From: a virus
IMG/VR virus record: IMGVR_UViG_3300009008_000005
Coordinates: 62,001-126,000 of that record
Strand: one strand, 5' to 3'
Length of the DNA: 64,000 nt
How positions within the stretch are numbered: position 1 is the first letter of the stretch; every line of letters starts with the position of its first letter. A program made the translations under genes and the position numbers. The notes beneath the pieces were generated by a model. It was not told the origin of the DNA, searched no databases, and was given only the letters and a program-made list of their open reading frames with translations. Shown here one piece after another: positions 1 to 64,000 of the stretch.

Positions 1-96
1 GCACTGCATGTGCAGTCCGTTCACCTATGGAGTATAGACCCCAAAGGTAGGGACAGGCAAGTCGTCGACAGTGTAATCAACGACCTGGAGAATACA

Positions 97-492
97 ATGG
101 GACCTAGAGAATTCCGAAGAATTCGGGCGGCTATCAGCCTCACACGAAAGCAACTTGCGGAGGTAACTGGACTTGCGTCGTCCACAATAGCTCGATATGA
201 ATCGGGCTCCTTTGCAATCCCACGGGGCATCGCACAAGCAGTCATGGCTCTTGAAGGAAAGGTGAATCCTCCTACAGAACGATGGGCAGTTCTGACTGAT
301 CACGAAATCTCCCAGGTGAATGAATCCGCTGGGTGGTACCGCCGTAAGAAGGGTTGGGTAGCTTACAAGTCCCAGGAGGATGCGGAGACGGCGCACGGCC
401 TGAAGGGTGGGAACGTCGTCCAGGTCATCGTAAGGAAGTGTATAGAAGAATCCATCTTCCGTGAACGGTGGGATACCCTGAAATTGGCGTAG
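97..492 (+). CDS. HTH (XRE/Cro-type) DNA-binding protein
   Basis: 131 residues. A Cro/C1-type helix-turn-helix lies at about residues 3-50 (LTRKQLAEVTG, then SSTIARYESG). The frame is open from a GTG at 10, but GGAG at 87-90 sits six bases before the ATG at 97, so I chose 97. The C-terminal half is unassigned. It is probably a transcription regulator and one candidate binder of the TATTTCG palindrome; that link is inference. Confidence 0.75.
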   Translation: MGPREFRRIRAAISLTRKQLAEVTGLASSTIARYESGSFAIPRGIAQAVMALEGKVNPPTERWAVLTDHEISQVNESAGWYRRKKGWVAYKSQEDAETAHGLKGGNVVQVIVRKCIEESIFRERWDTLKLA

Positions 493-607
493 GCCCGGCT
501 TAGAGCAGAGTGGGAATAAATGAAGACCTGGCCTGAAACGGCCAGAGGAAGAGGCCAGGCAGGAAGCCGGACCGGGGCCTACCATGAGTGTAAAGGGGGA
601 ATCAAAT

Positions 608-997
608 ATGAGTCAAGACGTAAGACACGTGCCGCTGCACTTTGTGATAGCGTCAGTGGTTTGGAATAGGCGTAGAGTTGCAAGAATAAAGCAAGCGACT
701 GTCTGCCGAGTTCTAGGGCTAGGACAGACGGGGTACTCGAAGTTCGAGCGGGGGCGGACTCAGCTCAATGCAACAAAGTTCTTCCTCCTAGACTACGTCC
801 TAGGTAGGGATCTGCACCGTGACATCTATACATTGCACCAGGAATTGATCGACAGAGGCTACTACATCACACCGAATGGTGACTGCACGAAAGGTGTAGA
901 GATAGAAGAGGTCCGAGCCATCGCTTCGGCTATGTCTTCTTCGCCGCAGCCTTCTTCTTCGGAGCAGCAACCTTCTTTGCCGCTGGCTTTGTCTTAG
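608..997 (+). CDS. HTH-like regulator
   Basis: 129 residues with an XRE-like segment (ARIKQATVCRVLGLGQTGYS) at about residues 25-45, so probably DNA binding. The frame opens at ATG 584, but a purine-rich AAAGGGGG site fits ATG 608. The last 23 codons (930-997) overlap the opposite-strand gene's Lys/Ala tail, so the true C-terminus is uncertain. Confidence 0.6.
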   Translation: MSQDVRHVPLHFVIASVVWNRRRVARIKQATVCRVLGLGQTGYSKFERGRTQLNATKFFLLDYVLGRDLHRDIYTLHQELIDRGYYITPNGDCTKGVEIEEVRAIASAMSSSPQPSSSEQQPSLPLALS

Positions 998-1250
998 GAA
1001 CGTCCAGCTTTGCCTGGGCTCTAAGTTCCTGGCTAAGGTTAGTGATCCTGTCGTCGATCTCTTGCATCACCTGTTTGATTGATCCTTCCTGTACCATGGA
1101 ATAGAAGTTGTCTGCCACCTCGATCCCTTTACTCGGTGGACCTAGATCCGTGGTGCAGTAGGTGGCCAGGTGCGAGCGAAGAGTAGACCAGACAGCCCTC
1201 TCATGCTGCAGTCCGATATGTTTGTTCAGGAGTTCTTGCAAGTTAGCCAT
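930..1250 (-). CDS. Small protein with lysine/alanine-rich histone-like tail
   Basis: 106 residues. The N-terminal 85 are helical and unassigned; the C-terminus is a histone-H1-like Lys/Ala/Pro tail (KKVAAPKKKAAAKKT), suggesting nucleic-acid binding. AGGA precedes the ATG at good spacing. Its 3' end converges on and overlaps the plus-strand HTH gene by 68 bp. Function unknown. Confidence 0.6.
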   Translation of the reverse strand: MANLQELLNKHIGLQHERAVWSTLRSHLATYCTTDLGPPSKGIEVADNFYSMVQEGSIKQVMQEIDDRITNLSQELRAQAKLDVPKTKPAAKKVAAPKKKAAAKKT

Positions 1251-1333
1251 AGTGTTTTCCTCAGCTGATGAGATCGCAATCTAGCACAACCTCCCTTCTA
1301 GTATCACCAAACCTTTGGGTAGAACGCAAGGCG

Positions 1334-1350
1334 GGAGTATAATATAGACC
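1334..1350 (+). promoter_or_regulatory. Promoter, TATAATA variant
   Basis: GTATAATATAGACC resembles the phage promoter motif and lies just upstream of the 1362 gene. Confidence 0.45.
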
Positions 1351-1361
1351 ACGGAGGAGCC

Positions 1362-1685
1362 ATGGAGAGCCCAGATTACTATATAACGATCAATGAAGCT
1401 GTGGCCTTGTACGGTGCCGACCCTAAAGCTATGAGGAGGGAGGCTACGAACCGTGGATGGGGCTACGTAAAATACAACGGGGCCCGGGTCGCCTTTGACC
1501 TCGATGAGTTCCAAGACTGGCTCTGGGGTATCGATGAAAAGACCATACGACGTACGGCCCCACGAGAGACCTGCCTATGCTGTGGTGGGAAGGCTAGGTA
1601 CAAGCGCAGATTTTGCTCTGCCTGTATCTATAAGATGCGTGAAGACTTCGCAGGATCCTTCGACGAGCACTCAGTGGCTATATGA
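1362..1685 (+). CDS. Small HTH-like/Zn-ribbon protein
   Basis: 107 residues. An excisionase-like N-terminus (INEAVALYGADPKAMRREA) is followed by a four-cysteine zinc ribbon (CLCC at about 71-74, CSAC at about 88-91). GGAGG is seven bases before the ATG. Probably DNA binding, exact role unknown. The stop lies directly before a TATTTCG palindrome. Confidence 0.7.
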   Translation: MESPDYYITINEAVALYGADPKAMRREATNRGWGYVKYNGARVAFDLDEFQDWLWGIDEKTIRRTAPRETCLCCGGKARYKRRFCSACIYKMREDFAGSFDEHSVAI

Positions 1686-1686
1686 G

Positions 1687-1701
1687 TATTTCGGTGAAAT
1701 A
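1687..1701. promoter_or_regulatory. Palindromic operator, copy 1
   Basis: TATTTCGGTGAAATA, between the Zn-ribbon gene and the acetyltransferase. One of ten copies in the window. Confidence 0.7.
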
Positions 1702-2190
1702 GTGGGCGGAATCAACAACAAGCTAGGCTGCGTGACTCTGACCGGGGACGGAACAGGACTGCACATCCCAGATAGCACCTTCTTGGACAACCGGGGTGGC
1801 CGAGCCAAGCTGATATCCATTGGGGATAACGTGACCTTCTCAACCGGAGTCATACTGCTCGTACACGACGCTATGGCGAAGCGTACCGGTGGGAACGTGA
1901 CCTACGGAAGGATCATCATAGAAGACCACGTTTCCATCTCCGCCCGAGTCACTGTCCTCCCCGCTACCAGGATTGGCCGTGGGTCTATTGCAGGTGCGGG
2001 GGCCGTAGTAACAGCTGGAACGGACATTCCTCCTGGTGAGGTATGGGCGGGCGTCCCGGCCAAGAAGATATGTACGATAGAAGAATTCGCCGCACGAAGG
2101 GGTGAGAGGAGGGAGCTGCCTAAGAACTGGCGGTCCCTTCCTTTTTACGGCATAGATCCGCTGGAACTCTGTAGGGCACCTAAGCCTTGA
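1702..2190 (+). CDS. Hexapeptide-repeat (left-handed beta-helix) acetyltransferase
   Basis: About 162 residues if the GTG at 1702 is used; the start is uncertain, and the frame is also open upstream inside the previous gene. Hexapeptide turns (IGDNVTFSTGVILL, IGRGSIAGAGAVVTAG) and the terminal VWAGVPAKKI are typical of maltose/galactoside-type acetyl-CoA O-acetyltransferases, which act on sugars. It overlaps, antisense, the last 350 bp of the QueC/glycosyltransferase frame; see findings. Confidence 0.8.
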   Translation: MGGINNKLGCVTLTGDGTGLHIPDSTFLDNRGGRAKLISIGDNVTFSTGVILLVHDAMAKRTGGNVTYGRIIIEDHVSISARVTVLPATRIGRGSIAGAGAVVTAGTDIPPGEVWAGVPAKKICTIEEFAARRGERRELPKNWRSLPFYGIDPLELCRAPKP

Positions 2191-3999
2191 AGGCTTCTGG
2201 GTCCGGGCCTGTCCAACGTACAGGAACTTCAGATCGTCGTCAATTGTGAAGTGGTAGCCTTCTACGTCGTCAGCCCAGTAGAACTTGCCTGCGTCTCCCT
2301 GGTCCCCAAACTCGCAGGTCTGGCTCTGCCTGACTACGATCCTATCGTGCTTCAAGAACCTTGGGACCTTCTCGTATCCATTCAAATACACATTGAGCTT
2401 GCCTACCTGAGGCAACATCTGTCTGACAACAACCTCAAGCTGTGCCTCCCTGCTGGGGATGGATGCGAGGGAGGCCGTCACCATGTTTCCACAGGACATC
2501 TCTTGTGCGCTCTCGTCCCCGAAGAATCCATCCACCAGATCTATGGTGGGAGGGAATCCTGCCCTATCTGGGTTTAGTAAAGACATGTTCTCTGCGTGCA
2601 GAACGTAAGACTCCTTCGAGCCCAGAAGCTTCAGATCCTTACCATAGAGGAGCTTACTCATCTGCCTACCAGCACCTGAGCTGCGTAGGTGTAACCGAGA
2701 GGGCTTGAACCAACTACCCGGAGGCTCCTGCAACTCCAACATCTCTTCTAGGAATGCATCCTGGAATAGGAATGCGTTGCAATCTAGCCAGCCGAGATCA
2801 TAGACAGGTCCCATGTCTTTAGCCTGGCCTGCCCCAGTCCACCTAACCTCATCCCAACTATTCGTTTTCAGTAGGAATAGGCAGATCTTCTTTGGGTCGT
2901 CTACATCCTCCCACAAGGCCGTTGTCCTCTTGAAGAAGTCCTGGCAGAGTTCGACATCGTCCTGCATGAAGTAGAAGTACCTAGCCTTGTACCTCCGCTT
3001 CGCCTCTAGGAAGATGTCCCGCAGGAAGCGTGTGTACCCACGCTTCCCATAGCGGTTCCGCATTGTTGTGAAGTCCCACCCATAACGAGAGGCAAGGGTC
3101 TTCACCTCGTGATAGGAAGCCTCGCTTGGATCCTCCCACACAGACACGTGAACCTTGTAACCCTTGGAGTCCCTTATGATGTCTCCGAGGACCTTCAGTA
3201 AACCAGGTTCCCTATTGTAGGTCGTGATGAGGACACAGATATCCTGTGCTGTGGCTGTGGCATGGTCTGCATCTGTCCAGCGACTGTAGGAACCTTCCCC
3301 CAAAGATGCGTATGGACGCTCTACTTCTGATAGGACTTCAAAGCTATGCCTACCGTTGCATGCAAAGCACCTGCCGCAAGGGGCACCGTCAGCGCCAGGA
3401 TGCCAGCAGCTCCATGTCTCCAGAAGGATACCGTCGTAACCTCCCTCTAAAGCATCGTCCCATATGTCCTGCTTCGTCTTACGGATCAGAGGAAAACGTA
3501 GGTCCTCGAAAATCGTGACAAGCTCACTCGCAGGAGCACTTACCCTGCAGTTCGAGCCTTCCCCTACCACATGGAAACGGAGCAACTCCTCTGCTCGTCC
3601 TCCCACCTCTATCCCAACTTCGATGGGTTCACCGTAGTGACGGGCGAACGAGCACAAGTACTTGTACTGCTCGCCTATACGCATGTGCCCCTCTGATCCT
3701 AGCTCCAGGGCTACGGCCTTCTCCTCGATATCAGCGTCCAGGATTAGGGGAGCATCGTCTTGCCCACGACCTACGAATAAGGTCGGATGTATACACTTAC
3801 CCGCTTTAGGGTGCCACCGCCCTAGCATAGAGCGGAGAAGATCCATAGAGCGGACTTCGACATCCCTACTCATACGTGTGTCGATCCTGTCCAGGACGTA
3901 AATCGGCTGTACGGTCTTACCTTCTAAGACTAGCTGGCACAACCTAGCCGTAGAATCAAAACCGCCTGTCCAGAATAGATTTACCCTACTTACTGACAT
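1840..3999 (-). CDS. QueC-like PP-loop domain fused to two glycosyltransferase domains, apparently truncated
   Basis: 719 codons. Residues 1-225 resemble 7-cyano-7-deazaguanine synthase: PP-loop TGGFDS (11-16) and Zn-binding Cys198/208/211/214. Residues about 255-490 are a GT-A glycosyltransferase (VLITTYNRE, then MQDDVE at 345-350). Residues about 505-600 start a second glycosyltransferase (GDAGKF, TIDDDLK). After residue 600 the frame is only the antisense of the acetyltransferase gene, so domain three looks cut off. Possible role: making or attaching a modified base or sugar on DNA or a surface glycan; this is inference. No other deazaguanine gene was seen nearby. Confidence 0.75.
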   Translation of the reverse strand: MSVSRVNLFWTGGFDSTARLCQLVLEGKTVQPIYVLDRIDTRMSRDVEVRSMDLLRSMLGRWHPKAGKCIHPTLFVGRGQDDAPLILDADIEEKAVALELGSEGHMRIGEQYKYLCSFARHYGEPIEVGIEVGGRAEELLRFHVVGEGSNCRVSAPASELVTIFEDLRFPLIRKTKQDIWDDALEGGYDGILLETWSCWHPGADGAPCGRCFACNGRHSFEVLSEVERPYASLGEGSYSRWTDADHATATAQDICVLITTYNREPGLLKVLGDIIRDSKGYKVHVSVWEDPSEASYHEVKTLASRYGWDFTTMRNRYGKRGYTRFLRDIFLEAKRRYKARYFYFMQDDVELCQDFFKRTTALWEDVDDPKKICLFLLKTNSWDEVRWTGAGQAKDMGPVYDLGWLDCNAFLFQDAFLEEMLELQEPPGSWFKPSRLHLRSSGAGRQMSKLLYGKDLKLLGSKESYVLHAENMSLLNPDRAGFPPTIDLVDGFFGDESAQEMSCGNMVTASLASIPSREAQLEVVVRQMLPQVGKLNVYLNGYEKVPRFLKHDRIVVRQSQTCEFGDQGDAGKFYWADDVEGYHFTIDDDLKFLYVGQARTQKPSRLRCPTEFQRIYAVKRKGPPVLRQLPPLTPSCGEFFYRTYLLGRDARPYLTRRNVRSSCYYGPRTCNRPTANPGSGEDSDSGGDGNVVFYDDPSVGHVPTGTLRHSVVYEQYDSG

Positions 4000-4102
4000 G
4001 ACTTTCTATGGGCACCCATGTGAGCTTACGCCCCCTGCTGACAAGGATGAATACGGTCGAAAACTTCTTGCACGTAATAACGGATCCAGGCTTGTGAGCC
4101 AT
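3986..4102 (-). CDS. Short ORF with open frame but no standard start upstream
   Basis: 38 residues from ATG 4102. The same frame stays open and protein-like up to about 4215, where GAGGAGG precedes it but no ATG/GTG/TTG follows. It overlaps the next gene's start by 14 bp. It may be a remnant, use a non-standard start, or extend the upstream gene by frameshift. Confidence 0.35.
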   Translation of the reverse strand: MAHKPGSVITCKKFSTVFILVSRGRKLTWVPIESHVSK

Positions 4103-4212
4103 GAAGAGCCACTTGTCCTCTACTAGCTGGGCTACCTTGCCCTCCTCTTTACGTAGGTCCGCCTGGACCTTGAGCTTCGTGGAAGATAGGAGGAGTACTC
4201 TGTAGCCCTCCT

Positions 4213-4404
4213 CTAATTGATAGGTAGGTACGACAGGACATCATCTACAGGCTCTCCCCAGGCCGACAGATCCTCTCCAGTAGAGGGCTTTTGATCGGAC
4301 ATCTGCTCTTCCAAATCACACAGGGAAGCCTGTATGTCCTGGACGAGTTTTACCATCATGCGGTCCTTCCGCATCAACGTGGGAATAACTAGCTTACGGA
4401 CCAT
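4213..4404 (-). CDS. Small unknown protein
   Basis: 63 residues from ATG 4404, after a G-rich ribosome site. The frame is open further upstream, but that crosses the divergent promoter/operator region. Acidic and helical, no recognised domain. Divergent from the 4517 gene. Confidence 0.5.
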   Translation of the reverse strand: MVRKLVIPTLMRKDRMMVKLVQDIQASLCDLEEQMSDQKPSTGEDLSAWGEPVDDVLSYLPIN

Positions 4405-4453
4405 GAATACCCCCGTCCGTAAAGTGTAGCACACCCCCTTTCGGGACACGTAG

Positions 4454-4468
4454 TATTTCGGTGAAATA
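4454..4468. promoter_or_regulatory. Palindromic operator, copy 2
   Basis: TATTTCGGTGAAATA, ending six bases before the ATAAGAA promoter core of the 4517 gene, so a bound protein could block that promoter. Confidence 0.75.
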
Positions 4469-4471
4469 GCT

Positions 4472-4488
4472 GGAATAAGAAGATTGGA
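4472..4488 (+). promoter_or_regulatory. Phage promoter
   Basis: GGAATAAGAAGATTGGA upstream of the 4517 gene, directly downstream of operator copy 2. Confidence 0.65.
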
Positions 4489-4516
4489 AAAGGAACCCCA
4501 TAACAAGGAGGGCTCA

Positions 4517-4939
4517 ATGCCTGAAGCTGTGTTCACCTACACCTGGAATGAAGACCTGCAGGTCTCCCTGGAATCCGTCACCGGGGTGGAACTCGAAGTC
4601 CCCCGTGCGCCGGATACCTCTGCGGAGGGCGTCGAGGTCCGCATCACGGCCTCCATCGCCACCATCAAGCTAGGCTGCGAGCCGATCCAGCACCCGAGCT
4701 TGGTGGTCGCTCGACTCAGCCGGGAGCCGATAGGCGTACCAGGGGAGGCCGGAGTGCTGATCTTCCGCCGCTCCGAGCGGGCGTGGACGATCAAGGGCTC
4801 TGCCTCGAACGGGTCCGACGTAGTCCTCTTCCTCCAGAAGATCGGCCGTCTGCCCCAGGGGGAGTTCTTCCTCCGCAAGAAGGGAGCCGTGCTGCCGACC
4901 GAGGAGCCGGTCCCGGCTGACGCCGCACCCACAATGTAG
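4517..4939 (+). CDS. Unknown protein, monocistronic cassette
   Basis: 140 residues, not recognised. Mixed alpha/beta composition with a Pro/Ala-rich acidic C-terminus. AAGGAGGG precedes ATG 4517. It has its own operator-linked promoter and ends at a strong terminator. Confidence 0.75.
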   Translation: MPEAVFTYTWNEDLQVSLESVTGVELEVPRAPDTSAEGVEVRITASIATIKLGCEPIQHPSLVVARLSREPIGVPGEAGVLIFRRSERAWTIKGSASNGSDVVLFLQKIGRLPQGEFFLRKKGAVLPTEEPVPADAAPTM

Positions 4940-4956
4940 AGAAGGTTGCGGGTAAA

Positions 4957-4983
4957 AGAAGGGGGCTGCGGCCCCCCTTCTTA
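4957..4983 (+). terminator. Rho-independent terminator
   Basis: AAGAAGGGGG...CCCCCTTCTT hairpin following the 4517 gene. Confidence 0.8.
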
Positions 4984-5053
4984 TGTATGACCGGAAGGTG
5001 AAGACTAGCCCCACAGAAAATCTACAACCTTCCGGAGGTGCAAATGCACCTAG

Positions 5054-5127
5054 TCGGGGCGACTGGATTCGAACCAGCGACTTCGAGTACCCAAAACTCG
5101 TGCGCTACCAGGCTGCGCTACGCCCCG
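5054..5127 (-). tRNA. tRNA-Pro (UGG)
   Basis: Full cloverleaf with acceptor CGGGGCG/CGCCCCG and loop TTTGGGT giving anticodon TGG. A73, no encoded CCA. It sits alone, away from the main array. Confidence 0.92.
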
Positions 5128-5130
5128 ATA

Positions 5131-5146
5131 CGGAACTATTATACCG
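5131..5146 (-). promoter_or_regulatory. Promoter for tRNA-Pro
   Basis: CCGGTATAATAGTTCCG on the minus strand, four bases upstream of the tRNA 5' end. Confidence 0.5.
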
Positions 5147-5154
5147 GCTTTTAC

Positions 5155-5173
5155 TGGAATAAGGATATTGTAA
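5155..5173 (+). promoter_or_regulatory. Phage promoter
   Basis: TGGAATAAGGATATTGTAAC, before the 5191 operon. Confidence 0.55.
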
Positions 5174-5190
5174 CAACCAGGAGGTGACAC

Positions 5191-5445
5191 ATGATTTGTA
5201 ACGTGGAGGCAACCAACGCTCAGGTCCAGGCCGTCATGGTCGGGGACGACAAGCACAAGGTTGCGACCTTGAAGAAGGGGGAGGGCCTTTGGACCGAGGC
5301 CGGAGCCCGGATCACCCGGACCGGGGTGACGCAGTGGAAGATCTACGGTCACGGTGGTGGCGACATCATGCTCCAGACCCTCGCCGGGATGGGACTTCTC
5401 CCGAGGAACAGCAAGGTGGCGAAAGTCATGGGAGGTGCGGAGTGA
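5191..5445 (+). CDS. Small unknown protein
   Basis: 84 residues, not recognised. AGGAGGTGA precedes the ATG. First gene of a three-gene unit (5191-5976) with GTGA/ATG overlaps and one terminator. Confidence 0.7.
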   Translation: MICNVEATNAQVQAVMVGDDKHKVATLKKGEGLWTEAGARITRTGVTQWKIYGHGGGDIMLQTLAGMGLLPRNSKVAKVMGGAE

Positions 5446-5759
5446 ACGTCTACTTCAAGATCCACATCCACCTGCGGGAGGGCGAGGAGATCACCTACAA
5501 GGAAGGCCAGGAGATGGCCAAGCACCTCATGGCAACACACAGGCTACCGCTCAAATCCGTACCCTCAGGGAACACGGAGGATGGCGTCCACGTAGAGAGC
5601 CACACCACCGAGGTCGAGGGCGACGACGACAAAGCCATGAAGATCGCTCTCGAAATCGCAACCACCATCCGGGACCACCTTGGCAAGCTGATCAAGGTCA
5701 CTCCCGTCATCGTCACAGAGAGATTCATTGGGTACGCAGACATCGGACCGGGGGAGTGA
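5442..5759 (+). CDS. Small unknown protein, GTG start
   Basis: 105 residues. The GTG overlaps the previous stop (GTGA) and follows GGGAGGTG. Alternating beta/helix pattern, no known motif. Confidence 0.7.
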   Translation: MNVYFKIHIHLREGEEITYKEGQEMAKHLMATHRLPLKSVPSGNTEDGVHVESHTTEVEGDDDKAMKIALEIATTIRDHLGKLIKVTPVIVTERFIGYADIGPGE

Positions 5760-5760
5760 G

Positions 5761-5976
5761 ATGACAGATCTTCTGGAGAAGGACCAGACCCTCGAAGAAG
5801 CGACCTGGTGGCCAGAAGTGCCTGAGGGTACCCCGGTGACAAAGCTCCCGCCCGGTGTCTACGTCGAGCGATGTGCCGTCGAGGAGGTCCTCGAAGAGGT
5901 CTTCAAGCCGCACAGGAAGCCCCGGATCCAACTCTCTGGTATCCTTGGGAGGGCGACACGAAGAGCGGGTAAGTGA
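5761..5976 (+). CDS. Small unknown protein
   Basis: 71 residues, acidic N-terminus and basic C-terminus, unassigned. The ATG is one base after the previous stop; GGGGGAG gives the ribosome site. Last gene before the 5981 terminator. Confidence 0.65.
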   Translation: MTDLLEKDQTLEEATWWPEVPEGTPVTKLPPGVYVERCAVEEVLEEVFKPHRKPRIQLSGILGRATRRAGK

Positions 5977-5980
5977 ACCT

Positions 5981-6004
5981 GAGGGCGGCTTTGCCGCCCT
6001 CTTT
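5981..6004 (+). terminator. Rho-independent terminator
   Basis: GAGGGCGG CTTT CCGCCCTC hairpin with a short T tract. Confidence 0.75.
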
Positions 6005-6028
6005 ACGTGCAAAAAACCTCCAGGTATG

Positions 6029-6050
6029 TGGGATAAGAAAATTGAACCCT
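6029..6050 (+). promoter_or_regulatory. Phage promoter
   Basis: GGGATAAGAAAATTGAACCC with upstream TGCAAAAAA. Confidence 0.7.
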
Positions 6051-6072
6051 ATCCTGTACCAGGAGGTACATC

Positions 6073-6297
6073 ATGCCAAGGATCCAAATCGTCCGATCCA
6101 CTGACTGGGTCGAAGCCCTTCCACATCCCGGACTCGGTCCGGAAGATATCCTCCTGCAGAAGGAGCACGGAAACGACGTGCCCGAAGTAGGGACCAGCTG
6201 GCGTCCGCCCACCGGGTGTCACGAGATGCTTCTGTCCTCCCCGGACAAGAAGCGGAAGAATCTGGACCAGTACGACGACAGCCCTGACGCCTGGTAG
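6073..6297 (+). CDS. Small unknown protein, monocistronic
   Basis: 74 residues, unassigned. AGGAGGTACATC precedes the ATG. Own promoter and terminator. Confidence 0.65.
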   Translation: MPRIQIVRSTDWVEALPHPGLGPEDILLQKEHGNDVPEVGTSWRPPTGCHEMLLSSPDKKRKNLDQYDDSPDAW

Positions 6298-6317
6298 GGT
6301 GTACGAGGGCCACACCT

Positions 6318-6341
6318 GGGAGCCCGTTCGGGCTCCTTTTT
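6318..6341 (+). terminator. Rho-independent terminator
   Basis: GGGAGCCC GTTC GGGCTCC then TTTTT. Confidence 0.85.
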
Positions 6342-6352
6342 AGCCCAAAATA

Positions 6353-6373
6353 TGGGATAAGAAGAGTGAACCC
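6353..6373 (+). promoter_or_regulatory. Phage promoter
   Basis: GGGATAAGAAGAGTGAACCC, twelve bases after the previous terminator. Drives the 6390-9708 operon. Confidence 0.75.
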
Positions 6374-6389
6374 TAGTATGGAGGTGAGT

Positions 6390-6695
6390 ATGTCTGGATA
6401 CGTTGAGATCATGCAGCTCGGCCAAGAGCCCGTCAAGCTACGACTGGGCATGGGTGTATCGACCGCCCTCGAAGCCTACGAGAAAATCATCGGGATCGAT
6501 GGGGACCACTACCTCCTGTACTCCAGGGGGCTGGACAACATGGTGCCGATCCACTGGGACGACGCCCGGACGTTCCACCTCGAAGACAAGGATCATCTCA
6601 TCATCATGGTGCGGATCATGGGCTACCCGGAGGACTCGGAGAAGTTCGGAAAGACTCCCGCTCTTCGCAGACGGGATAAGGAGGTGATGCCATGA
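6390..6695 (+). CDS. Beta-grasp/ubiquitin-like candidate 1
   Basis: 101 residues. The pattern (short strands, a helix after the second strand, then VPIHWDDA and DHLIIMVRIMG) resembles ThiS/MoaD/ubiquitin-like beta-grasp folds. It is clearly related to the next gene. GGAGGTGAGT precedes ATG 6390. Fold assignment is inference; there is no C-terminal GG. Confidence 0.6.
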   Translation: MSGYVEIMQLGQEPVKLRLGMGVSTALEAYEKIIGIDGDHYLLYSRGLDNMVPIHWDDARTFHLEDKDHLIIMVRIMGYPEDSEKFGKTPALRRRDKEVMP

Positions 6696-7033
6696 GCGGG
6701 GTAGTCAAAGTCTCGAAGATCGGGTGTCGCCCGATCAAGGTCGTGTGGAAACCGGGGATGACCGTCAGGGATGTCCTCCAGGCCATCCACGATGACCTCA
6801 ACCACCCCATGGACTACCACCTGGAGATCATGGGGCCGGACCGGGACAACCGGGGCCCCGTCCACTGGGACACGGTCGAAGAGCGGCCGGTGGTGGAGAA
6901 TGACCACCTGATCATCCATGGGCGCATGCTCGGGGATGGCCCCGGCGTCACGGAGTTCTACCGGAAGCAGGTCGAAAAGTACGGGCTCACCCCCGCACAG
7001 AAGGCAGACAGGAAGGGAGGGTACCATGCGTGA
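6692..7033 (+). CDS. Beta-grasp/ubiquitin-like candidate 2
   Basis: 113 residues, paralogue of the upstream gene (GPVHWDTV, DHLIIHGRMLG), with TVRDVLQAIHDD as the expected helix. A Gly-Gly sits five residues from the C-terminus (KGGYHA), as in ubiquitin-like precursors that need trimming; that reading is speculative. Overlaps the previous stop by four bases. Confidence 0.6.
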   Translation: MSGVVKVSKIGCRPIKVVWKPGMTVRDVLQAIHDDLNHPMDYHLEIMGPDRDNRGPVHWDTVEERPVVENDHLIIHGRMLGDGPGVTEFYRKQVEKYGLTPAQKADRKGGYHA

Positions 7034-7265
7034 GTTCAAGATCGGCTTCTTCCTCATGGTCACGGCAATGACCATCACGTTCATTCTCCTCAACGCCACC
7101 ACGGGACAACTTGTCCTGGTCACACTCCTCGCCTCCTTCCTCTTCGTTGTCAACCTCGCCACCGGAATGTCGCTCCTTGTGATCGGTGGGTACTCGGGGT
7201 GGGCCTTCGCAACTGTCGTCAGGGCGTTGTGGTTCATGCACACCCTCAACCCACCGGGGGTGTGA
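7026..7265 (+). CDS. Small membrane protein
   Basis: 79 residues with two hydrophobic segments (about 7-25 and 30-60). GGGAGGGTACC precedes the ATG. Probably an inner-membrane protein; role unknown. Confidence 0.65.
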   Translation: MREFKIGFFLMVTAMTITFILLNATTGQLVLVTLLASFLFVVNLATGMSLLVIGGYSGWAFATVVRALWFMHTLNPPGV

Positions 7266-7266
7266 C

Positions 7267-7503
7267 ATGGGACGAGCTGAATCCGACAAGAGCGGACACC
7301 ACTGGACCGGGTGGCTTCCGCTCAAGCGCCACGACCCACCGAAGGATTCTGGGTGGTACCTGGCTACCGTGGACCTGGGGACCGGCGAGAAGTACGTCGA
7401 GATCCTCTTCTACGACAAGGACCAGGACCTCTGGACGAGGGACAAGGCCAACCACAACGTCGTGGCCTGGTCCACGATCCCCCCAACCTGGAAGGAGTTG
7501 TGA
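7267..7503 (+). CDS. DUF551-like small protein
   Basis: 78 residues. W-x-PL at the start, then GWYLAT, LFYDKDQDLW and VVAWSTIPP match the layout of DUF551-type phage proteins of unknown role. Paralogous to the next gene. Confidence 0.6.
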   Translation: MGRAESDKSGHHWTGWLPLKRHDPPKDSGWYLATVDLGTGEKYVEILFYDKDQDLWTRDKANHNVVAWSTIPPTWKEL

Positions 7504-7504
7504 T

Positions 7505-7771
7505 ATGGGCAAGCCAGTACAAGTGAAGCTCTACCCGCTCAGCGGTCCCCCCAAGAAGAGGAAGCGTCCCTTCAAGTGGTTCACTGGTGAGAATCCTACC
7601 AAGAGCGGTGAGTACCTCGTGACGTTCTTGAACCGAGACGGGAGCCGTGAAACCACGTCCGACTGGTTCAGCACCGAAGAAAACATTTGGGACAGCGAAG
7701 GGTACCCATGGAAAGTAATCGCCTGGGCCCCGCTCCCCGCACCATACCGTGGGAAAGGAGTGATCGGATGA
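7505..7771 (+). CDS. DUF551-like small protein, paralogue
   Basis: 88 residues: a basic leader, then SGEYLVTF, DWFSTEENIW and VIAWAPLP, the same pattern as the gene upstream. A tandem duplicate; function unknown. Confidence 0.6.
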   Translation: MGKPVQVKLYPLSGPPKKRKRPFKWFTGENPTKSGEYLVTFLNRDGSRETTSDWFSTEENIWDSEGYPWKVIAWAPLPAPYRGKGVIG

Positions 7772-8160
7772 GCAGGAAGAACACCTCCCTTAGTGTAACA
7801 GTTTTAACCACCTACCACTTCGTCATCACAGAGGCGCACTGCGACCACTGCAGGTTCATCCTGGGGGAGGAGACGTCGGAACACTCCACGGACTCCGGCC
7901 ACGCCGGGGCCATGGAGAACAACCAGAACCTCACCGGTCTGTACGGCTGCTACGCCTGCGGTGAGGACATCTGCGACAACTGCGTCGCCGAGGCTCCCTT
8001 CTGCCCCGACGTGGAGGAGCCCCCTACCCGAATCTGCAAGAAGTGTGCGGAGAAGGGGATCCGCTGGGCCTACGAGATGGACGGGGAGCCCACCCACGTC
8101 ATCGACAAGGACAACAACGAAGTTCCCATGGCCAAGAGTGGGCCGTGGGTCAAACAGTAA
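7768..8160 (+). CDS. Zinc-ribbon protein
   Basis: 130 residues with cysteine pairs CDHC (about 25-28), CYACGEDICDNC (about 53-64) and CKKC (about 91-94), suggesting two zinc sites. Starts with ATGA overlap. Codons 6-15 contain an AT-rich 30-bp sequence repeated at 11135, beside the HNH gene; see findings. Confidence 0.7.
   Translation: MSRKNTSLSVTVLTTYHFVITEAHCDHCRFILGEETSEHSTDSGHAGAMENNQNLTGLYGCYACGEDICDNCVAEAPFCPDVEEPPTRICKKCAEKGIRWAYEMDGEPTHVIDKDNNEVPMAKSGPWVKQ
7783..7812 (+). repeat. 30-bp direct repeat, copy A
   Basis: ACCTCCCTTAGTGTAACAG and following bases match 29 of 30 with 11135-11164. AT-rich against GC-rich surroundings. Confidence 0.8.
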
Positions 8161-8173
8161 GGAGGTGCGCTAC

Positions 8174-9166
8174 ATGGAACTGAAGCGAGTGATCGACGTC
8201 CCCACCGGGAAGATCGCCGTGGTCGAAGGGGAGAAGGGGCTCTTGGAGCTAGTCTCCCTGGGGGACTACGGCAAGGACAAGAACCTGAAGGCCGACTTCC
8301 TCGGCCTCGCCGAAGCCCCGGAGCGGGTGGTCCACCAGGACATGCTCCCGCTGGAGGAGAAGTGGGTCGTCACCATCTCCACCCAGCACGGCTGCCGGAT
8401 GAACTGCAACTTCTGCGACGTGCCCCTCGCCGGGAACGGGCGGAACTGCTCCCTCGGAGACCTGGTCGAGCAGGTCGACGCCGGGATCGCCCTCTACCCT
8501 GAGGTGCGGGCTACCGAGCGCCTCAACATCCACTTCGCCCGCATGGGTGAGCCTACCTGGAACCCCTACGTCCTCGACGCCGCCATGGAGTTCCTCAACC
8601 GCTACCCCTGGGCCAAGGTCGTCCACCCCGTCGTCTCCACGATGATGCCGAAGTGGAACGAGTGGCTCAGGACCTTCATCCACACCTGGCTCCGGATCAA
8701 GAACCACGCCTACGGCGGACAGGCGGGTCTACAGCTCTCGATCAACTCCACGAACGAGATGGAGCGAGAGATCATGTTCGCCAAGAACGCCCACACGATC
8801 GAGGGGATCGCCAGGGTCATGGACGACATCCGTCTGCACAAGGGCCGGAAGATCACCCTCAACTTCGCCGTGGCTGGCTACGAGATCGACCCCGACATCC
8901 TCCTCAAGTACTTCGACCCCTCCGCCTACCTCATCAAGCTCACCCCCATGCACAAGACAGCGACCGCCATCAAGTACGGCATCGAGACCTGCGGGGACTA
9001 CACCGAGTTCCACCCGTACGAGCTGGACGAGGCTCGTCTCCGTGCGGCAGGTTACGACGTCCTGGTGTTCATCGCCAGCAAGGCCGAGGACGAGGGGCGG
9101 ATCACCTGCGGCAACGCCGTCCTCTCTGGGAACATGCCCTTCGGGGCAGGTCTAATCGAGCCATGA
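8174..9166 (+). CDS. RlmN-like radical SAM enzyme
   Basis: 330 residues. Radical-SAM cluster CRMNCNFC (Cys74, 78, 81), an ARMGEPTWN segment like the RlmN/Cfr GEP motif, and a conserved cysteine near the end (ITCGNAV, about Cys312) like the methyl-carrying cysteine of RlmN. Members methylate C2 or C8 of adenosine in 23S rRNA or tRNA. In a phage with its own tRNAs the substrate could be tRNA or host rRNA; that is inference. GGAGGTGCG precedes ATG 8174. Confidence 0.8.
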   Translation: MELKRVIDVPTGKIAVVEGEKGLLELVSLGDYGKDKNLKADFLGLAEAPERVVHQDMLPLEEKWVVTISTQHGCRMNCNFCDVPLAGNGRNCSLGDLVEQVDAGIALYPEVRATERLNIHFARMGEPTWNPYVLDAAMEFLNRYPWAKVVHPVVSTMMPKWNEWLRTFIHTWLRIKNHAYGGQAGLQLSINSTNEMEREIMFAKNAHTIEGIARVMDDIRLHKGRKITLNFAVAGYEIDPDILLKYFDPSAYLIKLTPMHKTATAIKYGIETCGDYTEFHPYELDEARLRAAGYDVLVFIASKAEDEGRITCGNAVLSGNMPFGAGLIEP

Positions 9167-9708
9167 GAGAAACGGACGCAAGAGAGATCGGTATTCGTGC
9201 CCACTCGTCCCAGACCTATGGAGAGAAGCACCTCCCCTACTCCCTGCACCTCGATATGGTCGCAGGCGTCCTCGCCGAGTTCCTGGTCGACAGCGACGAG
9301 ATCGACCAGGTGGCATACCTCCACGACATCCTGGAGGACACAGAGTGGACGTCTGAAGACCTGAAGAAGCACGGCTTCTCCGAAGACGTGATCGGTGCGG
9401 TTGAGTTCTGCACGGATGCACCGGGGAAGAACAGGAAGGAGCGGAAGGCTGCGACCTACGAGCGCATGGCGGAGCAGCTGGGTGTGCTTCCCACGCAGAA
9501 GTACGTCAAGCTCGGGGCCCTCGTGAAGGTGGCGGACCGGATCGTGAACCTGCGTGCATGTCACATCTGGCCCAATGCCAGCATGCTCAAGATGTACATG
9601 CAAGAGGACGAGGCTTTCTCCGAAGCTCTCTGGGGGCACGACTGGAGCGGGGTCGTCCCCGATCGCATGTGGAATGCCTACAAGATGCTCGTGGACCCGG
9701 GAGGGTAG
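9163..9708 (+). CDS. HD-domain phosphohydrolase, RelA/SpoT hydrolase-like
   Basis: 181 residues. H29, HDILEDT (54-60) and a later D in the KVADRIVNL segment match the metal-binding HD fold of (p)ppGpp hydrolases (SpoT/MESH1-like). It may remove an alarmone or another nucleotide. Overlaps the radical SAM stop as ATGA. Confidence 0.75.
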   Translation: MRETDAREIGIRAHSSQTYGEKHLPYSLHLDMVAGVLAEFLVDSDEIDQVAYLHDILEDTEWTSEDLKKHGFSEDVIGAVEFCTDAPGKNRKERKAATYERMAEQLGVLPTQKYVKLGALVKVADRIVNLRACHIWPNASMLKMYMQEDEAFSEALWGHDWSGVVPDRMWNAYKMLVDPGG

Positions 9709-9761
9709 GGAGTTGAGGTAGAAGAGTGCGGTGTGGCATCATGGTGGGCAAGGAGGCCATC

Positions 9762-9950
9762 ATGATGCTGCACATCGCCCTGGTCCTTGTATTCACTTTC
9801 ATTAGCCCGGACGATCCACCCCCACCAGACCTACAGATGCAGCACCAGATGCAGCAGCTGGATAATGCCCTACAGGATCTAAACACCTTCGACCTACCTA
9901 CGGACGCACCACATGCAGATCCACCTGGAGACCCTTATGACTCAGAATAA
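9762..9950 (+). CDS. Short membrane-anchored or secreted Pro/Gln-rich protein
   Basis: 62 residues: hydrophobic N-terminus (LHIALVLVFTFIS) then a Pro/Asp/Gln-rich tail. AAGGAGG precedes two adjacent ATGs (9762, 9765). No lipobox cysteine. It overlaps a membrane/coiled-coil gene, reminiscent of a spanin arrangement but not convincing. Confidence 0.5.
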   Translation: MMLHIALVLVFTFISPDDPPPPDLQMQHQMQQLDNALQDLNTFDLPTDAPHADPPGDPYDSE

Positions 9951-10461
9951 GAATGAGAAGACAGAGGAGAAGGGGACGATCACCCTTCGCCCTTCTGCAG
10001 TACGCACCTGGTTGCTGATGCTCGTAGGGGTAGCTGGTGTAGGGGGTGGTAGCATCGGTGTGCAACACCTCATCCCAGCACTCACACCGGATAAAGAGGT
10101 TGCGCAGACCCAGGTGAACTCTGCTGTCGAAACCTTGATGTCGAGTGTAGTGACCGCTGCGAAAGCTGACATCGAGAAGGACATGGATGAAAACCTCAAG
10201 GAACTGAAGAAAGACCTTAAGGAGTCCATCGCAGACAAACTGAACACCGTGTCTGTCGCCCTGAAAGCAATGGTGAAGCTGAACGAGGCCGAGATCCTAC
10301 GTGAGGCTCAGGGTGATGCTGCCCTGCGTAGAGAACTAGACGAAATGAATAAGCAAATCAGTATCTTACGTAGTGCTGTCCAATCCATCGAGGAAGAACT
10401 CGACGCTGGGATTGAAATGGCTCCGCTTGTATTTGAAGGTGAGACGTCAGGTCCCCCGTAG
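9937..10461 (+). CDS. Membrane-anchored coiled-coil protein
   Basis: 174 residues. One transmembrane segment (about 25-45, glycine-rich) then about 110 residues of charged heptads predicted coiled coil. GGAG precedes ATG 9937; ATG 9913 lacks one. Could be an i-spanin-like or inner-membrane structural protein; uncertain. Confidence 0.6.
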   Translation: MTQNKNEKTEEKGTITLRPSAVRTWLLMLVGVAGVGGGSIGVQHLIPALTPDKEVAQTQVNSAVETLMSSVVTAAKADIEKDMDENLKELKKDLKESIADKLNTVSVALKAMVKLNEAEILREAQGDAALRRELDEMNKQISILRSAVQSIEEELDAGIEMAPLVFEGETSGPP

Positions 10462-10468
10462 GTAAAAG

Positions 10469-10557
10469 AGGAGTGGGGGGGATTCGAACCCCCGGGGGAC
10501 CTCACGGCCCCCACTGCCTTTCCAAGACAGCGCAATAAGCCTCTCTGCCACCACTCC
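10469..10557 (-). tRNA. tRNA-Ser (GGA)
   Basis: Acceptor GGAGTGG/CCACTCC, loop TTGGAAA, long variable arm as expected for Ser. Confidence 0.92.
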
Positions 10558-10579
10558 GTGGGCCCCGAAGGGCCCTGAA

Positions 10580-11119
10580 TCACGTCACCTTGATGAAGGG
10601 CTCCAGGTAGTCCTTCCAAAGCTCAGGCATGGACTCATCCCAACTCAAACCTGAAGCTACGAACCCTGGTAGGTTATCCGGCTTCTGGGGTCGCCTGACG
10701 AGATGCATCTTCGCCTCTGCGAGAGAAGCACCACCCTTCTTCTGGTTGCATCCATCGCAGCACGTAACGATATTCCCCCACGCCGTAGTTCCACCGGAAC
10801 ATCGAGGAATGACGTGGTCGACTGTCATGTCCCGCAACAGGATCTTTGTCTTGCAGTACTGACATCGACCCTTGTCCCGTAACCAGATATTCTTCCTGTT
10901 TAGACGTACGCCCCTCTTGAAGAAGAGGTTAGAATGCCTGTTGAACCTAACTACGGCTGGGGTCTTGTAGGTGCGGTCACTGTATGTGCGAATGATCTTG
11001 TCCGGGTCTTCGTACTCCTCCACTACAGAGGCCCTACCGGACAGCACCATAGTGATCGAATCGAACCAACCCACACAGCGGAGTGGAACATAACTACTGG
11101 ACAAGACTAAAGTTTCCAT
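10580..11119 (-). CDS. HNH endonuclease
   Basis: 179 residues. Zinc pairs CQYC (86-89) and CC..C (120-124) flank the catalytic DHVIPRCSGG (101-110) and N116, the classical HNH layout. Probably a free-standing homing-type or restriction-like nuclease. It sits between tRNAs, with a copy of a 30-bp repeat 16 bp upstream of its start. Confidence 0.88.
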   Translation of the reverse strand: METLVLSSSYVPLRCVGWFDSITMVLSGRASVVEEYEDPDKIIRTYSDRTYKTPAVVRFNRHSNLFFKRGVRLNRKNIWLRDKGRCQYCKTKILLRDMTVDHVIPRCSGGTTAWGNIVTCCDGCNQKKGGASLAEAKMHLVRRPQKPDNLPGFVASGLSWDESMPELWKDYLEPFIKVT

Positions 11120-11134
11120 GACTACACCTCTCCT

Positions 11135-11164
11135 ACCTCCCTTAGTGTAACAGTTTTAGCCACC
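11135..11164 (+). repeat. 30-bp direct repeat, copy B
   Basis: 29/30 identical to 7783-7812. On the minus strand it forms the leader of the HNH gene. Confidence 0.8.
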
Positions 11165-11290
11165 ACGTATTTCCTGCCCTCAACCCGACGATCCGCCGTG
11201 TGACGTCCCCAGGTTACTTAGGCCCTCCCCGCCGGGAGGGTACAACCCCAGCACCAACCGGCGTACACCCGGCGGTATTAGACAGGAATT
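11165..11290 (-). ncRNA. Structured spacer downstream of tRNA-Ser
   Basis: Minus strand contains CCGCCGG/CGCCGG and a perfect CCCTCC-CGGCGG-GGAGGG hairpin with no ORF. It may terminate or process the tRNA transcript. Confidence 0.35.
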
Positions 11291-11292
11291 GG

Positions 11293-11383
11293 AGGATAGG
11301 GAGGGATTCGAACCCTCGGAGGACATCGCTGCCCTCACCGCCTTAGCAGGACGGCGCAATAAGCCAGACTCTGCCACCTATCC
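11293..11383 (-). tRNA. tRNA-Ser (GCU)
   Basis: GGATAGG/CCTATCC acceptor, loop CTGCTAA, long variable arm. Confidence 0.92.
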
Positions 11384-11386
11384 AAG

Positions 11387-11460
11387 TAGGGTGAGTGGGA
11401 TTCGAACCCACGATCCTCGGATTAAAAGTCCGATGCCTTACCAGACTTGGCCACCACCCT
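11387..11460 (-). tRNA. tRNA-Lys (UUU)
   Basis: Loop CTTTTAA between TCGGA/TCCGA; A73. Confidence 0.92.
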
Positions 11461-11464
11461 GTAG

Positions 11465-11538
11465 AGCCGGGAAGGGGAATCGAACCCCTGACCTGCGGAT
11501 TACAAAACCACTGCTACTACCAACTGAGCTACCCCGGC
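11465..11538 (-). tRNA. tRNA-Thr (UGU)
   Basis: Loop TTTGTAA; acceptor GCCGGGG/TCCCGGC. One mismatch at the anticodon stem base. Confidence 0.85.
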
Positions 11539-11542
11539 ATGG

Positions 11543-11631
11543 AGGAGCAGGAGGGATTCGAACCCCCGGAAGATGCATGCACCTTCGGTGGCTTTCAAGG
11601 CCACTGCGATCAACCGCTCTGCCACTGCTCC
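11543..11631 (-). tRNA. tRNA-Ser (UGA)
   Basis: Loop CTTGAAA, long variable arm, acceptor GGAGCAG/CTGCTCC. Confidence 0.92.
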
Positions 11632-11683
11632 GTAAGGTTCTCCCAGTAAGGTTCTACTATATAGGAAGAACCGGAACCATCAG

Positions 11684-11756
11684 AGCCCGAGGCGGGATTC
11701 GAACCCGCAACCCCCTGCTTACGACACAGGTGCACAGCCAGTTGTGCTTCTCGGGC
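11684..11756 (-). tRNA. tRNA-Thr (CGU)
   Basis: Loop GTCGTAA, stem CCTGT/GCAGG, acceptor GCCCGAG/CTCGGGC. Confidence 0.85.
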
Positions 11757-11757
11757 A

Positions 11758-11832
11758 TGGGCCCTCAGGGATTCGAACCCTGGATCGACCGGTTATGAGC
11801 CGGTGGCTTTAACCAGACTAAGCTAAAGGCCC
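11758..11832 (-). tRNA. tRNA with CAU anticodon (elongator Met or Ile2)
   Basis: Loop CTCATAA; acceptor GGGCCTT/AGGGCCC. The separate gene at 15585 is the initiator, so this is elongator Met or a lysidine-modified Ile; sequence alone does not decide. Confidence 0.88.
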
Positions 11833-11833
11833 T

Positions 11834-12562
11834 CTAGACTTCGAGTACCATATCATTCCTGAATCGCTCGTCAATGCGGTGCCTGTACCCTCTTGGGTTG
11901 CAGACCACCAGAGTGTCGTGAATCTCGTACTCTGCGTGGTCGTGCATGTGTCCATGGACCCAGACGTTCGGCTTCAACTCCCGGATCACGCCCTCCAGAG
12001 GTGTGAAATAGAAGGCGTTCATCTCGGAGAACTTGTACCAGGGCATGACGCTCTGCTCTGAAGGGGCGTGGTGTGTGATTACCACGTCACCCTGAGAGAC
12101 ATTCTGCTTCAGGAACTCGACCGCCTCCTTGTTCGCATCGAAGACCCAGGATGCGAAGCGCTCGATGAGGTGGAAGTCGGACATCCCCCGCTGGTTCACT
12201 GGTAGCTCTGCCTGATACGAGGGTGGGAACCATAAGGTCGTCCCGTGGAAAGTTGTACCTTCTAGAGTCACACTGGAATTCTGGAGCGGGTATATCTGGT
12301 CTCCCCACTTGTTCTTTAGCCACTCGAACTTCTCCGCTACAGCCTCCCTGGATGCATGATAGTGCTCGTGATTCCCGGCTACGAGTATGAGGCGATCCCA
12401 CTTCTTCAGGATCTCACGTATAGGGGCTCCCAGCTGGTAGCAGATGCTTAGGTCCCCGGCTGAGATGAGTGTAGGTGCGACCGGCACAATCTCGTTGAAC
12501 GCCTCCCTGCCGGGGGATTTGTAGAACTCGATATGGAGGTCGGATACAGGTTGTACTAACAT
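11834..12562 (-). CDS. Calcineurin-like metallophosphoesterase
   Basis: 242 residues with the full motif series: SDLH (7-10), GDL, GNHEH (about 62), THHAPS and GHMHDH. Two-metal phosphoesterase; the substrate cannot be told (nucleotide, RNA 2',3'-cyclic phosphate and protein phosphate are all possible). AAGGAGG precedes the ATG. It lies between tRNA genes in the same orientation, so probably co-transcribed. Confidence 0.85.
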   Translation of the reverse strand: MLVQPVSDLHIEFYKSPGREAFNEIVPVAPTLISAGDLSICYQLGAPIREILKKWDRLILVAGNHEHYHASREAVAEKFEWLKNKWGDQIYPLQNSSVTLEGTTFHGTTLWFPPSYQAELPVNQRGMSDFHLIERFASWVFDANKEAVEFLKQNVSQGDVVITHHAPSEQSVMPWYKFSEMNAFYFTPLEGVIRELKPNVWVHGHMHDHAEYEIHDTLVVCNPRGYRHRIDERFRNDMVLEV

Positions 12563-12575
12563 GTGGCCTCCTTAG

Positions 12576-12648
12576 TAGGGTGGAGAGGACTCGAACCTCC
12601 AATCGCCGGATTAAGAGTCCGGTGCTGTTCCAGTTTAGCTACCACCCC
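12576..12648 (-). tRNA. tRNA-Lys (CUU)
   Basis: Loop CTCTTAA between CCGGA/TCCGG; A73. Confidence 0.92.
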
Positions 12649-12652
12649 ATGG

Positions 12653-12741
12653 AGGAGAGAAGGGGATTCGAACCCCTGGAGGACATCTCTGCCCTCAATG
12701 CCTTTCGAAGACACCGCAATAAACCACTCTGCCATCTCTCC
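12653..12741 (-). tRNA. tRNA-Ser (CGA)
   Basis: Loop TTCGAAA, long variable arm, acceptor GGAGAGA/TCTCTCC. Confidence 0.9.
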
Positions 12742-12747
12742 ACTAGC

Positions 12748-12818
12748 AGGGGTACAGGGATTCGAACCCCGGACATCCGGCTCCAAAGGCCAGCGTTCTA
12801 CCAGCTGAACTATACCCC
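12748..12818 (-). tRNA. tRNA-Gln (UUG)
   Basis: Loop CTTTGGA between CTGGC/GCCGG. Confidence 0.9.
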
Positions 12819-12833
12819 TATTTCGCCGAAATA
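12819..12833. promoter_or_regulatory. Palindromic operator, copy 3
   Basis: TATTTCGCCGAAATA exactly abutting the tRNA-Gln(UUG) 5' end and five bases before tRNA-Gln(CUG). The only copy inside the tRNA array. Confidence 0.7.
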
Positions 12834-12837
12834 CTAG

Positions 12838-12908
12838 CTAGGGCGGTAGGACTCGAACCTACGATCCCGGGACCAGAACCCGGAGCCTTACCACTTGGCT
12901 ACGCCCCA
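12838..12908 (-). tRNA. tRNA-Gln (CUG)
   Basis: Loop TTCTGGT between CCGGG/CCCGG; G73. Confidence 0.9.
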
Positions 12909-12914
12909 ATACAG

Positions 12915-12985
12915 AGCGGGTAGACGGACTCGAACCGACGTAACCAGCTTGGAAGGCTGGTGTCCTACCATTGGACGATACCCGC
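12915..12985 (-). tRNA. tRNA-Gly (UCC)
   Basis: Loop CTTCCAA between CCAGC/GCTGG; U73. Confidence 0.92.
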
Positions 12986-12989
12986 ATAG

Positions 12990-13061
12990 TGACCCTGGGG
13001 GGAATCGAACCCCTCGTTACCGGGTTGAAAACCCGGCTTCCTACCATTGGAAGACAGGGCC
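12990..13061 (-). tRNA. tRNA-Glu (UUC)
   Basis: Loop TTTTCAA between CCGGG/CCCGG. Confidence 0.92.
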
Positions 13062-13063
13062 GG

Positions 13064-13136
13064 AGAGCACGGTGGGCTACGATCCCACGATCTTCGGTTT
13101 TGCAGACCGACGTCTTACCAACTCGACCACGTGCTC
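13064..13136 (-). tRNA. tRNA-Cys (GCA)
   Basis: Loop CTGCAAA between TCGGT/ACCGA; U73, a Cys identity base. Confidence 0.92.
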
Positions 13137-13140
13137 GCAG

Positions 13141-13212
13141 AGCCAGGACCGGGACTCGAACCCGGACTACCGCCATACCACAGCGGGGTACTACCATTGA
13201 TACGATCCCGGC
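13141..13212 (-). tRNA. tRNA-Thr (GGU)
   Basis: Position counting gives loop GTGGTAT, anticodon GGT. Acceptor GCCGGGA/TCCTGGC. G32 is unusual. Confidence 0.8.
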
Positions 13213-13216
13213 GTAG

Positions 13217-13288
13217 AGCGGATGATGGGATTCGAACCCACAACGTCCTGCATGGCAAGCAGGGACTCTACCATTGAGCTACATCCGC
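13217..13288 (-). tRNA. tRNA-Gly (GCC)
   Basis: Loop TTGCCAT between CCTGC/GCAGG. Its first ten bases also hold the end and TAG stop of the upstream CDS. Confidence 0.92.
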
Positions 13289-13623
13289 TTATTCCACTCA
13301 TCCTCGAAGAAGTCTTCCACCCAGTCGTGGTAGTCCAACTTAGCCTCATCTTGCATGGTTTCATAGTAGGCTTCGGATCCTCTGCAGTAGGTGGAAGGAG
13401 TCTTCCTCTTTACTGACAGCCACTGCCATGCACCACAGTTCTGACACTGAGCTTCCTCTACATCCTTGGAGCCGATTACCTTCCCCTCCGAATTGTATTC
13501 GTACTTAGTGCCCCACTGATACTGTGGGAGATCCCCAGCCCCACAAAGGAGGCAGTTGTAATGGATTCCACGGGCCTCTACGGTTCCACCATGAACCGCC
13601 CAGCCGCCACCTTTAGTAGGCAT
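13279..13623 (-). CDS. Zinc-ribbon protein overlapping a tRNA
   Basis: 114 residues with CLLC (about 24-27) and CQNC (about 60-63), a four-cysteine zinc site; acidic, tryptophan-containing C-terminus. AAGGGGGA precedes ATG 13623. The stop TAG is inside the D-arm start of tRNA-Gly(GCC). Confidence 0.7.
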   Translation of the reverse strand: MPTKGGGWAVHGGTVEARGIHYNCLLCGAGDLPQYQWGTKYEYNSEGKVIGSKDVEEAQCQNCGAWQWLSVKRKTPSTYCRGSEAYYETMQDEAKLDYHDWVEDFFEDEWNKRM

Positions 13624-13660
13624 TAGGTCCCCCTTTAGAATACAGTAGCATATAGTATGG

Positions 13661-13732
13661 TGGGGGTGGAGGGATTCGAACCCCCGTGTGTCGGCGTGTA
13701 AAACCGATGTCTTCCCACTTGACGACACCCCC
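13661..13732 (-). tRNA. tRNA-Val (UAC)
   Basis: Loop TTTACAC between TCGGT/GCCGA; acceptor GGGGGTG/CACCCCC. Confidence 0.9.
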
Positions 13733-13736
13733 ATAG

Positions 13737-13809
13737 TGGACCCTACCGGACTCGAACCGGTCACCTCCGCCGTGCAAAAGCGGCATTCTCCCAGATGAAC
13801 TAAGGGCCC
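13737..13809 (-). tRNA. tRNA-Ala (UGC)
   Basis: Loop TTTGCAC between CCGCT/GGCGG. The usual G3-U70 Ala pair is present (acceptor GGGCCCT/AGGGTCC). Confidence 0.9.
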
Positions 13810-13812
13810 ATA

Positions 13813-14100
13813 TTATTTTCTCTTCCTGCGCCGAGCCTCCCGCATCCTATCAGCGTTCGCCCTACGGCAGTCCTGGCATCTGCACCCATCACGACTGTAC
13901 CGACCATACTCGCCGTGAGCGTACTCTTTCTTCTTACGAGTAGTCCACCCAGCCAAAGCAGCATGTGACTCAGAACAGAAAAACCTCTCCTGGTCACGGG
14001 GACCGACATCGCAAAGGAGATGCAGAAAAAGGGTAACAAGGTTCGGAAGGGGGCAAGAAAGGGGGCAAGAGCGGAATCCTTTGTCAATACTCGTCCGCAT
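13813..14100 (-). CDS. Small basic Cys/His protein
   Basis: 95 codons. The C-terminal 60 residues (HGEYGRYSRDGCRCQDCRR) match a pattern common in small phage proteins; the N-terminal 30 residues look less protein-like and the ATG lacks a clear ribosome site, so the real start may be further in. Between tRNA-Arg and tRNA-Ala. Confidence 0.5.
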   Translation of the reverse strand: MRTSIDKGFRSCPLSCPLPNLVTLFLHLLCDVGPRDQERFFCSESHAALAGWTTRKKKEYAHGEYGRYSRDGCRCQDCRRANADRMREARRRKRK

Positions 14101-14117
14101 CCATTTGTGCTACATAG

Positions 14118-14193
14118 AGGAAGTGGTGGGATTTGAACCCACGACCTCAGGCTTCGGAGACCTGTGCTCTATTCCAAGCTGAGCTACACTTCC
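14118..14193 (-). tRNA. tRNA-Arg (CCG)
   Basis: Loop CTCCGAA between CAGGT/GCCTG. Confidence 0.9.
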
Positions 14194-14198
14194 AATGG

Positions 14199-14274
14199 TA
14201 GGAGTGGAGGGATTCGAACCCCCGACACCCGGCTCCGTAGACCGGTGCTCTGGTCCAGACTGAGCTACACTCCT
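14199..14274 (-). tRNA. tRNA-Arg (ACG)
   Basis: Loop CTACGGA between CCGGT/GCCGG; A34 would need deamination to inosine. Confidence 0.9.
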
Positions 14275-14275
14275 A

Positions 14276-14313
14276 TGCGGCGGGGTGCCTATCCAGACTA
14301 GACTACACCCTCG
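14276..14313 (-). pseudogene. 5' half of a tRNA
   Basis: GAGGGTGTAGTCTAGTCTGG is an acceptor 5' strand plus D-arm; anticodon and T arms are absent. Left between two tRNAs, probably by deletion or recombination. Confidence 0.6.
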
Positions 14314-14316
14314 TGG

Positions 14317-14391
14317 TCGGAATGGCCGGATTCGAACCCACGATTTCCGCCTTGAGAGGGCGGCGTCCTAAGCCAGCTAGACTACAGGGCC
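14317..14391 (-). tRNA. tRNA-Glu (CUC), 3' acceptor degenerate
   Basis: Loop CTCTCAA between CCGCC/GGCGG and a good D-arm, but the 3' acceptor strand (CATTCCG) fails at four positions against GGCCCTG and the T-stem has a mismatch. Possibly non-functional. Confidence 0.6.
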
Positions 14392-14395
14392 ATAG

Positions 14396-14468
14396 CACCC
14401 CCGACAGGACTCGAACCTGCATATCCCTGATTAGAAGTCAGGTGCCTGTCCAGTTAGACTACGGGGGT
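14396..14468 (-). tRNA. tRNA-Arg (UCU)
   Basis: Loop CTTCTAA between CCTGA/TCAGG; G73. Confidence 0.92.
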
Positions 14469-14472
14469 ATGG

Positions 14473-14562
14473 TGGGGAGAGAGGGATTCGAACCCCCAAT
14501 GTTCACTCATTAGAGAACGGATTTACAGTCCGTCGCAGAACCTCCATCTCTGCAGTCTCCCC
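14473..14562 (-). tRNA. tRNA-Tyr (GUA)
   Basis: Loop CTGTAAA between ACGGA/TCCGT, long variable arm, A73. Confidence 0.93.
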
Positions 14563-14566
14563 TTGG

Positions 14567-14641
14567 TGCGCTAGGGAGGACTCGAACCTCCAACATCCGG
14601 CCTCTCAGACCGGCGACTCTACCAGATTGGCCTACTAGCGC
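14567..14641 (-). tRNA. tRNA-Leu (GAG), short variable loop
   Basis: Loop CTGAGAG between CCGGT/GCCGG; A73. Variable loop is only five bases (ATGTT), unlike bacterial class II tRNA-Leu. Confidence 0.85.
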
Positions 14642-14712
14642 ATGTGACATGGTGGTGGTGCTGGAGAACCCAGCTCCGGGAAATCCGAGGAAAAGGCCAC
14701 CACCATGTCGAG

Positions 14713-14788
14713 TCCCCACGGAGGGATTCGAACCCCCAACATCTGGTTCCTGAAACCAGCGACTCTACCTAAGTTGGCCCACGTGGGG
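14713..14788 (-). tRNA. tRNA-Leu (CAG), short variable loop
   Basis: Loop TTCAGGA between CTGGT/ACCAG; A73; variable ATGTT. Confidence 0.85.
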
Positions 14789-14797
14789 AAAGAGCAG

Positions 14798-14871
14798 TAC
14801 CCGCAGTGGGACTCGAACCCACAACCTCTGGCTCCTAAAGCCAGCGCCTCTACCAGTTGGGCTACACGGGC
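14798..14871 (-). tRNA. tRNA-Leu (UAG), short variable loop
   Basis: Loop TTTAGGA between CTGGC/GCCAG; A73; variable AGGTT. Confidence 0.85.
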
Positions 14872-14875
14872 GTAG

Positions 14876-14949
14876 TACCTAGGGTGGGACTCGAACCCAC
14901 AACTTCCGGATTTTAAATCCGGCACCTCTACCAGTTGGGCTACCCAGGC
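14876..14949 (-). tRNA. tRNA-Leu (UAA), short variable loop
   Basis: Loop TTTAAAA between CCGGA/TCCGG; A73; five-base variable loop. Confidence 0.85.
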
Positions 14950-14953
14950 CTAG

Positions 14954-15028
14954 TAGCCACGGCGGGATTCGAACCCGCAACCTCTGGATTTTGAATCCAG
15001 CGCCTCTGCCGGATTGGGCTACGTGGCC
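14954..15028 (-). tRNA. tRNA-Leu (CAA), short variable loop
   Basis: Loop TTCAAAA between CTGGA/TCCAG; A73; five-base variable loop. Confidence 0.85.
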
Positions 15029-15032
15029 ATGG

Positions 15033-15106
15033 CAGGTGGACCGAGACTCGAACTCGGAATCGCCGGATTTGGAGTCCGGTGCCTTATCCAATTTGGCCAT
15101 CCACCC
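15033..15106 (-). tRNA. tRNA-Trp (CCA)
   Basis: Loop CTCCAAA between CCGGA/TCCGG; G73. Confidence 0.92.
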
Positions 15107-15108
15107 TC

Positions 15109-15132
15109 ATTCCATATCCTAGAATATGGAAT
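15109..15132 (-). other. Perfect stem-loop between tRNAs
   Basis: ATTCCATAT / ATATGGAAT nine-base-pair stem with a six-base loop. Possible processing signal or terminator. Confidence 0.5.
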
Positions 15133-15136
15133 TTCG

Positions 15137-15210
15137 CACCCCCGGCAGGATTCGAACCTGCGACTTACGGATTAGGAATCCGTCGCCCTATCCAGCTGGG
15201 CCACGGGGGT
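15137..15210 (-). tRNA. tRNA-Arg (CCU)
   Basis: Loop TTCCTAA between ACGGA/TCCGT; G73. Confidence 0.92.
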
Positions 15211-15246
15211 ATAGGGAACCTGATTGTCAAAGACCGACTTTCACAG

Positions 15247-15319
15247 CGGGCAAGGTGGGGCTCGAACCCACATACTTCCGGTTAACAGCCGGATGCTGAG
15301 CCTGTTCAGCTACTCACCC
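15247..15319 (-). tRNA. tRNA-Asn (GUU)
   Basis: Loop CTGTTAA between TCCGG/CCGGA; G73. Confidence 0.92.
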
Positions 15320-15323
15320 AAAG

Positions 15324-15404
15324 GGAAGTGGTCCGGCTTTGAACCGGAATCCCCGAGCTACCTTTCGGTGTTCGCCCGGTGCTCTAACCTTGAGCTACCA
15401 CTCC
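15324..15404 (-). ncRNA. tRNA-like RNA with hairpin in place of anticodon loop
   Basis: Acceptor GGAGTGG/CCACTTC, D-arm GCTC..GAGC and T-arm TCCGG/CCGGA are good, but between CCGGG and CTCGG lies a 17-base segment containing ACC-GAAA-GGT. No seven-base loop, U33 or readable anticodon. Confidence 0.7.
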
Positions 15405-15420
15405 ACATCCACTTCCCGGG

Positions 15421-15492
15421 GTGTGCGACGGGGATCGAACCCGCACCCTCCGGCACCACAAACCGGCGCTCTCCCACTTGAGCTTCGCACAC
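15421..15492 (-). tRNA. tRNA-His (GUG)
   Basis: Loop TTGTGGT between CCGGT/GCCGG, with the G-1:C73 pair specific to tRNA-His. Confidence 0.93.
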
Positions 15493-15494
15493 AG

Positions 15495-15565
15495 CGAGGA
15501 TGACGGGACTCGAACCCGCTTTATCGGATAGACAGTCCGATGCCTTTCCTAATGGCTACATCCCC
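15495..15565 (-). tRNA. tRNA-Asp (GUC)
   Basis: Loop CTGTCTA between TCGGA/TCCGA; G73. Confidence 0.92.
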
Positions 15566-15584
15566 AGAGGTCCTCAAAGAACAG

Positions 15585-15656
15585 TAGCGGGACCGGGATT
15601 TGAACCCGGATGTCCTGGGTTATGGGCCCAGTGAGTTACCAATACTCTACCCCGCT
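15585..15656 (-). tRNA. Initiator tRNA-fMet (CAU)
   Basis: Loop CCCATAA flanked by GGG/CCC, the three G:C pairs of initiators, and TTCAAAT T-loop. The acceptor starts with A1:U72 rather than the usual C1xA72 mismatch. Confidence 0.85.
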
Positions 15657-15659
15657 ATA

Positions 15660-15752
15660 GACAGCACTGACTTACTTCTCCAGTCAGGTGAGGCCAGACG
15701 TTCGGCCAGTACTGTCAGGCTCCAGTACGTGCCCATGGGAGGCGTACTGGAA
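15660..15752 (-). ncRNA. Three-hairpin spacer RNA in tRNA array
   Basis: No ORF. Contains CCAGTACG/CGTACTGG, GGCC-flanked and CTGACT/AGTCAG stems in tandem. It would be part of the tRNA transcript. Confidence 0.45.
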
Positions 15753-15755
15753 CAG

Positions 15756-15829
15756 TGGACCCAGGCGGAATTGAACCGCCGACACCTCGGTCTTCAGCCG
15801 AGTGCTCTACCGAACTGAGCTACAGGTCC
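15756..15829 (-). tRNA. tRNA-Phe (GAA)
   Basis: Loop CTGAAGA between CTCGG/CCGAG; A73. Confidence 0.92.
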
Positions 15830-15830
15830 A

Positions 15831-16079
15831 TTACTTACGCATCAACTTCGGCTGCTCCTTCGGATCGAAGGACATCTTTCCGTCCTTATCGAAGCTCCAG
15901 ACATCCGATACCTCACGCATCTCCGGAAAGATCACATCTTCGTCCACCTCATAGGTAAGTTCTCCTAGTGCCTCCTTAACCTTGGAGCGAAGTTTTCTAT
16001 TTGCGAACCTCTTACCCTGCTTATCCGACGCCGCCTTGGTGATGCCGGTGATCGCTGTTTTCTGATAGGACCTACTCAT
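15831..16079 (-). CDS. Small basic unknown protein
   Basis: 82 residues. GGAGGTCCAT precedes ATG 16079. Basic N-terminal half, acidic middle; not recognised. Squeezed between tRNA-Ile and tRNA-Phe, so made from the tRNA transcript. Confidence 0.65.
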   Translation of the reverse strand: MSRSYQKTAITGITKAASDKQGKRFANRKLRSKVKEALGELTYEVDEDVIFPEMREVSDVWSFDKDGKMSFDPKEQPKLMRK

Positions 16080-16093
16080 ATGGACCTCCGAAG

Positions 16094-16167
16094 TTCCTGC
16101 GAGTGGATTTGAACCACTGACCTCTCGGTTATCAGCCAAGGGCTCTACCGGACTGAGCTACGCAGGA
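16094..16167 (-). tRNA. tRNA-Ile (GAU)
   Basis: Loop CTGATAA between CTTGG/CCGAG; acceptor TCCTGCG/CGCAGGA. Promoter-proximal gene of the array. Confidence 0.92.
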
Positions 16168-16224
16168 TTGTGTGAGAAAACCGCCGTGGGCTAGGAAAGA
16201 ATCTGATTGCCAGAGAGCGCACAC

Positions 16225-16290
16225 AACCGTTTACCGGCCTCGGGCCACGATCGCAAATAGCGATCATGAGACCTCCCGGTAAATGACATA
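16225..16290 (-). ncRNA. Structured leader of the tRNA array
   Basis: TTTACCGG/CCGGTAAA closes a domain containing a GATCGC/GCGATC hairpin and GGCC repeats. Between the minus-strand promoter and tRNA-Ile. No ORF in 16170-16350. Confidence 0.45.
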
Positions 16291-16351
16291 TGTGTTCTCG
16301 CCAGCAAGCTGACCTCCTACGGCTACGCTAATCGTACGGCGTAGATATTCC

Positions 16352-16376
16352 GTGTCAACAAGAATCTTATACCAGG
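16352..16376 (-). promoter_or_regulatory. Promoter of the tRNA array
   Basis: CCTGGTATAAGATTCTTG matches the phage promoter core and faces the tRNA genes. Confidence 0.65.
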
Positions 16377-16418
16377 AACAAAAAAATTTTAGACCTTGGG
16401 AAAACCTGAGCCCTACAC

Positions 16419-16437
16419 GGCATAAGAGTAGTGTAAG
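16419..16437 (+). promoter_or_regulatory. Phage promoter for structured RNA
   Basis: GGCATAAGAGTAGTGTAAG, divergent from the tRNA promoter and followed by no ORF. Confidence 0.7.
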
Positions 16438-16592
16438 GTCAGGCCTCTCCGCCGAGAATGTGCTGTCTTATGCAGTACCTAAACCACCCCGGGGAAGCAC
16501 TAAACCCAGGAGTCGTAGGTGCATACTAGGCAGGCGGAGAGGCGAGGAAGGCCTGAAAAGGGGAGGGGACCGCAATCCACTCCTCTTTTACC
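16438..16592 (+). ncRNA. Novel structured RNA with own promoter and terminator
   Basis: A 14-bp helix pairs 16440-16453 with 16533-16539 plus 16549-16555, leaving a nine-base bulge at 16540-16548. Inside, TATGCA+CCTA (16469-16481) pairs with TAGGTGCATA (16516-16525). GTGCT (16460) and AGCAC (16496) can also pair. A terminator follows. No ORF. Confidence 0.75.
16556..16592. terminator. Bidirectional terminator
   Basis: AAAAGGGGAGGGG pairs with CCACTCCTCTTTT (one wobble, one mismatch). A and T tracts on both sides let it serve the plus-strand RNA and the minus-strand tail genes. Confidence 0.75.
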
Positions 16593-16726
16593 TAGAGACG
16601 AGTGCTGCACTTCCCGCAGAACTTGTTAGCCGAGCTAGACTTATGTCCACAGGATGGGCACGTGGGCAGACCCAGTAGTCTCGAACGTGAGCTTCCTTCG
16701 TGTGGTGAACGGGTACGCAGAGGCAC
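16592..16726 (-). CDS. Zinc-ribbon microprotein or frameshifted tail-spike extension
   Basis: The frame contains CPSCGH...KFCGKCSTRL, a textbook four-cysteine zinc ribbon, ending at a TAG. GTG 16726 is the only start and has a weak ribosome site. It overlaps the end of the tail-spike gene in the +1 frame, so it may be an alternative C-terminus. Confidence 0.5.
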   Translation of the reverse strand: MPLRTRSPHEGSSRSRLLGLPTCPSCGHKSSSANKFCGKCSTRL

Positions 16727-18011
16727 GATCCATCGTCGTAGCAGTTACCCAGGCAGCACCATCCCACAGCTCGCAGATGACATCAGTGTTTGTGTCCTTC
16801 ACCAACGCCGTCACGACCTCCATCTTGATCCCCGGGAAGGGAAGGGGATCTGCGATGTAAATGCAGTCACCCGCCGCAGCACCAGCGGGGAACTGGAACG
16901 TGGATCCAGTCTGACTACGGGCAGCGGCGGTCACACTGGTGAACCTGGACCCGGAAGGCTCCGACGCAGCGTACTGATGGACCTCCATGGCCCAAGCATA
17001 GGAGTCCCCCTCCCCAAAGGTCGACTCGAAGCCCATACCTGGGAGGCCAGTGGCGTTCTCCCCGATAGTACACATCGCCTCGTCACCAGCGATGGAGGTG
17101 TCCATGAAGGACATGTGTACATCGCTTGAAGCATTCAGGGTCAGCTTCGACCGGTCCAAGTCACCACCGGAGATCAGTACGGTATCCCCAGCAGCGGTCA
17201 CCACATGGTTCGTGGATGACCCATCAATCCGGAATCCGATGAGCGCTACCTCAGCCCCATTGACAGTCTGAAGCCCTGTAGTCACGAATCCCGTAGATAC
17301 CGCACTACCATGGATGACACCTCCGTCATTGAAGATGCCTATACCCGCTCCCTGACTACGGAGAATGGCGCTGAAGATATGAACAGTACCGCCTCCGTCC
17401 ACCCAGAGCCCACGGGTGAAGGTGGTGTTTGCGTTCGTATGCACGTTTGTGATGTTGAGGGAGCCGGAGTCGATCTTGATAAGATTCGTCAGAGTAGGAG
17501 ACCCAGTAAACATGAAGTCAGATATCTCCATGATACCGGAAGAGTCGATCTGGATCCCTGTCGTCCCCGTACCGCCTAGTACATTGATCTGCCTACCGAT
17601 GATGCTGCCTGCGTTCGACGAGCACAGGAATCCGATGTCCCCGTTCGTAGAGAAGCAGTCATGAAGCTCAATGTCGTACTTCCCTGCAGGGATGTAGAAG
17701 GAGGCCGTACCCGGATCAGACTGAGCTGCCCACTTCACCCTGAGGCCGATGACCTCACAGTCCTTCCCGATGGTGATCGCATGGGACGATGCATCATTCG
17801 GTACAATCCTGGTAACCTCGTGCCGACCAGGGGCGAAGAGGGTCACGTAGTCAGGGACAACAATTGGGTCCTCAATGTAAGTACCTGGGTAGACTTCGAT
17901 GAGCATCCGATTGTTGGTGTTCACAACCAGAGCTGCTGCGTCGCACGCATCCTTCACGGAGGTGTAGTCACCACCAGCGGTGGCTACCGTATACACCTGG
18001 GCGTACGACAC
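16641..18011 (-). CDS. Tail spike/fibre, parallel beta-helix
   Basis: 456 residues. Repeated short strands with GG/SGG turns and the opening TVATAGGDYTSVKDACDAA are typical of pectate-lyase-fold phage spikes that bind or cut surface glycans. The GTG start is unconvincing: the frame stays open and protein-like back to about 18095 (LLGDAEGKVFTADG), suggesting fusion with the upstream frame. Confidence 0.8.
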   Translation of the reverse strand: MSYAQVYTVATAGGDYTSVKDACDAAALVVNTNNRMLIEVYPGTYIEDPIVVPDYVTLFAPGRHEVTRIVPNDASSHAITIGKDCEVIGLRVKWAAQSDPGTASFYIPAGKYDIELHDCFSTNGDIGFLCSSNAGSIIGRQINVLGGTGTTGIQIDSSGIMEISDFMFTGSPTLTNLIKIDSGSLNITNVHTNANTTFTRGLWVDGGGTVHIFSAILRSQGAGIGIFNDGGVIHGSAVSTGFVTTGLQTVNGAEVALIGFRIDGSSTNHVVTAAGDTVLISGGDLDRSKLTLNASSDVHMSFMDTSIAGDEAMCTIGENATGLPGMGFESTFGEGDSYAWAMEVHQYAASEPSGSRFTSVTAAARSQTGSTFQFPAGAAAGDCIYIADPLPFPGIKMEVVTALVKDTNTDVICELWDGAAWVTATTMDRASAYPFTTRRKLTFETTGSAHVPILWT

Positions 18012-18063
18012 GGCTACTGGATCTTCCCAGCCCGCCCCATCGGCACCATCAGCAGTGAATACC

Positions 18064-18378
18064 TTACCCTCTGCATCCCCCAGTAGCCAGGAGTGTGTCA
18101 GCCTCTACGGGCTCCCAATCTTCCCACGCTGATGACCCATCGCCCTGCCCACGCAGGTATCTTCCATCAGGTACACCTGTACTCTTGATCGCCGTGCCCT
18201 CTGGAGTAGCGGGACCGGCATCTTCAAGGGCCTGTATGCGAGCATCGGCCCCGTCCATCTCACCCTCAAGATTCACGAAGGCGTCATCGGTATCCGCACG
18301 TAAGTCTGAGCCTACACGATCCGCTCTGTTCAGGTGTGGGTACTTCGGTCCGTCTACTAGACTTCTACTTCTGGCCAT
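18064..18378 (-). CDS. Tail spike N-terminal part, in another frame
   Basis: 104 residues with fibre-like text (SSAWEDWEPVEAD) echoed downstream in the other frame (GAGWEDPVAV). GGAGGAATA precedes ATG 18378. A +1 shift near 18085-18100 would join it to the beta-helix gene into about 575 residues. Confidence 0.7.
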   Translation of the reverse strand: MARSRSLVDGPKYPHLNRADRVGSDLRADTDDAFVNLEGEMDGADARIQALEDAGPATPEGTAIKSTGVPDGRYLRGQGDGSSAWEDWEPVEADTLLATGGCRG

Positions 18379-18709
18379 TATTCCTCCTACCCCTTGAGAT
18401 TCGTAGGGCTAGAGCTAGCGCAGCCGCTGATGGTAGTCCTACGGCTGTCCCTGTGGCTATGGAAGCGTTGCGTATGGGGATCTTAGGGAATTTCCCTAAG
18501 GGTCGCTTAGGTACCTTCCCAAAGAGCTTGCGTAATACCCAGCCTTTCAGTCCCTTCTTACGATTTAGCTCGGAGAACGTATCTCCGACGCCGGAGTTGA
18601 TTCCGTCGAAGATGGCTTTAGTCTTGAGGTAGTCCTTTATACCTACCCCTGCACCAATGCCTGCCCCGCCTACGATCCCACCTGCAAGGTCTCTATAACC
18701 GTCTTTCAT
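18365..18709 (-). CDS. Basic glycine-rich protein
   Basis: 114 residues: glycine-zipper-like N-terminus (GGIVGGAGIGAGVG), basic middle, hydrophobic C-terminal stretch. Possibly a virion protein that enters membranes. Not recognised. Confidence 0.6.
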   Translation of the reverse strand: MKDGYRDLAGGIVGGAGIGAGVGIKDYLKTKAIFDGINSGVGDTFSELNRKKGLKGWVLRKLFGKVPKRPLGKFPKIPIRNASIATGTAVGLPSAAALALALRISRGRRNNGQK

Positions 18710-19271
18710 ATGCTGGTACCTGGTCCATTTTAGTGACGACCTTCTTCTGCATCTTTGGACGTATCCGAAGTGGGTAGCCAGAAGCTGCTAGCGGGTCGAG
18801 GCCTAGATATTTCTTACCCTTCGCAAGAGCTGCCATACTCGCAAGTCCAGTACCTGGAATACCACCACCCAGCACCGCACCTGGAAGAGAACCTACGTAC
18901 GCATCGGGATGCTGCACTGCGATAGGGATAACATTCTTAGAGAACCCCTTCGCAGCCTTGCGGGCTACCCACGTCCATAGGTTCTCGCCCTGCTGGGTGA
19001 AGTGCTCCTTCGGTATCTTCCGTAGAGCTTTCTCGCTGGCCTCATGACCCAAGCTATGGGCTAAAACCCTACCCGCCAACTCCCTGTCATCAAGTTGCTT
19101 ACTAGTTCTATGCATAGACTTCGGGATAAAAAGCCGCATGTTCTCGGTCCCCTTGAAGGGTACCTGTACGGCCTTTCGTATCAGCTTGTCAGCTCTAAGA
19201 AGAAAGGCTTGCTTCTCTTTCTCCTGATTGTATGTCTGTAAGGCGAAGCCCAGCTTTGTGACCTCTGGCAT
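18693..19271 (-). CDS. Virion-type basic protein
   Basis: 192 residues. Begins with TKLGFALQTYN, close to the C-terminal TKLGMALDLYK of the 480-residue protein at 56550. Contains a glycine-rich hydrophobic stretch. Unknown function, probably packaged. Confidence 0.6.
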   Translation of the reverse strand: MPEVTKLGFALQTYNQEKEKQAFLLRADKLIRKAVQVPFKGTENMRLFIPKSMHRTSKQLDDRELAGRVLAHSLGHEASEKALRKIPKEHFTQQGENLWTWVARKAAKGFSKNVIPIAVQHPDAYVGSLPGAVLGGGIPGTGLASMAALAKGKKYLGLDPLAASGYPLRIRPKMQKKVVTKMDQVPAYERRL

Positions 19272-19744
19272 TACCTGCTCCTGAACTTAGGGAGTTTCTT
19301 TATGGAATCATCGATGCGATCCGTGCGGAGGGAGGCCATTGATGACATTAGCTTCGTAACAGCATCGTCTACGTTAGTCCCGGGTTCGAGCGGGATCTGG
19401 CCCACCCTACGGGCCTTCAGCACATCATCTAGCACTGCCTGCTGTACGTCTAGAGGAGCAGCCTTGAATGCCGGGGGAGCTTTGAAGGATGGTGGCTTAG
19501 GGGAAGAGCCGAACATGCCCTGCATGAGCTTGCTGACGTCATAGTCGACCTTGTCACGGCTCATGATACGCCCCTTGTCAAATCGGGGTAGAGTCCTAGC
19601 CTCATGATGACCGGCCCTGACGTCCTGGATCAGCGTGTCGTCGTACTTGTTGAGTGCGTCCGTAAGGACCTCGGTCAGCTGCTTTCTCACAGCCTTCCTA
19701 CGGGATCCTCTCCGGAACAGGTCAAAAGCTCTACCGAAGCGCAT
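19271..19744 (-). CDS. Basic unknown protein
   Basis: 157 residues, Arg/Lys-rich N-terminus (FGRAFDLFRRGSRRK), helical. Follows its own promoter. Confidence 0.6.
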   Translation of the reverse strand: MRFGRAFDLFRRGSRRKAVRKQLTEVLTDALNKYDDTLIQDVRAGHHEARTLPRFDKGRIMSRDKVDYDVSKLMQGMFGSSPKPPSFKAPPAFKAAPLDVQQAVLDDVLKARRVGQIPLEPGTNVDDAVTKLMSSMASLRTDRIDDSIKKLPKFRSR

Positions 19745-19765
19745 AGCGTTCCCCCTAGATAGTTA

Positions 19766-19785
19766 CCTCGGTGCTCTTATACCTC
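19766..19785 (-). promoter_or_regulatory. Phage promoter (minus)
   Basis: GAGGTATAAGAGCACCGAGG. Its TATAA contains the TAA stop of the upstream gene. Confidence 0.6.
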
Positions 19786-20349
19786 GGTCCCGTAGGCTAT
19801 TAGCTTCAGGTTGGGCCTGTAGAGGGCCCAACCGATCAGCTTGTCCTCGGTCAGATGCACTCGCTCTAACACATCCAATATTGTAGCAGACCTGTCCACG
19901 AAGGGGCCATGTTTGCCCCAATTTCCAGTGTGGAAGTACCCTCCGTCTCTCTCAAAGAGACAGAGGTTATGACCACCAGTACGTTTCTTATCCGACATCC
20001 AGGACACACTAATGACCTTGGGGTGGTACTCAGGGCGGATCGAAGCTGCGCACCATACAGCAAACTCATCGCAGTCTAGAGCGCCCTTAGGTTGTGGCCT
20101 CCCCTTAGAGACCTCACTGATGCAGTACGCAACCCAATGCGGGGAGCCGACCGCATCCCATAGTTCCCTCTTGCCGTCCTTCGTCCAGGTCAGCTTCTTA
20201 GCCATAGCCGTGGCCGTACCAGGTTTCAGGTCTGCAGACACGGTGTAATTCTTGTACTTACGATGATACAGCCACCTGTAGAATCTGGACCACAGAAAGT
20301 ACAGGCGGGTGAACATCAGGAAAGAGTAGCCTTGTTTCCAGAACCACAT
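19777..20349 (-). CDS. Transglutaminase-like cysteine peptidase candidate
   Basis: 190 residues. An aromatic hydrophobic N-terminus, then DCDEFAVWCAAS, GGHNLCLFE and HTGNWG, placing Cys and His as in papain/transglutaminase-fold enzymes. GGAGGTGGCGC supports ATG 20349 rather than 20367. Could process peptidoglycan or virion proteins. Confidence 0.55.
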   Translation of the reverse strand: MWFWKQGYSFLMFTRLYFLWSRFYRWLYHRKYKNYTVSADLKPGTATAMAKKLTWTKDGKRELWDAVGSPHWVAYCISEVSKGRPQPKGALDCDEFAVWCAASIRPEYHPKVISVSWMSDKKRTGGHNLCLFERDGGYFHTGNWGKHGPFVDRSATILDVLERVHLTEDKLIGWALYRPNLKLIAYGTEV

Positions 20350-20405
20350 GCGCCACCTCCTACCCAAGAGTATGCCTTACGGCATGCCTCAGAGACAACC
20401 CGAGG

Positions 20406-20420
20406 TATTTCGGCGAAATA
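20406..20420. promoter_or_regulatory. Palindromic operator, copy 4
   Basis: TATTTCGGCGAAATA, four bases before the promoter core of the 20462 gene. Confidence 0.75.
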
Positions 20421-20439
20421 CGGAATAAGAACTGTGGAG
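20421..20439 (+). promoter_or_regulatory. Phage promoter
   Basis: CGGAATAAGAACTGTGGAG, overlapped by operator copy 4. Confidence 0.65.
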
Positions 20440-20461
20440 ACAACCCACAAAGGAGCTTCCG

Positions 20462-20941
20462 ATGCCACCTGATGAATGGATAATGCGACCGACTGTAGCC
20501 TACCATCCTGCGGAGGAGCCGAGAGTCCGTGAGCGACGAACCTTCGCCGTACAGGCGAAGGAGGTGCTCGACGAATACTTCAAGACCCTCATCACGCCAC
20601 CTTCCCTTGACGACCTGAGCAGGCTGGAGAAGCTGCTGGAGGAGAGGCTCGGACTCCTCTGTAGCATCCAACAATCCAACATCTCCCTTGCTGACAACAG
20701 GATCTCCATGGCTGTGGTGCGCCGGGAGCGGGTCAGTATCTCCGACGAGCATATAACCCTCCGCATGGGTCGCACTCTCAATGAGGGGGAGGTCTCACTG
20801 GTCGTGAACACCAACGCAGGGGTGCGAGGGGCCTCTACCGAGGTCGGCTGGTGCCATAACTGCGACTCCCTGCCCTACAACTGTGGTTGCCGTGGTCAGC
20901 GCTTCTCCCCGAGGGAGACCGGTGTCGCAGCCACTGGGTAG
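20462..20941 (+). CDS. Cys-motif small protein, family A
   Basis: 159 residues. N-terminal helices, then a C-terminal GWCHNCD...YNCGC cluster likely binding zinc. The same ending occurs in the 20922 and 25453 genes, which makes a three-member family. AAAGGAG precedes the ATG. Confidence 0.7.
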   Translation: MPPDEWIMRPTVAYHPAEEPRVRERRTFAVQAKEVLDEYFKTLITPPSLDDLSRLEKLLEERLGLLCSIQQSNISLADNRISMAVVRRERVSISDEHITLRMGRTLNEGEVSLVVNTNAGVRGASTEVGWCHNCDSLPYNCGCRGQRFSPRETGVAATG

Positions 20942-21368
20942 CTTCATTGACTCCAAGGTCCGGAACTTCTTCCGGGCCGTGGACGCTATAGGTCCTACGG
21001 AGTTAGAAGCGCTGCGGAGAGAGCTGCTGGAAGCGTACGGATTGAACGCATTCGTGAGCTTCCTACCTGGAGGCTCGTTCGGGGTCAAGATCACCGGCCG
21101 AACGGGATACTCCGCAAGGCAGCTATCTCTACGTCTAGAGGAGGACGTAGAGATATACAGTGTAAGTCGGCTGGCGCATAACTGGTGTTCTACCTGCGAC
21201 CTTCCTAGGGCGAGGTGCAGCCACAGCAGGGCCTACGGGTGGGGAACCCCATATGGAGCGGCTAACACGATACAGGACACCATAAGGTACTACACGAGCA
21301 CCGCTTCCAATTCGACATTCAACCTGGATCCGATGTGGGGTACTACGAGCGCTACAACATATCGGTGA
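20922..21368 (+). CDS. Cys-motif small protein, family A
   Basis: 148 residues from GTG 20922 (GAGGGAG upstream), overlapping the previous gene by 20 bp. Ends with NWCSTCD...RCSH, matching its neighbour, plus a Ser/Thr/Tyr-rich tail. Confidence 0.65.
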   Translation: MSQPLGSFIDSKVRNFFRAVDAIGPTELEALRRELLEAYGLNAFVSFLPGGSFGVKITGRTGYSARQLSLRLEEDVEIYSVSRLAHNWCSTCDLPRARCSHSRAYGWGTPYGAANTIQDTIRYYTSTASNSTFNLDPMWGTTSATTYR

Positions 21369-21369
21369 G

Positions 21370-21392
21370 AAAGGGGGCTTCGGCCCCTTTTT
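21370..21392 (+). terminator. Rho-independent terminator
   Basis: AAAGGGGGCTTCGGCCCCTTTTTA. Confidence 0.85.
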
Positions 21393-21394
21393 AC

Positions 21395-21658
21395 CTAGGG
21401 CTCGGAGACTTCTTTGAGAGCTTCATACCTCGCTCGGAGGTCTTTTATGATCTCCTGTAGGCCTTGCTCATACTCCATGCGGTCAGACATCCAGCCGTCT
21501 GTGACCTCATACCAGCCCTTGTCCTCGTCCTCCTTCACCTCGGCCTTGGTGACGAAAACAGGCTTGTCCCGGTACGGATCCTTCTTGCAGTACGGCTTGC
21601 AGATTCCGTAGCAACCAGAAAGGGAGAGGAGTGCCACCCATAGTAATAGATTTCGCAA
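21395..21658 (-). CDS. Lipoprotein
   Basis: 87 residues. Signal peptide with lipobox LSGC (cleavage before Cys16), further Cys nearby, acidic helical C-terminus. In a lysis/virion region an outer-membrane spanin is possible, but the protein is not Pro-rich. Confidence 0.65.
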   Translation of the reverse strand: MRNLLLWVALLSLSGCYGICKPYCKKDPYRDKPVFVTKAEVKEDEDKGWYEVTDGWMSDRMEYEQGLQEIIKDLRARYEALKEVSEP

Positions 21659-21661
21659 GAG

Positions 21662-22348
21662 TCACCTCAGTAGATTGCGAAGAAGCCCTGTTAGTACCTT
21701 CCTACCGTCACGACCTTTTCGGATCCTACGAGCGAAATCCTCCCCGATGTCCATACTAGAGGTGTCCCAAGTAGGAATAGAGGACGGAGCATTATCCCGG
21801 AGTATCTTCATAGCTTGATCGCCAAGACCCCGCTGCTGGGCCGCACGCAACAGCCTCACGTGCTTCTTCGTCAGGTGGGAAGAAACAAGAGGAGGTGCGT
21901 GCTGAAAAGGTTTAGCACCGCCCTCTACTTTTGTTATGAACTTCGCTGGGATTCTCTTCCGCACCACTTTCTCGTCGTGGGTGCCCATTCCACCAAGACG
22001 TAAGGAGTCTTCCAAGGAGTCTGGGATATCAATCTTGATAACCCCACCCGAAGGTTTCCAAGGATTGGGGGCTAGGAAATGCTTCTCCTGTGGTGTCATT
22101 CCCAATGAACCCAAGAACTTGAGCTGTTTTATTCGTGCTTTACTGGGGACAGCATGTCGGTTGTTGCCCTCAAGAATATTGGATGCACCAACCCGGGCGT
22201 AACGCTTAGCGAGATCTGGGTCACCGGTTACGTAAGTGCCCTCTGGGAGCCCTTCCCGTAGAACATCTGCAATGAAAGGCTCACCCATACCACGGTAGTA
22301 TGTCTTAGCGTACTTATAGAGGGCCAAGCCTTCCTGTAGATGCAGCAT
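21662..22348 (-). CDS. ADP-ribosyltransferase-like protein
   Basis: 228 residues. YYRGMGE, then GTYVTGDPDLAKRYA, and later DEKVVRKRIPAKFITKV follow the R / S-T / E-x-E layout of ART-fold enzymes. Phages inject such enzymes to modify host proteins. It carries a LALYKYAK motif shared with nearby virion-type genes. Assignment is by pattern only. Confidence 0.5.
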   Translation of the reverse strand: MLHLQEGLALYKYAKTYYRGMGEPFIADVLREGLPEGTYVTGDPDLAKRYARVGASNILEGNNRHAVPSKARIKQLKFLGSLGMTPQEKHFLAPNPWKPSGGVIKIDIPDSLEDSLRLGGMGTHDEKVVRKRIPAKFITKVEGGAKPFQHAPPLVSSHLTKKHVRLLRAAQQRGLGDQAMKILRDNAPSSIPTWDTSSMDIGEDFARRIRKGRDGRKVLTGLLRNLLR

Positions 22349-22352
22349 CCCC

Positions 22353-22712
22353 TTACCTCGACCAAATAGAAGCCCTATTCGGCTGCTCGAACCTTGGCTC
22401 CCCGTAGCTGTTCAAGGCTTCTTCAGACAGGTATTTTCTGAGAGATACGTTCCTCTTGTATGCGTCCTTGTTAGCGTACACATTCCCTACGCCACCCGGA
22501 GTACCCTTCGTCTTCAAGAGTGGCCGGTAGTCAGGATCCTGCCCCTGTCTGTAACCACTGCTCCCAGACGTGTAGACATTCCACCTGGGGACTCGCTTGA
22601 AGCTGTATTTCTTGCTCTTGTCGCTCCTAGCACCAGGATCAGCTGCTAACTTGAGCCTACGGGCTAGCTTTAGGAACTCTTTCGGGGACTTTTTTCTCCT
22701 GGGTTCGTGCAT
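22353..22712 (-). CDS. Basic virion-type protein
   Basis: 119 residues, strongly basic. N-terminal FLKLARRLKLAADPG matches the shared LKLA motif. Unknown. Confidence 0.55.
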   Translation of the reverse strand: MHEPRRKKSPKEFLKLARRLKLAADPGARSDKSKKYSFKRVPRWNVYTSGSSGYRQGQDPDYRPLLKTKGTPGGVGNVYANKDAYKRNVSLRKYLSEEALNSYGEPRFEQPNRASIWSR

Positions 22713-22731
22713 GGCTGCACCTCCTCAGGAG

Positions 22732-22977
22732 TCATTTTGGCATAGAGGGACGCTTCTTGGGAAGAGGGACATTCCGGCCATGCTTGGCGAACGCCGCAGC
22801 AATGGCGTCCGCATCCCCCTTATTGAGAGCCGTGGCAAGATCTGAAAGAGCTCCGTTCTGGGCCTCTTCGAAAGTCTCAGGCTGGTTCTTCTCTGCGGCC
22901 TTATCAGAGATCCAGGTGATGAGGGCTGGTAGGAAGACGGCGAGAATGGAACCAATGATCTGCAGTATAGCTTCCAT
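22732..22977 (-). CDS. Small membrane protein, holin-like
   Basis: 81 residues: one N-terminal transmembrane segment, then an Ala/Asp-rich helix and a basic end (KKRPSMPK). May assist lysis or anchor in the virion. Confidence 0.55.
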   Translation of the reverse strand: MEAILQIIGSILAVFLPALITWISDKAAEKNQPETFEEAQNGALSDLATALNKGDADAIAAAFAKHGRNVPLPKKRPSMPK

Positions 22978-22986
22978 TAGCTTCTC

Positions 22987-23268
22987 CTAAAGACTAAGCC
23001 CTAGAGTTAGTTCTCGGGGCTTAGGTCTACCTGGGCCCTTGATCCTTCGGCCACCTGGCATGCCTTCAATGGGCTCTTCCCACACACCAGCTCGCCAGTT
23101 AGGCTCATACTTACGTTTGGGTTTACGACTGTTTATGATCTTGTTCAGGTCCCCGCTGTCCGTCATCCGCCTAAAGGTAGTAAGGGTGTTTTTATCTTCT
23201 ACGCCAGCAGCCTGGAGGTAGCCCTTCTCCTTCGCCCGGAAGTCCTGCTGGCGCTTCCCCTTCTTCAC
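22987..23268 (-). CDS. Basic unknown protein
   Basis: 93 residues, basic, Gly/Arg/Pro-rich C-terminus. Overlaps the next gene's stop by four bases. Not recognised. Confidence 0.55.
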   Translation of the reverse strand: MKKGKRQQDFRAKEKGYLQAAGVEDKNTLTTFRRMTDSGDLNKIINSRKPKRKYEPNWRAGVWEEPIEGMPGGRRIKGPGRPKPRELTLGLSL

Positions 23269-24164
23269 ATCACTAAGGAGGGTTGTGCTTCCTTCAACCT
23301 AAAGGCTAGCTTCATGAAGTGCCCAGGTGAGGACTTCTTCACCTTCAGCTGCTTCTTCTTGTCAAAGTGTCTCTTCGCAAACATCCCAGTGCCAATACTA
23401 CCGACCAATGAGGGTAAGAGACTTGAAGCATACGTCCCGAAGGCCGCTGCCAATGGACGATACTTCCGGATCTTCTTGAACTTCGCCGGACCTACCGCCT
23501 TGCGCAGCTTCCGCAGACCTCTGAGAGAAGCTCTACCCTCTTCCCATGCTACCGTTGCAGCTGGGATAGATGTGGCTGCGGTGATACCGCCTGCCGTAAG
23601 AGCCTTCTGCTTGTCTGTCATCTTGTCCGTAGCACCGAGACCTATGAGTGCGGCACCTTGAATGGCCCCCATAGGGAGCCTCCCTAGTGCACCTGTGTTG
23701 AACTTCTGGTAGATCTTTGAGGGTAGCGCACGTCCTCCCAAGTGCCCAAGCTCATGGGAGTAAAGAGCCGGAGAAGGTCCAGTAACGACGGCACCTTTTT
23801 GCTTCGGACCCAGTAGAGACTTTACCTTCTTAGCGAAAGTAGCGATATCAGGGTCGGGATCCTTGCTGAAGTGGTCCACAGCCTCTCGGCTGTAAGAGAT
23901 GCCGCTGAGGGGTACCCCGGTGCTCTTCTCGAACTCCTTCGGGGTGAAGAACCTTACCCTGCCTTTAGGATCCATCTTTTGACGAATCTTTGTGAAGTCG
24001 GCCTCAGGGACAAGGTGATTCCCCATAGCAGCAAGGGACAGACCTCCGCCTGCCATCTGCGCCAATTCCCCTGCACCCAAGAAACCCGCTAGACCAAGAC
24101 CTACCTGCCTAGCGCCAGCCTCATCATCGGAGATGAGTTTTTTCTTTTTCCTGCCCCAGGCCAT
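23265..24164 (-). CDS. Metalloprotease-like virion protein
   Basis: 299 residues. HELGH at 137-141 is an HExxH zinc-protease motif, with hydrophobic glycine-rich segments on either side and a C-terminal FMKLAFRLKEA motif. May be injected or act in assembly. Only the motif supports catalysis. Confidence 0.55.
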   Translation of the reverse strand: MAWGRKKKKLISDDEAGARQVGLGLAGFLGAGELAQMAGGGLSLAAMGNHLVPEADFTKIRQKMDPKGRVRFFTPKEFEKSTGVPLSGISYSREAVDHFSKDPDPDIATFAKKVKSLLGPKQKGAVVTGPSPALYSHELGHLGGRALPSKIYQKFNTGALGRLPMGAIQGAALIGLGATDKMTDKQKALTAGGITAATSIPAATVAWEEGRASLRGLRKLRKAVGPAKFKKIRKYRPLAAAFGTYASSLLPSLVGSIGTGMFAKRHFDKKKQLKVKKSSPGHFMKLAFRLKEAQPSLVM

Positions 24165-24985
24165 TAGTCCCTGAACCTACCTACGTGAGAGTCGAAGTAG
24201 CCCTTCAGGTCGTTCTCACGAGCCTTCATGTTCATCGTTGGCTTGAGCCGTCCGGAGGAGATCTCCTTCTTTAGGAACTTCGCCCTGTCCTCATTCGAGG
24301 ACAGATTGTAGAGCTTGCGAGCCAGAGGATCCTTCAAACCCTTCCTGATAGAATCTCCGGCCTTGTAGGGAGAGCCTCCCTGGGCCTGGTGGGCGATGTA
24401 GTTCAAGCCTGACATACGCCCGACACGCTGCTTCCGAAGTGCAGACACCTGATCACGGATATGTGGCGCAATGAGCTTTCGGCCTTCCCGACGACCTTCC
24501 CTACGCTTCTTCTTCCCCAGGTGTGATCCTGCAAAACCACCTGCAGCTCCACCAAGGATTGAGAGCGCACCAGCAGCACCTCCGCCTATCCGCTTCTTCA
24601 GGAGCTGTGGTAGGGCCCAGCCCGCTACACCTCCACCCATAAGACCTAGCGCACCCATCCTACCGCCACGGATGTACTTCTTGTGGGCGTCCTTGTACTC
24701 CTGGGAAGACGTAGTCTTCTTGGACTGCTCACGCAGAGCCTCTAGGTGGTCAGCAGGTGACATCTTAGCAGAGTTCTTTTCGATGTATTCCTTACGCTTC
24801 TTCCGCCAAGCCTTCCCCTTCGCATCCTTCCGATAGGCTGCGAAAAGCGGAGCTTTACTGTTCAGGGCGTTATTCTTTTTCGCAAAAGCTGCTGCAGCTC
24901 GCACCTTCGGGTCCTTGGACTTTGAAGGCATAAGCTGGTCCTTTGCCTTCTCCAAAGCTCCCCTGGTCTCGTGCTTCAAACTCAT
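24164..24985 (-). CDS. Basic glycine-zipper protein
   Basis: 273 residues, very Lys/Arg-rich, with a central glycine-zipper segment (GGGVAGW, GGAAGGFAGSHLG). The composition suits an internal virion protein that crosses membranes. Confidence 0.6.
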   Translation of the reverse strand: MSLKHETRGALEKAKDQLMPSKSKDPKVRAAAAFAKKNNALNSKAPLFAAYRKDAKGKAWRKKRKEYIEKNSAKMSPADHLEALREQSKKTTSSQEYKDAHKKYIRGGRMGALGLMGGGVAGWALPQLLKKRIGGGAAGALSILGGAAGGFAGSHLGKKKRREGRREGRKLIAPHIRDQVSALRKQRVGRMSGLNYIAHQAQGGSPYKAGDSIRKGLKDPLARKLYNLSSNEDRAKFLKKEISSGRLKPTMNMKARENDLKGYFDSHVGRFRD

Positions 24986-24987
24986 AG

Positions 24988-25350
24988 CTACTCCTTAGGG
25001 GCAGCGGTACCCTCACCTGTTGCACCAACACCCGGTGCCCGTGCGACTGCCGCACCAAGGAGGACTTCGACCTGCTTGTCTGTGAGCTTGGGATACTCCG
25101 CCTTCACCGCAGCGATGGCGACCTTCGCCTTCTCCTCACCAGAGGGCTTAGACTCAGGGGCTTCCTTGATCTTCCGTGCGGCCCACTCCTCTACGAAGTC
25201 CACGACAGTGGTGACCCACTGCATGATCTGCTCCTTCTCGATCTTGAGCTTGAGTTTCTTCGCCAGGGCCAGCAGTCCCCATGTAAGGGAAACAGCGATG
25301 AGTCCACCGATAAAAGGCAACATTTCGATGACATTCGTCTTCCAATCCAT
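24988..25350 (-). CDS. Holin, LLH-type candidate
   Basis: 120 residues. One transmembrane segment (about 10-30), then a helix with EQIMQWVTTVVDFVEEWA and a later lysine-rich LTDKQVEVLLGAAV, the arrangement of LLH-type phage holins. The Ala/Gly/Pro tail is extra. Confidence 0.6.
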   Translation of the reverse strand: MDWKTNVIEMLPFIGGLIAVSLTWGLLALAKKLKLKIEKEQIMQWVTTVVDFVEEWAARKIKEAPESKPSGEEKAKVAIAAVKAEYPKLTDKQVEVLLGAAVARAPGVGATGEGTAAPKE

Positions 25351-25415
25351 AAGGACCTCCGTAGTTCAAGCCTAAAGAAAGGATACCCGGAACCCGGGGT
25401 TCGGCGCAAGATTCC

Positions 25416-25434
25416 TGGCATAAGAAGCATGGAA
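25416..25434 (+). promoter_or_regulatory. Phage promoter
   Basis: TGGCATAAGAAGCATGGAA before the 25453 gene. Confidence 0.65.
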
Positions 25435-25452
25435 GAAAACCTGGAGGTGTAT

Positions 25453-25965
25453 ATGGTAAGGCTTGAACAACTCGTCGAGGACTGCGTACGGCGCAACGTC
25501 ACCGAGATGAGTAGAAACATCCGGAACTCGTTTTTGATGAAGAGCGAGCTTGGAGAGAACGTGCTCCAAGACCTCGCACTCCTGGGTATCGTAGCAGAGG
25601 CCCATTGGGGTATCGCAGGGTTACGTGTCCACGTTCTCCGGCGAACACTCAATGGAGACATTCTGCAGGTTTACAGATACCATGGCGTCGTATCTAGGAA
25701 TGCTAACCTGGACGAAATCAACTGCCCTGAGGCCGGTGTAGCTGGGCACTACAACTGTGGTTGGTGCCCACGATGTGACACGGACCTGAATCGGTGTGTG
25801 TGCCCACGGAGCAGCCTAGGTGAGAGGAGTAGGTCACTGAGACGAGTCGAGATTAACCAACGCAAGGGTCGACTCTATGGACTCACGAGGGAACCTATGA
25901 CCTTCACGCTTCCGGCTCCGAACTACACGATGCCCAATGGAGTCCCGCTCGCCATGTGTATCTAA
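25453..25965 (+). CDS. Cys-motif small protein, family A
   Basis: 170 residues from ATG 25453 (GGAGGTGTAT upstream). C-terminal GWCPRCD...RCVC as in the 20462 and 20922 proteins. Probably a zinc-binding regulator; unproven. Confidence 0.65.
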   Translation: MVRLEQLVEDCVRRNVTEMSRNIRNSFLMKSELGENVLQDLALLGIVAEAHWGIAGLRVHVLRRTLNGDILQVYRYHGVVSRNANLDEINCPEAGVAGHYNCGWCPRCDTDLNRCVCPRSSLGERSRSLRRVEINQRKGRLYGLTREPMTFTLPAPNYTMPNGVPLAMCI

Positions 25966-25967
25966 AA

Positions 25968-26008
25968 AGGAGGGCGTGAGCCCTCCTGGAAGGGCTCTGC
26001 CCTTCTTA
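25968..26008. terminator. Double-hairpin terminator
   Basis: AGGAGGGC/GCCCTCCT and AAGGGC/GCCCTT in tandem between convergent genes. Confidence 0.65.
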
Positions 26009-26012
26009 CCCC

Positions 26013-26270
26013 TTAGAGAAAGGGGTGGTAGTTGCTTCCGTAGTTGTTCCAGTACATCTCTTCCTCCATCTCCTCGATGGTCAGCATGTTGCTGCCAGGC
26101 TGGGAGGAAACAGACGTCGAGCCCGGACCCCAAGAGCGGAGGATCCGACCCCCTGACTCCACAGGAGCCTTGTCCTTGGCCACCGACCCCGGGAACTTCA
26201 TCTTCTCCTTGAGGGTCTCCAAGTCACCCTCGGTCAGAGTGTGTTTCACCGCACCGACGATTCCGCTCAT
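26013..26270 (-). CDS. Small acidic unknown protein
   Basis: 85 residues with a Ser/Gly-rich centre and acidic, aromatic end. AGGAAAGGG precedes the ATG. Promoter and operator copy 5 lie upstream. Confidence 0.6.
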   Translation of the reverse strand: MSGIVGAVKHTLTEGDLETLKEKMKFPGSVAKDKAPVESGGRILRSWGPGSTSVSSQPGSNMLTIEEMEEEMYWNNYGSNYHPFL

Positions 26271-26284
26271 CCCTTTCCTCCTGA

Positions 26285-26299
26285 TATTTCGTTGAAATA
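26285..26299. promoter_or_regulatory. Palindromic operator, copy 5
   Basis: TATTTCGTTGAAATA between divergent genes at 26270 and 26358. Confidence 0.7.
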
Positions 26300-26326
26300 C
26301 TTGTCGAACACCCCCATTCAGGGCTA

Positions 26327-26343
26327 CACTTCCCTTATACCAG
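26327..26343 (-). promoter_or_regulatory. Phage promoter (minus)
   Basis: CTGGTATAAGGGAAGTG, pointing to the 26270 gene with the operator downstream of it. Confidence 0.55.
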
Positions 26344-26357
26344 TAAGGAGGTGTCCA

Positions 26358-27395
26358 ATGGTTCTGAAGCGAGGTTCCAAGGGAACAGAGGTAGAAAACT
26401 TACAAGACATGCTCAACCGTGCTGGCTACTCCACAGGTATTCCGGACGGTGATTTTGGGCCAATCACGGAAGCCGCTGTAGAGGCGTTCCAGAAGAAGCA
26501 TGGGCTTACGCCTGATGGTATCGTAGGTAAGCACACCTTCACGATGCTGGAGTGTACGCTCAACCAATCCGAACTGCACATCACCGATGACATCGTGGAT
26601 ACCTTCCACGAGGCAGTGGCCCTTGAAGACCAGATGCCTATCACGGAGACGGACAAGCGGATGTCTGCGGCCATCAAGCTCATGCAGACCTGTGACAACG
26701 GCCAGGGTTGTAGGTACGGTGGGTGGCCAAACCCCTACCAGTTTGACAAAGACCCCTTCAAGGAAGGCGATGTGTTCCCACTTCCGAGGGTTAGCCGGAT
26801 CGTGGAGGGGACCAAAGTAGTCCAGCCTGCTCACGGTGGGACGTGCTCCCCTTGGGGTGGCCTATTCTTGGGCTGGTGGCTCTGCACCAACCAGGACTAC
26901 AACTTCCGGATCGGCCGCAACGCCAGGTGGATGGCTACATGGCCCCATGACAAGGTCTATAAGGGCCAGGTAATCCCAGGGTATGGAGACTACTCCGAGG
27001 TTGAAGGAGTTCTCCGTCTGGAACACCACCCGCTGAATCTCCTCTACAAGAGCTGGGAGTGGCTCAACCAGGTGAACATCGTCGAGATGTCTCACCACGT
27101 CATCCTTATCCTCAAGGTCGGAGGGGAAGACGGGCTGCACCTGGAAGATCCCTACCTCCCTGGGACACCCGTCAGGTCAGGTCTTTATAGGCTCGCCGCA
27201 GACGGATATTACCCCCGCAGGGAAGGTAAGAAGTTCTACTCCGGGACCAAGCAGACCTTCCGCCTCGTGAAGAAGGTCGAGAAGACCACACAAGCCTGGG
27301 ATGTCTACAGGATCGCAGACAACCACCCCGACGACTGCTGCCCCACCTCCGGCCCGTGGGCTGGTCGCACACCTAGGACCCTCGGCCTAGAGTAG
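26358..27395 (+). CDS. Endolysin with peptidoglycan-binding domain
   Basis: 345 residues. Residues 1-65 are a PG_binding_1 domain (RGSKGTEVENLQDMLNRAGY, DGDFGPITEAAVEAFQ). The rest has Cys163 in GGTCSPWGG and a later SHHVILIL, as expected for a cysteine amidase/endopeptidase fold. Cuts cell-wall peptidoglycan at lysis. AAGGAGGTG precedes ATG 26358. Confidence 0.85.
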   Translation: MVLKRGSKGTEVENLQDMLNRAGYSTGIPDGDFGPITEAAVEAFQKKHGLTPDGIVGKHTFTMLECTLNQSELHITDDIVDTFHEAVALEDQMPITETDKRMSAAIKLMQTCDNGQGCRYGGWPNPYQFDKDPFKEGDVFPLPRVSRIVEGTKVVQPAHGGTCSPWGGLFLGWWLCTNQDYNFRIGRNARWMATWPHDKVYKGQVIPGYGDYSEVEGVLRLEHHPLNLLYKSWEWLNQVNIVEMSHHVILILKVGGEDGLHLEDPYLPGTPVRSGLYRLAADGYYPRREGKKFYSGTKQTFRLVKKVEKTTQAWDVYRIADNHPDDCCPTSGPWAGRTPRTLGLE

Positions 27396-27435
27396 TCTCT
27401 CCGGCTTCCTCCGTCACTTCTAATCCCGCAGATTC

Positions 27436-27456
27436 TGGCATAAGAAGACTGTAAGG
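27436..27456 (+). promoter_or_regulatory. Phage promoter
   Basis: TGGCATAAGAAGACTGTAAG, before the 27483 pair. Confidence 0.7.
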
Positions 27457-27482
27457 GATCACCACAAATACGGAGGAACCGA

Positions 27483-28505
27483 ATGCCAATACAGGAAGCA
27501 GTTCAATCATCGAACATGCCTGCGGGCGCAACGGTGGCTTACAAGAGGGCCATCGAACTGCGTGACACCCTCATCGCCAACGGCATGCTCCGCCGTGTCA
27601 ACCTCACCCCGGATACCGATCCGAGGCGAGAAGGCGACAACGTCGGACCAGAGACGAACATGTTCCGCAACATCTACCCTTGGGGGGTTCACGGGACCGT
27701 CTCTGGTGTCGAGACCTACTTCACCCTGCCTAAGCTCCACTTCTTCAGCGCCGATCACGGCATGGTGTCGGACTACCTTCAGGTCATCGTCCTGGACGAG
27801 CTGCAGGGTACGATCACCAGCAAGTATGACTCCCGATGTGGCTTCCGCATCATCGGTGAACAAACCGGCGAGGCTGAGTACGCACACATCCTGAGGGCCA
27901 TCCTGGAAGGCCGGAAGGTAACGTACTCCGCAGGTCGGCGGAAGATCACCATCATCGGACAGGGGTCCTCCCCGGAGAACGAGGATTCCCGGGCCACGAC
28001 AGAGAACTTCGAGCGGAATCTCGTCTGGGTGTCGAGTGACTGCAGCTCCATTATCCGCCTGAAGGCTCCGAACTTCAGCCTAACGCCGGGTCAGCCTCTC
28101 ACGAGACCGTGGGACCGTTACCTGTGCTACAATCGCATGAGCGACCTGCCGAGGTCACGTCTTCCCTCCGAAAGTACCCGCATCGTGGAGCCCTTCCTCG
28201 ACAACGCCATCCCTGGGCGCAAGGGCATCACCGACCATGGATTCCACTGGGTCTGCCTCCCGCTCGTGTCTTGGGACTTCTGTGGGGTGATCGAGACCGA
28301 GCGGAAGGTCGTCTACCTCTGGAACGACTCGACCCGCAGCTTCTACACCCTCAGTGATGCCGCCGTGGCAGCGCCGACCCCCACCACTCCCTTCGACTTC
28401 GCAGGGCTCTACTACTTCCTGCGAGGTGACATCAGAAACTGCTCCATCAGTGGGCCCAGCAGGGACGAGGGCTTCCTCATCTGGAAGAACAGGGGGATAA
28501 GATGA
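27483..28505 (+). CDS. Unknown protein, paralogue pair member 1
   Basis: 340 residues, not recognised. The segment VIVLDELQ...KYDSRCGFRIIGE resembles a part of the next protein (FVFDTPES...KYGYRILVGH), so the two are ancient duplicates. Overlaps it by four bases. Confidence 0.7.
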   Translation: MPIQEAVQSSNMPAGATVAYKRAIELRDTLIANGMLRRVNLTPDTDPRREGDNVGPETNMFRNIYPWGVHGTVSGVETYFTLPKLHFFSADHGMVSDYLQVIVLDELQGTITSKYDSRCGFRIIGEQTGEAEYAHILRAILEGRKVTYSAGRRKITIIGQGSSPENEDSRATTENFERNLVWVSSDCSSIIRLKAPNFSLTPGQPLTRPWDRYLCYNRMSDLPRSRLPSESTRIVEPFLDNAIPGRKGITDHGFHWVCLPLVSWDFCGVIETERKVVYLWNDSTRSFYTLSDAAVAAPTPTTPFDFAGLYYFLRGDIRNCSISGPSRDEGFLIWKNRGIR

Positions 28506-29596
28506 ATACGAACATGAACCACGCCGAATTCCACAAGTTCGGCCACAACCTGCTCCGGTACCTCACCAACGCCGGGGTGATGGAGAGGCACGACAGCAAG
28601 TACCCGGTGCCGGGTCCCCAGGAGAACCTGACGAGAAGCCCGTTCATGTCGGAGAACAAACGGCTCTACGGGACCTTCGGGCGGGATAGGAACGGGGTGC
28701 AGTACTTCATCCTCCCGATGTGCACCGTGAAGGACAAGAACGCAGGTTGGAGCCACGCCAACATGCCCGGGTTCATCCAGCTCTTCGTCTTCGACACGCC
28801 CGAATCCCCGCTCGACTGTGCGAGGTTCGACCCCAAGTACGGATACCGCATCCTCGTCGGGCACAACGACCTGTACACCCACGATGACATCTGGGATCTG
28901 GTGGACGTCCTGTCCCTGGGTGGGCAGATGCGCTTTCCTGTCCAGGATGGAAGCATCACGATCGAGAAGTACCTCAAGGAAACGTCGTCGCTGAAGGCGA
29001 AGAAGCCCGTCCTGAAGAAAGGTACGCCGGGGCTGAAGAAGACGAAGGTGCCTGAGATGACGCAGGAGGAGAAGGATGCGGACGAGTACCGGCGTCAGTA
29101 TGAGTTCTTCGCACACCGGAAGAACGAGGTCTACCCGCCCCCGCCCGAGCCCGAAGACGTCCGGGCGTACACCGAGCTTCGGGGGACACTGAGGGACAAC
29201 GTCCCCGACCGCCTCAAGCGGCTCGTCTTCCGTGTCTCCGACATCCTGCCTCCGCTCGGTGAGTTCCACGTGGGCGACTTCCTGAAAACTCCTCCGAATG
29301 GCTTCGGGGAACACCCCAATGGGAGTTCCTCGCTGCTCGTGCTCCCACTGCTCGACGTCACCGAACCCACCGGGAAGTCCTGCTGGAAGAACCTGAAGGC
29401 GTTTGTGAAGTTCAACAACCGGCTGAACGGCGTCGAGTTCTTCTCCGACGACTCTGTGAAGCTGCGGTTCCTCACCCCGGGCGACATGACCGACCTCGAA
29501 CGGGTCCTCCGTGGGACCATCGTCGAGGGGAAGTGCCACGGACTGATCCGGGGCGTGAACACCGCACTGACCTACAAGCTCGCCACATCCCTCTAG
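28502..29596 (+). CDS. Unknown protein, paralogue pair member 2
   Basis: 364 residues with a Lys/Pro-rich linker at about 160-185 separating two domains. N-terminal domain resembles the upstream protein. No enzyme motif seen. Ends before a terminator. Confidence 0.7.
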   Translation: MNTNMNHAEFHKFGHNLLRYLTNAGVMERHDSKYPVPGPQENLTRSPFMSENKRLYGTFGRDRNGVQYFILPMCTVKDKNAGWSHANMPGFIQLFVFDTPESPLDCARFDPKYGYRILVGHNDLYTHDDIWDLVDVLSLGGQMRFPVQDGSITIEKYLKETSSLKAKKPVLKKGTPGLKKTKVPEMTQEEKDADEYRRQYEFFAHRKNEVYPPPPEPEDVRAYTELRGTLRDNVPDRLKRLVFRVSDILPPLGEFHVGDFLKTPPNGFGEHPNGSSSLLVLPLLDVTEPTGKSCWKNLKAFVKFNNRLNGVEFFSDDSVKLRFLTPGDMTDLERVLRGTIVEGKCHGLIRGVNTALTYKLATSL

Positions 29597-29614
29597 ACCC
29601 GCCAGCTCCCTCCT

Positions 29615-29639
29615 AAAATGCAGCGTCCGCTGCATTTTT
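29615..29639 (+). terminator. Rho-independent terminator
   Basis: AAAATGCAGC GTCC GCTGCATTTTT. Confidence 0.85.
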
Positions 29640-29651
29640 ATTACCTAAAAC

Positions 29652-29673
29652 CGGGCATAAGAACAGTAGAGAC
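29652..29673 (+). promoter_or_regulatory. Phage promoter
   Basis: CGGGCATAAGAACAGTAGAG, 13 bases after the terminator. Confidence 0.7.
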
Positions 29674-29693
29674 CAAACCACCGTGGAGGTGCA

Positions 29694-29981
29694 ATGAAGA
29701 AACGTCTCATTTTGACTGCGATCCTGCTTGCGCTGCTGATCCTTCTCAGCTGGATCTGGGGTGCATTCAGAGGTCCGCTCGAAGGCGCTGCCGCTGTCGG
29801 CCAGCTCACGGATGACACGACAACATACGTGGCATCCAGAGCTATGGCGGAGGGTCTCATCGGCAAGGTACTGTTTCTGGTCCTGCTCTGCGGGCTCGTG
29901 GTGATCTGGTTCACCCAGCTCAAGGAAGGGGCCGTCAAGTTGGCTGCGAAGATTCGTGGCCGGAGGAGGAATCTGAAGTGA
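29694..29981 (+). CDS. Two-pass membrane protein
   Basis: 95 residues, hydrophobic segments at about 5-24 and 60-80, basic C-terminus (IRGRRRNLK). Paired by ATGA overlap with the SPFH lipoprotein, so the two probably form one membrane complex. Confidence 0.7.
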   Translation: MKKRLILTAILLALLILLSWIWGAFRGPLEGAAAVGQLTDDTTTYVASRAMAEGLIGKVLFLVLLCGLVVIWFTQLKEGAVKLAAKIRGRRRNLK

Positions 29982-30994
29982 AGAAGTACATTCTGCTCGC
30001 CGCCGTGTTCTCCATCGTCATCGCCGGGTGCCTGGGGCCCGCCGAGGTGCAGCCGATCGAGGAGATCGGTGCGAACGAGACCGCCTTCGTCATCCCCCTG
30101 GAGGGTGCGTCGAAGGACTCCCAGGGTCGGTTCATGTCCGAAGAGTTCCTCCAGGAGAACAAGGTGGCGGGCAAGCGAGTCGTGATCCCGGTCCGCAAGC
30201 GCAAGATCGGCCGGGGGTGGTGGAATTACGAGTGGATCCCCACGATCAAGGTGATCCGGGTGGACCGCACCCCGATCACCATGCGAGTGGACATCCCCGT
30301 GGAGAGCCGGGAGAGCATCGGCTTCAAGGTGGGCGTGAACTTCACAGGCGTCATCGAGGAAGACAACGCCGCCACGTATCTGTACTGGTACAACATCAAG
30401 CCGTTGGCGGAGGTGATGCAGACCAACGTCTACGGGCTGTTCCAGAAGGAGCTGTCCGCAGGCTTCGGGAAGCTGACCATCGATGAGTGCCGGGAGCAGA
30501 AGATCGACGTGGTCAACGGAGCCTCCGAGACCGTCAAGACCTTCTTCGCAGGGAAGGGGATCACCATGCTCAACATCGGACAGGCGGAAGGCCTGACCTA
30601 TGTGAGCCAAGATCTCCAGGACTCCATCGACAACGCCTACATCGCCAACCGGAAGCTCGAACGGGCACAGGTCGATGCCGACACGGTGAAGATCCAGGCG
30701 GCAGGTGATGCGGCGGCGAAGATCGAGACTGCCAAGGGCGATGCGGAGGCTGTGCGAATCGCAGCCGCTGCTGAGGCAGAGGCGAACATCAAGGTCGCCG
30801 CCTCGATCACCCCGGAGTTGGCCCTCTGGCATGGCGTGAAGAAGTGGGGTGGCATGCTGCCGATCACCCTCATGCTGAGCGGCGGGATCGACGGGGGCTA
30901 TGACGAGGTGCTGGATATGAGCACCTTCATCCCCGACCACCAGCCGTCTCCCGCACAGCCGGAACCGGAACCGCTAGCAGGTGGCACCCTGTAG
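29978..30994 (+). CDS. SPFH/band-7 (prohibitin-like) lipoprotein
   Basis: 338 residues. Lipobox IAGC (Cys18), then an SPFH-type beta domain (TMRVDIPVESRESIGFKVGV) and an Ala/Glu-rich coiled coil (about 210-270) ending in VAASITPELALWHGV, as in stomatin/HflK/prohibitin proteins that build membrane microdomains. Lipid anchoring is unusual for this family. A role in superinfection, lysis timing or host FtsH control is possible. Confidence 0.8.
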   Translation: MKKYILLAAVFSIVIAGCLGPAEVQPIEEIGANETAFVIPLEGASKDSQGRFMSEEFLQENKVAGKRVVIPVRKRKIGRGWWNYEWIPTIKVIRVDRTPITMRVDIPVESRESIGFKVGVNFTGVIEEDNAATYLYWYNIKPLAEVMQTNVYGLFQKELSAGFGKLTIDECREQKIDVVNGASETVKTFFAGKGITMLNIGQAEGLTYVSQDLQDSIDNAYIANRKLERAQVDADTVKIQAAGDAAAKIETAKGDAEAVRIAAAAEAEANIKVAASITPELALWHGVKKWGGMLPITLMLSGGIDGGYDEVLDMSTFIPDHQPSPAQPEPEPLAGGTL

Positions 30995-31020
30995 CGACCG
31001 GGTGAACCTGGCGTAACGAG

Positions 31021-31042
31021 AAAGGGGCTTCGGCCCCTTTTT
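31021..31042 (+). terminator. Rho-independent terminator
   Basis: AAAGGGGCTTCGGCCCCTTTTT. Confidence 0.85.
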
Positions 31043-31062
31043 AGGTATAAGAAGATTGAACC
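31043..31062 (+). promoter_or_regulatory. Phage promoter
   Basis: AGGTATAAGAAGATTGAACC, abutting the terminator T tract. Confidence 0.75.
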
Positions 31063-31078
31063 CTAAATAGGAGGTGAC

Positions 31079-31624
31079 ATGGACTTCGAGGAACTTCGCA
31101 AAGACGTGGTCGGCACCATGCAGGTCCGACAACTCACACCAACAACGTCAGGTTTCGTCTTCCAGACGGAACCCCTCTACACGGACTACGAGGGAGTGCT
31201 CTACGACCTCGGAGCCATGACTGTGGACATCAACCTGAAGAATAGCATCGTGCGGGTGTCTTCGGACACTACTCCTGAGGGGGAGAGTCCACACCCCCAC
31301 GCAGATCCCTATGGCGTCCTAGACATGGGATACCACGGAATCGTCCTGTGGGAGTGTATCAGCAGCGGGGAATACAGGTCTGCTGTCCAGCTGCTCCTCG
31401 ATATCCTCACAAATATCACCGACGACATCACATACAGGTCCATAAAAGAGTGGCCCAAGATCGAACCGAACCCGGACGGGCTCAAAATGCTCCGTGTCAT
31501 CCAAGCCCTGGCGAACGTCACAGTGCAGGTCCAGCCTGCCGCCGTTTCACAGGAGGAGTGGGAGGCCATGAGCCGGTATGAGAAATCACAGTGGTGGCTC
31601 AACTGGGCGATGGAGCGGAGCTGA
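31079..31624 (+). CDS. E2-like fold candidate lacking catalytic Cys
   Basis: 181 residues. Resembles the 31697 protein: strands, then HPHADPYGVLDMG and a helical GEYRSAVQLLLDIL. The cysteine of the partner motif is absent, as in inactive UEV-like variants. Fold assignment is inference. Confidence 0.55.
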   Translation: MDFEELRKDVVGTMQVRQLTPTTSGFVFQTEPLYTDYEGVLYDLGAMTVDINLKNSIVRVSSDTTPEGESPHPHADPYGVLDMGYHGIVLWECISSGEYRSAVQLLLDILTNITDDITYRSIKEWPKIEPNPDGLKMLRVIQALANVTVQVQPAAVSQEEWEAMSRYEKSQWWLNWAMERS

Positions 31625-31627
31625 GGG

Positions 31628-31661
31628 AAAAGGTACGGGCCCGTAGGGGCCCTACCTTTTT
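31628..31661 (+). terminator. Rho-independent terminator
   Basis: AAAAGGTA...TACCTTTTT enclosing GGGCCC stems. Confidence 0.8.
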
Positions 31662-31662
31662 A

Positions 31663-31682
31663 GGTATAAGAAGAGTAGTCAA
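31663..31682 (+). promoter_or_regulatory. Phage promoter
   Basis: GGTATAAGAAGAGTAGTCAA, abutting the terminator. Confidence 0.75.
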
Positions 31683-31696
31683 TCAGGAGGAAGCAC

Positions 31697-32446
31697 ATGA
31701 ACCGATATAAGATTCAGAGACAACTGCAGAAGGCCTTCAGCGGGAGAGGACCGGTGAAGAGCCTCACGTTCCCCAGTGACAGTCGCATCATCTTCAAGAC
31801 GAAAGTCATTCCCATCGTCGCAGATGGGATCACCCACAAGCTTGGCCCCTACACCGTCGAGATCGACCTAGAATGGAGGGAGGTAAAGCTCCTCACGGAC
31901 AACGACTACGACGGCTACGACTACGTAGGTACGCACCCTCACGACGACGGCGGAGGTATGTGCATGGGGAATGGGACCCACCTCTTCAAGACCCTCCTGG
32001 ATGAGAGAAAGTTCGAAGAGGCTATCCAACTCCTCCTGGTCCACATGCGGACCTGGACTCCGAGTGACGACATGGTACCCCTGTGGGTCTGGGGTGGGGT
32101 CGCACCCATGGACTTCATGACCGACAGGTTCTGCGACGAATACTGGCCCATACCGCTTCATCGCATCCCGAAAATGAATGGGAGTATCGTCTTCCCAAAG
32201 TTGCGCTCGGATCCCAACGATGTCGAGGTGGAGCACTTCACCCTACTCGGCGACGTGAGTGAGGAAGTCTATAGCGGTGGTGACACCGCCTTCATCCGAT
32301 TCGTTCGCAACACCAAAGCACGGAGAGCCACCGCAGAAGTGTTCGACCGGAAGACTCCCGGTGGTCCACTCAAGGCGTGGAAGCGCTTCTGCATGGGTGC
32401 CGAAGCTTGGGGCGAAACCTGGACCTCAAGGAGGGCTTACATATGA
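31697..32446 (+). CDS. E2-like (RWD/UBC-fold) candidate
   Basis: 249 residues. Beta meander to about 65, then HPHDDGGGMCMG (80-91) with Cys89 and a helical FEEAIQLLLVHM, the H-P-H...G-x-C layout of prokaryotic E2-like proteins. About 115 further residues are unassigned. No E1 or JAB partner is in the window. Paralogue of the 31079 gene. Confidence 0.55.
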   Translation: MNRYKIQRQLQKAFSGRGPVKSLTFPSDSRIIFKTKVIPIVADGITHKLGPYTVEIDLEWREVKLLTDNDYDGYDYVGTHPHDDGGGMCMGNGTHLFKTLLDERKFEEAIQLLLVHMRTWTPSDDMVPLWVWGGVAPMDFMTDRFCDEYWPIPLHRIPKMNGSIVFPKLRSDPNDVEVEHFTLLGDVSEEVYSGGDTAFIRFVRNTKARRATAEVFDRKTPGGPLKAWKRFCMGAEAWGETWTSRRAYI

Positions 32447-32847
32447 CCGTGTGCAATAAAACTGATCTCACGAAGCTGCAGACCCTCGCACAGGACGTGC
32501 AGCAGCTGGTCGAGCAGTACTTCGATACGTACTGCAAGGCGGGCGATCCCTACACCACTGAGGTAAGGAGCCTTCTGGAGAATTTTCTCACTCTGTACCT
32601 CCAGGATGGCGAAGGCAGCATCTACCTCGGAATCGGACAGGGTCCGGACCCCTCCGTCGTCGAAGTGTGGCCCTCCGGGGATGCGTCCTTCTCGAAGCTG
32701 AACGACCTCTGCGACCTGCCCATCGGCGCACGGTGGGCTTTCCATATTCCGTCCGAACTCTTCAGCCCGAACTGTCGGCCTGGGTACGGGTACACCGATA
32801 ACAAACCGTACATCCCGGCCTGCTACAGTGGAGGAGAAATAGTATGA
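32443..32847 (+). CDS. Small protein, ARW family
   Basis: 134 residues. AAGGAGGG precedes the ATGA-overlapping start. Ends with LNDLCDLPIGARWAFHIPSE, shared in outline with the next gene and with the minus-strand 34854 gene. Function unknown. Confidence 0.65.
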   Translation: MTVCNKTDLTKLQTLAQDVQQLVEQYFDTYCKAGDPYTTEVRSLLENFLTLYLQDGEGSIYLGIGQGPDPSVVEVWPSGDASFSKLNDLCDLPIGARWAFHIPSELFSPNCRPGYGYTDNKPYIPACYSGGEIV

Positions 32848-33221
32848 GCAATGAACTCTGCAAACTCCAGGTGTTCGCAGGAGGCCTGCGGCAGCACTTG
32901 AAGGCCTTCGCAGGAACCTTCTCCGCCAAGTACCGACCGTCCAGCTACCAGATCCGAACCTCTGCGGAGGCGTACTTCCGCAAGTCGTTCCCCGGCAACC
33001 TGCTCCCCGCTGTCTGCGGGGTGTCGATGTCCACATATGCTGGTGATCCGAACATGTTCGAACTCTACCCCGCCACCGAGCCAGGGGCGGCGAAAGTCAA
33101 CAAGATCCTCGGCCTCCCCCACGAGGCAAGGTGGACCATCGTGCTCCCCAGGACCATCCTGGAGGCCAACCCGATCCTGGGTGCGCCAAGATCTGGATTC
33201 GGACGGGTGCGTGGTCCGTAG
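32844..33221 (+). CDS. Small protein, ARW family
   Basis: 125 residues. VNKILGLPHEARWTIVLPR aligns with the upstream gene. Tandem duplicate. Confidence 0.65.
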   Translation: MSNELCKLQVFAGGLRQHLKAFAGTFSAKYRPSSYQIRTSAEAYFRKSFPGNLLPAVCGVSMSTYAGDPNMFELYPATEPGAAKVNKILGLPHEARWTIVLPRTILEANPILGAPRSGFGRVRGP

Positions 33222-33273
33222 ACCTCTACTCACGGGTGCCCTTCGGGGTGCCCGTGGGCCCATGAGGTTTTTA
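33222..33273 (+). terminator. Rho-independent terminator
   Basis: CACGGGTGCCC / GGGTGCCCGTG stem inside CCTC/GAGG, then TTTTTA. Confidence 0.75.
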
Positions 33274-33294
33274 CGGTATAAGGCTGACGTAGAC
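33274..33294 (+). promoter_or_regulatory. Phage promoter
   Basis: CGGTATAAGGCTGACGTAGACC. Confidence 0.65.
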
Positions 33295-33307
33295 CACAGG
33301 AGGTAGC

Positions 33308-33607
33308 ATGGCGTCAAAAGTATTGATCTACGGAAAGCCTTGTACGGGGAAATTTACAATGGTGGCGGGCATGGGTTACATGGAGCAGCTAAGGGGTAGG
33401 ACTGTATTTGTCCTAGACCCTGATATCGGAAAGGAGCCCATAGATATCCTAGAGTGGATGTCAGAGAATGCTGACAGGTTCGACACTCTCGTCGTCGTAA
33501 TGCAAGAGCATATGCGGAACCCCGACAAGCTGCAGGGCGAAGATAAATCCAGCATCCTCAAGGAATTCGACACCGCCTTCAGGGTGGAGAGGGTAAAGGT
33601 GAGGTGA
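33308..33607 (+). CDS. Short P-loop-like protein
   Basis: 99 residues. GKPCTGKF (9-16) resembles Walker A but has Phe where Ser/Thr is expected, followed by a Walker-B-like VFVLDPD. Possibly a degenerate NTPase domain. Confidence 0.55.
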   Translation: MASKVLIYGKPCTGKFTMVAGMGYMEQLRGRTVFVLDPDIGKEPIDILEWMSENADRFDTLVVVMQEHMRNPDKLQGEDKSSILKEFDTAFRVERVKVR

Positions 33608-33608
33608 C

Positions 33609-33815
33609 ATGAGAGATCCTGACGAAAGTATGCTCAGGGGGACCTTGCGTTCCACCCTTGAGAAGAGATGTGCCTCCTACTGCATGGATGACCCCGAAGA
33701 CCGGGAGCATGCCGTAGACGAACTGGAGGAGGCCATGCTGAAGTATATCGGTGTCGTCTGCCATAACCTTCGAGTACGCTGGAACGAGATGCGTGACGCA
33801 GAGGAGCTACTATGA
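33609..33815 (+). CDS. Small acidic helical protein
   Basis: 68 residues, acidic helices, unassigned. GGTGAGGTG precedes the ATG, two bases after the previous stop. Confidence 0.6.
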   Translation: MRDPDESMLRGTLRSTLEKRCASYCMDDPEDREHAVDELEEAMLKYIGVVCHNLRVRWNEMRDAEELL

Positions 33816-34321
33816 GCCCTACACCGAACTTCCAAGCACGTTCTTCCATGGCTGCGGAGAACTTCCGTAGCACTGCGGACTTTCTCCTGGAGACTCAGGG
33901 TTGGACTCTGCATGGACCTGATACAATGGTCACCAATGGAGTCCGTATCTCGCAGATCGCCACAGGGAACATCACGAACCCGTTCTACTTCCTGTACCAC
34001 GGGTCCTACTCCGGGAATCGCCCCGGGCTCCGTAGGAGCGACACCGCACGGAAAGCTATTGCATCAGGATTCCTCCTGCGGGCTATCCGTGTCATTCCCG
34101 TCATCCTCGTGACTACACATCTCCCGGAGAGAGGCACAACGACCAAAAAGATGCTTCAAGCCGCCATCGAAGCTTGTGCGATCTACGACATCATCTGCAT
34201 CCACGACGTCGAAGACGTAGAACGGCTACAGGTCTATCGTGAAGCCGAAAACAGCACACAGTGCGACACAAGTCGGGCCTTGAAGTGGTTCTCCAGGTAC
34301 AGGTGGGCTTACGATGAGTGA
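33812..34321 (+). CDS. Unknown protein
   Basis: 169 residues, alpha/beta pattern (IRVIPVILVTTHLPE), not assigned. ATGA overlap with the previous gene. Confidence 0.6.
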   Translation: MSPTPNFQARSSMAAENFRSTADFLLETQGWTLHGPDTMVTNGVRISQIATGNITNPFYFLYHGSYSGNRPGLRRSDTARKAIASGFLLRAIRVIPVILVTTHLPERGTTTKKMLQAAIEACAIYDIICIHDVEDVERLQVYREAENSTQCDTSRALKWFSRYRWAYDE

Positions 34322-34367
34322 TGACTGCAAAGAGTGTGGATGTAGCAAGGGTACCAGGCGAGTCTAG
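34314..34367 (+). CDS. Cys-rich 17-residue ORF
   Basis: MSDDCKECGCSKGTRRV. Starts by overlap with the previous stop. May be a microprotein or translational bridge to the next gene. Confidence 0.3.
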   Translation: MSDDCKECGCSKGTRRV

Positions 34368-34417
34368 TAGAACAACGTGAGACGCATAGGGCACAGTACG
34401 CACGAGACCAACTCAAG

Positions 34418-34603
34418 ATGAACTCACTGCTGCGAGAACTGAACCTGGCTAAGCACGTCATTGGGATGTGCCGTAACCAGCTCCGTGAGTTCGTAGCCAT
34501 CGAGGAACGAGGGACGGATTACGCAAAGCTCCACGGCCCAGCAGTTATACAAGCCGCTCTCGACGCAGTGGAGGACTTCTATGAGCGAGGAAAAGAAACC
34601 TAG
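34418..34603 (+). CDS. Small helical protein
   Basis: 61 residues from ATG 34418. The frame is open and protein-like for another 19 codons upstream without a standard start. Unknown. Confidence 0.5.
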   Translation: MNSLLRELNLAKHVIGMCRNQLREFVAIEERGTDYAKLHGPAVIQAALDAVEDFYERGKET

Positions 34604-34826
34604 AGTCCTGAGCAAGGAACTGGTGGACCTGTCAGATCAGGGCTACAGAATGTCCTACGAGGACCAGAAAACATTCCTTCAAGCCATCGTTGAAGGGTCT
34701 AGCCGTCTTGGGATAGAGGCTAAGAAGATAAAGCCTAAGGAGGTAAAGAAGAAGGCCGTGCCTCCTAAGAAGCCTAAACCTGTCGGCTCTCGCCTAACCA
34801 GAGTAAAGAAAAGGCGTAAAGGCTAA
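34581..34826 (+). CDS. Small basic protein with C-terminal GSRLxRV tail
   Basis: 81 residues. Acidic/helical N-terminus, Lys/Pro-rich middle, and the ending GSRLTRVKKRRKG, a tail shared with seven other proteins here. Overlaps the previous gene by 23 bp. Confidence 0.6.
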   Translation: MSEEKKPRVLSKELVDLSDQGYRMSYEDQKTFLQAIVEGSSRLGIEAKKIKPKEVKKKAVPPKKPKPVGSRLTRVKKRRKG

Positions 34827-34850
34827 ACAAGGGGGCTACGCCCCCTGTTT
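34825..34850. terminator. Terminator between convergent genes
   Basis: AACAAGGGGGC TACG CCCCCTGTTT; symmetric enough for both strands. Confidence 0.75.
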
Positions 34851-34853
34851 ACC

Positions 34854-35162
34854 TCATGGTTCCTCTCCCCGAAGCTCTGCAGGGATACTGAACATCCAGC
34901 GGGTGTTGGCCGGTCTTCCCGACCACTTGTTGAGGATCACGAAGCTCTCCATGTTGCGAGGCATGATATCAAGCCTTCCGTCCAAATCCGAAGGCATGAC
35001 GCACACCCGAACACGGGCCTTCTTGTCCTTGACCTTATGGCGGAGGATGTTCTCGATCACGGGACGGAACATCTCGAATGGTACAGGTGAGCGGAGAGCA
35101 GCGACCCTCGTCTCCAACTCCGTCTGTACCTCGACAGCCAACTCCGAGTACTTCTCTATCAT
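34854..35162 (-). CDS. Small protein, ARW family
   Basis: 102 residues from ATG 35162 (GGAGAGGAG upstream). Ends FVILNKWSGRPANTRWMFSIPAEL, related to the 32443 and 32844 proteins. Confidence 0.6.
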   Translation of the reverse strand: MIEKYSELAVEVQTELETRVAALRSPVPFEMFRPVIENILRHKVKDKKARVRVCVMPSDLDGRLDIMPRNMESFVILNKWSGRPANTRWMFSIPAELRGEEP

Positions 35163-35440
35163 CGTCGACTCCTCTCCACGTCCTCCTCCACAAAACGCAT
35201 CCAGCATTCCGAAGGATCCGGGATAGAGCACCCGAGTTCACCAGGGTCACCAGGTTGCGTCCAATCGCAGAAGGACGGTTCGTCGCCAGCTCCGAAGAAC
35301 ACGCCCCTCGGGCATTCGCCTCCTCGGAGGTCACAGACCATGTCGGCCAGAGCGTACTTCACCTCATCGTCAACGGACCGGATCATCCGGTGTGGAGTCC
35401 TAAGTGACCTGCCGCTCACGTTATCGTCTCGTTGTGGCAT
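35159..35440 (-). CDS. Small Cys-containing protein
   Basis: 93 residues, four to five cysteines in the C-terminal half (FCDW, LGCS, ECW). Resembles the C-terminus of the next upstream protein. Unknown. Confidence 0.55.
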   Translation of the reverse strand: MPQRDDNVSGRSLRTPHRMIRSVDDEVKYALADMVCDLRGGECPRGVFFGAGDEPSFCDWTQPGDPGELGCSIPDPSECWMRFVEEDVERSRR

Positions 35441-35945
35441 CGTGTCCTATCTCCTGCTCTACGTTCTCCAGCTCCGCTGCTATCTGCGTCGCAGCCCTTC
35501 GCTGAGCGAGGAGGATCCAGCAATCCCTTGTGGGATCCTGCTGGCATCCATCTCCGTCGAAGGTGCAGAAATCTCTGATCTCCGACGTGGGCATGTTCTC
35601 CTCGTCATGAAACCGGTTCAGAGGGCACCCATCAGCGTCAGCTAGGAAGTCTGCGAGGAACAGGTTCATGCGGGTCCGCTCATCGAGGTTCGCACGGAGC
35701 CGTAGGTTGTCCAGAGACAACTCAGTGACGGGTCGAGCAGGTCGGACTCCTGCAGGCTCTTCCGCCACGTCCACCAGGTAGGAATCCAACTCATCGATGC
35801 GGGTACCAGCGAGGACCTCATTGGCCTCCCACCGGTATGTAGGTCCGGATGCCTGCCTCGAACCGGAAGGACCAAGCATGCTCGACCCACCGGAACCCGG
35901 TCCAGTCCTCGGTCCTTGATACACATTGTCATCATCTATCGGCAT
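35421..35945 (-). CDS. Unknown protein with Cys-rich end
   Basis: 174 residues. Gly/Ser/Pro-rich N-terminus, C-terminal FCTFDGDGC..DCWILL similar to the downstream protein. Own promoter at 35971. Confidence 0.55.
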   Translation of the reverse strand: MPIDDDNVYQGPRTGPGSGGSSMLGPSGSRQASGPTYRWEANEVLAGTRIDELDSYLVDVAEEPAGVRPARPVTELSLDNLRLRANLDERTRMNLFLADFLADADGCPLNRFHDEENMPTSEIRDFCTFDGDGCQQDPTRDCWILLAQRRAATQIAAELENVEQEIGHDATTRR

Positions 35946-36624
35946 TTTTCCATCTCTCCTCTGCTGCATTCCATACTGATTCTCTTATACCCGATGCAGC
36001 TATCTCCCGAGCCGTTGTCTTGGCTGGGCCTTCTTTACGTCTACGGAGCCTCTTGAACCTACTCCCAGGCTCGTCCAAGAAGTCTATCGACCACTTGATC
36101 TCGATCTCCTGTTCCTTGGGTTTTTCCTCAGAGAATAGTTCCAGGCGTTCTAACCCAGCCAGATTCCCGAACCCCATCAGTGGACGGCGTAAAGACTCTC
36201 GCCAGTTGTAGTCCTCCATAGCGGACTCCCTCACACCAGGTGCAAACGCATCACCATTGAGGTTCGGTATACCTGCAACCGTCTGTTCCCAGGAGGAATA
36301 AATGATCCCATTCCTATTGGGGTTAGGTCTACGGAAGTCGCCACCCTGTCCGTGGAACCAGGGCTCGGGCTTCGGCGGAGTCCAGAGGAGGCTAATCGAA
36401 TCCCGATCCATCCAGGGCTTTACGAGCAAGGAGTAGTGCCGATACCACGCCTCCATCTGTTTCTGATATGCCCTGTATGCATGGAGAGCTTCTGCGAGGT
36501 TCTGATAGATCCGATCTGACCTCACGGCAGTACGTGGATGCAAAGGTTCGGTCGGGTGCTGCACGATAGAGGTGTCGAAGAATCGTGGATTTACGTTCCG
36601 GTAGTAGCTCTCTGGGATAGGCAT
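35932..36624 (-). CDS. Unknown protein with internal GSRFKRLRRR motif
   Basis: 230 residues, Trp/Tyr/Pro-rich. GSRFKRLRRRKEG lies about 32 residues from the end, the same motif that ends other proteins. The last 13 bp overlap the next gene. Confidence 0.55.
   Translation of the reverse strand: MPIPESYYRNVNPRFFDTSIVQHPTEPLHPRTAVRSDRIYQNLAEALHAYRAYQKQMEAWYRHYSLLVKPWMDRDSISLLWTPPKPEPWFHGQGGDFRRPNPNRNGIIYSSWEQTVAGIPNLNGDAFAPGVRESAMEDYNWRESLRRPLMGFGNLAGLERLELFSEEKPKEQEIEIKWSIDFLDEPGSRFKRLRRRKEGPAKTTAREIAASGIRESVWNAAEERWKNADR
35971..35993 (-). promoter_or_regulatory. Phage promoter (minus)
   Basis: CGGGTATAAGAGAATCAGTA, inside the end of the 35932 gene and upstream of the 35421 gene. Confidence 0.6.
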
Positions 36625-36801
36625 CTACTCCTCCGCTGTGAAGGGCACAACCTCTGAGCCGGGGTTCTCATCCGATACGTCCTGCGCCTCTTCCCGTGTG
36701 GAGAAGGCATTCCACCAGCCCGTTGTTGTGGTCCACCCGTAGTTGAAGTGATCCCACCACATTCCGGCCTCATTCCGCACAAGGTACAATGCCTCATCCA
36801 T
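36625..36801 (-). CDS. Small Trp-rich protein
   Basis: 58 residues, starts MDEALYLVRNEAGMWWDHFN, with GGAGGTGTGAG before the ATG. Acidic end. Unknown. Confidence 0.65.
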   Translation of the reverse strand: MDEALYLVRNEAGMWWDHFNYGWTTTTGWWNAFSTREEAQDVSDENPGSEVVPFTAEE

Positions 36802-36812
36802 CTCACACCTCC

Positions 36813-37046
36813 CTATCCGTTGTCGTTGTGACTGGCCCAGTGATCGAGGAGCCGTATCATGTCGGCCTTGCTCTTCGGCGTGGGTTTGGAAAAGATCTCG
36901 GCGTCGTGGTCATCACAAGGGGTGTAGCCGCAATCGCCTTCCTTGTCCCAGTTCCGCTTGCGGCGCTTGGCCTCCTTGAGTGATCCTACGTAGTCGAACC
37001 CACAAGAGCCTTCGCAAGGACAGTAGTAATCAACTCTATAAATCAT
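36813..37046 (-). CDS. Small Cys-rich protein
   Basis: 77 residues with CPCEGSC and CGYTPC pairs, probably zinc binding. Ribosome site GGAGGGGAGC. Confidence 0.6.
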   Translation of the reverse strand: MIYRVDYYCPCEGSCGFDYVGSLKEAKRRKRNWDKEGDCGYTPCDDHDAEIFSKPTPKSKADMIRLLDHWASHNDNG

Positions 37047-37198
37047 GCTCCCCTCCTCTCAGCGACTGGTTTCATAAGCTCTAGGCACGCATAACCCAGC
37101 ATCCCCATGAAGGCCACGGCCCCTAGCGGATAGAGCATTACCATGGTTAGGTTATAGACCCACGTAGAAGGCTGCTTCCTATAGCTCTTGTTGATCAT
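37043..37198 (-). CDS. Small membrane protein
   Basis: 51 residues with one transmembrane segment (about 15-42). GGAGAGGAAG precedes ATG 37198; the stop overlaps the next start (GCATGA). Confidence 0.6.
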   Translation of the reverse strand: MINKSYRKQPSTWVYNLTMVMLYPLGAVAFMGMLGYACLELMKPVAERRGA

Positions 37199-37484
37199 CT
37201 TCCTCTCCTTCTAGGCGGAACGACCCTACACCAACGCAGGCTAGGTAATACCCGCCCCCTACACGGTCCAGAACAACGCAGGGGACCCACTTATGGGACT
37301 CTGATTTTCGAGCCTCAGGACCGAAGTCAGTGACACGAACCTCTACAACCTCTCCCCACGATGTCGTCATGGTCGGAGGAATCGGAGGCGCTGCGCAAGC
37401 CTCTGACTCGAACATCACCGCCCAGATCACTAGGGCGATAATGACTGCGTAGAGAAGCGCACATAAAGCTTCAAGTATCTTCAT
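37179..37484 (-). CDS. Small exported or membrane protein
   Basis: 101 residues. Hydrophobic signal/anchor (LCALLYAVIIALVIWAVMF), then a beta-rich soluble part. Overlaps both neighbours. Confidence 0.6.
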   Translation of the reverse strand: MKILEALCALLYAVIIALVIWAVMFESEACAAPPIPPTMTTSWGEVVEVRVTDFGPEARKSESHKWVPCVVLDRVGGGYYLACVGVGSFRLEGEEDDQQEL

Positions 37485-37908
37485 TTTTACCCTTCTTGCG
37501 GGGCTGTGCCTCATCGAGCCATGCGTCCACCTTCTCTGTTTCGATCTGCTTGCGGGCGGCGGCGATGTAGCGGTCAAAGAACGCCTGGAACGCCTTGGCA
37601 CCACCTTCGTTTATGCACGCCATCTCCAGCGCCAGACGAAACGCCTGTATCTCAGCCAGATGCCGCTTACAGTCGTCCACGTAGTTCCCTAAGGTCTTCC
37701 TCAATAGCTCCATCTCCCACTGCTTCTCCAAGACGAGAAGGGTGGCTCCCTGCTCCATGGCGATATCTGAGGCGAGGGCATGATTATCTGTTATTCCTAT
37801 AGGGAGATCTTCTGGCCACCACCCGGCGTTATCGTCGGAGAAGTCATAGAACTCCCTCCCCTCAGCAGCCTCACGAGTGGCAGCATAGTACTTTCTAAGT
37901 TCAGCCAT
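37471..37908 (-). CDS. Helical unknown protein
   Basis: 145 residues from ATG 37908 (GGAGGAATCTG upstream). Long helices, basic end (PRKKGKNEDT). Unknown. Confidence 0.6.
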   Translation of the reverse strand: MAELRKYYAATREAAEGREFYDFSDDNAGWWPEDLPIGITDNHALASDIAMEQGATLLVLEKQWEMELLRKTLGNYVDDCKRHLAEIQAFRLALEMACINEGGAKAFQAFFDRYIAAARKQIETEKVDAWLDEAQPRKKGKNEDT

Positions 37909-38113
37909 CAGATTCCTCCGGGAAGATGTTGTAGACCCGCACAAGGATGATCTTCCGGTTAGCCGGTAGACCACCGTATTTCTTTAGCCAGTAGTTCTCT
38001 ACCTCCGAGTCCAGGCAGCGGTCTGGATCGATGCTAACCGGGACGTCTATGATCTCTGTATCCCACGTCATGTCCTCCCACGCACGGAGAACTTCACAAC
38101 GCCATGTACTCAT
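37901..38113 (-). CDS. Small unknown protein
   Basis: 70 residues. Its ribosome site AGGAGGGAG is formed by the Arg-Arg codons ending the upstream gene. Alpha/beta, unassigned. Confidence 0.6.
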   Translation of the reverse strand: MSTWRCEVLRAWEDMTWDTEIIDVPVSIDPDRCLDSEVENYWLKKYGGLPANRKIILVRVYNIFPEESDG

Positions 38114-38730
38114 TGCTCCCTCCTTGCACGTAGTCTATGTAGACGGCCCAGGACCCTCTCACGTTCAGGTTTGCCTGTAGCCTCGGCTACGATTTTCTCT
38201 GTCTGCTCCGGGGTTAGATTCAGAGGCTCAAGGTTCTGATCCCAGGTACCTGGACTCCAGGGATCGCTCGGCGGGTGCGAGATACGTCTCGTAGGTGGCG
38301 GTCCCGAAGGGGCTGGGCGAGTATGTGTCTTTCCCATCTGGTTCATCATTCCCGCCATCTGACTGTGGCGGGATGTCTGTGGGGCGGCTGGGGGTACGGA
38401 GACATGATACTGTGCCGCCTGAGCATCTAGCTCCGCATCGGAGCTTATCCCTAAGGAGTCCTTCAACCCCTCACGCATGACCAAATTCGCTTCCTCTAGC
38501 TGCCGCTTCGCCTCCATTTCCTGTAAGCGTATCTCCCTCTTGGCTAGCCGCTTCTTCCGCTCCCTGTAATCTCGTATGAAGACGAAGATCCTACCTAACA
38601 GTAGGATCGACGCATACATACCAGCTACTATCCCGAAGGCGGCTAGTATGGTGTAAAACTCTTCCATACTCCCCGATGTCGCTCGCTCACCGCCCCCAGA
38701 GGGGCCCACACTCAAACCTATATGGAACAT
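38110..38730 (-). CDS. Membrane/coiled-coil protein with basic C-terminal tail
   Basis: 206 residues. One transmembrane segment (about 28-50), a charged coiled coil (55-90), a Pro-rich linker, and the tail GRLHRLRARREQ shared with other proteins. Own promoter. Confidence 0.6.
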   Translation of the reverse strand: MFHIGLSVGPSGGGERATSGSMEEFYTILAAFGIVAGMYASILLLGRIFVFIRDYRERKKRLAKREIRLQEMEAKRQLEEANLVMREGLKDSLGISSDAELDAQAAQYHVSVPPAAPQTSRHSQMAGMMNQMGKTHTRPAPSGPPPTRRISHPPSDPWSPGTWDQNLEPLNLTPEQTEKIVAEATGKPERERVLGRLHRLRARREQ

Positions 38731-38746
38731 ATCTGCCTCCCAGTTT

Positions 38747-38766
38747 CTACGGAGGTCTTATACCTC
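38747..38766 (-). promoter_or_regulatory. Phage promoter (minus)
   Basis: GAGGTATAAGACCTCCGTAG; its TATAA includes the TAA stop of the 38758 gene. Confidence 0.6.
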
Positions 38767-39231
38767 TTCTTTACGTTTGTGTAGACGAGCTAGCCTTCCC
38801 TCTGGCGGGACGGTATCGATGCTCGGATACTTCTTCCGGAACTGCTCAATAGACCTCGCATCCGCCGCACCAATGATGAGCGTGGCCCCTGCACGGACCA
38901 ATGCGTCGTAGCGTGCGATGAAGTGTGGTAGATCCTCTCCGGCCTTCCGCTCTAAGACCACCCCTAGGGGATGCTCCTTGACCTCGAACTGAGATAGGAA
39001 CGCTTCACGGCTCTTAGCAGGCGGAACGTAGTCAGGCGGCTTTGGCTTCTGCCTCACGGTCTCTGCCTCAGGTTCGTTACCTGGGTGAGGCAGTTCCGGT
39101 GGTATTCGTATAGTCATAGGGGGCCCTGTAGGCTCGATGTCTACTAAGCACTCGATCTTAGGTTCGTCCGACGTAGTCAGCTGCTTTTTGGCGTTTTTCA
39201 GGAATCCGATTACTTTCTGTAGTAAGCCCAC
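38758..39231 (-). CDS. Unknown protein with basic C-terminal tail
   Basis: 157 residues, GTG start with AAGGAGG. Pro-rich centre, an alpha/beta C-terminal half, and the ending GRLARLHKRKEEV. Confidence 0.6.
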   Translation of the reverse strand: MGLLQKVIGFLKNAKKQLTTSDEPKIECLVDIEPTGPPMTIRIPPELPHPGNEPEAETVRQKPKPPDYVPPAKSREAFLSQFEVKEHPLGVVLERKAGEDLPHFIARYDALVRAGATLIIGAADARSIEQFRKKYPSIDTVPPEGRLARLHKRKEEV

Positions 39232-39571
39232 GTCGCCTCCTTAGACGTACTAGCCTCGACCCGGCTTGGCCTAGCTTCACGATTCTGGCCCTATGGAGCC
39301 ACTTTGGGGTTAGGTGGCTGACAGCCCCCATCCCCAAGAATGTGCAATTAGTTATGGACGTGTTCGCCTCAGAGTAGACTTCAACATGTAGACCCTGTAG
39401 GAGACAGCCGAGTAGAGAGGCTCCCTCATCCAAGTAGATATAGACAGGGTACTCCCTTCCATCGAAGTCACACCTAGTTACCTCTGCGCCCTTAGCTACT
39501 ACCACGAGAGAGGGCTCATCGAATATCCGGCGATCAATCTCATCAAATTTTCGAATCAAAACCTCTTGCAT
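39158..39571 (-). CDS. Beta-solenoid-like protein with GSRLVRLRRRR motif
   Basis: 137 residues. The middle (residues about 40-95) looks like pentapeptide/beta-helix turns. GSRLVRLRRRRGL at about 104-116 provides the next gene's AGGAGG; a 21-residue extension overlaps that gene by 74 bp. Confidence 0.55.
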   Translation of the reverse strand: MQEVLIRKFDEIDRRIFDEPSLVVVAKGAEVTRCDFDGREYPVYIYLDEGASLLGCLLQGLHVEVYSEANTSITNCTFLGMGAVSHLTPKWLHRARIVKLGQAGSRLVRLRRRRGLTTESNRIPEKRQKAADYVGRT

Positions 39572-39580
39572 GGCTAACTC

Positions 39581-39612
39581 CTAAAAAGGGTTGGGACGCC
39601 CGAAGGCGTCCC
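39581..39612 (-). terminator. Rho-independent terminator (minus)
   Basis: GGGACGCC TTCG GGCGTCCC followed on the minus strand by CCCTTTTTAG. Confidence 0.8.
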
Positions 39613-39620
39613 GAGTCAGT

Positions 39621-39827
39621 CTACGCCTTGAAGAACTGCGGTGCCTGACGGCACAGCTCGTCCATGTTCGAAGCGGGACCGACCATACGACCACCCACGG
39701 GGACGGCGCACTGGTGACCCTGGACTGAGATGATGGAGACACCATCACTCGTCGCCCAGATCGGGTTGTGGATGGGGCCCTTGTAGGTGAGAATCACCTT
39801 GTCCCCGACGTACTCAGCTGTGACCAT
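39621..39827 (-). CDS. Small unknown protein
   Basis: 68 residues, beta-rich. TAGGAGGTTCGT precedes the ATG. Last gene of the 39621-40455 unit. Confidence 0.65.
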   Translation of the reverse strand: MVTAEYVGDKVILTYKGPIHNPIWATSDGVSIISVQGHQCAVPVGGRMVGPASNMDELCRQAPQFFKA

Positions 39828-39836
39828 ACGAACCTC

Positions 39837-39998
39837 CTAGCTTACGTCCATTTCCTCGTCAACGGCCCTGTTGACGAAGTCCTCGAACGTGTCATTGTTG
39901 TTCTGGTTATCTACGTACTCACAGATCACGTGAAGCATGGAATTCTCGTTCCAGCCCGTATGATCCACAGCCTCTTCGAGAATCTGCATCGCATTCAT
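39837..39998 (-). CDS. Small acidic protein
   Basis: 53 residues, starts MNAMQILEEAVDHTGWNENS, with GGAGGGTGGAGCC before the ATG. Acidic and helical, unknown. Confidence 0.65.
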   Translation of the reverse strand: MNAMQILEEAVDHTGWNENSMLHVICEYVDNQNNNDTFEDFVNRAVDEEMDVS

Positions 39999-40011
39999 GG
40001 CTCCACCCTCC

Positions 40012-40455
40012 TCATTCCACCTCCAGCATGTCCAGCAGACCTATAACCTCGGCGGTCTCGAACAAGCTGTACTCTGGGAAGTCTGGGGTATCTCCCCAAG
40101 TATGGTCCCCTACGACGACCACCTTCTTCTTTGCGACGATGCGCCACAAGGTGTTCCCCATCTTGCCCGACCAGGCATCTCGCAGCTCCCGCAGGAAGAC
40201 ATCCGGATCAATGGCGTCCCACATGTCAACAAACTGGTCGAGGTCCATGGCGTAACAATCAATATTCTCCCAGAGCTTCTTCGGATACCCCTTGGGGGGA
40301 TCCAACCAGTCTCCGGCCTCCTCACACTTCTTGTTCCAGTCGAGGATGATCTTCCGGTACTTGCGGAGATACTCCTTGGCCATCACGCACTGGTCGTGTG
40401 TCCCTAGGATCTCCTCAGGTCCGACGAAAATGTACCCCACAAAACTGCGCCCCAT
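40012..40455 (-). CDS. Unknown protein
   Basis: 147 residues, Trp/Asp-rich helical with VVVVGDHTWGDTP near the end; not recognised. GGGAGGTCTGCT precedes the ATG. First gene after the minus promoter. Confidence 0.65.
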   Translation of the reverse strand: MGRSFVGYIFVGPEEILGTHDQCVMAKEYLRKYRKIILDWNKKCEEAGDWLDPPKGYPKKLWENIDCYAMDLDQFVDMWDAIDPDVFLRELRDAWSGKMGNTLWRIVAKKKVVVVGDHTWGDTPDFPEYSLFETAEVIGLLDMLEVE

Positions 40456-40472
40456 AGCAGACCTCCCGTCTT

Positions 40473-40494
40473 GGTTACGCCTGCCTTATACCGG
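40473..40494 (-). promoter_or_regulatory. Phage promoter (minus)
   Basis: CCCGGTATAAGGCAGGCGTA. Confidence 0.6.
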
Positions 40495-40556
40495 GTTTCG
40501 AATCAATGCTACCACTAAGTCTTGTGTGTTCAAGCTATTTATTGACCTTGTGATAT

Positions 40557-40581
40557 AAGAAGGGGGCTTATGCCCCTTCTT
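40557..40581 (+). terminator. Hairpin with T tract, unclear partner
   Basis: AAGAAGGGGGC TTAT GCCCCTTCTT. The left arm overlaps a promoter-like GATATAAGAAG. No gene lies immediately upstream on the plus strand; 40583-40710 has no clear ORF. Confidence 0.55.
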
Positions 40582-40710
40582 ACCTCATGGGCGGACGCCC
40601 GGCTCGCAGGCTTCTCCGCAAGCTCTAACAGCTTCCGGGTAGCACGTAGTGTCTACCTCACATTCTAAAGAGGTGGATCATTCCTCCTCGAAGGTGGGCC
40701 CCGGCTGTAG

Positions 40711-40863
40711 ATGCGCTCCGAAGAGATTCTCCATCTCACCGGAGAGTCCCTTGTCATCATAGGTGACACAAGCTTCACAGCGGAGCAGACGACTACATCG
40801 AGATCGACCTCACAACGCCGGGAGCGAGGTGGCACATCACGAAGTCGGGGAGGAGAGTATGAG
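40711..40863 (+). pseudogene. Possible frameshifted small gene
   Basis: ATG 40711 opens a plausible frame, and after about 40790 the +1 frame reads protein-like (DYIEIDLTTPGARWHITKSG, stop). The ARW motif links it to the 32443 family. Either a broken gene or a one-base indel. Confidence 0.4.
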
Positions 40864-41044
40864 TGTCCCGATAGAAGAGCGGACGTTCCCGGTCCTCTGC
40901 AACTGTGGAAACACCGTATTCAAAGTCACGTTCACCCGTGCCCTCTACACCGAACCCGGCGAGGGCAGAGGAGAGTACAACTTCCACTGCACGAACTGTA
41001 GGGAGACTGACGACGTCTACCACGACAGCAGGGAGGATGTATGA
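40859..41044 (+). CDS. Small zinc-ribbon protein
   Basis: 61 residues with CNCG (about 15-18) and CTNC (about 45-48). GGGAGGAGAGT precedes ATG 40859. First clear gene of a three-gene unit. Confidence 0.7.
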   Translation: MSVPIEERTFPVLCNCGNTVFKVTFTRALYTEPGEGRGEYNFHCTNCRETDDVYHDSREDV

Positions 41045-41454
41045 ACTCACGCCAGACAGAATCCCAGATGCGTCTCCGCTCCCTGAGAGGGATCGTCATC
41101 GCCGTTGACTTCGACGGAACGGTCGTCACCCACGACTACCCGGAAGTGGGCTCTGATGTGCCCCACGCTGTGGACGTCCTGAAGGCGTTAGTGAAGAAGG
41201 GTGCCAAGATCATCCTCTACACCATGCGTAGCGGTCTACACCTGCGCCGTGCGGAGGCGTGGTATAAGCTCCACAACATCAAGCTCTATGCCTCCCAGCG
41301 GAATCCCACGCAGGACCGTTGGACCGACTCCCCGAAGTGCTATGCGAACATCTTCATCGATGATGCAGCTCTTGGGTGCCCCCTCATAGAGACCGATGGT
41401 CGAAGCGTCGTGGACTGGCTCAAGGTGGCAGAGTACTTCGATCTGGAGGTGTAG
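41041..41454 (+). CDS. HAD-family phosphatase
   Basis: 137 residues. DFDGT (23-27), then ILYTMRS (motif II Thr) and a C-terminal IFIDDAALG give the three HAD motifs; compact, without a cap. Substrate unknown, possibly a nucleotide or 5' polynucleotide phosphate. ATGA overlap with the Zn-ribbon gene. Confidence 0.8.
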   Translation: MNSRQTESQMRLRSLRGIVIAVDFDGTVVTHDYPEVGSDVPHAVDVLKALVKKGAKIILYTMRSGLHLRRAEAWYKLHNIKLYASQRNPTQDRWTDSPKCYANIFIDDAALGCPLIETDGRSVVDWLKVAEYFDLEV

Positions 41455-41742
41455 ATGGACCCAGAGATTGCGAGTGCCCTAGATATCTTCATCGGGAGGA
41501 CCCTCACAAGCGCCCTACACAACAATGCGGACTTCCAGGAGGCCGTTAGGCTCAACCAGGTTGCAAGGGAGCTTCCCGTTCGTCCCATCTGGCATCCGCT
41601 CTATAACCACCTACAGGACACCTACCCAAACCGGAACTTCATCACCGAAACAAGGCTCCACCCGGACCGAAAGTTGGTTGTGAAAGTCATGTGGTTAGAC
41701 GAGGACGGCTACTATGAAGCTGACGTAGACGAGTACGAATAA
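41455..41742 (+). CDS. Small unknown protein
   Basis: 95 residues, acidic C-terminus (DEDGYYEADVDEYE). The ATG directly follows the HAD stop; CTGGAGGTGT is the ribosome site. Confidence 0.65.
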   Translation: MDPEIASALDIFIGRTLTSALHNNADFQEAVRLNQVARELPVRPIWHPLYNHLQDTYPNRNFITETRLHPDRKLVVKVMWLDEDGYYEADVDEYE

Positions 41743-41755
41743 GTAGTACAAAAAC

Positions 41756-41878
41756 CTAGGGGGCCTCGCCCCCCTTCTTACCTTGAACTTCTTCTGTCTT
41801 CTCGTCCCGCTTGTGCTCGTTCTTTATAACAGCTTCGAGGGCCTTCCGCATTGCATCGTTGAAGTGCTCGTCGGTCAT
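41756..41878 (-). CDS. Small charged protein ending in the terminator
   Basis: 40 residues (MTDEHFNDAMRKALEAVIKN...). GGGAGAAGTC precedes the ATG, which overlaps the upstream stop. Its last codons use the hairpin shared with the plus strand. Confidence 0.55.
   Translation of the reverse strand: MTDEHFNDAMRKALEAVIKNEHKRDEKTEEVQGKKGGEAP
41759..41781. terminator. Terminator between convergent units
   Basis: GGGGGCCTCGCCCCCCTTCTT. Confidence 0.7.
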
Positions 41879-42153
41879 GACTTCTCCCACCCGTCTACAG
41901 GTAATGAGATGAGGAATGGGTGACCGTTCTCCGGATGCTCGTGGATGATGATGTGAGACTTATCGTCCATCTCCACTGGAACCCCGAAGCTCGCCATGCT
42001 CACAGAGGCGTTACTTCGCACACCTTCGATCTCCGATGTGATGATGAAATCGGTTACCCCGTCGTTCTGCTTCACAATGGAGTACTTCCACCCTGCGTGA
42101 AGATTTGTGTACTGCACGCCTTTGTCTCCTAAGAACACTTCTGAGATCTTCAT
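41875..42153 (-). CDS. Small unknown protein
   Basis: 92 residues from ATG 42153 (GGGGAGGACG upstream). Beta-rich, HEHPENGHPF near the end. The longer open frame upstream runs antisense to the 42250 gene and is rejected. Confidence 0.6.
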   Translation of the reverse strand: MKISEVFLGDKGVQYTNLHAGWKYSIVKQNDGVTDFIITSEIEGVRSNASVSMASFGVPVEMDDKSHIIIHEHPENGHPFLISLPVDGWEKS

Positions 42154-42206
42154 CGTCCTCCCCATAATGGAATCGGTTTTGCGCATGCAAAACTTAGCAT
42201 ACTTGA

Positions 42207-42228
42207 TGTCATAAGAATAGTGAACCCT
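42207..42228 (+). promoter_or_regulatory. Phage promoter
   Basis: TGTCATAAGAATAGTGAACC. Confidence 0.75.
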
Positions 42229-42249
42229 AATCCACGACTGGAGGTACAC

Positions 42250-42546
42250 ATGGAAGGCTTGGGAATCAGAGAGTCGGACGAACATCGCCTGACTCGTGAA
42301 ACGCACGAGCAGGAAATGCTCCGGCTCCGAATGGATGCACATCTTGGAGAGATCACCACCGAGGATGTCTGCAAGGCCCTGGGCATCAACATCGGCAACA
42401 TCGGGCGGGAGCTGAACCTCACCCGGAAGAAGGAGAAGGAGTTCGACAAGGACGGGAACGAGATCGTGATGGTACACGGTCGTCGGGCCAAAAAGGTCAA
42501 GGTCCTCTGGGGTTCGCAAGACCACTACCTGGTCTTCATCGACTGA
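42250..42546 (+). CDS. Small HTH-like protein
   Basis: 98 residues. TTEDVCKALGINIGNIGREL looks like a helix-turn-helix, so a DNA- or RNA-binding regulator is likely. CTGGAGGTACAC precedes ATG 42250. Confidence 0.55.
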   Translation: MEGLGIRESDEHRLTRETHEQEMLRLRMDAHLGEITTEDVCKALGINIGNIGRELNLTRKKEKEFDKDGNEIVMVHGRRAKKVKVLWGSQDHYLVFID

Positions 42547-42551
42547 GTGCT

Positions 42552-42572
42552 GGGCCCTTCGGGCCCTTTTTA
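42552..42572 (+). terminator. Rho-independent terminator
   Basis: GGGCCC TTC GGGCCC TTTTTA. Confidence 0.85.
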
Positions 42573-42600
42573 CTATACATGCAAAAAATACCGCACTTGC

Positions 42601-42621
42601 AGAGATAAGAATAGTGAACCC
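42601..42621 (+). promoter_or_regulatory. Phage promoter
   Basis: AGAGATAAGAATAGTGAACC with upstream ATGCAAAAAA; near-duplicate of 43221. Confidence 0.8.
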
Positions 42622-42645
42622 CAACCCCTAACTGGAGGTGCTGTT

Positions 42646-43164
42646 ATGGATCTGCACACAGAGCCGCATGTGATCGAGTACAAGGACGGCGTGGTGGCCA
42701 CGGCCACTCCCTGCCCGATTGATCCCACGGACGATACCCTCCCGAAGCTGATCGAGGCTTTGGGTGGTAAGGAGGCGTTCGACGCTCTCCCCGTCCTGGA
42801 CATCGGTGAGGAGACCGGCAGGACCGGCTACCTGGACTTCCTGAAGCCCGAGGACGTCACCGCCCCCATCATGCGGGGCGTGGACTCCGCAGACCGCCCC
42901 TTCGTGACCCTCCGCATGCAGCGGGAGTTCCGGGGTGAGATGCGGACCTGGGTCGAGTGCCTCTTCCGCCGCTACCGGACTGGTGGTGTCTGGGTCACCG
43001 GCGGAGGCCGGAGGATCCTGGCCATCGGGATGGTGAAGGACGAGGACCTCGCTTGGGTCTCCCGCCTCGTGCGAGGGGAGACTCCCGGGGAGCGCCGGTA
43101 CGGCTACGACGACGAGACGAAGAAGGACACCGTGACCGAACACCGGCCGGTCCATCTCGTCTAG
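42646..43164 (+). CDS. Unknown protein, monocistronic
   Basis: 172 residues, alpha/beta with an Arg-rich centre (ECLFRRYRTGGVWVTGGG). No motif recognised. CTGGAGGTGCT precedes the ATG. Confidence 0.7.
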   Translation: MDLHTEPHVIEYKDGVVATATPCPIDPTDDTLPKLIEALGGKEAFDALPVLDIGEETGRTGYLDFLKPEDVTAPIMRGVDSADRPFVTLRMQREFRGEMRTWVECLFRRYRTGGVWVTGGGRRILAIGMVKDEDLAWVSRLVRGETPGERRYGYDDETKKDTVTEHRPVHLV

Positions 43165-43170
43165 TCAACT

Positions 43171-43192
43171 GGGGCCTTCGGGCCCCTTTTTA
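43171..43192 (+). terminator. Rho-independent terminator
   Basis: GGGGCC TTC GGCCCC TTTTTA. Confidence 0.85.
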
Positions 43193-43220
43193 CTATGCGT
43201 GCGAAAAATACCACACTTGC

Positions 43221-43241
43221 AGGGATAAGAATAGTGAACCC
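43221..43241 (+). promoter_or_regulatory. Phage promoter
   Basis: AGGGATAAGAATAGTGAACC; drives the microprotein and tRNA-like RNA. Confidence 0.8.
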
Positions 43242-43264
43242 CAACCCATAACTGGAGGAATGCC

Positions 43265-43378
43265 ATGCCACGTGAATGTGCGTGCTGCGGGTGCGAGAGT
43301 GTCTCCATCAACTCCCCGTTCTGCGGGGAGCACGCTCAGAAGCAGGTCACCGCCCAGGTGCGGGAGATCAAGAAGTAG
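43265..43378 (+). CDS. Cys-rich microprotein
   Basis: 37 residues (MPRECACCGCESVSINSPFC...). Five cysteines and a His form a likely zinc knuckle. CTGGAGGAATGCC precedes the ATG. First element of a transcript that also holds a tRNA-like RNA. Confidence 0.65.
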   Translation: MPRECACCGCESVSINSPFCGEHAQKQVTAQVREIKK

Positions 43379-43394
43379 GCGGCGCCGCCGAAAA

Positions 43395-43500
43395 GCCGCA
43401 GGAAGCCTCCAAGGACTTTGAATCTGCGGAGGAGTCGGAATGGCCCGAGGGTTGGTACCAGACCCGGAGGCAAAGCGGGTTCGACTCCCGCCCTGCGGCC
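43395..43500 (+). ncRNA. tRNA-like RNA with 8-bp acceptor and T-arm
   Basis: GCCGCAGG pairs with CCTGCGGC and GCGGG-TTCGACT-CCCGC is a perfect T-arm, an 8+5 layout as in bacterial tRNA-Sec. The central 72 bases do not give a normal D or anticodon arm but can form GCCTCC/GGAGGC, GACT/AGTC, TCGG/CCGA and GGGT/ACCC stems. Confidence 0.6.
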
Positions 43501-43538
43501 CGATGTAGTGGACAACTCGACTTTGACAGGAGCGCACC

Positions 43539-43580
43539 ATGCCGAGTGAGGACTGCTTCGGTTGCTCGTACGACTCGTAA
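43539..43580 (+). CDS. 13-residue Cys-containing ORF
   Basis: MPSEDCFGCSYDS, with AGGAGCGCACC before the ATG. Very short; may be translated. Confidence 0.3.
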   Translation: MPSEDCFGCSYDS

Positions 43581-43610
43581 GAACTGCTGTGTCTGGGGGG
43601 AGCAGTGGGG

Positions 43611-43637
43611 AGGAGGGCCGAAAGGCCCTCCTTTTTA
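43611..43637 (+). terminator. Rho-independent terminator
   Basis: AGGAGGGCC GAAA GGCCCTCC TTTTTA. Confidence 0.88.
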
Positions 43638-43638
43638 C

Positions 43639-44190
43639 TTATGCGCTAAGGAACTTCTTGATCGCATTTACCACGTCACCCGATCCACCGATGTCTTCCA
43701 TGATTCGCTCATTGGAGTAGAAGACCTGCTCCTGCCCACTAGAACGTGCCTCACGTAGAAGGTCTGTGTACTTCGATGTCCCGAAGTGCTTCAGAGCCTC
43801 CTTCATGTCCTTCTGGCTCTTGTACCTACGGAGCCGTATACCGGCCTGGCGCTCTGTCTGGTAGAACCAGTGGGCAATCTCTGCGGAGAGCCTCTGGACG
43901 CCCCAGCGGAAGCCTATGGACGTCTTTAGGCCCTCGTCAGGGATGAAGGCCTTGCACTTTAGGCACTTCACATATGGCGTCTTCTTGTCCGGGCCCGGTA
44001 CAGTCTCGTAGTCCGGTGGAAGGATCGCATCGCATTGTGGACAGGCATAGAGCATGTACTCCATGTTCCCCGTCGAGTACCACAGCAGCATGAGGCCTGG
44101 GTATGGAGGGGCCTTCTTCTGCACGAGGAAGACCTCAATCACAAACCCAGGCTGATACTCCTGGAAGATCTGCTCAACGTCGTTAGGCAT
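43639..44190 (-). CDS. Zinc-ribbon protein
   Basis: 183 residues from ATG 44190 (AGGAGTAAGC). CPQC and CLKC (about 50-80) form a zinc ribbon; a basic helical C-terminal half follows. Last gene of the long 51740-43639 operon. Confidence 0.65.
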   Translation of the reverse strand: MPNDVEQIFQEYQPGFVIEVFLVQKKAPPYPGLMLLWYSTGNMEYMLYACPQCDAILPPDYETVPGPDKKTPYVKCLKCKAFIPDEGLKTSIGFRWGVQRLSAEIAHWFYQTERQAGIRLRRYKSQKDMKEALKHFGTSKYTDLLREARSSGQEQVFYSNERIMEDIGGSGDVVNAIKKFLSA

Positions 44191-44192
44191 GC

Positions 44193-44435
44193 TTACTCCT
44201 CGATGGCGTCGAAGATCTTGGAGAGCGGTACTCCAACGGCCTTTGAAATCTTCCACAGTGTAAAGACACCTGTATTACCACCGACCCCTCGCTCGATCTT
44301 CGACAGGTGCACTGGGTGCATCCCCACCTTCGCAGATGCGGCGATCTGGCTGAGGCCTGCTCGTCTTCGTGCAATGAGGATTTGCTCCCCTATCGACTGC
44401 TGCAGCTTATGCTGATCCATGTGAATCTCCGTCAT
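44193..44435 (-). CDS. XRE-family HTH regulator
   Basis: 80 residues. IGEQILIARRRAGLSQIAAS...HPVHLSKIERGV is a canonical Cro/CI HTH. GGAGAG supports ATG 44435; a GTG at 44459 is weaker. A good candidate for the palindrome-binding repressor. Confidence 0.85.
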   Translation of the reverse strand: MTEIHMDQHKLQQSIGEQILIARRRAGLSQIAASAKVGMHPVHLSKIERGVGGNTGVFTLWKISKAVGVPLSKIFDAIEE

Positions 44436-44788
44436 CGGTTGCTCTCCAAAACTTGCCACGCCGAATACATGGACTTGCGGAAGTCATCAGCGGCCTTGAT
44501 GAGGTTGTCGGCATCAAAGCGCAGGTACCATCTTTCCCGGAGTCTGCCCTTACGCAGGTACAGCCTCTTGCATATGTGCAGGCTGTATCCTCGTAGGTCT
44601 GAGAGGAGTATCTCACAGATGTAGGTCCAGCGCTTTTCTGCCCGGGGATAGAGCTGGAACTCGAAGAAGCCTTCCCCGATGTAGCCAGAGTACACCTCCA
44701 CACCGAGGTCTCTAAAAGTGTATGATACACCAAGGAAAGCCCCCTCTACGTCATTCCGTACTGGCGGGGGTTTCCACTCGCTCCGCAT
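44432..44788 (-). CDS. Unknown protein
   Basis: 118 residues, aromatic and basic (LYLRKGRLRERWYLRFD). Start uncertain (44788 or upstream). Overlaps both neighbours. Confidence 0.55.
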   Translation of the reverse strand: MRSEWKPPPVRNDVEGAFLGVSYTFRDLGVEVYSGYIGEGFFEFQLYPRAEKRWTYICEILLSDLRGYSLHICKRLYLRKGRLRERWYLRFDADNLIKAADDFRKSMYSAWQVLESNR

Positions 44789-45335
44789 TCGGAACTCCCC
44801 CTTCGACTTGGAACCCATAAATCCCCTGCACGTCATTCATGCAGCACACGGAGTCGACAGCCATCCCGCAGAGAACCATACCTTTAGCCACGGCAGGTGT
44901 TTCCATGATCTGGCCACCTAGGAACGTCTCCTCTGAGTGCCTACCTATGTTCTTCAGGATGCTCTTGTCTTCTACGAACACGTGAGAGATCCGGAACCCT
45001 TGCTCTTCAGCATAGAGGACTGTCCTAAGGATCTTCTCGTGAAGCGTCATCTCGTTATCGACCATCCTGATGGGTACTAGCCTTAGAACCTCTTCGGGTG
45101 TGAATGTCTCCTCGACCCGCTCCTTGAAGTCCGGGTCACCAGGTCTCTGTAAGTGCTTTACCCTGATGGGACTGTTCGCCTCGAAAGCGATAGCGATCAC
45201 CAGGGGCTGCGAGAGCACACGTCGAAAAGCCCGTACAACAGCGTCCACTGTGGGCTTCTCTGGTAGCTCTACGTCTACCGTTAGAACCTTCGGCGTCATC
45301 AGCTCACTCTGGAGCCTCTTATCGCCTGTGTTCAT
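44751..45335 (-). CDS. Unknown protein
   Basis: 194 residues, beta-rich, with GMVLCGMAVDSVCC near the end. ATGs at 45347 and 45335 are both possible. Not recognised. Confidence 0.6.
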   Translation of the reverse strand: MNTGDKRLQSELMTPKVLTVDVELPEKPTVDAVVRAFRRVLSQPLVIAIAFEANSPIRVKHLQRPGDPDFKERVEETFTPEEVLRLVPIRMVDNEMTLHEKILRTVLYAEEQGFRISHVFVEDKSILKNIGRHSEETFLGGQIMETPAVAKGMVLCGMAVDSVCCMNDVQGIYGFQVEGGVPNAERVETPASTE

Positions 45336-45675
45336 AGTCCCCACCATCCCTAAAGGCGTGTGCGTAGTAGGTCTTGGGCTCAGTCTCCCCTTGTAGGAGA
45401 GTCCACGCTTCCTCGATCTGTAGCATAGGGTCCGTTCTCAACAGGTTGGCTACACGTTCCCCTTGAGGCCGCATGCTCTCCGCATACTTACGCTCTAGAG
45501 GGATCGGGTACATCTGCGTACCGCAGAAGCAAGGGTCCTCTGGCGAGGCTACCTTACGCAGCCTGTAGCACACAGGACACCTCCACTCCACACGCTTCTC
45601 ACCGGACTCGAACCCGAATGCATCGGACTTAGAGAACCGGGAGAAGGCGTCACCTGTCTCCCAGAACTCTTTCAC
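45319..45675 (-). CDS. Zinc-ribbon protein
   Basis: 118 residues with CPVC and CFCG (about 33-52), a rubredoxin-like zinc knuckle. Confidence 0.65.
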   Translation of the reverse strand: MKEFWETGDAFSRFSKSDAFGFESGEKRVEWRCPVCYRLRKVASPEDPCFCGTQMYPIPLERKYAESMRPQGERVANLLRTDPMLQIEEAWTLLQGETEPKTYYAHAFRDGGDYEHRR

Positions 45676-46070
45676 GGCTTGTGCAGCCCCAGCGGTGGAA
45701 TCCCATATCCATCAGAGAGCAGATTCCCGTCTGGGTCCCTAGCCTCCTCAATGGCGATCCCGTGCCTTACCTCTGCGACCTCTTTCGCCATGCGCTCCTG
45801 GAGCTGGTCCACTGCGCTTTGGACCGGGTCTTCTTCCTCTTCGAACGCATTCGGGTCCCGGTCGTACTCCTCGAAGTCCGGCTCTGCTGGTTCTTCAGGT
45901 GCTGTGCCAGCAGGGGCCATGAGAGAGTCGAGATGATGGAGCATCTCTTGGACGGTCTCAACAGCCGTTAGGATAGAGAATGTCATCCCACCGATGGTGA
46001 TGACTATTTCGCCGAAATAGTCGCCCTTCTCGGGGATGAAGGTGATGGATAGTTTCTCTAGAGTGATCAT
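45672..46070 (-). CDS. Acidic unknown protein containing an operator
   Basis: 132 residues. N-terminal beta strands, acidic middle. Codons for Tyr-Phe-Gly-Glu-Ile near residue 18 are operator copy 6. ATGA-type overlap downstream. Confidence 0.6.
   Translation of the reverse strand: MITLEKLSITFIPEKGDYFGEIVITIGGMTFSILTAVETVQEMLHHLDSLMAPAGTAPEEPAEPDFEEYDRDPNAFEEEEDPVQSAVDQLQERMAKEVAEVRHGIAIEEARDPDGNLLSDGYGIPPLGLHKP
46005..46019. promoter_or_regulatory. Palindromic operator, copy 6 (intragenic)
   Basis: TATTTCGGCGAAATA read on the minus strand, inside the 45672 gene. Confidence 0.65.
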
Positions 46071-46072
46071 CG

Positions 46073-46429
46073 CTAACCTCCCTTATTGGACCGCTCGTAC
46101 TCGATCTTTAGCTGCTTCCAAGCCTCTTCCTGGTCTGGAAGCTCTCCACTGCTTCCGGAGAAAGCCGCAGGGGTCAAGTGAACCTCAAGGTTACCGAGTT
46201 CCTTCAACGTGTCCTCCTTGAGCTTCTCGACCTCTTCCTCATTGCTCTCCGTGAACGGGAGACGTGCTGCCACGTACTCCTTCAACATCTCCCTAGCAGC
46301 CTGCTCATTACCGAGAGCAGCCTCCATGAGGAGGGTAGTCTTGAGCACCTCAGAGCGCTCCTCCCTCTGCACCACGCCCAGCATCATGCTCTCTTGGATC
46401 GAGCCCGCCGGAGGGGTATGAGGATACAT
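46073..46429 (-). CDS. Second ORF of tail-assembly-chaperone-like pair (-1 frameshift product)
   Basis: 118 codons from ATG 46429, but no ribosome site. The frame continues upstream into the slippery A-AAA-AAT of the 46471 gene, adding about 18 residues (WVSSPGGWWRLRLWRS), so it is most likely made as a fusion, like gpG-T. Acidic and helical. Confidence 0.65.
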   Translation of the reverse strand: MYPHTPPAGSIQESMMLGVVQREERSEVLKTTLLMEAALGNEQAAREMLKEYVAARLPFTESNEEEVEKLKEDTLKELGNLEVHLTPAAFSGSSGELPDQEEAWKQLKIEYERSNKGG

Positions 46430-46470
46430 GGAGCGCCAGAGCCGGAGACGCCACCACCCTCCCGGCGAGC

Positions 46471-47046
46471 TTACCCATTTTTTACTTCACCGAGCATGTA
46501 CATCTCGTGCGCACGGTTCAGGAACCACCCGTACTGCAGGAAGACATGCCCTAGCGCCGTCATAGGCATCGAACGCCGGAGGAGACGCAGCTTTGCGAAG
46601 ACACTGTCGTCATCAATGACGTCGGTCTCCTTGTCCACAATGATCTGAGGCAGTGGGAACTCCTTACCGCCTACATGCAACTCCACGATCCCGAAGGTCA
46701 GCTGGAAGTTCCTGTAGCGAGAGTTCACGTACGCCTGTGCCTTACCCATGGAAGATGACAGGTGCTCATTGACCCACTCCTCTTCCTCACCGTTCATGGT
46801 CTGGAAGACCACACGGATCTGCTTGGAGGCAACGACATCCTGCTTGATGTGGCCGTTGATGAGGTCTCCGAAGTCGAAGGAGACATTCTTGTCCGCCTCC
46901 TTCTTCTCCTCCTCAATCTTCTTGGCGGCACCAAGGTCTACATCAGATCCAAGGCCCAGGACAGATAGCGCCTTTGCGATCTCTTCCGGATCCTCCTCAC
47001 GGGGGACGTCCTTCGGGGGTACTTTGGCTTTATCTTCGCCAGCCAT
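46471..47046 (-). CDS. Tail-assembly-chaperone-like protein
   Basis: 191 residues, acidic N-terminus, then RVVFQTMNGEEEEWVNEHL and helical text. Ends GTA-AAA-AAT-GGG-TAA: a perfect X-XXY-YYZ slippery heptamer three codons before the stop, as in gpG/gpGT pairs of tailed phages. Protein identity is inferred from this arrangement. Confidence 0.65.
   Translation of the reverse strand: MAGEDKAKVPPKDVPREEDPEEIAKALSVLGLGSDVDLGAAKKIEEEKKEADKNVSFDFGDLINGHIKQDVVASKQIRVVFQTMNGEEEEWVNEHLSSSMGKAQAYVNSRYRNFQLTFGIVELHVGGKEFPLPQIIVDKETDVIDDDSVFAKLRLLRRSMPMTALGHVFLQYGWFLNRAHEMYMLGEVKNG
46478..46486 (-). promoter_or_regulatory. -1 ribosomal frameshift site
   Basis: A-AAA-AAT on the minus strand; a -1 shift joins the 46471 frame to the 46073 frame. 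Confidence 0.7.
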
Positions 47047-47549
47047 TAGTCCTCCTCCCCTTCACGCATCTTACGGGCCTGCTCCAGCTTGTGCCTCACA
47101 GAGGAGACCAGCCACTTCGACGGGGTGTCGAGGGTAAGGTCGCTCGTGGGGATCAGGAAGAGGTTCCCGTTAGGGAATACGACCGCCATACGGCGCTTCG
47201 GCTTTGCATCACCCTCCGTGAAGGTGAGCATCATCCACTTTGCCTCTTCGAGGTGAATCAGCTCGTTCCGCCCGAAGCCCTCTTCTTCGAACTTCACGGC
47301 ATCCATGTTCTTGGGATCTACGACCTTAGCCATCTTGCTCTCCTTTCTGCGTGCACATGCAGCGCAGTAGTCCAACGTAATACAAACCGCTACGTCTAAC
47401 GGTTCTTGCAGCCCAATGTCCGTAATGACGCTGGGGTGCTGACAGTACCGCTCCCTCCGTTCGATGTCTCCCCCGAAGATGCAATCGACTTCCGACCTCT
47501 TGATCGGCGGTAGGGAACGATTGCTTCTTTTGGCGGGCGGAGCTTCCAC
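47046..47549 (-). CDS. Cys-rich domain plus C-terminal protein, with internal start
   Basis: 167 residues from GTG 47549 (GGAGGTAGCAC). A cysteine cluster (CIFGG, YCQHP, CAAC) fills residues 20-70. A second strong site (GGAGAGCAAG) before an internal ATG, codon 73, would make a 95-residue short form (47046-47333). Unknown function. Confidence 0.6.
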   Translation of the reverse strand: MEAPPAKRSNRSLPPIKRSEVDCIFGGDIERRERYCQHPSVITDIGLQEPLDVAVCITLDYCAACARRKESKMAKVVDPKNMDAVKFEEEGFGRNELIHLEEAKWMMLTFTEGDAKPKRRMAVVFPNGNLFLIPTSDLTLDTPSKWLVSSVRHKLEQARKMREGEED

Positions 47550-47572
47550 GTGCTACCTCCACAACAGCGCAT

Positions 47573-48253
47573 TCATTCACCCTTTTCCTCTCTGTACAAT
47601 TCCCACGTACACAAAGCCTCAACCGGCTGTGAAGTGGGATTTTCGACAACCACTGTGTACTTCCCTGCGTCTAGCCTAGTCCGCAACTCGTGGGCTCCAA
47701 TAGAAGCACCATGCCGCTCCCCGGACTTGTAGGCCTCGAATCCCTCAGCACCTCCATGGATGCATCGAAGCTGTAAGAAAGGAGGATGGGCCATCACGGA
47801 TATGCTGAAGTCTACGGGATGGTCAATCACCCACACTACAGCATTTCCCTCCGTGGGCACCTCCACGGAGACCTCATCCGAAGCGAAGAGCTTACTCACG
47901 GGGCCCGGTACCATGCTCTTGGGCCCTACGACGATGAAGTTCCCTCGCTCAGAGCCTCTCATAGCGACCTTGTCCGAGACCCTTCGCATAGAGGCGATGG
48001 AGAACAGTGCGGCGTTGTAGGTGTTCACACTACAATCCCCACCAAGTTGCATGAGGAACGTCCGTTCGTCATCCACGACCATATCGAGTATTTCGCCGAA
48101 ATAGTCTAGGATGGACTGGTCGAGGTTCTCCATGTCAGTCCATAAAGACTGAAAGGCCTCCCCCGATATTTCCGTCCCCAGGAAGGCTTTCTTCACCTCG
48201 AACGTCCCCAACTCCTCCTTCACGAACGCCACTTTCCTCTCTGTCTGTTCCAT
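47573..48253 (-). CDS. Unknown structural-type protein containing an operator
   Basis: 226 residues, beta-rich C-terminal half ending with CTWELYREEKGE, compatible with a virion or decoration protein. Codons for LDYFGEILD carry operator copy 7. GAAGGAGAAGG from the upstream gene's Arg codons is its ribosome site. Confidence 0.6.
   Translation of the reverse strand: MEQTERKVAFVKEELGTFEVKKAFLGTEISGEAFQSLWTDMENLDQSILDYFGEILDMVVDDERTFLMQLGGDCSVNTYNAALFSIASMRRVSDKVAMRGSERGNFIVVGPKSMVPGPVSKLFASDEVSVEVPTEGNAVVWVIDHPVDFSISVMAHPPFLQLRCIHGGAEGFEAYKSGERHGASIGAHELRTRLDAGKYTVVVENPTSQPVEALCTWELYREEKGE
48091..48105. promoter_or_regulatory. Palindromic operator, copy 7 (intragenic)
   Basis: TATTTCGGCGAAATA on the minus strand, inside the 47573 gene. 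Confidence 0.65.
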
Positions 48254-48713
48254 CCCTTCTCCTTCGGATGCGTTCCAGTCTAGACATATCTGAGCCTGGA
48301 AGGTTACTTATGTCATAGCCGCCTGAGGCTGTCTCTTTGATGTCTTCACGCTGGGCCTGCCTACGAGCCCAGCCTCGCACGATGTACCCAAGGCAGAACA
48401 TCTTGGCCTCTGCGGGGGACAAGTGCTGGATGAGGTCTGCGTCCACTCCGCATTGTGTCATGCTTCTAGTGACGGACTGCTTCATAGGAAGCGTCCACTC
48501 ATCGTCCATGGCCCTCTCTATGGCCTGGATCTGCTCTGCGGTGAACGTCTCGGGTATCTCAATGATGGGCATCTGATCTATGGCCTCCTCGACGTACTGC
48601 ATGAATAGATCGTCCTCTACAGCCCTGATCTCCTCTGCGGCATCGTCTGTTATGTCGGCCCATAGGTCATCCCTCTCAGCCCTGTAGAAGGTCTTAAACA
48701 GCTCGTCAGTCAA
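48135..48713 (-). CDS. Helical protein with SRLERIRRRR motif
   Basis: 192 residues. Acidic helical body, then MSRLERIRRRRDG at about 146-158, whose codons supply the next ribosome site. A 34-residue low-complexity extension overlaps the next gene by 119 bp, so the true end may differ. Confidence 0.55.
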   Translation of the reverse strand: MTDELFKTFYRAERDDLWADITDDAAEEIRAVEDDLFMQYVEEAIDQMPIIEIPETFTAEQIQAIERAMDDEWTLPMKQSVTRSMTQCGVDADLIQHLSPAEAKMFCLGYIVRGWARRQAQREDIKETASGGYDISNLPGSDMSRLERIRRRRDGTDREESGVREGGVGDVRGEESLPGDGNIGGGLSVFMD

Positions 48714-48960
48714 TAGGGATCCTCATGCCTTCACTTACCTTATCCCACGAGCCATCCGCACCCCTGTCCACGAATCTATGGTCAGGATCATCAGGGGACA
48801 GAGTCGAACCGAACACGGCGGTCCACACCCTCTCCCTAATCTCCTTCGACTCCAGGAGCCTCTGCGCATACTTCAGAGACCTGTGATTCATGTTGTCCTT
48901 GAGGAGTGAGGCAATCATCTGAATTCCCAGTTCCTCTAGCGCTTCCGTGTCTAGGGTCAT
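48706..48960 (-). CDS. Small acidic protein
   Basis: 84 residues, helical then acidic loop. ATG overlaps the upstream stop (CAATGA); AGTAGGAGG supplies the ribosome site. Confidence 0.6.
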   Translation of the reverse strand: MTLDTEALEELGIQMIASLLKDNMNHRSLKYAQRLLESKEIRERVWTAVFGSTLSPDDPDHRFVDRGADGSWDKVSEGMRIPID

Positions 48961-49310
48961 TGTTTCCTCCTACTCTTCAGGCGCTCTAAACGGCTACCTG
49001 TCGGCTTGTCGACGAACTGGTCTTCGATTACCTTCGTGTAGGTTCCCTTATTGAGCATCTCAGAGCCCCAGCCCCTCACAAGAAATCCGACAATAAAGGC
49101 CTGTAGCTGCTTTAGGTTCCCACGAAAGTGGTGGAGGACATTCTCTTCGATACTGTTCGCATCTAATGCATCCATGCAAAGGACTAAGAGCTTGTCGTAG
49201 TCCTTGCACTCCATGATCTTCTCGACCAAGGGGAGTCTCAGGTGATGAGGAGTCAGCTTAGACACCTTTCTTTTAGGTGCAGGCCCACTCCAGGCATCCA
49301 TTCTAGCCAC
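48957..49310 (-). CDS. Helical protein with GSRLERL tail
   Basis: 117 residues. Contains FIVGFLVRGWGSEML, similar to CLGYIVRGWARRQ in the 48135 protein, so the two are related. Ends with GSRLERLKSRRKQ. Confidence 0.6.
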   Translation of the reverse strand: MARMDAWSGPAPKRKVSKLTPHHLRLPLVEKIMECKDYDKLLVLCMDALDANSIEENVLHHFRGNLKQLQAFIVGFLVRGWGSEMLNKGTYTKVIEDQFVDKPTGSRLERLKSRRKQ

Positions 49311-49534
49311 TACTGCGTGTCCTCATCCCATTCGGTGATAGCCGCCATGAGGTTAGGGTTAAAGATCATGGCCTGGCACAGAGTACTCTCTACCGGACCG
49401 TGTCTATTCGTGGCCTTTACCTGGAGAGGTGTCCCATGCGGGTCGTAGCCCTGGTCCATGGACTTACTCACTAGCTCCGCTAGATGCTTCGGCCCTCTCC
49501 CTTCGAGGAGTATATAGGCTTGTTTACGCTTCAT
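49310..49534 (-). CDS. Small unknown protein
   Basis: 74 residues from ATG 49534 (GGAGAAGCAAG). Unassigned. Confidence 0.6.
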   Translation of the reverse strand: MKRKQAYILLEGRGPKHLAELVSKSMDQGYDPHGTPLQVKATNRHGPVESTLCQAMIFNPNLMAAITEWDEDTQ

Positions 49535-49619
49535 CTTGCTTCTCCTGCAATCGTTCAACTAGCACACCAATGCACTCTGGGCAGACATCCGTACGGGACT
49601 TCCTGGTACGAAGGATCAT
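49524..49619 (-). CDS. 31-residue CxxC microprotein
   Basis: MILRTRKSRTDVCPECIGVL... The ATG overlaps the upstream stop (TGATGA). Probable half zinc knuckle; low certainty. Confidence 0.45.
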   Translation of the reverse strand: MILRTRKSRTDVCPECIGVLVERLQEKQDEA

Positions 49620-49831
49620 CAGTGTACACCCTTCAGCGTAGCCCGAATCTCGTCTAGGCGCTCTAGGAGGATACGGTCCGCCTCTTCGGCGAGGTCTCCA
49701 TCATCACATTCGAAGATGGTGGAGATTCCCAGATTCGTCTGGAGCCGCCATTTCCCTCCAAAGGGACACAGCGTAACGGTGTCGTTACCCAGCTTACGCT
49801 GAAAGACGTCTCCTTCCTTTGTCCAGCTCAC
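49619..49831 (-). CDS. Small unknown protein
   Basis: 70 residues, GTG start with GGTGGGAC. Beta-rich then an acidic helix. Confidence 0.55.
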   Translation of the reverse strand: MSWTKEGDVFQRKLGNDTVTLCPFGGKWRLQTNLGISTIFECDDGDLAEEADRILLERLDEIRATLKGVH

Positions 49832-50136
49832 GGAGTCCCACCTTCCATCTTCAGCTGGCCGAACTTGCGGGCTAGGGCCTTGTCCATGTCGACCCCAATG
49901 CGTCCCCCGATCTCAAGGGTTAGAACCATGATGGAGGCCAAAGTGTCCTCAGCGTCTGTCATTGGGGAGTCTTTCATCCGCTGGGGGCTAGCCATACATG
50001 CGTAGAGCCTCGAAGTCCTCTGTACGAGTCTCATGCAGGCATGTGCAGGAGTTTCGATGGTCTTCCACCATCCCTTACTGTGACAGAGGACCTTTATCTC
50101 CTCTGCCCAGCCTTGCAACGTAGCCGGATTAGGCAT
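49828..50136 (-). CDS. MazG-like nucleotide pyrophosphohydrolase candidate
   Basis: 102 residues from ATG 50136 (AAGGAGATTACAG). LQGWAEEIKVLCHSKGWW, then AEDTLASIMVLTLEIGGRIG and DMDKALARK follow the four-helix MazG-like layout that trims non-canonical or alarmone nucleotides. The usual E-x-x-D is not intact, so activity is doubtful. Confidence 0.5.
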   Translation of the reverse strand: MPNPATLQGWAEEIKVLCHSKGWWKTIETPAHACMRLVQRTSRLYACMASPQRMKDSPMTDAEDTLASIMVLTLEIGGRIGVDMDKALARKFGQLKMEGGTP

Positions 50137-50329
50137 CTGTAATCTCCTTGATCTCCTCTGAGGTGTGTCCACGGAGAGATGTTCGCTCATCGTCCGTAAG
50201 CTTGTCCCATATGCTATCGAGTTCGTCGGCTATGGAGTCCCCTTCCTCTTCGTAGTTACCTGCGTAGGCACTCTCCATCGCCTTCACACCCGCCAGATAG
50301 TTCTTCATGTGCTTGGAGGGGCTAGTCAT
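50129..50329 (-). CDS. Small acidic protein
   Basis: 66 residues, acidic, helical. Overlaps both neighbours by four to eight bases. Confidence 0.55.
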   Translation of the reverse strand: MTSPSKHMKNYLAGVKAMESAYAGNYEEEGDSIADELDSIWDKLTDDERTSLRGHTSEEIKEITDA

Positions 50330-50741
50330 CGGTCTTGGCCTTATCCAACTCGATCGCCTTGCCGATGGTCTTGGCCTTCTCTTCCATCTCACGCTGCTTT
50401 TGGAGGTACTCTTCCTTCTTTAGGAGGTCTTCATCGGTCGGGTTCGCATTGGGGCCCATGAGGATGAGCCTGGAGGGCTCTGAGAATCTCACGTCCACGA
50501 TCCCTTCCATCCCACGGAGCCGTAGAATGCCGATGATGGCCGCAGAGAGGGCCCCAAGGGACAAAATCTTCTTCCCCACGATGATTTTGGTGTACTTACC
50601 GTTGATACAAGAGTCCACCATGGCTGAGACGAGGCTCACGAACTCGGAGTCCGCTGCTACGATCTCTTCCCAACCCCTCTGGAACTCCTCTTGGTCGATG
50701 ATGTTGACCGAAAGGTTGTCCGTAATGCTCCCCACGTTCAT
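50322..50741 (-). CDS. Unknown protein
   Basis: 139 residues: beta/hydrophobic core (IIVGKKILSLGALSAAIIG) and a long charged coiled coil at the end. Confidence 0.6.
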   Translation of the reverse strand: MNVGSITDNLSVNIIDQEEFQRGWEEIVAADSEFVSLVSAMVDSCINGKYTKIIVGKKILSLGALSAAIIGILRLRGMEGIVDVRFSEPSRLILMGPNANPTDEDLLKKEEYLQKQREMEEKAKTIGKAIELDKAKTDD

Positions 50742-51436
50742 CGAATCACCTTCACGGCCTGCCAGTCACCGAAGATGACTGTTACCTCAGCGTGACCCTC
50801 GTCACCACTCACCTGGAACCTTGGGAGGATCTCCGAAGGCATCTTGAAGATGAGTCCTACATTGCTCTCTGCATGTACAAGGGCCATGGAGGAGGCATTT
50901 TCCATCGAAAGTAGCTCTGCGAAGCCCTCGTAGTTAACTACGAGGGTTACGGCCATCGAGCGGTGATGGAAAACAGCACCTTGGGAGATACCCTCACTCA
51001 CATTTCCAGGCTCGATACCTAGGTGGAAGATGTTTTTGAGCCTATGGACGGCTGTGATGCCCTCATCATTGGCTTCATAAGGCCCAAAGGCGACATCGGT
51101 GCCCTTGATGAGCTTTCCGTCGATACCTTCGGACCCAGAGGGGTCCATTGCGCCTTCCCGGAGCTGATCGAGGAAGTCGCCGATCGCCATTGTTGCTTCG
51201 GTATGCTTCTCCATCTGCTCAAAAAGCAGTTTTACCTCTGCTTGGAGGTCTTCGAGCGTAGGCGGGGCAGGATCAGGACACTTACAGGTCTCAGCCCTCT
51301 CCTGGATCACTTTCTCCATCGTCGGGGTGTCCTCCAGCCTTGGCTTCGTCGGTGAAGCTGACGGTTGGCTCGAAGGGGTCGAGGATTGGTCGGATGTTAG
51401 GTTGGGTGATTGATCCTGTTTCTTGCTCTTGCCCAT
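50738..51436 (-). CDS. Unknown protein with low-complexity N-terminus
   Basis: 232 residues from ATG 51436 (GGGAGGCAACCT). Ser/Pro/Thr/Gln-rich first 50, CKC pair, then a beta-rich domain. Its N-terminus overlaps the upstream gene by 146 bp. Confidence 0.55.
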   Translation of the reverse strand: MGKSKKQDQSPNLTSDQSSTPSSQPSASPTKPRLEDTPTMEKVIQERAETCKCPDPAPPTLEDLQAEVKLLFEQMEKHTEATMAIGDFLDQLREGAMDPSGSEGIDGKLIKGTDVAFGPYEANDEGITAVHRLKNIFHLGIEPGNVSEGISQGAVFHHRSMAVTLVVNYEGFAELLSMENASSMALVHAESNVGLIFKMPSEILPRFQVSGDEGHAEVTVIFGDWQAVKVIR

Positions 51437-51740
51437 AGGTTGCCTCCCAGTGCGTTGCAGATACCATGGAGAGGATCCTTGCGACCTCTTTCTCATGGTC
51501 AGAGTTAGGGCACATTGACGCCTGCAACTCTACAAGCGCCCGTGCGATATCCAGCCTCTCGGAAATAGACATCTGCCTTAGTGTGGACATTACGGTGCGG
51601 AGTCTATGAATCTCCGTGTTCGAAGGAAGGACCATCTTCGTCACTTCTCGATAGTCTTCCCATGTCCAAGGCTCACCGGCTTCGACCTCCATTCGGAAGC
51701 GACTTAGGGTGTCCCTACCGACGATTTTACCGTCCATCAT
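51291..51740 (-). CDS. Helical unknown protein
   Basis: 149 residues. TAGGAGACGAAA precedes the ATG. First gene of the long minus operon. Gly/Asp/Pro-rich end overlaps the next gene. Confidence 0.55.
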   Translation of the reverse strand: MMDGKIVGRDTLSRFRMEVEAGEPWTWEDYREVTKMVLPSNTEIHRLRTVMSTLRQMSISERLDIARALVELQASMCPNSDHEKEVARILSMVSATHWEATYGQEQETGSITQPNIRPILDPFEPTVSFTDEAKAGGHPDDGESDPGEG

Positions 51741-51871
51741 TTTCGTCTCCTATGGCCTCATTGTGGTGGTTCAGGAACGGGTGTCAAGTGAAAATGTTTA
51801 CCACGATGCTCAAAGTCGTATACATATGCTCTATTTTTACGTGGAATAGGTAGGGGCTCATTTTCCCGGGG

Positions 51872-51886
51872 TATTTCGGCGAAATA
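51872..51886. promoter_or_regulatory. Palindromic operator, copy 8
   Basis: TATTTCGGCGAAATA, 27 bp (centre to centre) from copy 9. Confidence 0.75.
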
Positions 51887-51898
51887 GCCTGTTTGGTG

Positions 51899-51913
51899 TA
51901 TTTCGACGAAATA
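51899..51913. promoter_or_regulatory. Palindromic operator, copy 9
   Basis: TATTTCGACGAAATA, seven bases before the promoter core. Confidence 0.75.
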
Positions 51914-51914
51914 G

Positions 51915-51936
51915 TACGGCATAAGAAGAGTGGACC
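51915..51936 (+). promoter_or_regulatory. Phage promoter
   Basis: ACGGCATAAGAAGAGTGGAC. Confidence 0.7.
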
Positions 51937-51957
51937 CCAAGATGGAGGCATATGCAT

Positions 51958-52257
51958 ATGACAAGGAATGAGTTCGCTCGTATCCTGGATGGATTGATCT
52001 CTTCCCGGATCCCGAGCTTCGTCAGGGAGAGTGTAGTGATACAGTATGACCGCAGAGCAGTACACGACCGGATACGGATGAGGCTCCCTCAATTTCTCCA
52101 CGACACCACGACAAGGGAGAGGGAGACCGGCATCTTGTGCGATGGGTGCCATACATTCTTGAAGGATATACTCATCGGTGATCTTCCGGGGTGCACAGTC
52201 GTGTGTGTGGACGCACGCAGCGAGGAATTCTACATCGCTGTCACCGTACGATACTAA
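51958..52257 (+). CDS. Small protein, family B
   Basis: 99 residues from the second ATG (GGAGG nine bases upstream; the ATG at 51952 is too close). Helix then beta strands, CDGC pair. Similar in layout to the 52380, 52670, 53648, 55123 and 58105 proteins. Confidence 0.6.
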   Translation: MTRNEFARILDGLISSRIPSFVRESVVIQYDRRAVHDRIRMRLPQFLHDTTTRERETGILCDGCHTFLKDILIGDLPGCTVVCVDARSEEFYIAVTVRY

Positions 52258-52271
52258 AAACATGAACATCC

Positions 52272-52290
52272 CAGCATAAGAATAGCGAAA
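52272..52290 (+). promoter_or_regulatory. Phage promoter with no gene
   Basis: CAGCATAAGAATAGCGAAAC; a terminator follows within 35 bases. Confidence 0.6.
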
Positions 52291-52305
52291 CTCAACCGTG
52301 CCCTG

Positions 52306-52339
52306 GGAAGGAAAACCGTAAGGTTTTTCTTACCTTTCC
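52306..52339 (+). terminator. Rho-independent terminator
   Basis: GGAAAACC GTAA GGTTTTTCTTACC, between two promoters. Confidence 0.7.
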
Positions 52340-52360
52340 GGCATAAGAATAGTGAACCCA
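52339..52360 (+). promoter_or_regulatory. Phage promoter
   Basis: CGGCATAAGAATAGTGAACC. Confidence 0.75.
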
Positions 52361-52379
52361 ACCTTGTCTAGGAGGAGCG

Positions 52380-52670
52380 ATGACAACAAGTGACTGGGCG
52401 CTCTTCGCCCACCTACTAGGGCAGGTCTCCGAAAGTCTGCTACGCACAGCTACTCAACCCGTCGGAAGGGTATCGAACCCCACTACTATTCGAATAGGAT
52501 TCGACGCTCTGCGTGGTGATATCCCCCATAAAATCCGAGATTTCATCGAGGCCAATGACCTCGATCTAGACTTCACCAACTCAACCTCGCTCGTCATCGA
52601 GAACGGGACCAAGATCCGTATCTCCATCCTATATGGGCCCAGCAGGGATCGCTACGTGAGGAGAATGTAA
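52380..52670 (+). CDS. Small protein, family B
   Basis: 96 residues. AGGAGGAGCG precedes the ATG. IRIGFDALR, then paired strands (LVIENGTKIRISILYG). Confidence 0.65.
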   Translation: MTTSDWALFAHLLGQVSESLLRTATQPVGRVSNPTTIRIGFDALRGDIPHKIRDFIEANDLDLDFTNSTSLVIENGTKIRISILYGPSRDRYVRRM

Positions 52671-52951
52671 TGCCAACAGAGCAGGACTTCGCAAGGCAGC
52701 TCACAAATAGTATCCGACAAGCGATCCAAAACTACCTCGATACCCCGGATAGATCGCTGAGTCGTCTCGTTAGCGCAGCGTCATGCGGCCACATATACCA
52801 CCCCATCCGAACTAGCATCAACAGTGATGCCGAGTTCCGAGACGTCTACGAGATAACTTTCGTCAGCGGACCTGTGGATCTTGTAGCTAGGAGGGCTGTT
52901 ATCTCGATCAACTATAGGACATGGACCCCCACGGAGGGCTGGAATGGATGA
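52670..52951 (+). CDS. Small protein, family B
   Basis: 93 residues, TAATG overlap with the previous gene. IYHPIRTSINS and a terminal VISINYRTW echo its neighbours. Confidence 0.65.
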   Translation: MPTEQDFARQLTNSIRQAIQNYLDTPDRSLSRLVSAASCGHIYHPIRTSINSDAEFRDVYEITFVSGPVDLVARRAVISINYRTWTPTEGWNG

Positions 52952-52990
52952 CATCGAACTCGAAGTGAGATACAGCTAGGAGGTGAATCT

Positions 52991-53638
52991 ATGTCACATT
53001 GGCTACGAAAGAGGTGCAGTGACCTGGGTGCGGAGGCCATGAACCTTCGCCGAAAGCTCGGGAAGGTGGAGAACGAGCGGGACACCATCGCACGGAAGGT
53101 GATCAATCTAATCCTCCCGGAGTTCATCCCGCTCTGGAGGAAGTACAACTTCTGCCTCTACAAGGGAATCCACTGGGATGTGGTCGACGATGACTCGTCG
53201 AAGTACCACCACTACTCCCGCTCCTTCAACAGCTACTCCTACATCTTTGACCAATACAAGGGGGAGTCCTGCATCGTCATCGAGCAGCGCACGAACACGG
53301 GTACCAACGACAGGATGGAGTTCCCGCTCCGCTTCGTGCACCTTCACGACGAGGACACCATCGTGATCGACCCGGAACTCTACAACTGGGTCGAGAAGGA
53401 CCTGAGGGATGCACTGGACCAGGGACTGAAGCAGGCCCTCGCTGCGAACATCCAGTTCGAAGAGGCTGCGGGTAAGGCGGACTGCGGGTTCCTCATCCAG
53501 CCCGGTAGCTGGGACCCTCAGAAGGATCCATGGCTCACCACGGACGGAAAAGGTAAGCTCCGAGGGGTTGGCTCCAAGGCCAAGAGTGACCTCACCGTCG
53601 AGGAGATCACGGATCGGTGGCGCTACAAGAAGCCTTAG
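52991..53638 (+). CDS. Unknown protein
   Basis: 215 residues. N-terminal coiled coil, then an aromatic alpha/beta domain. No motif. TAGGAGGTGAATCT precedes the ATG. Confidence 0.7.
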   Translation: MSHWLRKRCSDLGAEAMNLRRKLGKVENERDTIARKVINLILPEFIPLWRKYNFCLYKGIHWDVVDDDSSKYHHYSRSFNSYSYIFDQYKGESCIVIEQRTNTGTNDRMEFPLRFVHLHDEDTIVIDPELYNWVEKDLRDALDQGLKQALAANIQFEEAAGKADCGFLIQPGSWDPQKDPWLTTDGKGKLRGVGSKAKSDLTVEEITDRWRYKKP

Positions 53639-53647
53639 GGGGCGCAC

Positions 53648-53890
53648 GTGATACCTTCTGAGGTGGCAGCAGAAATCAACAACCTAATCATCTGGAAGCT
53701 CCGGGAGGCCCTGGTCTCCGGAGATATTCCGGTGGATGCAGACGGAACAGGGAGGTACGATCCTGAACGTGTGTGGATGCCTGTACAGACGAGGCTGACC
53801 GAGATCGGCAACGGCGGTCTGACGTCCACCACTGTCATAGGGCACCGCAAACTTGAACTGAAGATCTACGGATACCGAAATAGAGAATGA
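53648..53890 (+). CDS. Small protein, family B
   Basis: 80 residues, GTG start with AGGGGGCGCAC. Ends VIGHRKLELKIYGYRN, as in the other family members. Confidence 0.6.
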   Translation: MIPSEVAAEINNLIIWKLREALVSGDIPVDADGTGRYDPERVWMPVQTRLTEIGNGGLTSTTVIGHRKLELKIYGYRNRE

Positions 53891-53912
53891 ACCAAACTGC
53901 CTGGAGGAAATC

Positions 53913-54200
53913 ATGCATAAGCTTATGTTCTACGTCGTCATCTTCGTCATCGTCATCTCCGTCTCTTGCGGACGAGGCTTCCTCGTCGGCGAGCAGCGGG
54001 TAACCACAGCCGCCGAGAAGGCCGGTCTGCAGAGTGCGAAGATCATATCCTCACACCGCATCTGGCCCGTGTTCTTCGGCTGCGACAAGCACGATGCGGC
54101 GGGCTTCAAGGTCGAGGGGATCAACCCCAACGGCATGAAGGTCGACGCCATGGTCTGCTGCGGATGGATCCTCAAGGGCTGCACCATGAGGTACGAGTAG
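53913..54200 (+). CDS. Small lipoprotein
   Basis: 95 residues. Signal peptide with lipobox SVSCG (Cys19) and four further cysteines. CTGGAGGAAATC precedes the ATG. Probably membrane-anchored outside the cytoplasm. Confidence 0.7.
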   Translation: MHKLMFYVVIFVIVISVSCGRGFLVGEQRVTTAAEKAGLQSAKIISSHRIWPVFFGCDKHDAAGFKVEGINPNGMKVDAMVCCGWILKGCTMRYE

Positions 54201-54208
54201 GGGTGCCA

Positions 54209-54484
54209 ATGCCTCAAGAACCACTCTTCGTAAGAATAACCGATGAGCAACTGTGGCGGTTCCTAGACCATGCTCAGCGGGTGGTGCAGAGTAAAGTGTA
54301 TGAGCACGCTGGGTCTGACCATATGGAAGGAACTGTGAGGGTCGACGTCATCGCTGAGATGCGTATCTTCCGGGACCAGGAGTTGGGTCTGGATGGTAGA
54401 AGGGACTTCTGGGTATCTGGCTATGGCGCTGATCCGGGTGCAGGCTCTCGGAGAATCAAGTTCAAAATCCACTACTATGAGTAG
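54209..54484 (+). CDS. Small unknown protein
   Basis: 91 residues from ATG 54209, beta-rich end (RRIKFKIHYYE). Unassigned. Confidence 0.6.
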   Translation: MPQEPLFVRITDEQLWRFLDHAQRVVQSKVYEHAGSDHMEGTVRVDVIAEMRIFRDQELGLDGRRDFWVSGYGADPGAGSRRIKFKIHYYE

Positions 54485-54486
54485 GG

Positions 54487-54508
54487 AAAAGGCCTTCGGG
54501 CCTTTTTA
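54487..54508. terminator. Terminator
   Basis: AAAAGGCCTTCGGGCCTTTTTA between convergent genes. Confidence 0.8.
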
Positions 54509-55024
54509 CCCCGAACGTGTGTGAGACCGCACCTCTGTACCATCTTTCCGTGTGTAGGCCCTTACAGTCTCCGTACCCTCTCCGCCCGGAAGCAGCTTAC
54601 CCTGTGCGAGATAGCCCCTAGCACCCTCCAAGGGAGAGTAGCCGTAGGCCTTGTAGACCTTAACAAGGTTCTCATTGGACACTGACCTGTCCTTGTAAGC
54701 GTCTGGACGGACAACGAAGGCTGCGTCCGGGAAAGACTTGCGAACTACGTTGTGAAGTACCGTCCCCACCTTCTTGTTGCGGAACTCTGGCTTCACATGG
54801 AGACCCACTAACTCGAAGATCTGCTTTCCAGGTGCGCTTATATCCCGTAGCACGATCTGCCCGATCATGGGATCCTCTCGACTACCTAGAAAGAACGCAT
54901 AGTGGCCGGGTTTCTCTGCACGTGTGAAGTAAAGCCCGTTCCGCTCATGTTCGTCCACTACCTTGAACCTAAGGTACTCGGTGGACTGCCCTGAGGATGT
55001 GCCTTTGCCTTTAGGAATAGCCAT
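54506..55024 (-). CDS. GNAT-type acetyltransferase
   Basis: 172 residues from ATG 55024 (GGGAGGTGGTCA). FELVGLHVKPEFRNKKVGTVLHN is the acetyl-CoA-binding V-x-P-x-x-R/N-x-x-G region of N-acetyltransferases. The end, YTRKDGTEVRSHTRSG, is a motif frequent in phage virion proteins. Confidence 0.7.
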   Translation of the reverse strand: MAIPKGKGTSSGQSTEYLRFKVVDEHERNGLYFTRAEKPGHYAFFLGSREDPMIGQIVLRDISAPGKQIFELVGLHVKPEFRNKKVGTVLHNVVRKSFPDAAFVVRPDAYKDRSVSNENLVKVYKAYGYSPLEGARGYLAQGKLLPGGEGTETVRAYTRKDGTEVRSHTRSG

Positions 55025-55087
55025 TGACCACCTCCCTGACGTACATGGTAACACGCACGTATGGCGTGCAAAAAGTAAATACCTTTG

Positions 55088-55109
55088 GGGGATAAGAAAG
55101 GTAGAACCT
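55088..55109 (+). promoter_or_regulatory. Phage promoter
   Basis: GGGATAAGAAAGGTAGAACC with upstream TGCAAAAAG. Confidence 0.7.
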
Positions 55110-55122
55110 AAGGAGGTAAGCC

Positions 55123-55359
55123 ATGCCGATCATACCGATACCACATGACGAACTCAAAGCGTCGCTAGACTACTTCACCGCTAACCTAGAGGCGAACCTC
55201 TTCCGGTTCAGAGTGCTCGAACCGCATCTGGCCCTCTCTTCTGTCTACGTGCGACCTGCCAGTATGCTTCGGCAGAGGCTACGAGTGTTCCCTTCTGTCT
55301 CTATGCGCACACATATCGATACGCCTGAGCGTAGGATAGAAGTGCACATAAACTGGTAG
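55123..55359 (+). CDS. Small protein, family B
   Basis: 78 residues. AGGAGGTAAGCC precedes the ATG. VYVRPASMLRQRL and RRIEVHINW match the family layout. Confidence 0.6.
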   Translation: MPIIPIPHDELKASLDYFTANLEANLFRFRVLEPHLALSSVYVRPASMLRQRLRVFPSVSMRTHIDTPERRIEVHINW

Positions 55360-55411
55360 CTCTGGTGCAAAAAAACTCTGGCCTCTCTTTGCTTAAAGAA
55401 ATACATGATCC

Positions 55412-55432
55412 AGGTATAAGAGAATCAAGCCG
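55412..55432 (+). promoter_or_regulatory. Phage promoter for a non-coding RNA
   Basis: CAGGTATAAGAGAATCAAGC; no ORF before the terminator at 55598. Confidence 0.65.
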
Positions 55433-55625
55433 AACCAGCCGACTCCCATATTTTGGTTTGTCCGCTGCCGAGGCTTTTATATAATTGTGGGCGTGCGTTG
55501 CTGCTCAAACAGTTGTCCTGGATCCTGACTCCGCACCAGGGGAAGGGCACTGTATCTGTGACGGGGAGCCGTAGGAGCCTTGATCCAGTCATGGAATAAA
55601 GGAGGGGGATTAGCCCCCCTTCTTT
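55433..55625 (+). ncRNA. Candidate non-coding RNA
   Basis: About 190 bases with promoter and terminator but no ORF. CTGGATC (about 55533) pairs with GATCCAG (about 55582); inner CCTGG/CCAGG and CTCC/GGAG stems are possible. Confidence 0.6.
55598..55625 (+). terminator. Rho-independent terminator
   Basis: AAAGGAGGGGG...CCCCCCTTCTTT. Confidence 0.85.
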
Positions 55626-55648
55626 ACATGCAAAAACTGGCTATAAAA

Positions 55649-55670
55649 AGAGATAAGAATAGTGAACCCC
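55649..55670 (+). promoter_or_regulatory. Phage promoter
   Basis: AGAGATAAGAATAGTGAACC. Confidence 0.8.
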
Positions 55671-55693
55671 AACCGTACCTTAGGAGGTGCACT

Positions 55694-56098
55694 ATGTCCG
55701 AGAAGCTGCAGATTCATCTCTACCGTGGACTCCCTGGCTCCGGCAAGACCACCGCTGCCCAGAAGAACCACCGCTACGTCTTCGAAGCGGATGAGTTCTT
55801 CATGGTGGGGGACGAGTACAAGTTCAACCCCCGCAACATCGGCGACGCTCACGACTGGTGCCAGGCCAGGGTGAAGCGGGCCCTGTTCCAGGGGAAGACC
55901 TGTGCGGTGTCCAACACCTCCACCCGCCGCTGGGAGGTCGCCCAGTACCAGCAGATCGCCGACATGTTCGGTGCCGAGCTGGTGGTCCACCACTGCACCG
56001 GGAAGTTCGAGAACGTCCACGGCGTGCCGGAGGATGTGATCGAGCGGATGGGTGACCGGTGGGAGGCCTGGGACGGCGAGGAGACCTACGAGGACTAG
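55694..56098 (+). CDS. P-loop kinase (polynucleotide/zeta-toxin kinase-like)
   Basis: 134 residues. Walker A GLPGSGKTT (12-20), EADEFF (Asp near 34), and NTSTRRWEV in the lid region fit small AAA-type kinases related to T4 Pnk. With many tRNAs nearby, an RNA-repair role is possible but unproven. Confidence 0.75.
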   Translation: MSEKLQIHLYRGLPGSGKTTAAQKNHRYVFEADEFFMVGDEYKFNPRNIGDAHDWCQARVKRALFQGKTCAVSNTSTRRWEVAQYQQIADMFGAELVVHHCTGKFENVHGVPEDVIERMGDRWEAWDGEETYED

Positions 56099-56120
56099 AT
56101 CCATTCAGGGGGGAGTGGGA

Positions 56121-56148
56121 GAAGGGGGCGCTCTGCGCCCCCTTTTTA
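56121..56148. terminator. Terminator
   Basis: GAAGGGGGCGC TCT GCGCCCCC TTTTTA. Confidence 0.85.
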
Positions 56149-56153
56149 CCACC

Positions 56154-56531
56154 CTACTTCTTACGTAGAAGTCTGTGCTCCTCTACCTCTGGTCTCTCCG
56201 CTGCACGTGTGCATAACCTGGCGCAGTCCTCTTCGGTCTGTGCTACATGACCACTAGCGATCTTCTCTCCGCTACCGGCGAGGATGTACCAGGCTCGTGT
56301 GTAGTACCTCGTCGTCTCTGTCCAGATCTGTAGGATCTCTCCATGCGCAGGGGTGAACGTGAATGTGACCTGCTTCAACTCCCCTCCACATCCAGGGCAG
56401 GTGTAGTGTGCATCATTGAGTACCACCTGTCCCGTGGAGGAACAAGCTTCGCATTTAGGTAGTCCTAGTGTGGGCTCTTTACGAGCGTACCAGACCCTCT
56501 CTCCCACCGTGTGGGGAAGCTCTATTCGCAT
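56154..56531 (-). CDS. Zinc-ribbon protein
   Basis: 125 residues. CEAC (about 27-30) and CPGCGG (about 45-50) form a DnaJ-like zinc knuckle; a beta domain follows, ending in a basic RLLRKK. Confidence 0.65.
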   Translation of the reverse strand: MRIELPHTVGERVWYARKEPTLGLPKCEACSSTGQVVLNDAHYTCPGCGGELKQVTFTFTPAHGEILQIWTETTRYYTRAWYILAGSGEKIASGHVAQTEEDCARLCTRAAERPEVEEHRLLRKK

Positions 56532-56549
56532 GTTGTACCTTGGGTTAGG

Positions 56550-57992
56550 TTATAGGCGACTAGCAGTCTTGTATAGGTCCAGAGCCATCCCGAGCTTGGT
56601 GGGCTCCTTCTTCTCCTTACCCTTCTTCATAGCAAAACCTGCCGACCCACCAGCCGCAGCTACGCCGCCCCATGCACCTACGCTCTTGCCGGTCTCCTTC
56701 TTCAGAGTCTTGTGTGCAGCGTCGGCCTTAGTCTTCTTTAGACCCAGGAGGACCGAATCCCGATTCATCCTCTTCTTAGCCTTGTGCTTTCGCAGATGTC
56801 CCTTCAGGTCCAGAGGGCCCTTTGCAGGGGTGTTAGATTCAAGGAAAGTCTTCGCTGTGGATTTTATCTGCCCTTTAAGTTCCTTATTGGCCCTAATAAC
56901 ATTCGGAATACCTTCACGAGTTCCCTTGAAGGTCATAACGTCCTTACCCTTACGGAGGAGATCCATCGCCTTTCCTGCGGTCTTGCTCATCTTAGGTGCT
57001 TCAGTTGGTTTAGGGGCCATTGTAGATTTACCACCCATCCAACTGGGTGTTTTAGTAGGCTTAGCTGCTGCGGGAGTAGACTGGTTCAAAGGGGCCTTAC
57101 CGGCCATGTAACGTGTATGGTCCATGCCACCAGTGTATCCCTGCGGTGCGTAGGATTTCTGTGTAGCTCCGTAGGCAGATGCATTGGACTTAAGATTAGT
57201 CTTAGCACTACTAGAGTGTCCACCCATCCAAGTCGGCATCGCCTGACGCATTTTCAGCCTTCCAGCCTTTGCTCTGCTGGATGCGATGGCCTTATTCACA
57301 CCGCCTGTGAGCCAACCCCCTTTTGCGGGCTGGGCAGCTTGAGCTTTCCTAGTAAGCGCAGCAGGCCTAGGTGCAGGTCCACGGGACATGGGCAGAGTCC
57401 TGGCTCCTCTCTGACCAAGAGGCATAGCCGACCTTGTGCGAGCTGCGTTACCAGCAGCAGCACGTACGTCAGCGTAGCTGGCCTGTGCACGCTTCAGCAT
57501 GGACTCCCCGTTACGAATCTTCCCTGCCTTCTTATCCTTGGATCCGCTCGTTGCTGTATTCATCTCGTTAGCCTTTCGTGGTAGCTCCTTCACAAACTTA
57601 GACCTCTTCACAACAGTCTTTACTGCTGCCGATGACTCCTTCTTCATAGCCTTCCGACCTAGAGCTGCGCCGCCACCGATAGCTCCCCACGCACCAAGAC
57701 CCTTCAGGGTCTCCTTGCCCAAAGTGTTGCGGGCTGTTTCCCTATCCATGCCTGCCAAGATATGATCTTTACGGTTTCTCTGCAGTAGGTCCTTTGAGGC
57801 CTCTACCATCTGTGCTCTCAAGGAGCCTTTAGCTCCCGGGTCCTTAGCTGCTGCTTCCGATAAGGCTTCTGCGTCAAGGTCCAGGGCCTTCATCTTCCTT
57901 CTAGACGATAGGTAATCACGTCCAGAGGACCTGGCCTTACCGAAGCTGAAGATCTCCCCGGTTCTCTTTAGACCTCTGCGCACCTTTCCCAT
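56550..57992 (-). CDS. Large basic repeat virion-type protein
   Basis: 480 residues from ATG 57992 (GGAGGTTCCT). Very Lys/Ala/Gly-rich. Two related segments (TLGKETLKGLGAWGAIGGGA and TLKKETGKSVGAWGGVAAAG) and repeated WMGG units. Ends TKLGMALDLYKTASRL, shared with the 18693 gene. Probably packaged with, or bound to, DNA. Confidence 0.65.
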   Translation of the reverse strand: MGKVRRGLKRTGEIFSFGKARSSGRDYLSSRRKMKALDLDAEALSEAAAKDPGAKGSLRAQMVEASKDLLQRNRKDHILAGMDRETARNTLGKETLKGLGAWGAIGGGAALGRKAMKKESSAAVKTVVKRSKFVKELPRKANEMNTATSGSKDKKAGKIRNGESMLKRAQASYADVRAAAGNAARTRSAMPLGQRGARTLPMSRGPAPRPAALTRKAQAAQPAKGGWLTGGVNKAIASSRAKAGRLKMRQAMPTWMGGHSSSAKTNLKSNASAYGATQKSYAPQGYTGGMDHTRYMAGKAPLNQSTPAAAKPTKTPSWMGGKSTMAPKPTEAPKMSKTAGKAMDLLRKGKDVMTFKGTREGIPNVIRANKELKGQIKSTAKTFLESNTPAKGPLDLKGHLRKHKAKKRMNRDSVLLGLKKTKADAAHKTLKKETGKSVGAWGGVAAAGGSAGFAMKKGKEKKEPTKLGMALDLYKTASRL

Positions 57993-58051
57993 AGGAACCT
58001 CCATACACACGGATTATCGCACCCGCCTAGGCCACGATGCAAGCGCAGGGG

Positions 58052-58066
58052 TATTTCAACGAAATA
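58052..58066. promoter_or_regulatory. Palindromic operator, copy 10
   Basis: TATTTCAACGAAATA, five bases before the promoter core. Confidence 0.75.
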
Positions 58067-58088
58067 CGGGCATAAGAAAGGTGGACGA
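58067..58088 (+). promoter_or_regulatory. Phage promoter
   Basis: CGGGCATAAGAAAGGTGGAC. Confidence 0.7.
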
Positions 58089-58104
58089 TCAGAATGGAGG
58101 TGAC

Positions 58105-58338
58105 ATGAGTATAGGAAGAGATCTCCCCTTCGACATCCTGGAGGTGCTGAAGAATGCGGAGTTCGCCCTGGACTATATAACCGAAACGGGGAGGCAGAGC
58201 AGTACCTATCACACAGCTACCGACATCGTTATCCGTAGGGTAAGGGAACTCGGTGACATGTACCAGGATCTCACCTTCCAGACCATACTTGACCCACGCA
58301 ACCGGATAATCCGAGTGGAGGTGTTCCAAAATGAGTAA
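58105..58338 (+). CDS. Small protein, family B
   Basis: 77 residues from ATG 58105 (GGAGGTGAC). Ends NRIIRVEVFQNE. Confidence 0.65.
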   Translation: MSIGRDLPFDILEVLKNAEFALDYITETGRQSSTYHTATDIVIRRVRELGDMYQDLTFQTILDPRNRIIRVEVFQNE

Positions 58339-59062
58339 GCTGCGGAACCGTTTCTACATCAAGATTGAGTTCGCCTACGCCGATGAACCGGCGAAGACGC
58401 ACGTCATGAGGAAGCTGTTCTACACGTACAGCGGTGCCGTCACGTACCGCACCACGTTGAACAGCTCCGAAGGTGCGCACATGAGACTGCAGGGCGAGAG
58501 AGTCATCGTCTCGAAGATCGGGCCGGTGGAACCCTTGCATAAAAGAGACACGGAGGTGGAGGAGATGCCGGAAGAGCAGCAGAGCACAGGGACGAAGATC
58601 TGGACAGGGAAGGCGAAGCACGCATGGGGCGAGAGGTCCGTGAACGAGTCCTTCGGCTACCTACTCGGGCAGTGGAAGTTGAAGAGACTGCTGCGGAAGG
58701 GGGACACGGCCTACCTGCAGTTCTTCTCCTCCGACGACACCTGGAAGATCGTCGTGGAGAAGGAGAACGGCAAGTTCGTTCGCATGGGCGTCAAGTGCCC
58801 GTTCTTCGAGGGGACCTTCCGATATGGCCAGGCCGTCTTCCGCACCCCTTTCACGGACAACGACCCACAGGAAATCCTGGAGCAGCTCGACGACACCCAC
58901 GCCCTCTACGGACTCGGCAACGGGTTCACCTGGACCGAGATGGAGGCCGAGGAGGTCGAAGAGGAGGTCGAAGAGGACGCCACGGATGCTACCGAGACCG
59001 TCCTGCTCGACGAGGATGACCTCCCGGAGAATGCGCCTCCACCGGAGCAGCACATCCACTAG
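58331..59062 (+). CDS. Unknown protein with acidic tail
   Basis: 243 residues. Beta-rich N-terminus, aromatic central domain, and a strongly acidic C-terminus (EEVEEEVEED). GGAGGTGTTCC supplies the ribosome site inside the previous gene. Confidence 0.65.
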   Translation: MSKLRNRFYIKIEFAYADEPAKTHVMRKLFYTYSGAVTYRTTLNSSEGAHMRLQGERVIVSKIGPVEPLHKRDTEVEEMPEEQQSTGTKIWTGKAKHAWGERSVNESFGYLLGQWKLKRLLRKGDTAYLQFFSSDDTWKIVVEKENGKFVRMGVKCPFFEGTFRYGQAVFRTPFTDNDPQEILEQLDDTHALYGLGNGFTWTEMEAEEVEEEVEEDATDATETVLLDEDDLPENAPPPEQHIH

Positions 59063-59087
59063 AGTGGGTTGCACCCTCACGTGAGAT

Positions 59088-59110
59088 AAGGCCCTGCGGG
59101 GCCTTTTCTT
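59088..59110 (+). terminator. Rho-independent terminator
   Basis: AAGGCCC TGCG GGGCC TTTTCTT. Confidence 0.75.
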
Positions 59111-59115
59111 AGTTC

Positions 59116-59136
59116 CAGGTATAAGAAAAGCAGACA
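59116..59136 (+). promoter_or_regulatory. Phage promoter
   Basis: AGGTATAAGAAAAGCAGAC, before the 59153-61357 operon. Confidence 0.65.
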
Positions 59137-59152
59137 AAAATGGAGGTGACTA

Positions 59153-59458
59153 ATGGGTGAAGTACTGACAACGGCTGCGCAAGTTGAAGCTTTGGTCGCA
59201 CTCGATCACGCCCCGGATGTGGGGATCGGTCGGACTGCCATCGTGGAGCTTGTGCAGAAAGCTAAAGTGTCCGAGGAGCGATTGCAGGTCATCGGGTCCA
59301 GCCGGTCCCAGCTCCTCACGTTCATCCTGAACCAGGGTAGCTGCTGCCAGGGTCATGATGATTGCATGCACGGATATGAGGAGGCTTCCAACGGGTCCAA
59401 CTGCAGGGCTTGTTGGCTGGCCTTCTCCGAACGAAGCCTCGCAAGGAGAGATACATGA
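59153..59458 (+). CDS. Small Cys-containing protein
   Basis: 101 residues with CCQGHDDC and CRAC near the end, probably zinc binding. Confidence 0.6.
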   Translation: MGEVLTTAAQVEALVALDHAPDVGIGRTAIVELVQKAKVSEERLQVIGSSRSQLLTFILNQGSCCQGHDDCMHGYEEASNGSNCRACWLAFSERSLARRDT

Positions 59459-59823
59459 AGATCCAGTACCAGGTCGAGAAGGGAGCCGACAAGCTCGTGG
59501 CGTTCCTCGCCGGATGCGTCGGTCACGCCTTCGTGAACGGAGATACCAAGAACCAGTCCATCATGGCCATCATCGGAGAGCCGGGGAAGAAGTCCACGTC
59601 GATTCACGTGATCAACTCCCAGGGCGGCAACGGCCCCAAAGAGATCGTGTTCCGTGAGTTCGTGAAGGCCGACAAGGTGGGAGAGTGGAAGTTCATCCTC
59701 CAGCCCACGTCCGTCCGGATCGAATACGACGGCAAGGCCGATGCCTGTCCCTACTTCTCGAACGACATCCTGACCAACAGGTTCGTCCTCCAGAACGACC
59801 TGAAAATGGCCAGCAGCCAGTAG
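59455..59823 (+). CDS. Tandem paralogue C1
   Basis: 122 residues. Ends YFSNDILTNRFVLQNDLK. Four consecutive genes (59455-61131) share length, layout and an (A/T)NxDL-type ending, suggesting repeated duplication. Function unknown. Confidence 0.65.
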   Translation: MKIQYQVEKGADKLVAFLAGCVGHAFVNGDTKNQSIMAIIGEPGKKSTSIHVINSQGGNGPKEIVFREFVKADKVGEWKFILQPTSVRIEYDGKADACPYFSNDILTNRFVLQNDLKMASSQ

Positions 59824-59831
59824 GAGACAGC

Positions 59832-60257
59832 ATGTCTGACGGCGTCATAGCTGTATCCATTGAAATCCTAACGAAGGAGGGGGTGGAGAAATTCAAGAGG
59901 TGGCTGACCATCCGACTGGGCCTCATGCTCATGAATGGTGACATCAACACCTTCTCGGAAACCACCTCCTTCCTCTACCCTAGGAAGGAGAAACTGGTCA
60001 CGGAACCGGAAGAGTACATCACGGAGCTGCGCCTTATCCGGATGACGGACGATGTGCAGTCCTTCGAAATAAACTACTTCGCACGGCCCAAGGGGATCCG
60101 ACTGTTCGAATCCAAGTGGTGGTTCAACATCCTGACCAACAAGGCGTTCCTGGTCATGAACGGGCACCGGAGTAGCAACCACCTCTTCGCCAATGCGGAC
60201 CTCAAACCCTTCGGCGATAAGGTCTATGTACAAGGTCAACTGGAGGCACAAGCATGA
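59832..60257 (+). CDS. Tandem paralogue C2
   Basis: 141 residues with FNILTNKAFLVMNG and LFANADLKPFGDKVYV, aligned with its neighbours. Confidence 0.65.
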   Translation: MSDGVIAVSIEILTKEGVEKFKRWLTIRLGLMLMNGDINTFSETTSFLYPRKEKLVTEPEEYITELRLIRMTDDVQSFEINYFARPKGIRLFESKWWFNILTNKAFLVMNGHRSSNHLFANADLKPFGDKVYVQGQLEAQA

Positions 60258-60727
60258 AAGACGTGAATCTCGAATATAGAATGCTCGTTCCGGAGACCCG
60301 GAAGACATTCCGGCGTTGGATCGCCGCACATCTGGGATCAGCCATCGTGGCTGGCGTCATGAGGACTCCGAAAGGGAGGTCCGCCCCGATCATTGACGTC
60401 ACGATCGGGGACTACAGCACGTACATCGAGCACCTCAAGGCGTCGAACGACAACGGGCTGGAGAAGATCTCCCTCTCCTTGCTGCACAAGACGGATGAGG
60501 TGAAGGCCGGGAGGCAGTCCCACTGGGATACCCTCTGCGACTGGATGATCCACCTCGGCGAGAAGGAGTGTTACGTCGTGTTCGAGGGCGACGAAACCTG
60601 CAACGCCAACTACCTCTTCACGAACGACGACCTCTCAGACCTCGCAGACGAGGTGTGGTCCGGTGGGGAGTGCATCACGTTCGGCATCGAGACCACCAAG
60701 GAAATCGATGCGGAGACCGTGGCATGA
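60254..60727 (+). CDS. Tandem paralogue C3
   Basis: 157 residues with WMIHLGEKECYVVFEG and LFTNDDLSDLADEVW. Confidence 0.65.
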   Translation: MKDVNLEYRMLVPETRKTFRRWIAAHLGSAIVAGVMRTPKGRSAPIIDVTIGDYSTYIEHLKASNDNGLEKISLSLLHKTDEVKAGRQSHWDTLCDWMIHLGEKECYVVFEGDETCNANYLFTNDDLSDLADEVWSGGECITFGIETTKEIDAETVA

Positions 60728-61131
60728 GCGCCCGGGTCGGGTTCAAGATCAAGAGCCGAGCTGCGGACTTCGGGGACTTCCTCATGAAGGTCATCGGCCA
60801 GTTCGTTCAGATCTGCTCCACCTGTGGAGTGGACCAGGACGGAAGTCCGCAGTTCACCTACTCCGAATCTGATGCAGATGGGATCCGGATGTTCATCCTC
60901 ACCAGGCTGGAGAAAACCCACTACGTGATGGGGCACTTCCACGTCGACAAGCTTTCCGGGGTGCTGCACGAACACTGTACGTGGTCCTTCATCAGGAAGG
61001 ACGGCGTGTGGCACGCTCTGTTCGAGGGTAACGGGAATGGGAGGACTCCGTTCTACCTCCAGTCCCACACCGAGAAGTGGGCGGATACCTTCGGCCCGAT
61101 CGAAGAGCCTCGTGATGTCCCTCCTGAGTAA
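60724..61131 (+). CDS. Tandem paralogue C4
   Basis: 135 residues, more diverged; WSFIRKDGVWHALFEGNG aligns with the same region. ATGA overlap. Confidence 0.6.
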   Translation: MSARVGFKIKSRAADFGDFLMKVIGQFVQICSTCGVDQDGSPQFTYSESDADGIRMFILTRLEKTHYVMGHFHVDKLSGVLHEHCTWSFIRKDGVWHALFEGNGNGRTPFYLQSHTEKWADTFGPIEEPRDVPPE

Positions 61132-61357
61132 GACCGGGATCGGTAGGTCCAGCGTCTGCGAGAGGGGAAAGAGGTGCTCGGAATGCAAGGGTGATCTGGT
61201 CAAGTTCTACACCGGGGACTTCTATCTCGGAGACGAGGGGAAGCTCGTGTTCAAGATCTGCTGGAAGTGCCGCTGCGGTAGTGCCTACTACAGCGAGGAT
61301 GGAGGCAGAGACGCACCGCCCAGGCTGAAGAGAGCTGCGAAGCTCGTTCTGAAGTAA
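61115..61357 (+). CDS. Zinc-ribbon protein
   Basis: 80 residues. CSEC (about 22-25) and CWKCRCG (about 50-56). ATG 61115 lies inside the previous gene and has a weak ribosome site. Confidence 0.55.
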   Translation: MSLLSKTGIGRSSVCERGKRCSECKGDLVKFYTGDFYLGDEGKLVFKICWKCRCGSAYYSEDGGRDAPPRLKRAAKLVLK

Positions 61358-61358
61358 G

Positions 61359-61389
61359 AAAGAGGGGAGGGGCTTCCCTCCTCTCTTAC
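61359..61389. terminator. Terminator
   Basis: AAGAGGGGAGGGG CTT CCCTCCTCTCTT between convergent genes. Confidence 0.8.
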
Positions 61390-61662
61390 CTAGCCCTCTT
61401 CGATTACTTGTTCAATCTGGTTGATCACGACGTCGACTACCAGCCTGTCTATACTGGTCTGCTCGTCTGGCCCAGAATTCTTGTAGGCCTCTGAACATGA
61501 GGGGCACAGAACGGCCTTCGCCTCTCCGTATGGAGTAGCGATGTGCATCTCAAGGAACTCGACGACTGCAGGGTCCTTGTACTCTTCCCTGCAGACTGGA
61601 CACTCGTGAACACTGAGTGCCTGCCAAAGTCTCTTACTATCTTCATCGGGCATTGAAATCAC
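61390..61662 (-). CDS. Zinc-ribbon protein
   Basis: 90 residues with CPVC (about 21-24) and CPSC (about 53-56). GTG at 61662 or ATG at 61653. Acidic helical end. Confidence 0.6.
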   Translation of the reverse strand: MISMPDEDSKRLWQALSVHECPVCREEYKDPAVVEFLEMHIATPYGEAKAVLCPSCSEAYKNSGPDEQTSIDRLVVDVVINQIEQVIEEG

Positions 61663-61997
61663 AGTCCAGGTAGTTTCCCCACTCCTACAACAGGAGGCTT
61701 GATCCTGTCCAGGATATCTTTGATCTTGTCTATATGCCCCCCATCCATTATGTCGGGAAAGGCGCTAAGGAGGGAACTGTAGTCCTCATCAGCCTTCTGG
61801 AGAGCTTGCCGTGCCTTGCCTATCTCTCCATTGGACACATAGCTCATCGCATCCTCGATGTAACCGCTTATGTCGCTACTGCTGCCCTCGATCTGATCCG
61901 TGATCTCAGTAGCACAGTCCTCCAGATAATCCTCTAGGTCACTGCTGAGGTCCTCGATGAGGTCCAGCTCCGAGTCCAGGCTTATGTTATCGTCCAT
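61659..61997 (-). CDS. Acidic helical protein
   Basis: 112 residues, strongly acidic first 55 (Asp/Glu/Ser-rich), possibly a DNA mimic or partner of a basic protein; that is speculative. GGAGGTTTATT precedes the ATG. Confidence 0.6.
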   Translation of the reverse strand: MDDNISLDSELDLIEDLSSDLEDYLEDCATEITDQIEGSSSDISGYIEDAMSYVSNGEIGKARQALQKADEDYSSLLSAFPDIMDGGHIDKIKDILDRIKPPVVGVGKLPGL

Positions 61998-62018
61998 AAT
62001 AAACCTCCATAGAACATC

Positions 62019-62321
62019 CTAGGGCCTGGGGTTGCGTGCCGCAAGTCTCTGCAACCTTGTGCCCTTGCTGAAAACCGTGTCCCCTTCTTTAGGGATGGGC
62101 CAGTCTATGTTGAAAGTAACGTCGGGTGTGACGCATACCGGGTAGCTGTTTGAACCTCGCTCCCCTAGACAGGTGACCTTTGCGTGCGTGATGTAAGGAG
62201 TAAATTCAAACTCGATATCTGCAAGCTGTTGGTCGGTGGCCCGGTCCAACACTGTCAGCTGGATGCCGCCACCCACCCCATTCATGGTGAGGTGGAGGAC
62301 GACACCCTCAGACTTATACAC
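62019..62321 (-). CDS. Beta-rich protein with GTRLQRL tail
   Basis: 100 residues, GTG start. Beta-rich body; the ending GTRLQRLAARNPRP matches the shared basic C-terminal motif. Confidence 0.6.
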   Translation of the reverse strand: MYKSEGVVLHLTMNGVGGGIQLTVLDRATDQQLADIEFEFTPYITHAKVTCLGERGSNSYPVCVTPDVTFNIDWPIPKEGDTVFSKGTRLQRLAARNPRP

Positions 62322-63648
62322 GTACGGACTTCTCGGAGACGTGGGCGATCTGGACCAGGAGATCCATGTAGGCCTCCTGCGAAAGCTCAGATGCGTACTT
62401 CTTGGAGTAGTCCACGAGCCAGGCAGAGACCTCCTGCCTGGAGAGCGTCCCGTTGGGGGAGGCGGGTGCAGGTTCGGCGGGAGCCTCGGGCTTCTTGGTG
62501 GCCAGGAGAGACGGCTGTACCGCCTCCACCTTGACAGGCTTACGGGTGGCCGGCTTCTCCTCCAAGGTCATGAGAGCATTCGGCCTACGCTTGGACCAGC
62601 GGCGGATCGTGCAGAACTTGGCGGGCTTCTTCGTGAGGCGAGTCGTGAACTCCATGGCCCAAGTGGGGAGCTTCTCGTACCACCCCTCAGGATCTATGAC
62701 ACCATTGACCTCATCGATCAGTGCACCACACCCACTGCAGTGAGTATACGAGCGGCCCCGACCAGAAGTTGCACTGCGCTCGCTCTTGTACCCACAGGGG
62801 CAGTCGATGGTGGTTCCCTTACGGGTCTTCGTGATCTTGGCCTTCTTCCCCTCCAAAGAGAGCAGGAGCTTATGGTGATCCTCAATCTCTTTCTTGCTGT
62901 GGTCATAACGGAACGGGCGCTTACGCAGACGACCGAAGTACTTCGCCAGCATGACGTCGTACCAGAGGCGTCCGGTCTTCGCATCTTTGGCTGCACCCAG
63001 GTACAACGTGAAGTTGTCGGTGCTAAGTCCGAGATCGTCCAGGTGGGTGATGATGATGTGAACGGCGTACTCTCCACGCTCGTTGGGTGCCCTGTTGACT
63101 CCCTTGTACCCATGATACTTCTTCTGGCCCGCAACATCGGGGATGGGGGTGGATACTTCGGTCTTAGGCTCCGGAGAAGCCTTGGCCTCAGCCAGAGTGG
63201 ACTTGAAAACCTTGGGGTTGAATATCGCCATCAGCTCCTCTTCAGGCTTGGCACTGCCGTCGTAGTAGACCCTTCGTCCACAACCTTCGCATCGCCAGTA
63301 GTTGAACACAGTCCCCTTCCTAGGGGCGTGGAAAGTGCACCCGCACTCGCAGGTGACATCGTGAGTACCGTCAAGCCGACCCTTAATCGACGCAGTCCCT
63401 TCTTCCGGGAGCATCATGGCCCACACGGACTTCTCGACTTCATCCTGTGGATGGTTAGTGTCGTACCTCCCGAGCAGTAGCGCAGCACGGTCCCAAGCCA
63501 TGGCGGCGTTGGGAGCAGTAAGGAAACCACCGAGCGTGATATTGCCCGGCCTGTGAGGGGCACCGATATATGCCCTCCACTTTTTAGATGAGGAATCAAA
63601 CGTAATACCGTGAAATTCCGGGAACTCTTGCCGCTTCACTTCACCCAT
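62314..63648 (-). CDS. Protein with two AP2-like domains and two zinc ribbons
   Basis: 444 residues. AP2-like domains at about 10-62 (GITFDSSSKKWRAYIG...AAMAWDRAALLLGR) and 175-245 (KYHGYKGVNR...YDVMLAKYFGR), each followed by a zinc ribbon (CECGC..CEGC; CPCGY..CSGC). No HNH motif, so DNA binding rather than cutting is likely. Pro/Ala-rich tail. Confidence 0.7.
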   Translation of the reverse strand: MGEVKRQEFPEFHGITFDSSSKKWRAYIGAPHRPGNITLGGFLTAPNAAMAWDRAALLLGRYDTNHPQDEVEKSVWAMMLPEEGTASIKGRLDGTHDVTCECGCTFHAPRKGTVFNYWRCEGCGRRVYYDGSAKPEEELMAIFNPKVFKSTLAEAKASPEPKTEVSTPIPDVAGQKKYHGYKGVNRAPNERGEYAVHIIITHLDDLGLSTDNFTLYLGAAKDAKTGRLWYDVMLAKYFGRLRKRPFRYDHSKKEIEDHHKLLLSLEGKKAKITKTRKGTTIDCPCGYKSERSATSGRGRSYTHCSGCGALIDEVNGVIDPEGWYEKLPTWAMEFTTRLTKKPAKFCTIRRWSKRRPNALMTLEEKPATRKPVKVEAVQPSLLATKKPEAPAEPAPASPNGTLSRQEVSAWLVDYSKKYASELSQEAYMDLLVQIAHVSEKSVRV

Positions 63649-63677
63649 CGCATACCTCCCTGGTTGTAGCTCTTTCG

Positions 63678-63697
63678 GCTGGGACTCTTATAACATT
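63678..63697 (-). promoter_or_regulatory. Phage promoter (minus)
   Basis: TTATAAGAGTCCCAGCC, 30 bases before the AP2 gene. Confidence 0.5.
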
Positions 63698-63831
63698 ATA
63701 AAAGTCCATTTTAGGTAACTCCCCTAACGGGGTAGCACTATAAGCTCTATTTTTTCCTTGGGTGGTCAATCGGAATCTCGTCATGCTTACTTTGTAGATC
63801 GCCAGGTTTGCTGAGTCAAGTAAAAAATTTG

Positions 63832-63853
63832 AGGCATAAGACAAGTGCGGGTA
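63832..63853 (+). promoter_or_regulatory. Phage promoter
   Basis: GAGGCATAAGACAAGTGCGG. Confidence 0.6.
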
Positions 63854-63875
63854 GAATAGACGCTCGGAGGTGCAC

Positions 63876-64000
63876 ATGGATCCGTACGTAAAGCACATTG
63901 TTTTCGAGGCGTTAGCTCTAGGATTCGCATCGGTTGGGAGCCGTGTGAAAAATCTTGAGGAGCGCCTGAATAAGCGTCTTATACTAAAAAACGAGCGTAT
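63876..64000 (+). CDS. Partial small protein, runs off window
   Basis: At least 41 codons, starting MDPYVKHIVFEALALGFASV. CGGAGGTGCAC precedes the ATG. The amphipathic N-terminus is followed by a charged helix. Confidence 0.55.
   Translation, partial: MDPYVKHIVFEALALGFASVGSRVKNLEERLNKRLILKNER

Follow-up and report, generated by a model that had tools for sequence, protein, structure and literature searches.

A predicted small non-coding RNA gene with its own promoter and terminator beside the tRNA array of a large phage

A phage promoter at position 16419 of the DNA studied here is followed by a foldable stretch that ends in a hairpin, and the question raised by this locus is whether it constitutes a gene for a small RNA and, if so, of which kind. 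The window, i.e., the whole stretch of 64,000 nucleotides that was analysed, corresponds to bases 62001–126000 of the 180,825-bp virus record G000 (180.8-kb genome). The large terminase of this phage finds its nearest GenBank counterpart in Salmonella phage Arash (29% identity), and the best other terminases in IMG/VR are about 47% identical, besides one 16-kb fragment that is about 99.9% identical to the phage. By such sequence comparisons the phage is remote from everything in GenBank. Few small RNAs are known from uncultivated large phages, and where phage small RNAs have a known role, they mostly act on messages. A promoter specific to the phage that yields a folded RNA and not a protein would be well suited for transcript mapping.

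The window contains 37 tRNA genes, all of them on the minus strand (ARAGORN, Rfam). The candidate RNA is found on the other strand, immediately beyond the upstream end of the tRNA array; it is divergent from the array, at a distance of about 266 nt from tRNA-Ile, in agreement with the neighbourhood given in an earlier note on this DNA. From the other side, a tail-fibre-like/zinc-ribbon gene (16592–18011, minus strand) converges on the locus, whose features are as follows.

10468..16167, minus strand: tRNA array with 36 of the 37 tRNA genes of the window, transcribed away from the RNA (ARAGORN and Rfam).
16331..16373, minus strand: putative promoter region for the divergent tRNA array, with GGTATAAGATTCTTG at 16373 and TTGACA-16-TACGAT at 16358–16331, neither individually significant.
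16401..16404, plus strand: AAAA box 14 nt 5′ of the promoter core, read from the sequence; A boxes occur at similar spacing in other copies in this phage and its relatives.
16419..16436, plus strand: phage-specific promoter core GGCATAAGAGTAGTGTAA, without an ORF behind it (21.8 against a null maximum of 17.5).
16433..16590, plus strand: predicted small non-coding RNA of about 158 nt, start approximate; no Shine-Dalgarno sequence (SD) or start codon; z of the fold −3.1 to −3.9; stability highest among the regions downstream of 22 promoters; no Rfam match.
16440..16453, plus strand: 5′ arm of the predicted closing helix, CAGG plus CCTCTCCGCC, pairing with 16533–16542 and 16552–16555.
16469..16525, plus strand: predicted inner helix TATGCA/TGCATA plus CCTA/TAGG with the three-base bulge GTA; pair probabilities mostly 0.6–0.99, one end pair 0.3.
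16533..16555, plus strand: 3′ arm of the closing helix with the nine-base bulge CGAGGAAGG, from sequence and pair probabilities.
16556..16592, plus strand: intrinsic-terminator-like hairpin AAAAGGGGAG..CTCCTCTTTT followed by ACC, likely bidirectional; most pairs have a probability of about 1.

Two further observations concern the neighbouring genes. A 13-bp inverted repeat (GACATGGTGGTGG / CCACCACCATGTC) is located within the tRNA array at 14646–14709, between two tRNA-Leu genes. On the minus strand, a 456-aa tail-like protein with a distant homologue in the relative G026 (25%) ends with a stop at 16641, and just past this end a zinc-ribbon motif (CPSCGHKSSSANKFCGKCSTRL, 16592–16660) is encoded in another frame; it could be the frameshifted C-terminus of the tail-like protein or a separate small gene.

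Across the genome, a matrix search for the promoter yielded about 23 strong sites with the consensus GGNATAAGAANAGTGAACCC, of which nearly all are on the plus strand, and GCATAAGA occurs nine times on the plus strand of the window. On a matrix trained on nine sites, with the 16419 site left out of training, this site scores 21.8 bits, whereas the best site in four simulated genomes reached 17.5. Together with the AAAA box upstream, this bears out the phage promoter that the earlier note had placed here. In a refined 22-column matrix the site scores 16.0, which marks it as a somewhat weaker copy. The same consensus is found in the distant relatives G003, G012, G019, G025 and G046, often with an A box about 14 nt upstream, and the plus-strand genes under this promoter class encode an endolysin, a lipoprotein-like protein and many small proteins. 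A search with the single-subunit RNA polymerase model PF00940 gave no match, and the control search was likewise empty. Within the window about 20 plus-strand sites of the consensus were recorded, including those at 4472, 6030, 6354, 20422, 25417, 27437, 29654, 31044, 42208, 43222, 51918, 52340, 55650, 58069 and 63833. A palindrome, TATTTCGNCGAAATA, is present with close variants at 10 places (1687, 4454, 12819, 20406, 26285, 46005, 48089, 51872, 51899 and 58052), where 0.02 matches are expected by chance; several of these lie just 5′ of the phage promoter, and the palindrome is possibly an operator or a hairpin.

After every other copy of the promoter in this genome, an SD and a start codon follow at +34 to +46, barring the copy at 52273, which belongs to a tandem pair and also lacks both. 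Behind the 16419 copy neither was found within 90 nt, and the sole internal ATG frame of the RNA (16458–16529, 23 aa) has no SD, in accordance with the lack of an ORF described before. That the locus is nevertheless a leader or a small-peptide gene, using this 23-aa frame or, behind an attenuator, the plus-strand frame at 16662–17129, is very improbable: open frames do exist, but the shorter one is without an SD, the longer one runs antisense to the gene of the 456-aa tail-like protein, and the usual spacing of SD and start codon behind the other promoters is not kept. What follows the 16419 promoter instead is predicted structure. The 123 nt behind it have the most stable fold among the 22 promoters compared (−0.41 kcal/nt, z −3.06). 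The complementary strand folds about as stably, so that it is the promoter, together with a G-U pair in the terminal hairpin, that speaks for the plus strand.

With regard to the fold as a whole, the stretch 16419–16592 is predicted at −67.9 kcal/mol (z −2.7) and the transcript 16433–16592 at −66.8 kcal/mol, with a moderate z of −3.1 to −3.9. Its individual helices are less distinctive. The 14-pair closing helix with its nine-base bulge is present as described earlier, but its ten-pair core has an ensemble probability of about 0.43 versus about 0.57 for a competing slipped pairing, CAGGCC/GGCCTG. As the window has three 11-bp inverted repeats with this spacing versus 1.1 expected, the closing helix by itself is unremarkable; what counts is its coincidence with a promoter and a terminator. 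Likewise, the pairs of the inner ten-pair helix with a three-base bulge were recovered (16469–16474 with 16520–16525 and 16478–16481 with 16516–16519), but the stability of the inner region 16454–16532 is at the level of shuffles (z −0.3). The suggested GTGCT/AGCAC pseudoknot (16460–16464 with 16496–16500) is within chance, since 0.32 5-mer matches of this kind would be expected between the two loops anyway. In the models used here, a detailed fold and pseudoknot beyond chance are not supported. The frequency of inverted repeats and the ordinary stability of the inner helix would also fit a chance constellation, in which a strong-looking but inactive promoter happens to lie by the terminator of a gene and the inverted repeats are incidental. 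Such a coincidence appears improbable, as the promoter score exceeds those of all simulated genomes and as a promoter, the absence of an SD, the most stable of the folds and a terminator come together at this locus.

The terminal hairpin (16556–16589) consists of 10 + 3 pairs, its 3′ arm ends in TTTT, and ACC comes next. It was not listed by a generic terminator scan. It nevertheless looks like an intrinsic terminator, as the earlier note had assigned to the end of the RNA, and a comparable hairpin that is self-complementary on both strands is located at another convergent junction (61345–61390). The minus-strand zinc-ribbon frame stops at 16592 and thereby abuts the hairpin, which consequently probably terminates transcription from both sides; it may even chiefly serve the convergent minus-strand gene. 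One could go further and regard the transcript as antisense or regulatory, insulating or interfering with the convergent gene (16592–18011, minus strand), with stems that only stop transcription. Both the abutting stop codon and the comparable hairpin at another convergent junction would agree with this, but there is no overlap between the RNA and the coding part of the convergent gene, and termination does not require the closing helix, which is located far 5′ of the terminator. This alternative is distinctly unlikely. Independently, 18 nt of the terminator arm (CCACTCCTCTTTTACCTA, 16577–16594, plus strand) are identical to the 3′ end of tRNA-Ser(GGA) (10459–10476, minus strand; BLAST E about 3e-4). 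An origin of this identity as an integration site was ruled out by the inverted orientation of the copies.

The sequence attributes of a small non-coding RNA gene, i.e., its own promoter, no translated ORF and a terminator, were found by prediction, and 16433–16590 is probably such a gene, divergent from the tRNA array. Its family was sought on several levels. Rfam, which the earlier note had proposed to consult, returned nothing relevant in the window at gathering score, and at E 10 only spurious short eukaryotic matches in 16250–16700. No RNA homologue emerged from blastn against GenBank phages. A single-sequence covariance model (R1) run on about 100 related IMG/VR records gave a best E of 0.07 (L182), a 59-nt chance match, and all 139 loci from three 15-mer scans of IMG/VR proved to be chance by blastn and nhmmer; for the first 50 of them the covariance model led to the same result. 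A 19-nt match in L173 was discarded, as it resembles coding sequence. Since these searches in Rfam, GenBank phages, related records and IMG/VR, from which near-identical records may have been masked, revealed no homologue, the RNA is regarded as an orphan. It is probably outside any known family, with a detailed fold that derives from prediction. The earlier description as an unrecognised structured RNA with its own promoter and terminator is in line with the promoter score, the absent ORF, the top-ranking fold, the terminal hairpin and the empty Rfam search. A tmRNA or its remnant was considered and rejected: a tRNA-like domain and a tag frame are lacking, and ARAGORN and Rfam detected none in the genome outside bases 60001–62000 of the record. 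tRNA-rich relatives do carry a tmRNA gene (G012 at 65726+, G021, G046 and G048), whereas the present phage has 37 tRNAs and no detectable tmRNA.

While promoter copies without an ORF were sought in relatives, a structured RNA was found next to the terminase of G045, G048 and others, with 13 distinct sequences (loci L456–L477) from at least 12 related phages. It is encoded opposite in strand to the terminase, in the interval that separates the terminase start from the stop of the gene before it, and is composed of an GGTATAAG promoter, a 5′ hairpin (P1), a long rod (P2) and a 3′ hairpin (P4). P4 is usually CCGGC-GNNA-GCCGG, and the end is mostly CTTAGC.

L456–L477, minus strand of the locus: predicted terminase-adjacent RNA, starting near 4520–4715 (e.g., L472:4393–4520, L470:4387–4519, L465:4426–4602).

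The pairwise identity of the core (0.48) equals that of shuffled sequences (0.47), yet the fold z ranges from −2.4 to −7.4 in 11 of the 13 sequences (L462: −1.1; L467: +0.7), and none of seven loci tested had an Rfam match. Judged from sequences and predicted folds, this is an undescribed structured RNA whose fold is kept while its sequence is unconserved, and it is better supported than the 16433–16590 RNA. A sequence at background level with a persisting fold makes action by shape directly testable. By analogy, relatives that drive a structured RNA beside the terminase from the same promoter class would lend support to the RNA gene at the tRNA array. In G025 a second strong promoter without an ORF is followed by a foldable segment and a terminator (L257:1501–1630; G025 107739+), and in G046 a weak promoter match without an ORF shows the same arrangement (L253; G046 13881−); neither is at the terminase. 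Of the other ORF-less promoter matches in relatives, most proved to be ordinary leaders.

Could the 16433–16590 RNA be a divergent, relocated member of this three-hairpin class, its sequence free to drift? It shares the promoter class (GGCATAAGA at 16419), a long rod with a 3′ hairpin abutting it, the end at a convergent stop codon and a compatible length (about 158 versus roughly 130–230 nt), and no such RNA was found at this phage's own terminase. Moreover, as the class keeps structure without sequence, a sequence search could not have found a member. Against this stand its location by the tRNA array about 80 kb from the terminase, the missing P1, a P4 of different sequence and a T-run that is mostly missing in the class. 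Because of location, P1 and P4 it was not assigned to the class, and membership is considered rather unlikely. Broader still, the dedicated promoter class of this phage group might make RNAs that keep their shape while the sequence drifts, and the 16433–16590 RNA would then be the version found in this lineage, where it would have changed its place from the terminase to the tRNA array and would act by shape, e.g., as a protein decoy or in packaging or virion assembly; this speculative idea is unlikely as well.

For the favoured small RNA gene, the following course of events can be proposed. Phage-directed transcription machinery would initiate near 16433, at the stage when the other plus-strand genes with the same promoter are transcribed, and RNA polymerase would stop at about 16590. 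A rod-plus-hairpin RNA of about 158 nt would then accumulate and act in trans by binding a protein or ribonucleoprotein, as decoy or scaffold, and not as antisense to phage messages. Segments of the RNA that are predicted to be exposed were compared with 244 phage start regions and the 37 tRNAs, and the pairing was no better than for shuffles. An antisense action on these targets was hence rejected, and with complementarity at chance a protein-acting structured RNA is slightly favoured over an antisense one. A CsrA-type decoy was also discarded, as GGA motifs are not clearly above the expectation from base composition (hand estimate). Taken as a whole, the statement of a stand-alone phage small RNA gene with a broadly left mode of action is somewhat favoured, while a stable structured binder of a protein or ribonucleoprotein as its specific mode of action is possible but doubtful.

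Small stable RNAs without a known role also occur next to the tRNA genes of phage T4 (RNAs C and D), where they are made within the T4 tRNA transcription unit. In contrast, the 16433–16590 RNA is divergent from the array and has its own predicted promoter. GOLLD and ROOL are RNAs of phages and prophages, often near tRNA islands and of unknown function, and many GOLLD members exceed 800 nt (PMC12286853). Like them, the present RNA would be phage-encoded, structured, non-coding and beside a tRNA array. However, it measures about 158 nt from promoter to terminator, matches no Rfam covariance model and lacks an elaborate multi-pseudoknot fold; in agreement with the earlier impression of a far shorter RNA without visible resemblance, kinship is not supported. 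The phage small RNAs with assigned roles PreS, OOP, aQ, sar and 24B_1 act on phage or host messages (review PMC12197685). They are likewise short non-coding RNAs from phage genomes, but the 16433–16590 RNA shows no above-chance pairing with phage start regions and comes from an unrelated phage. From the terminase-adjacent three-hairpin RNA, which is not in Rfam, it differs in its locus and in having neither the 5′ hairpin nor the CCGGC-GNNA-GCCGG hairpin, while the two are alike in promoter class, in a rod followed by a 3′ hairpin and in an end at a convergent stop codon.
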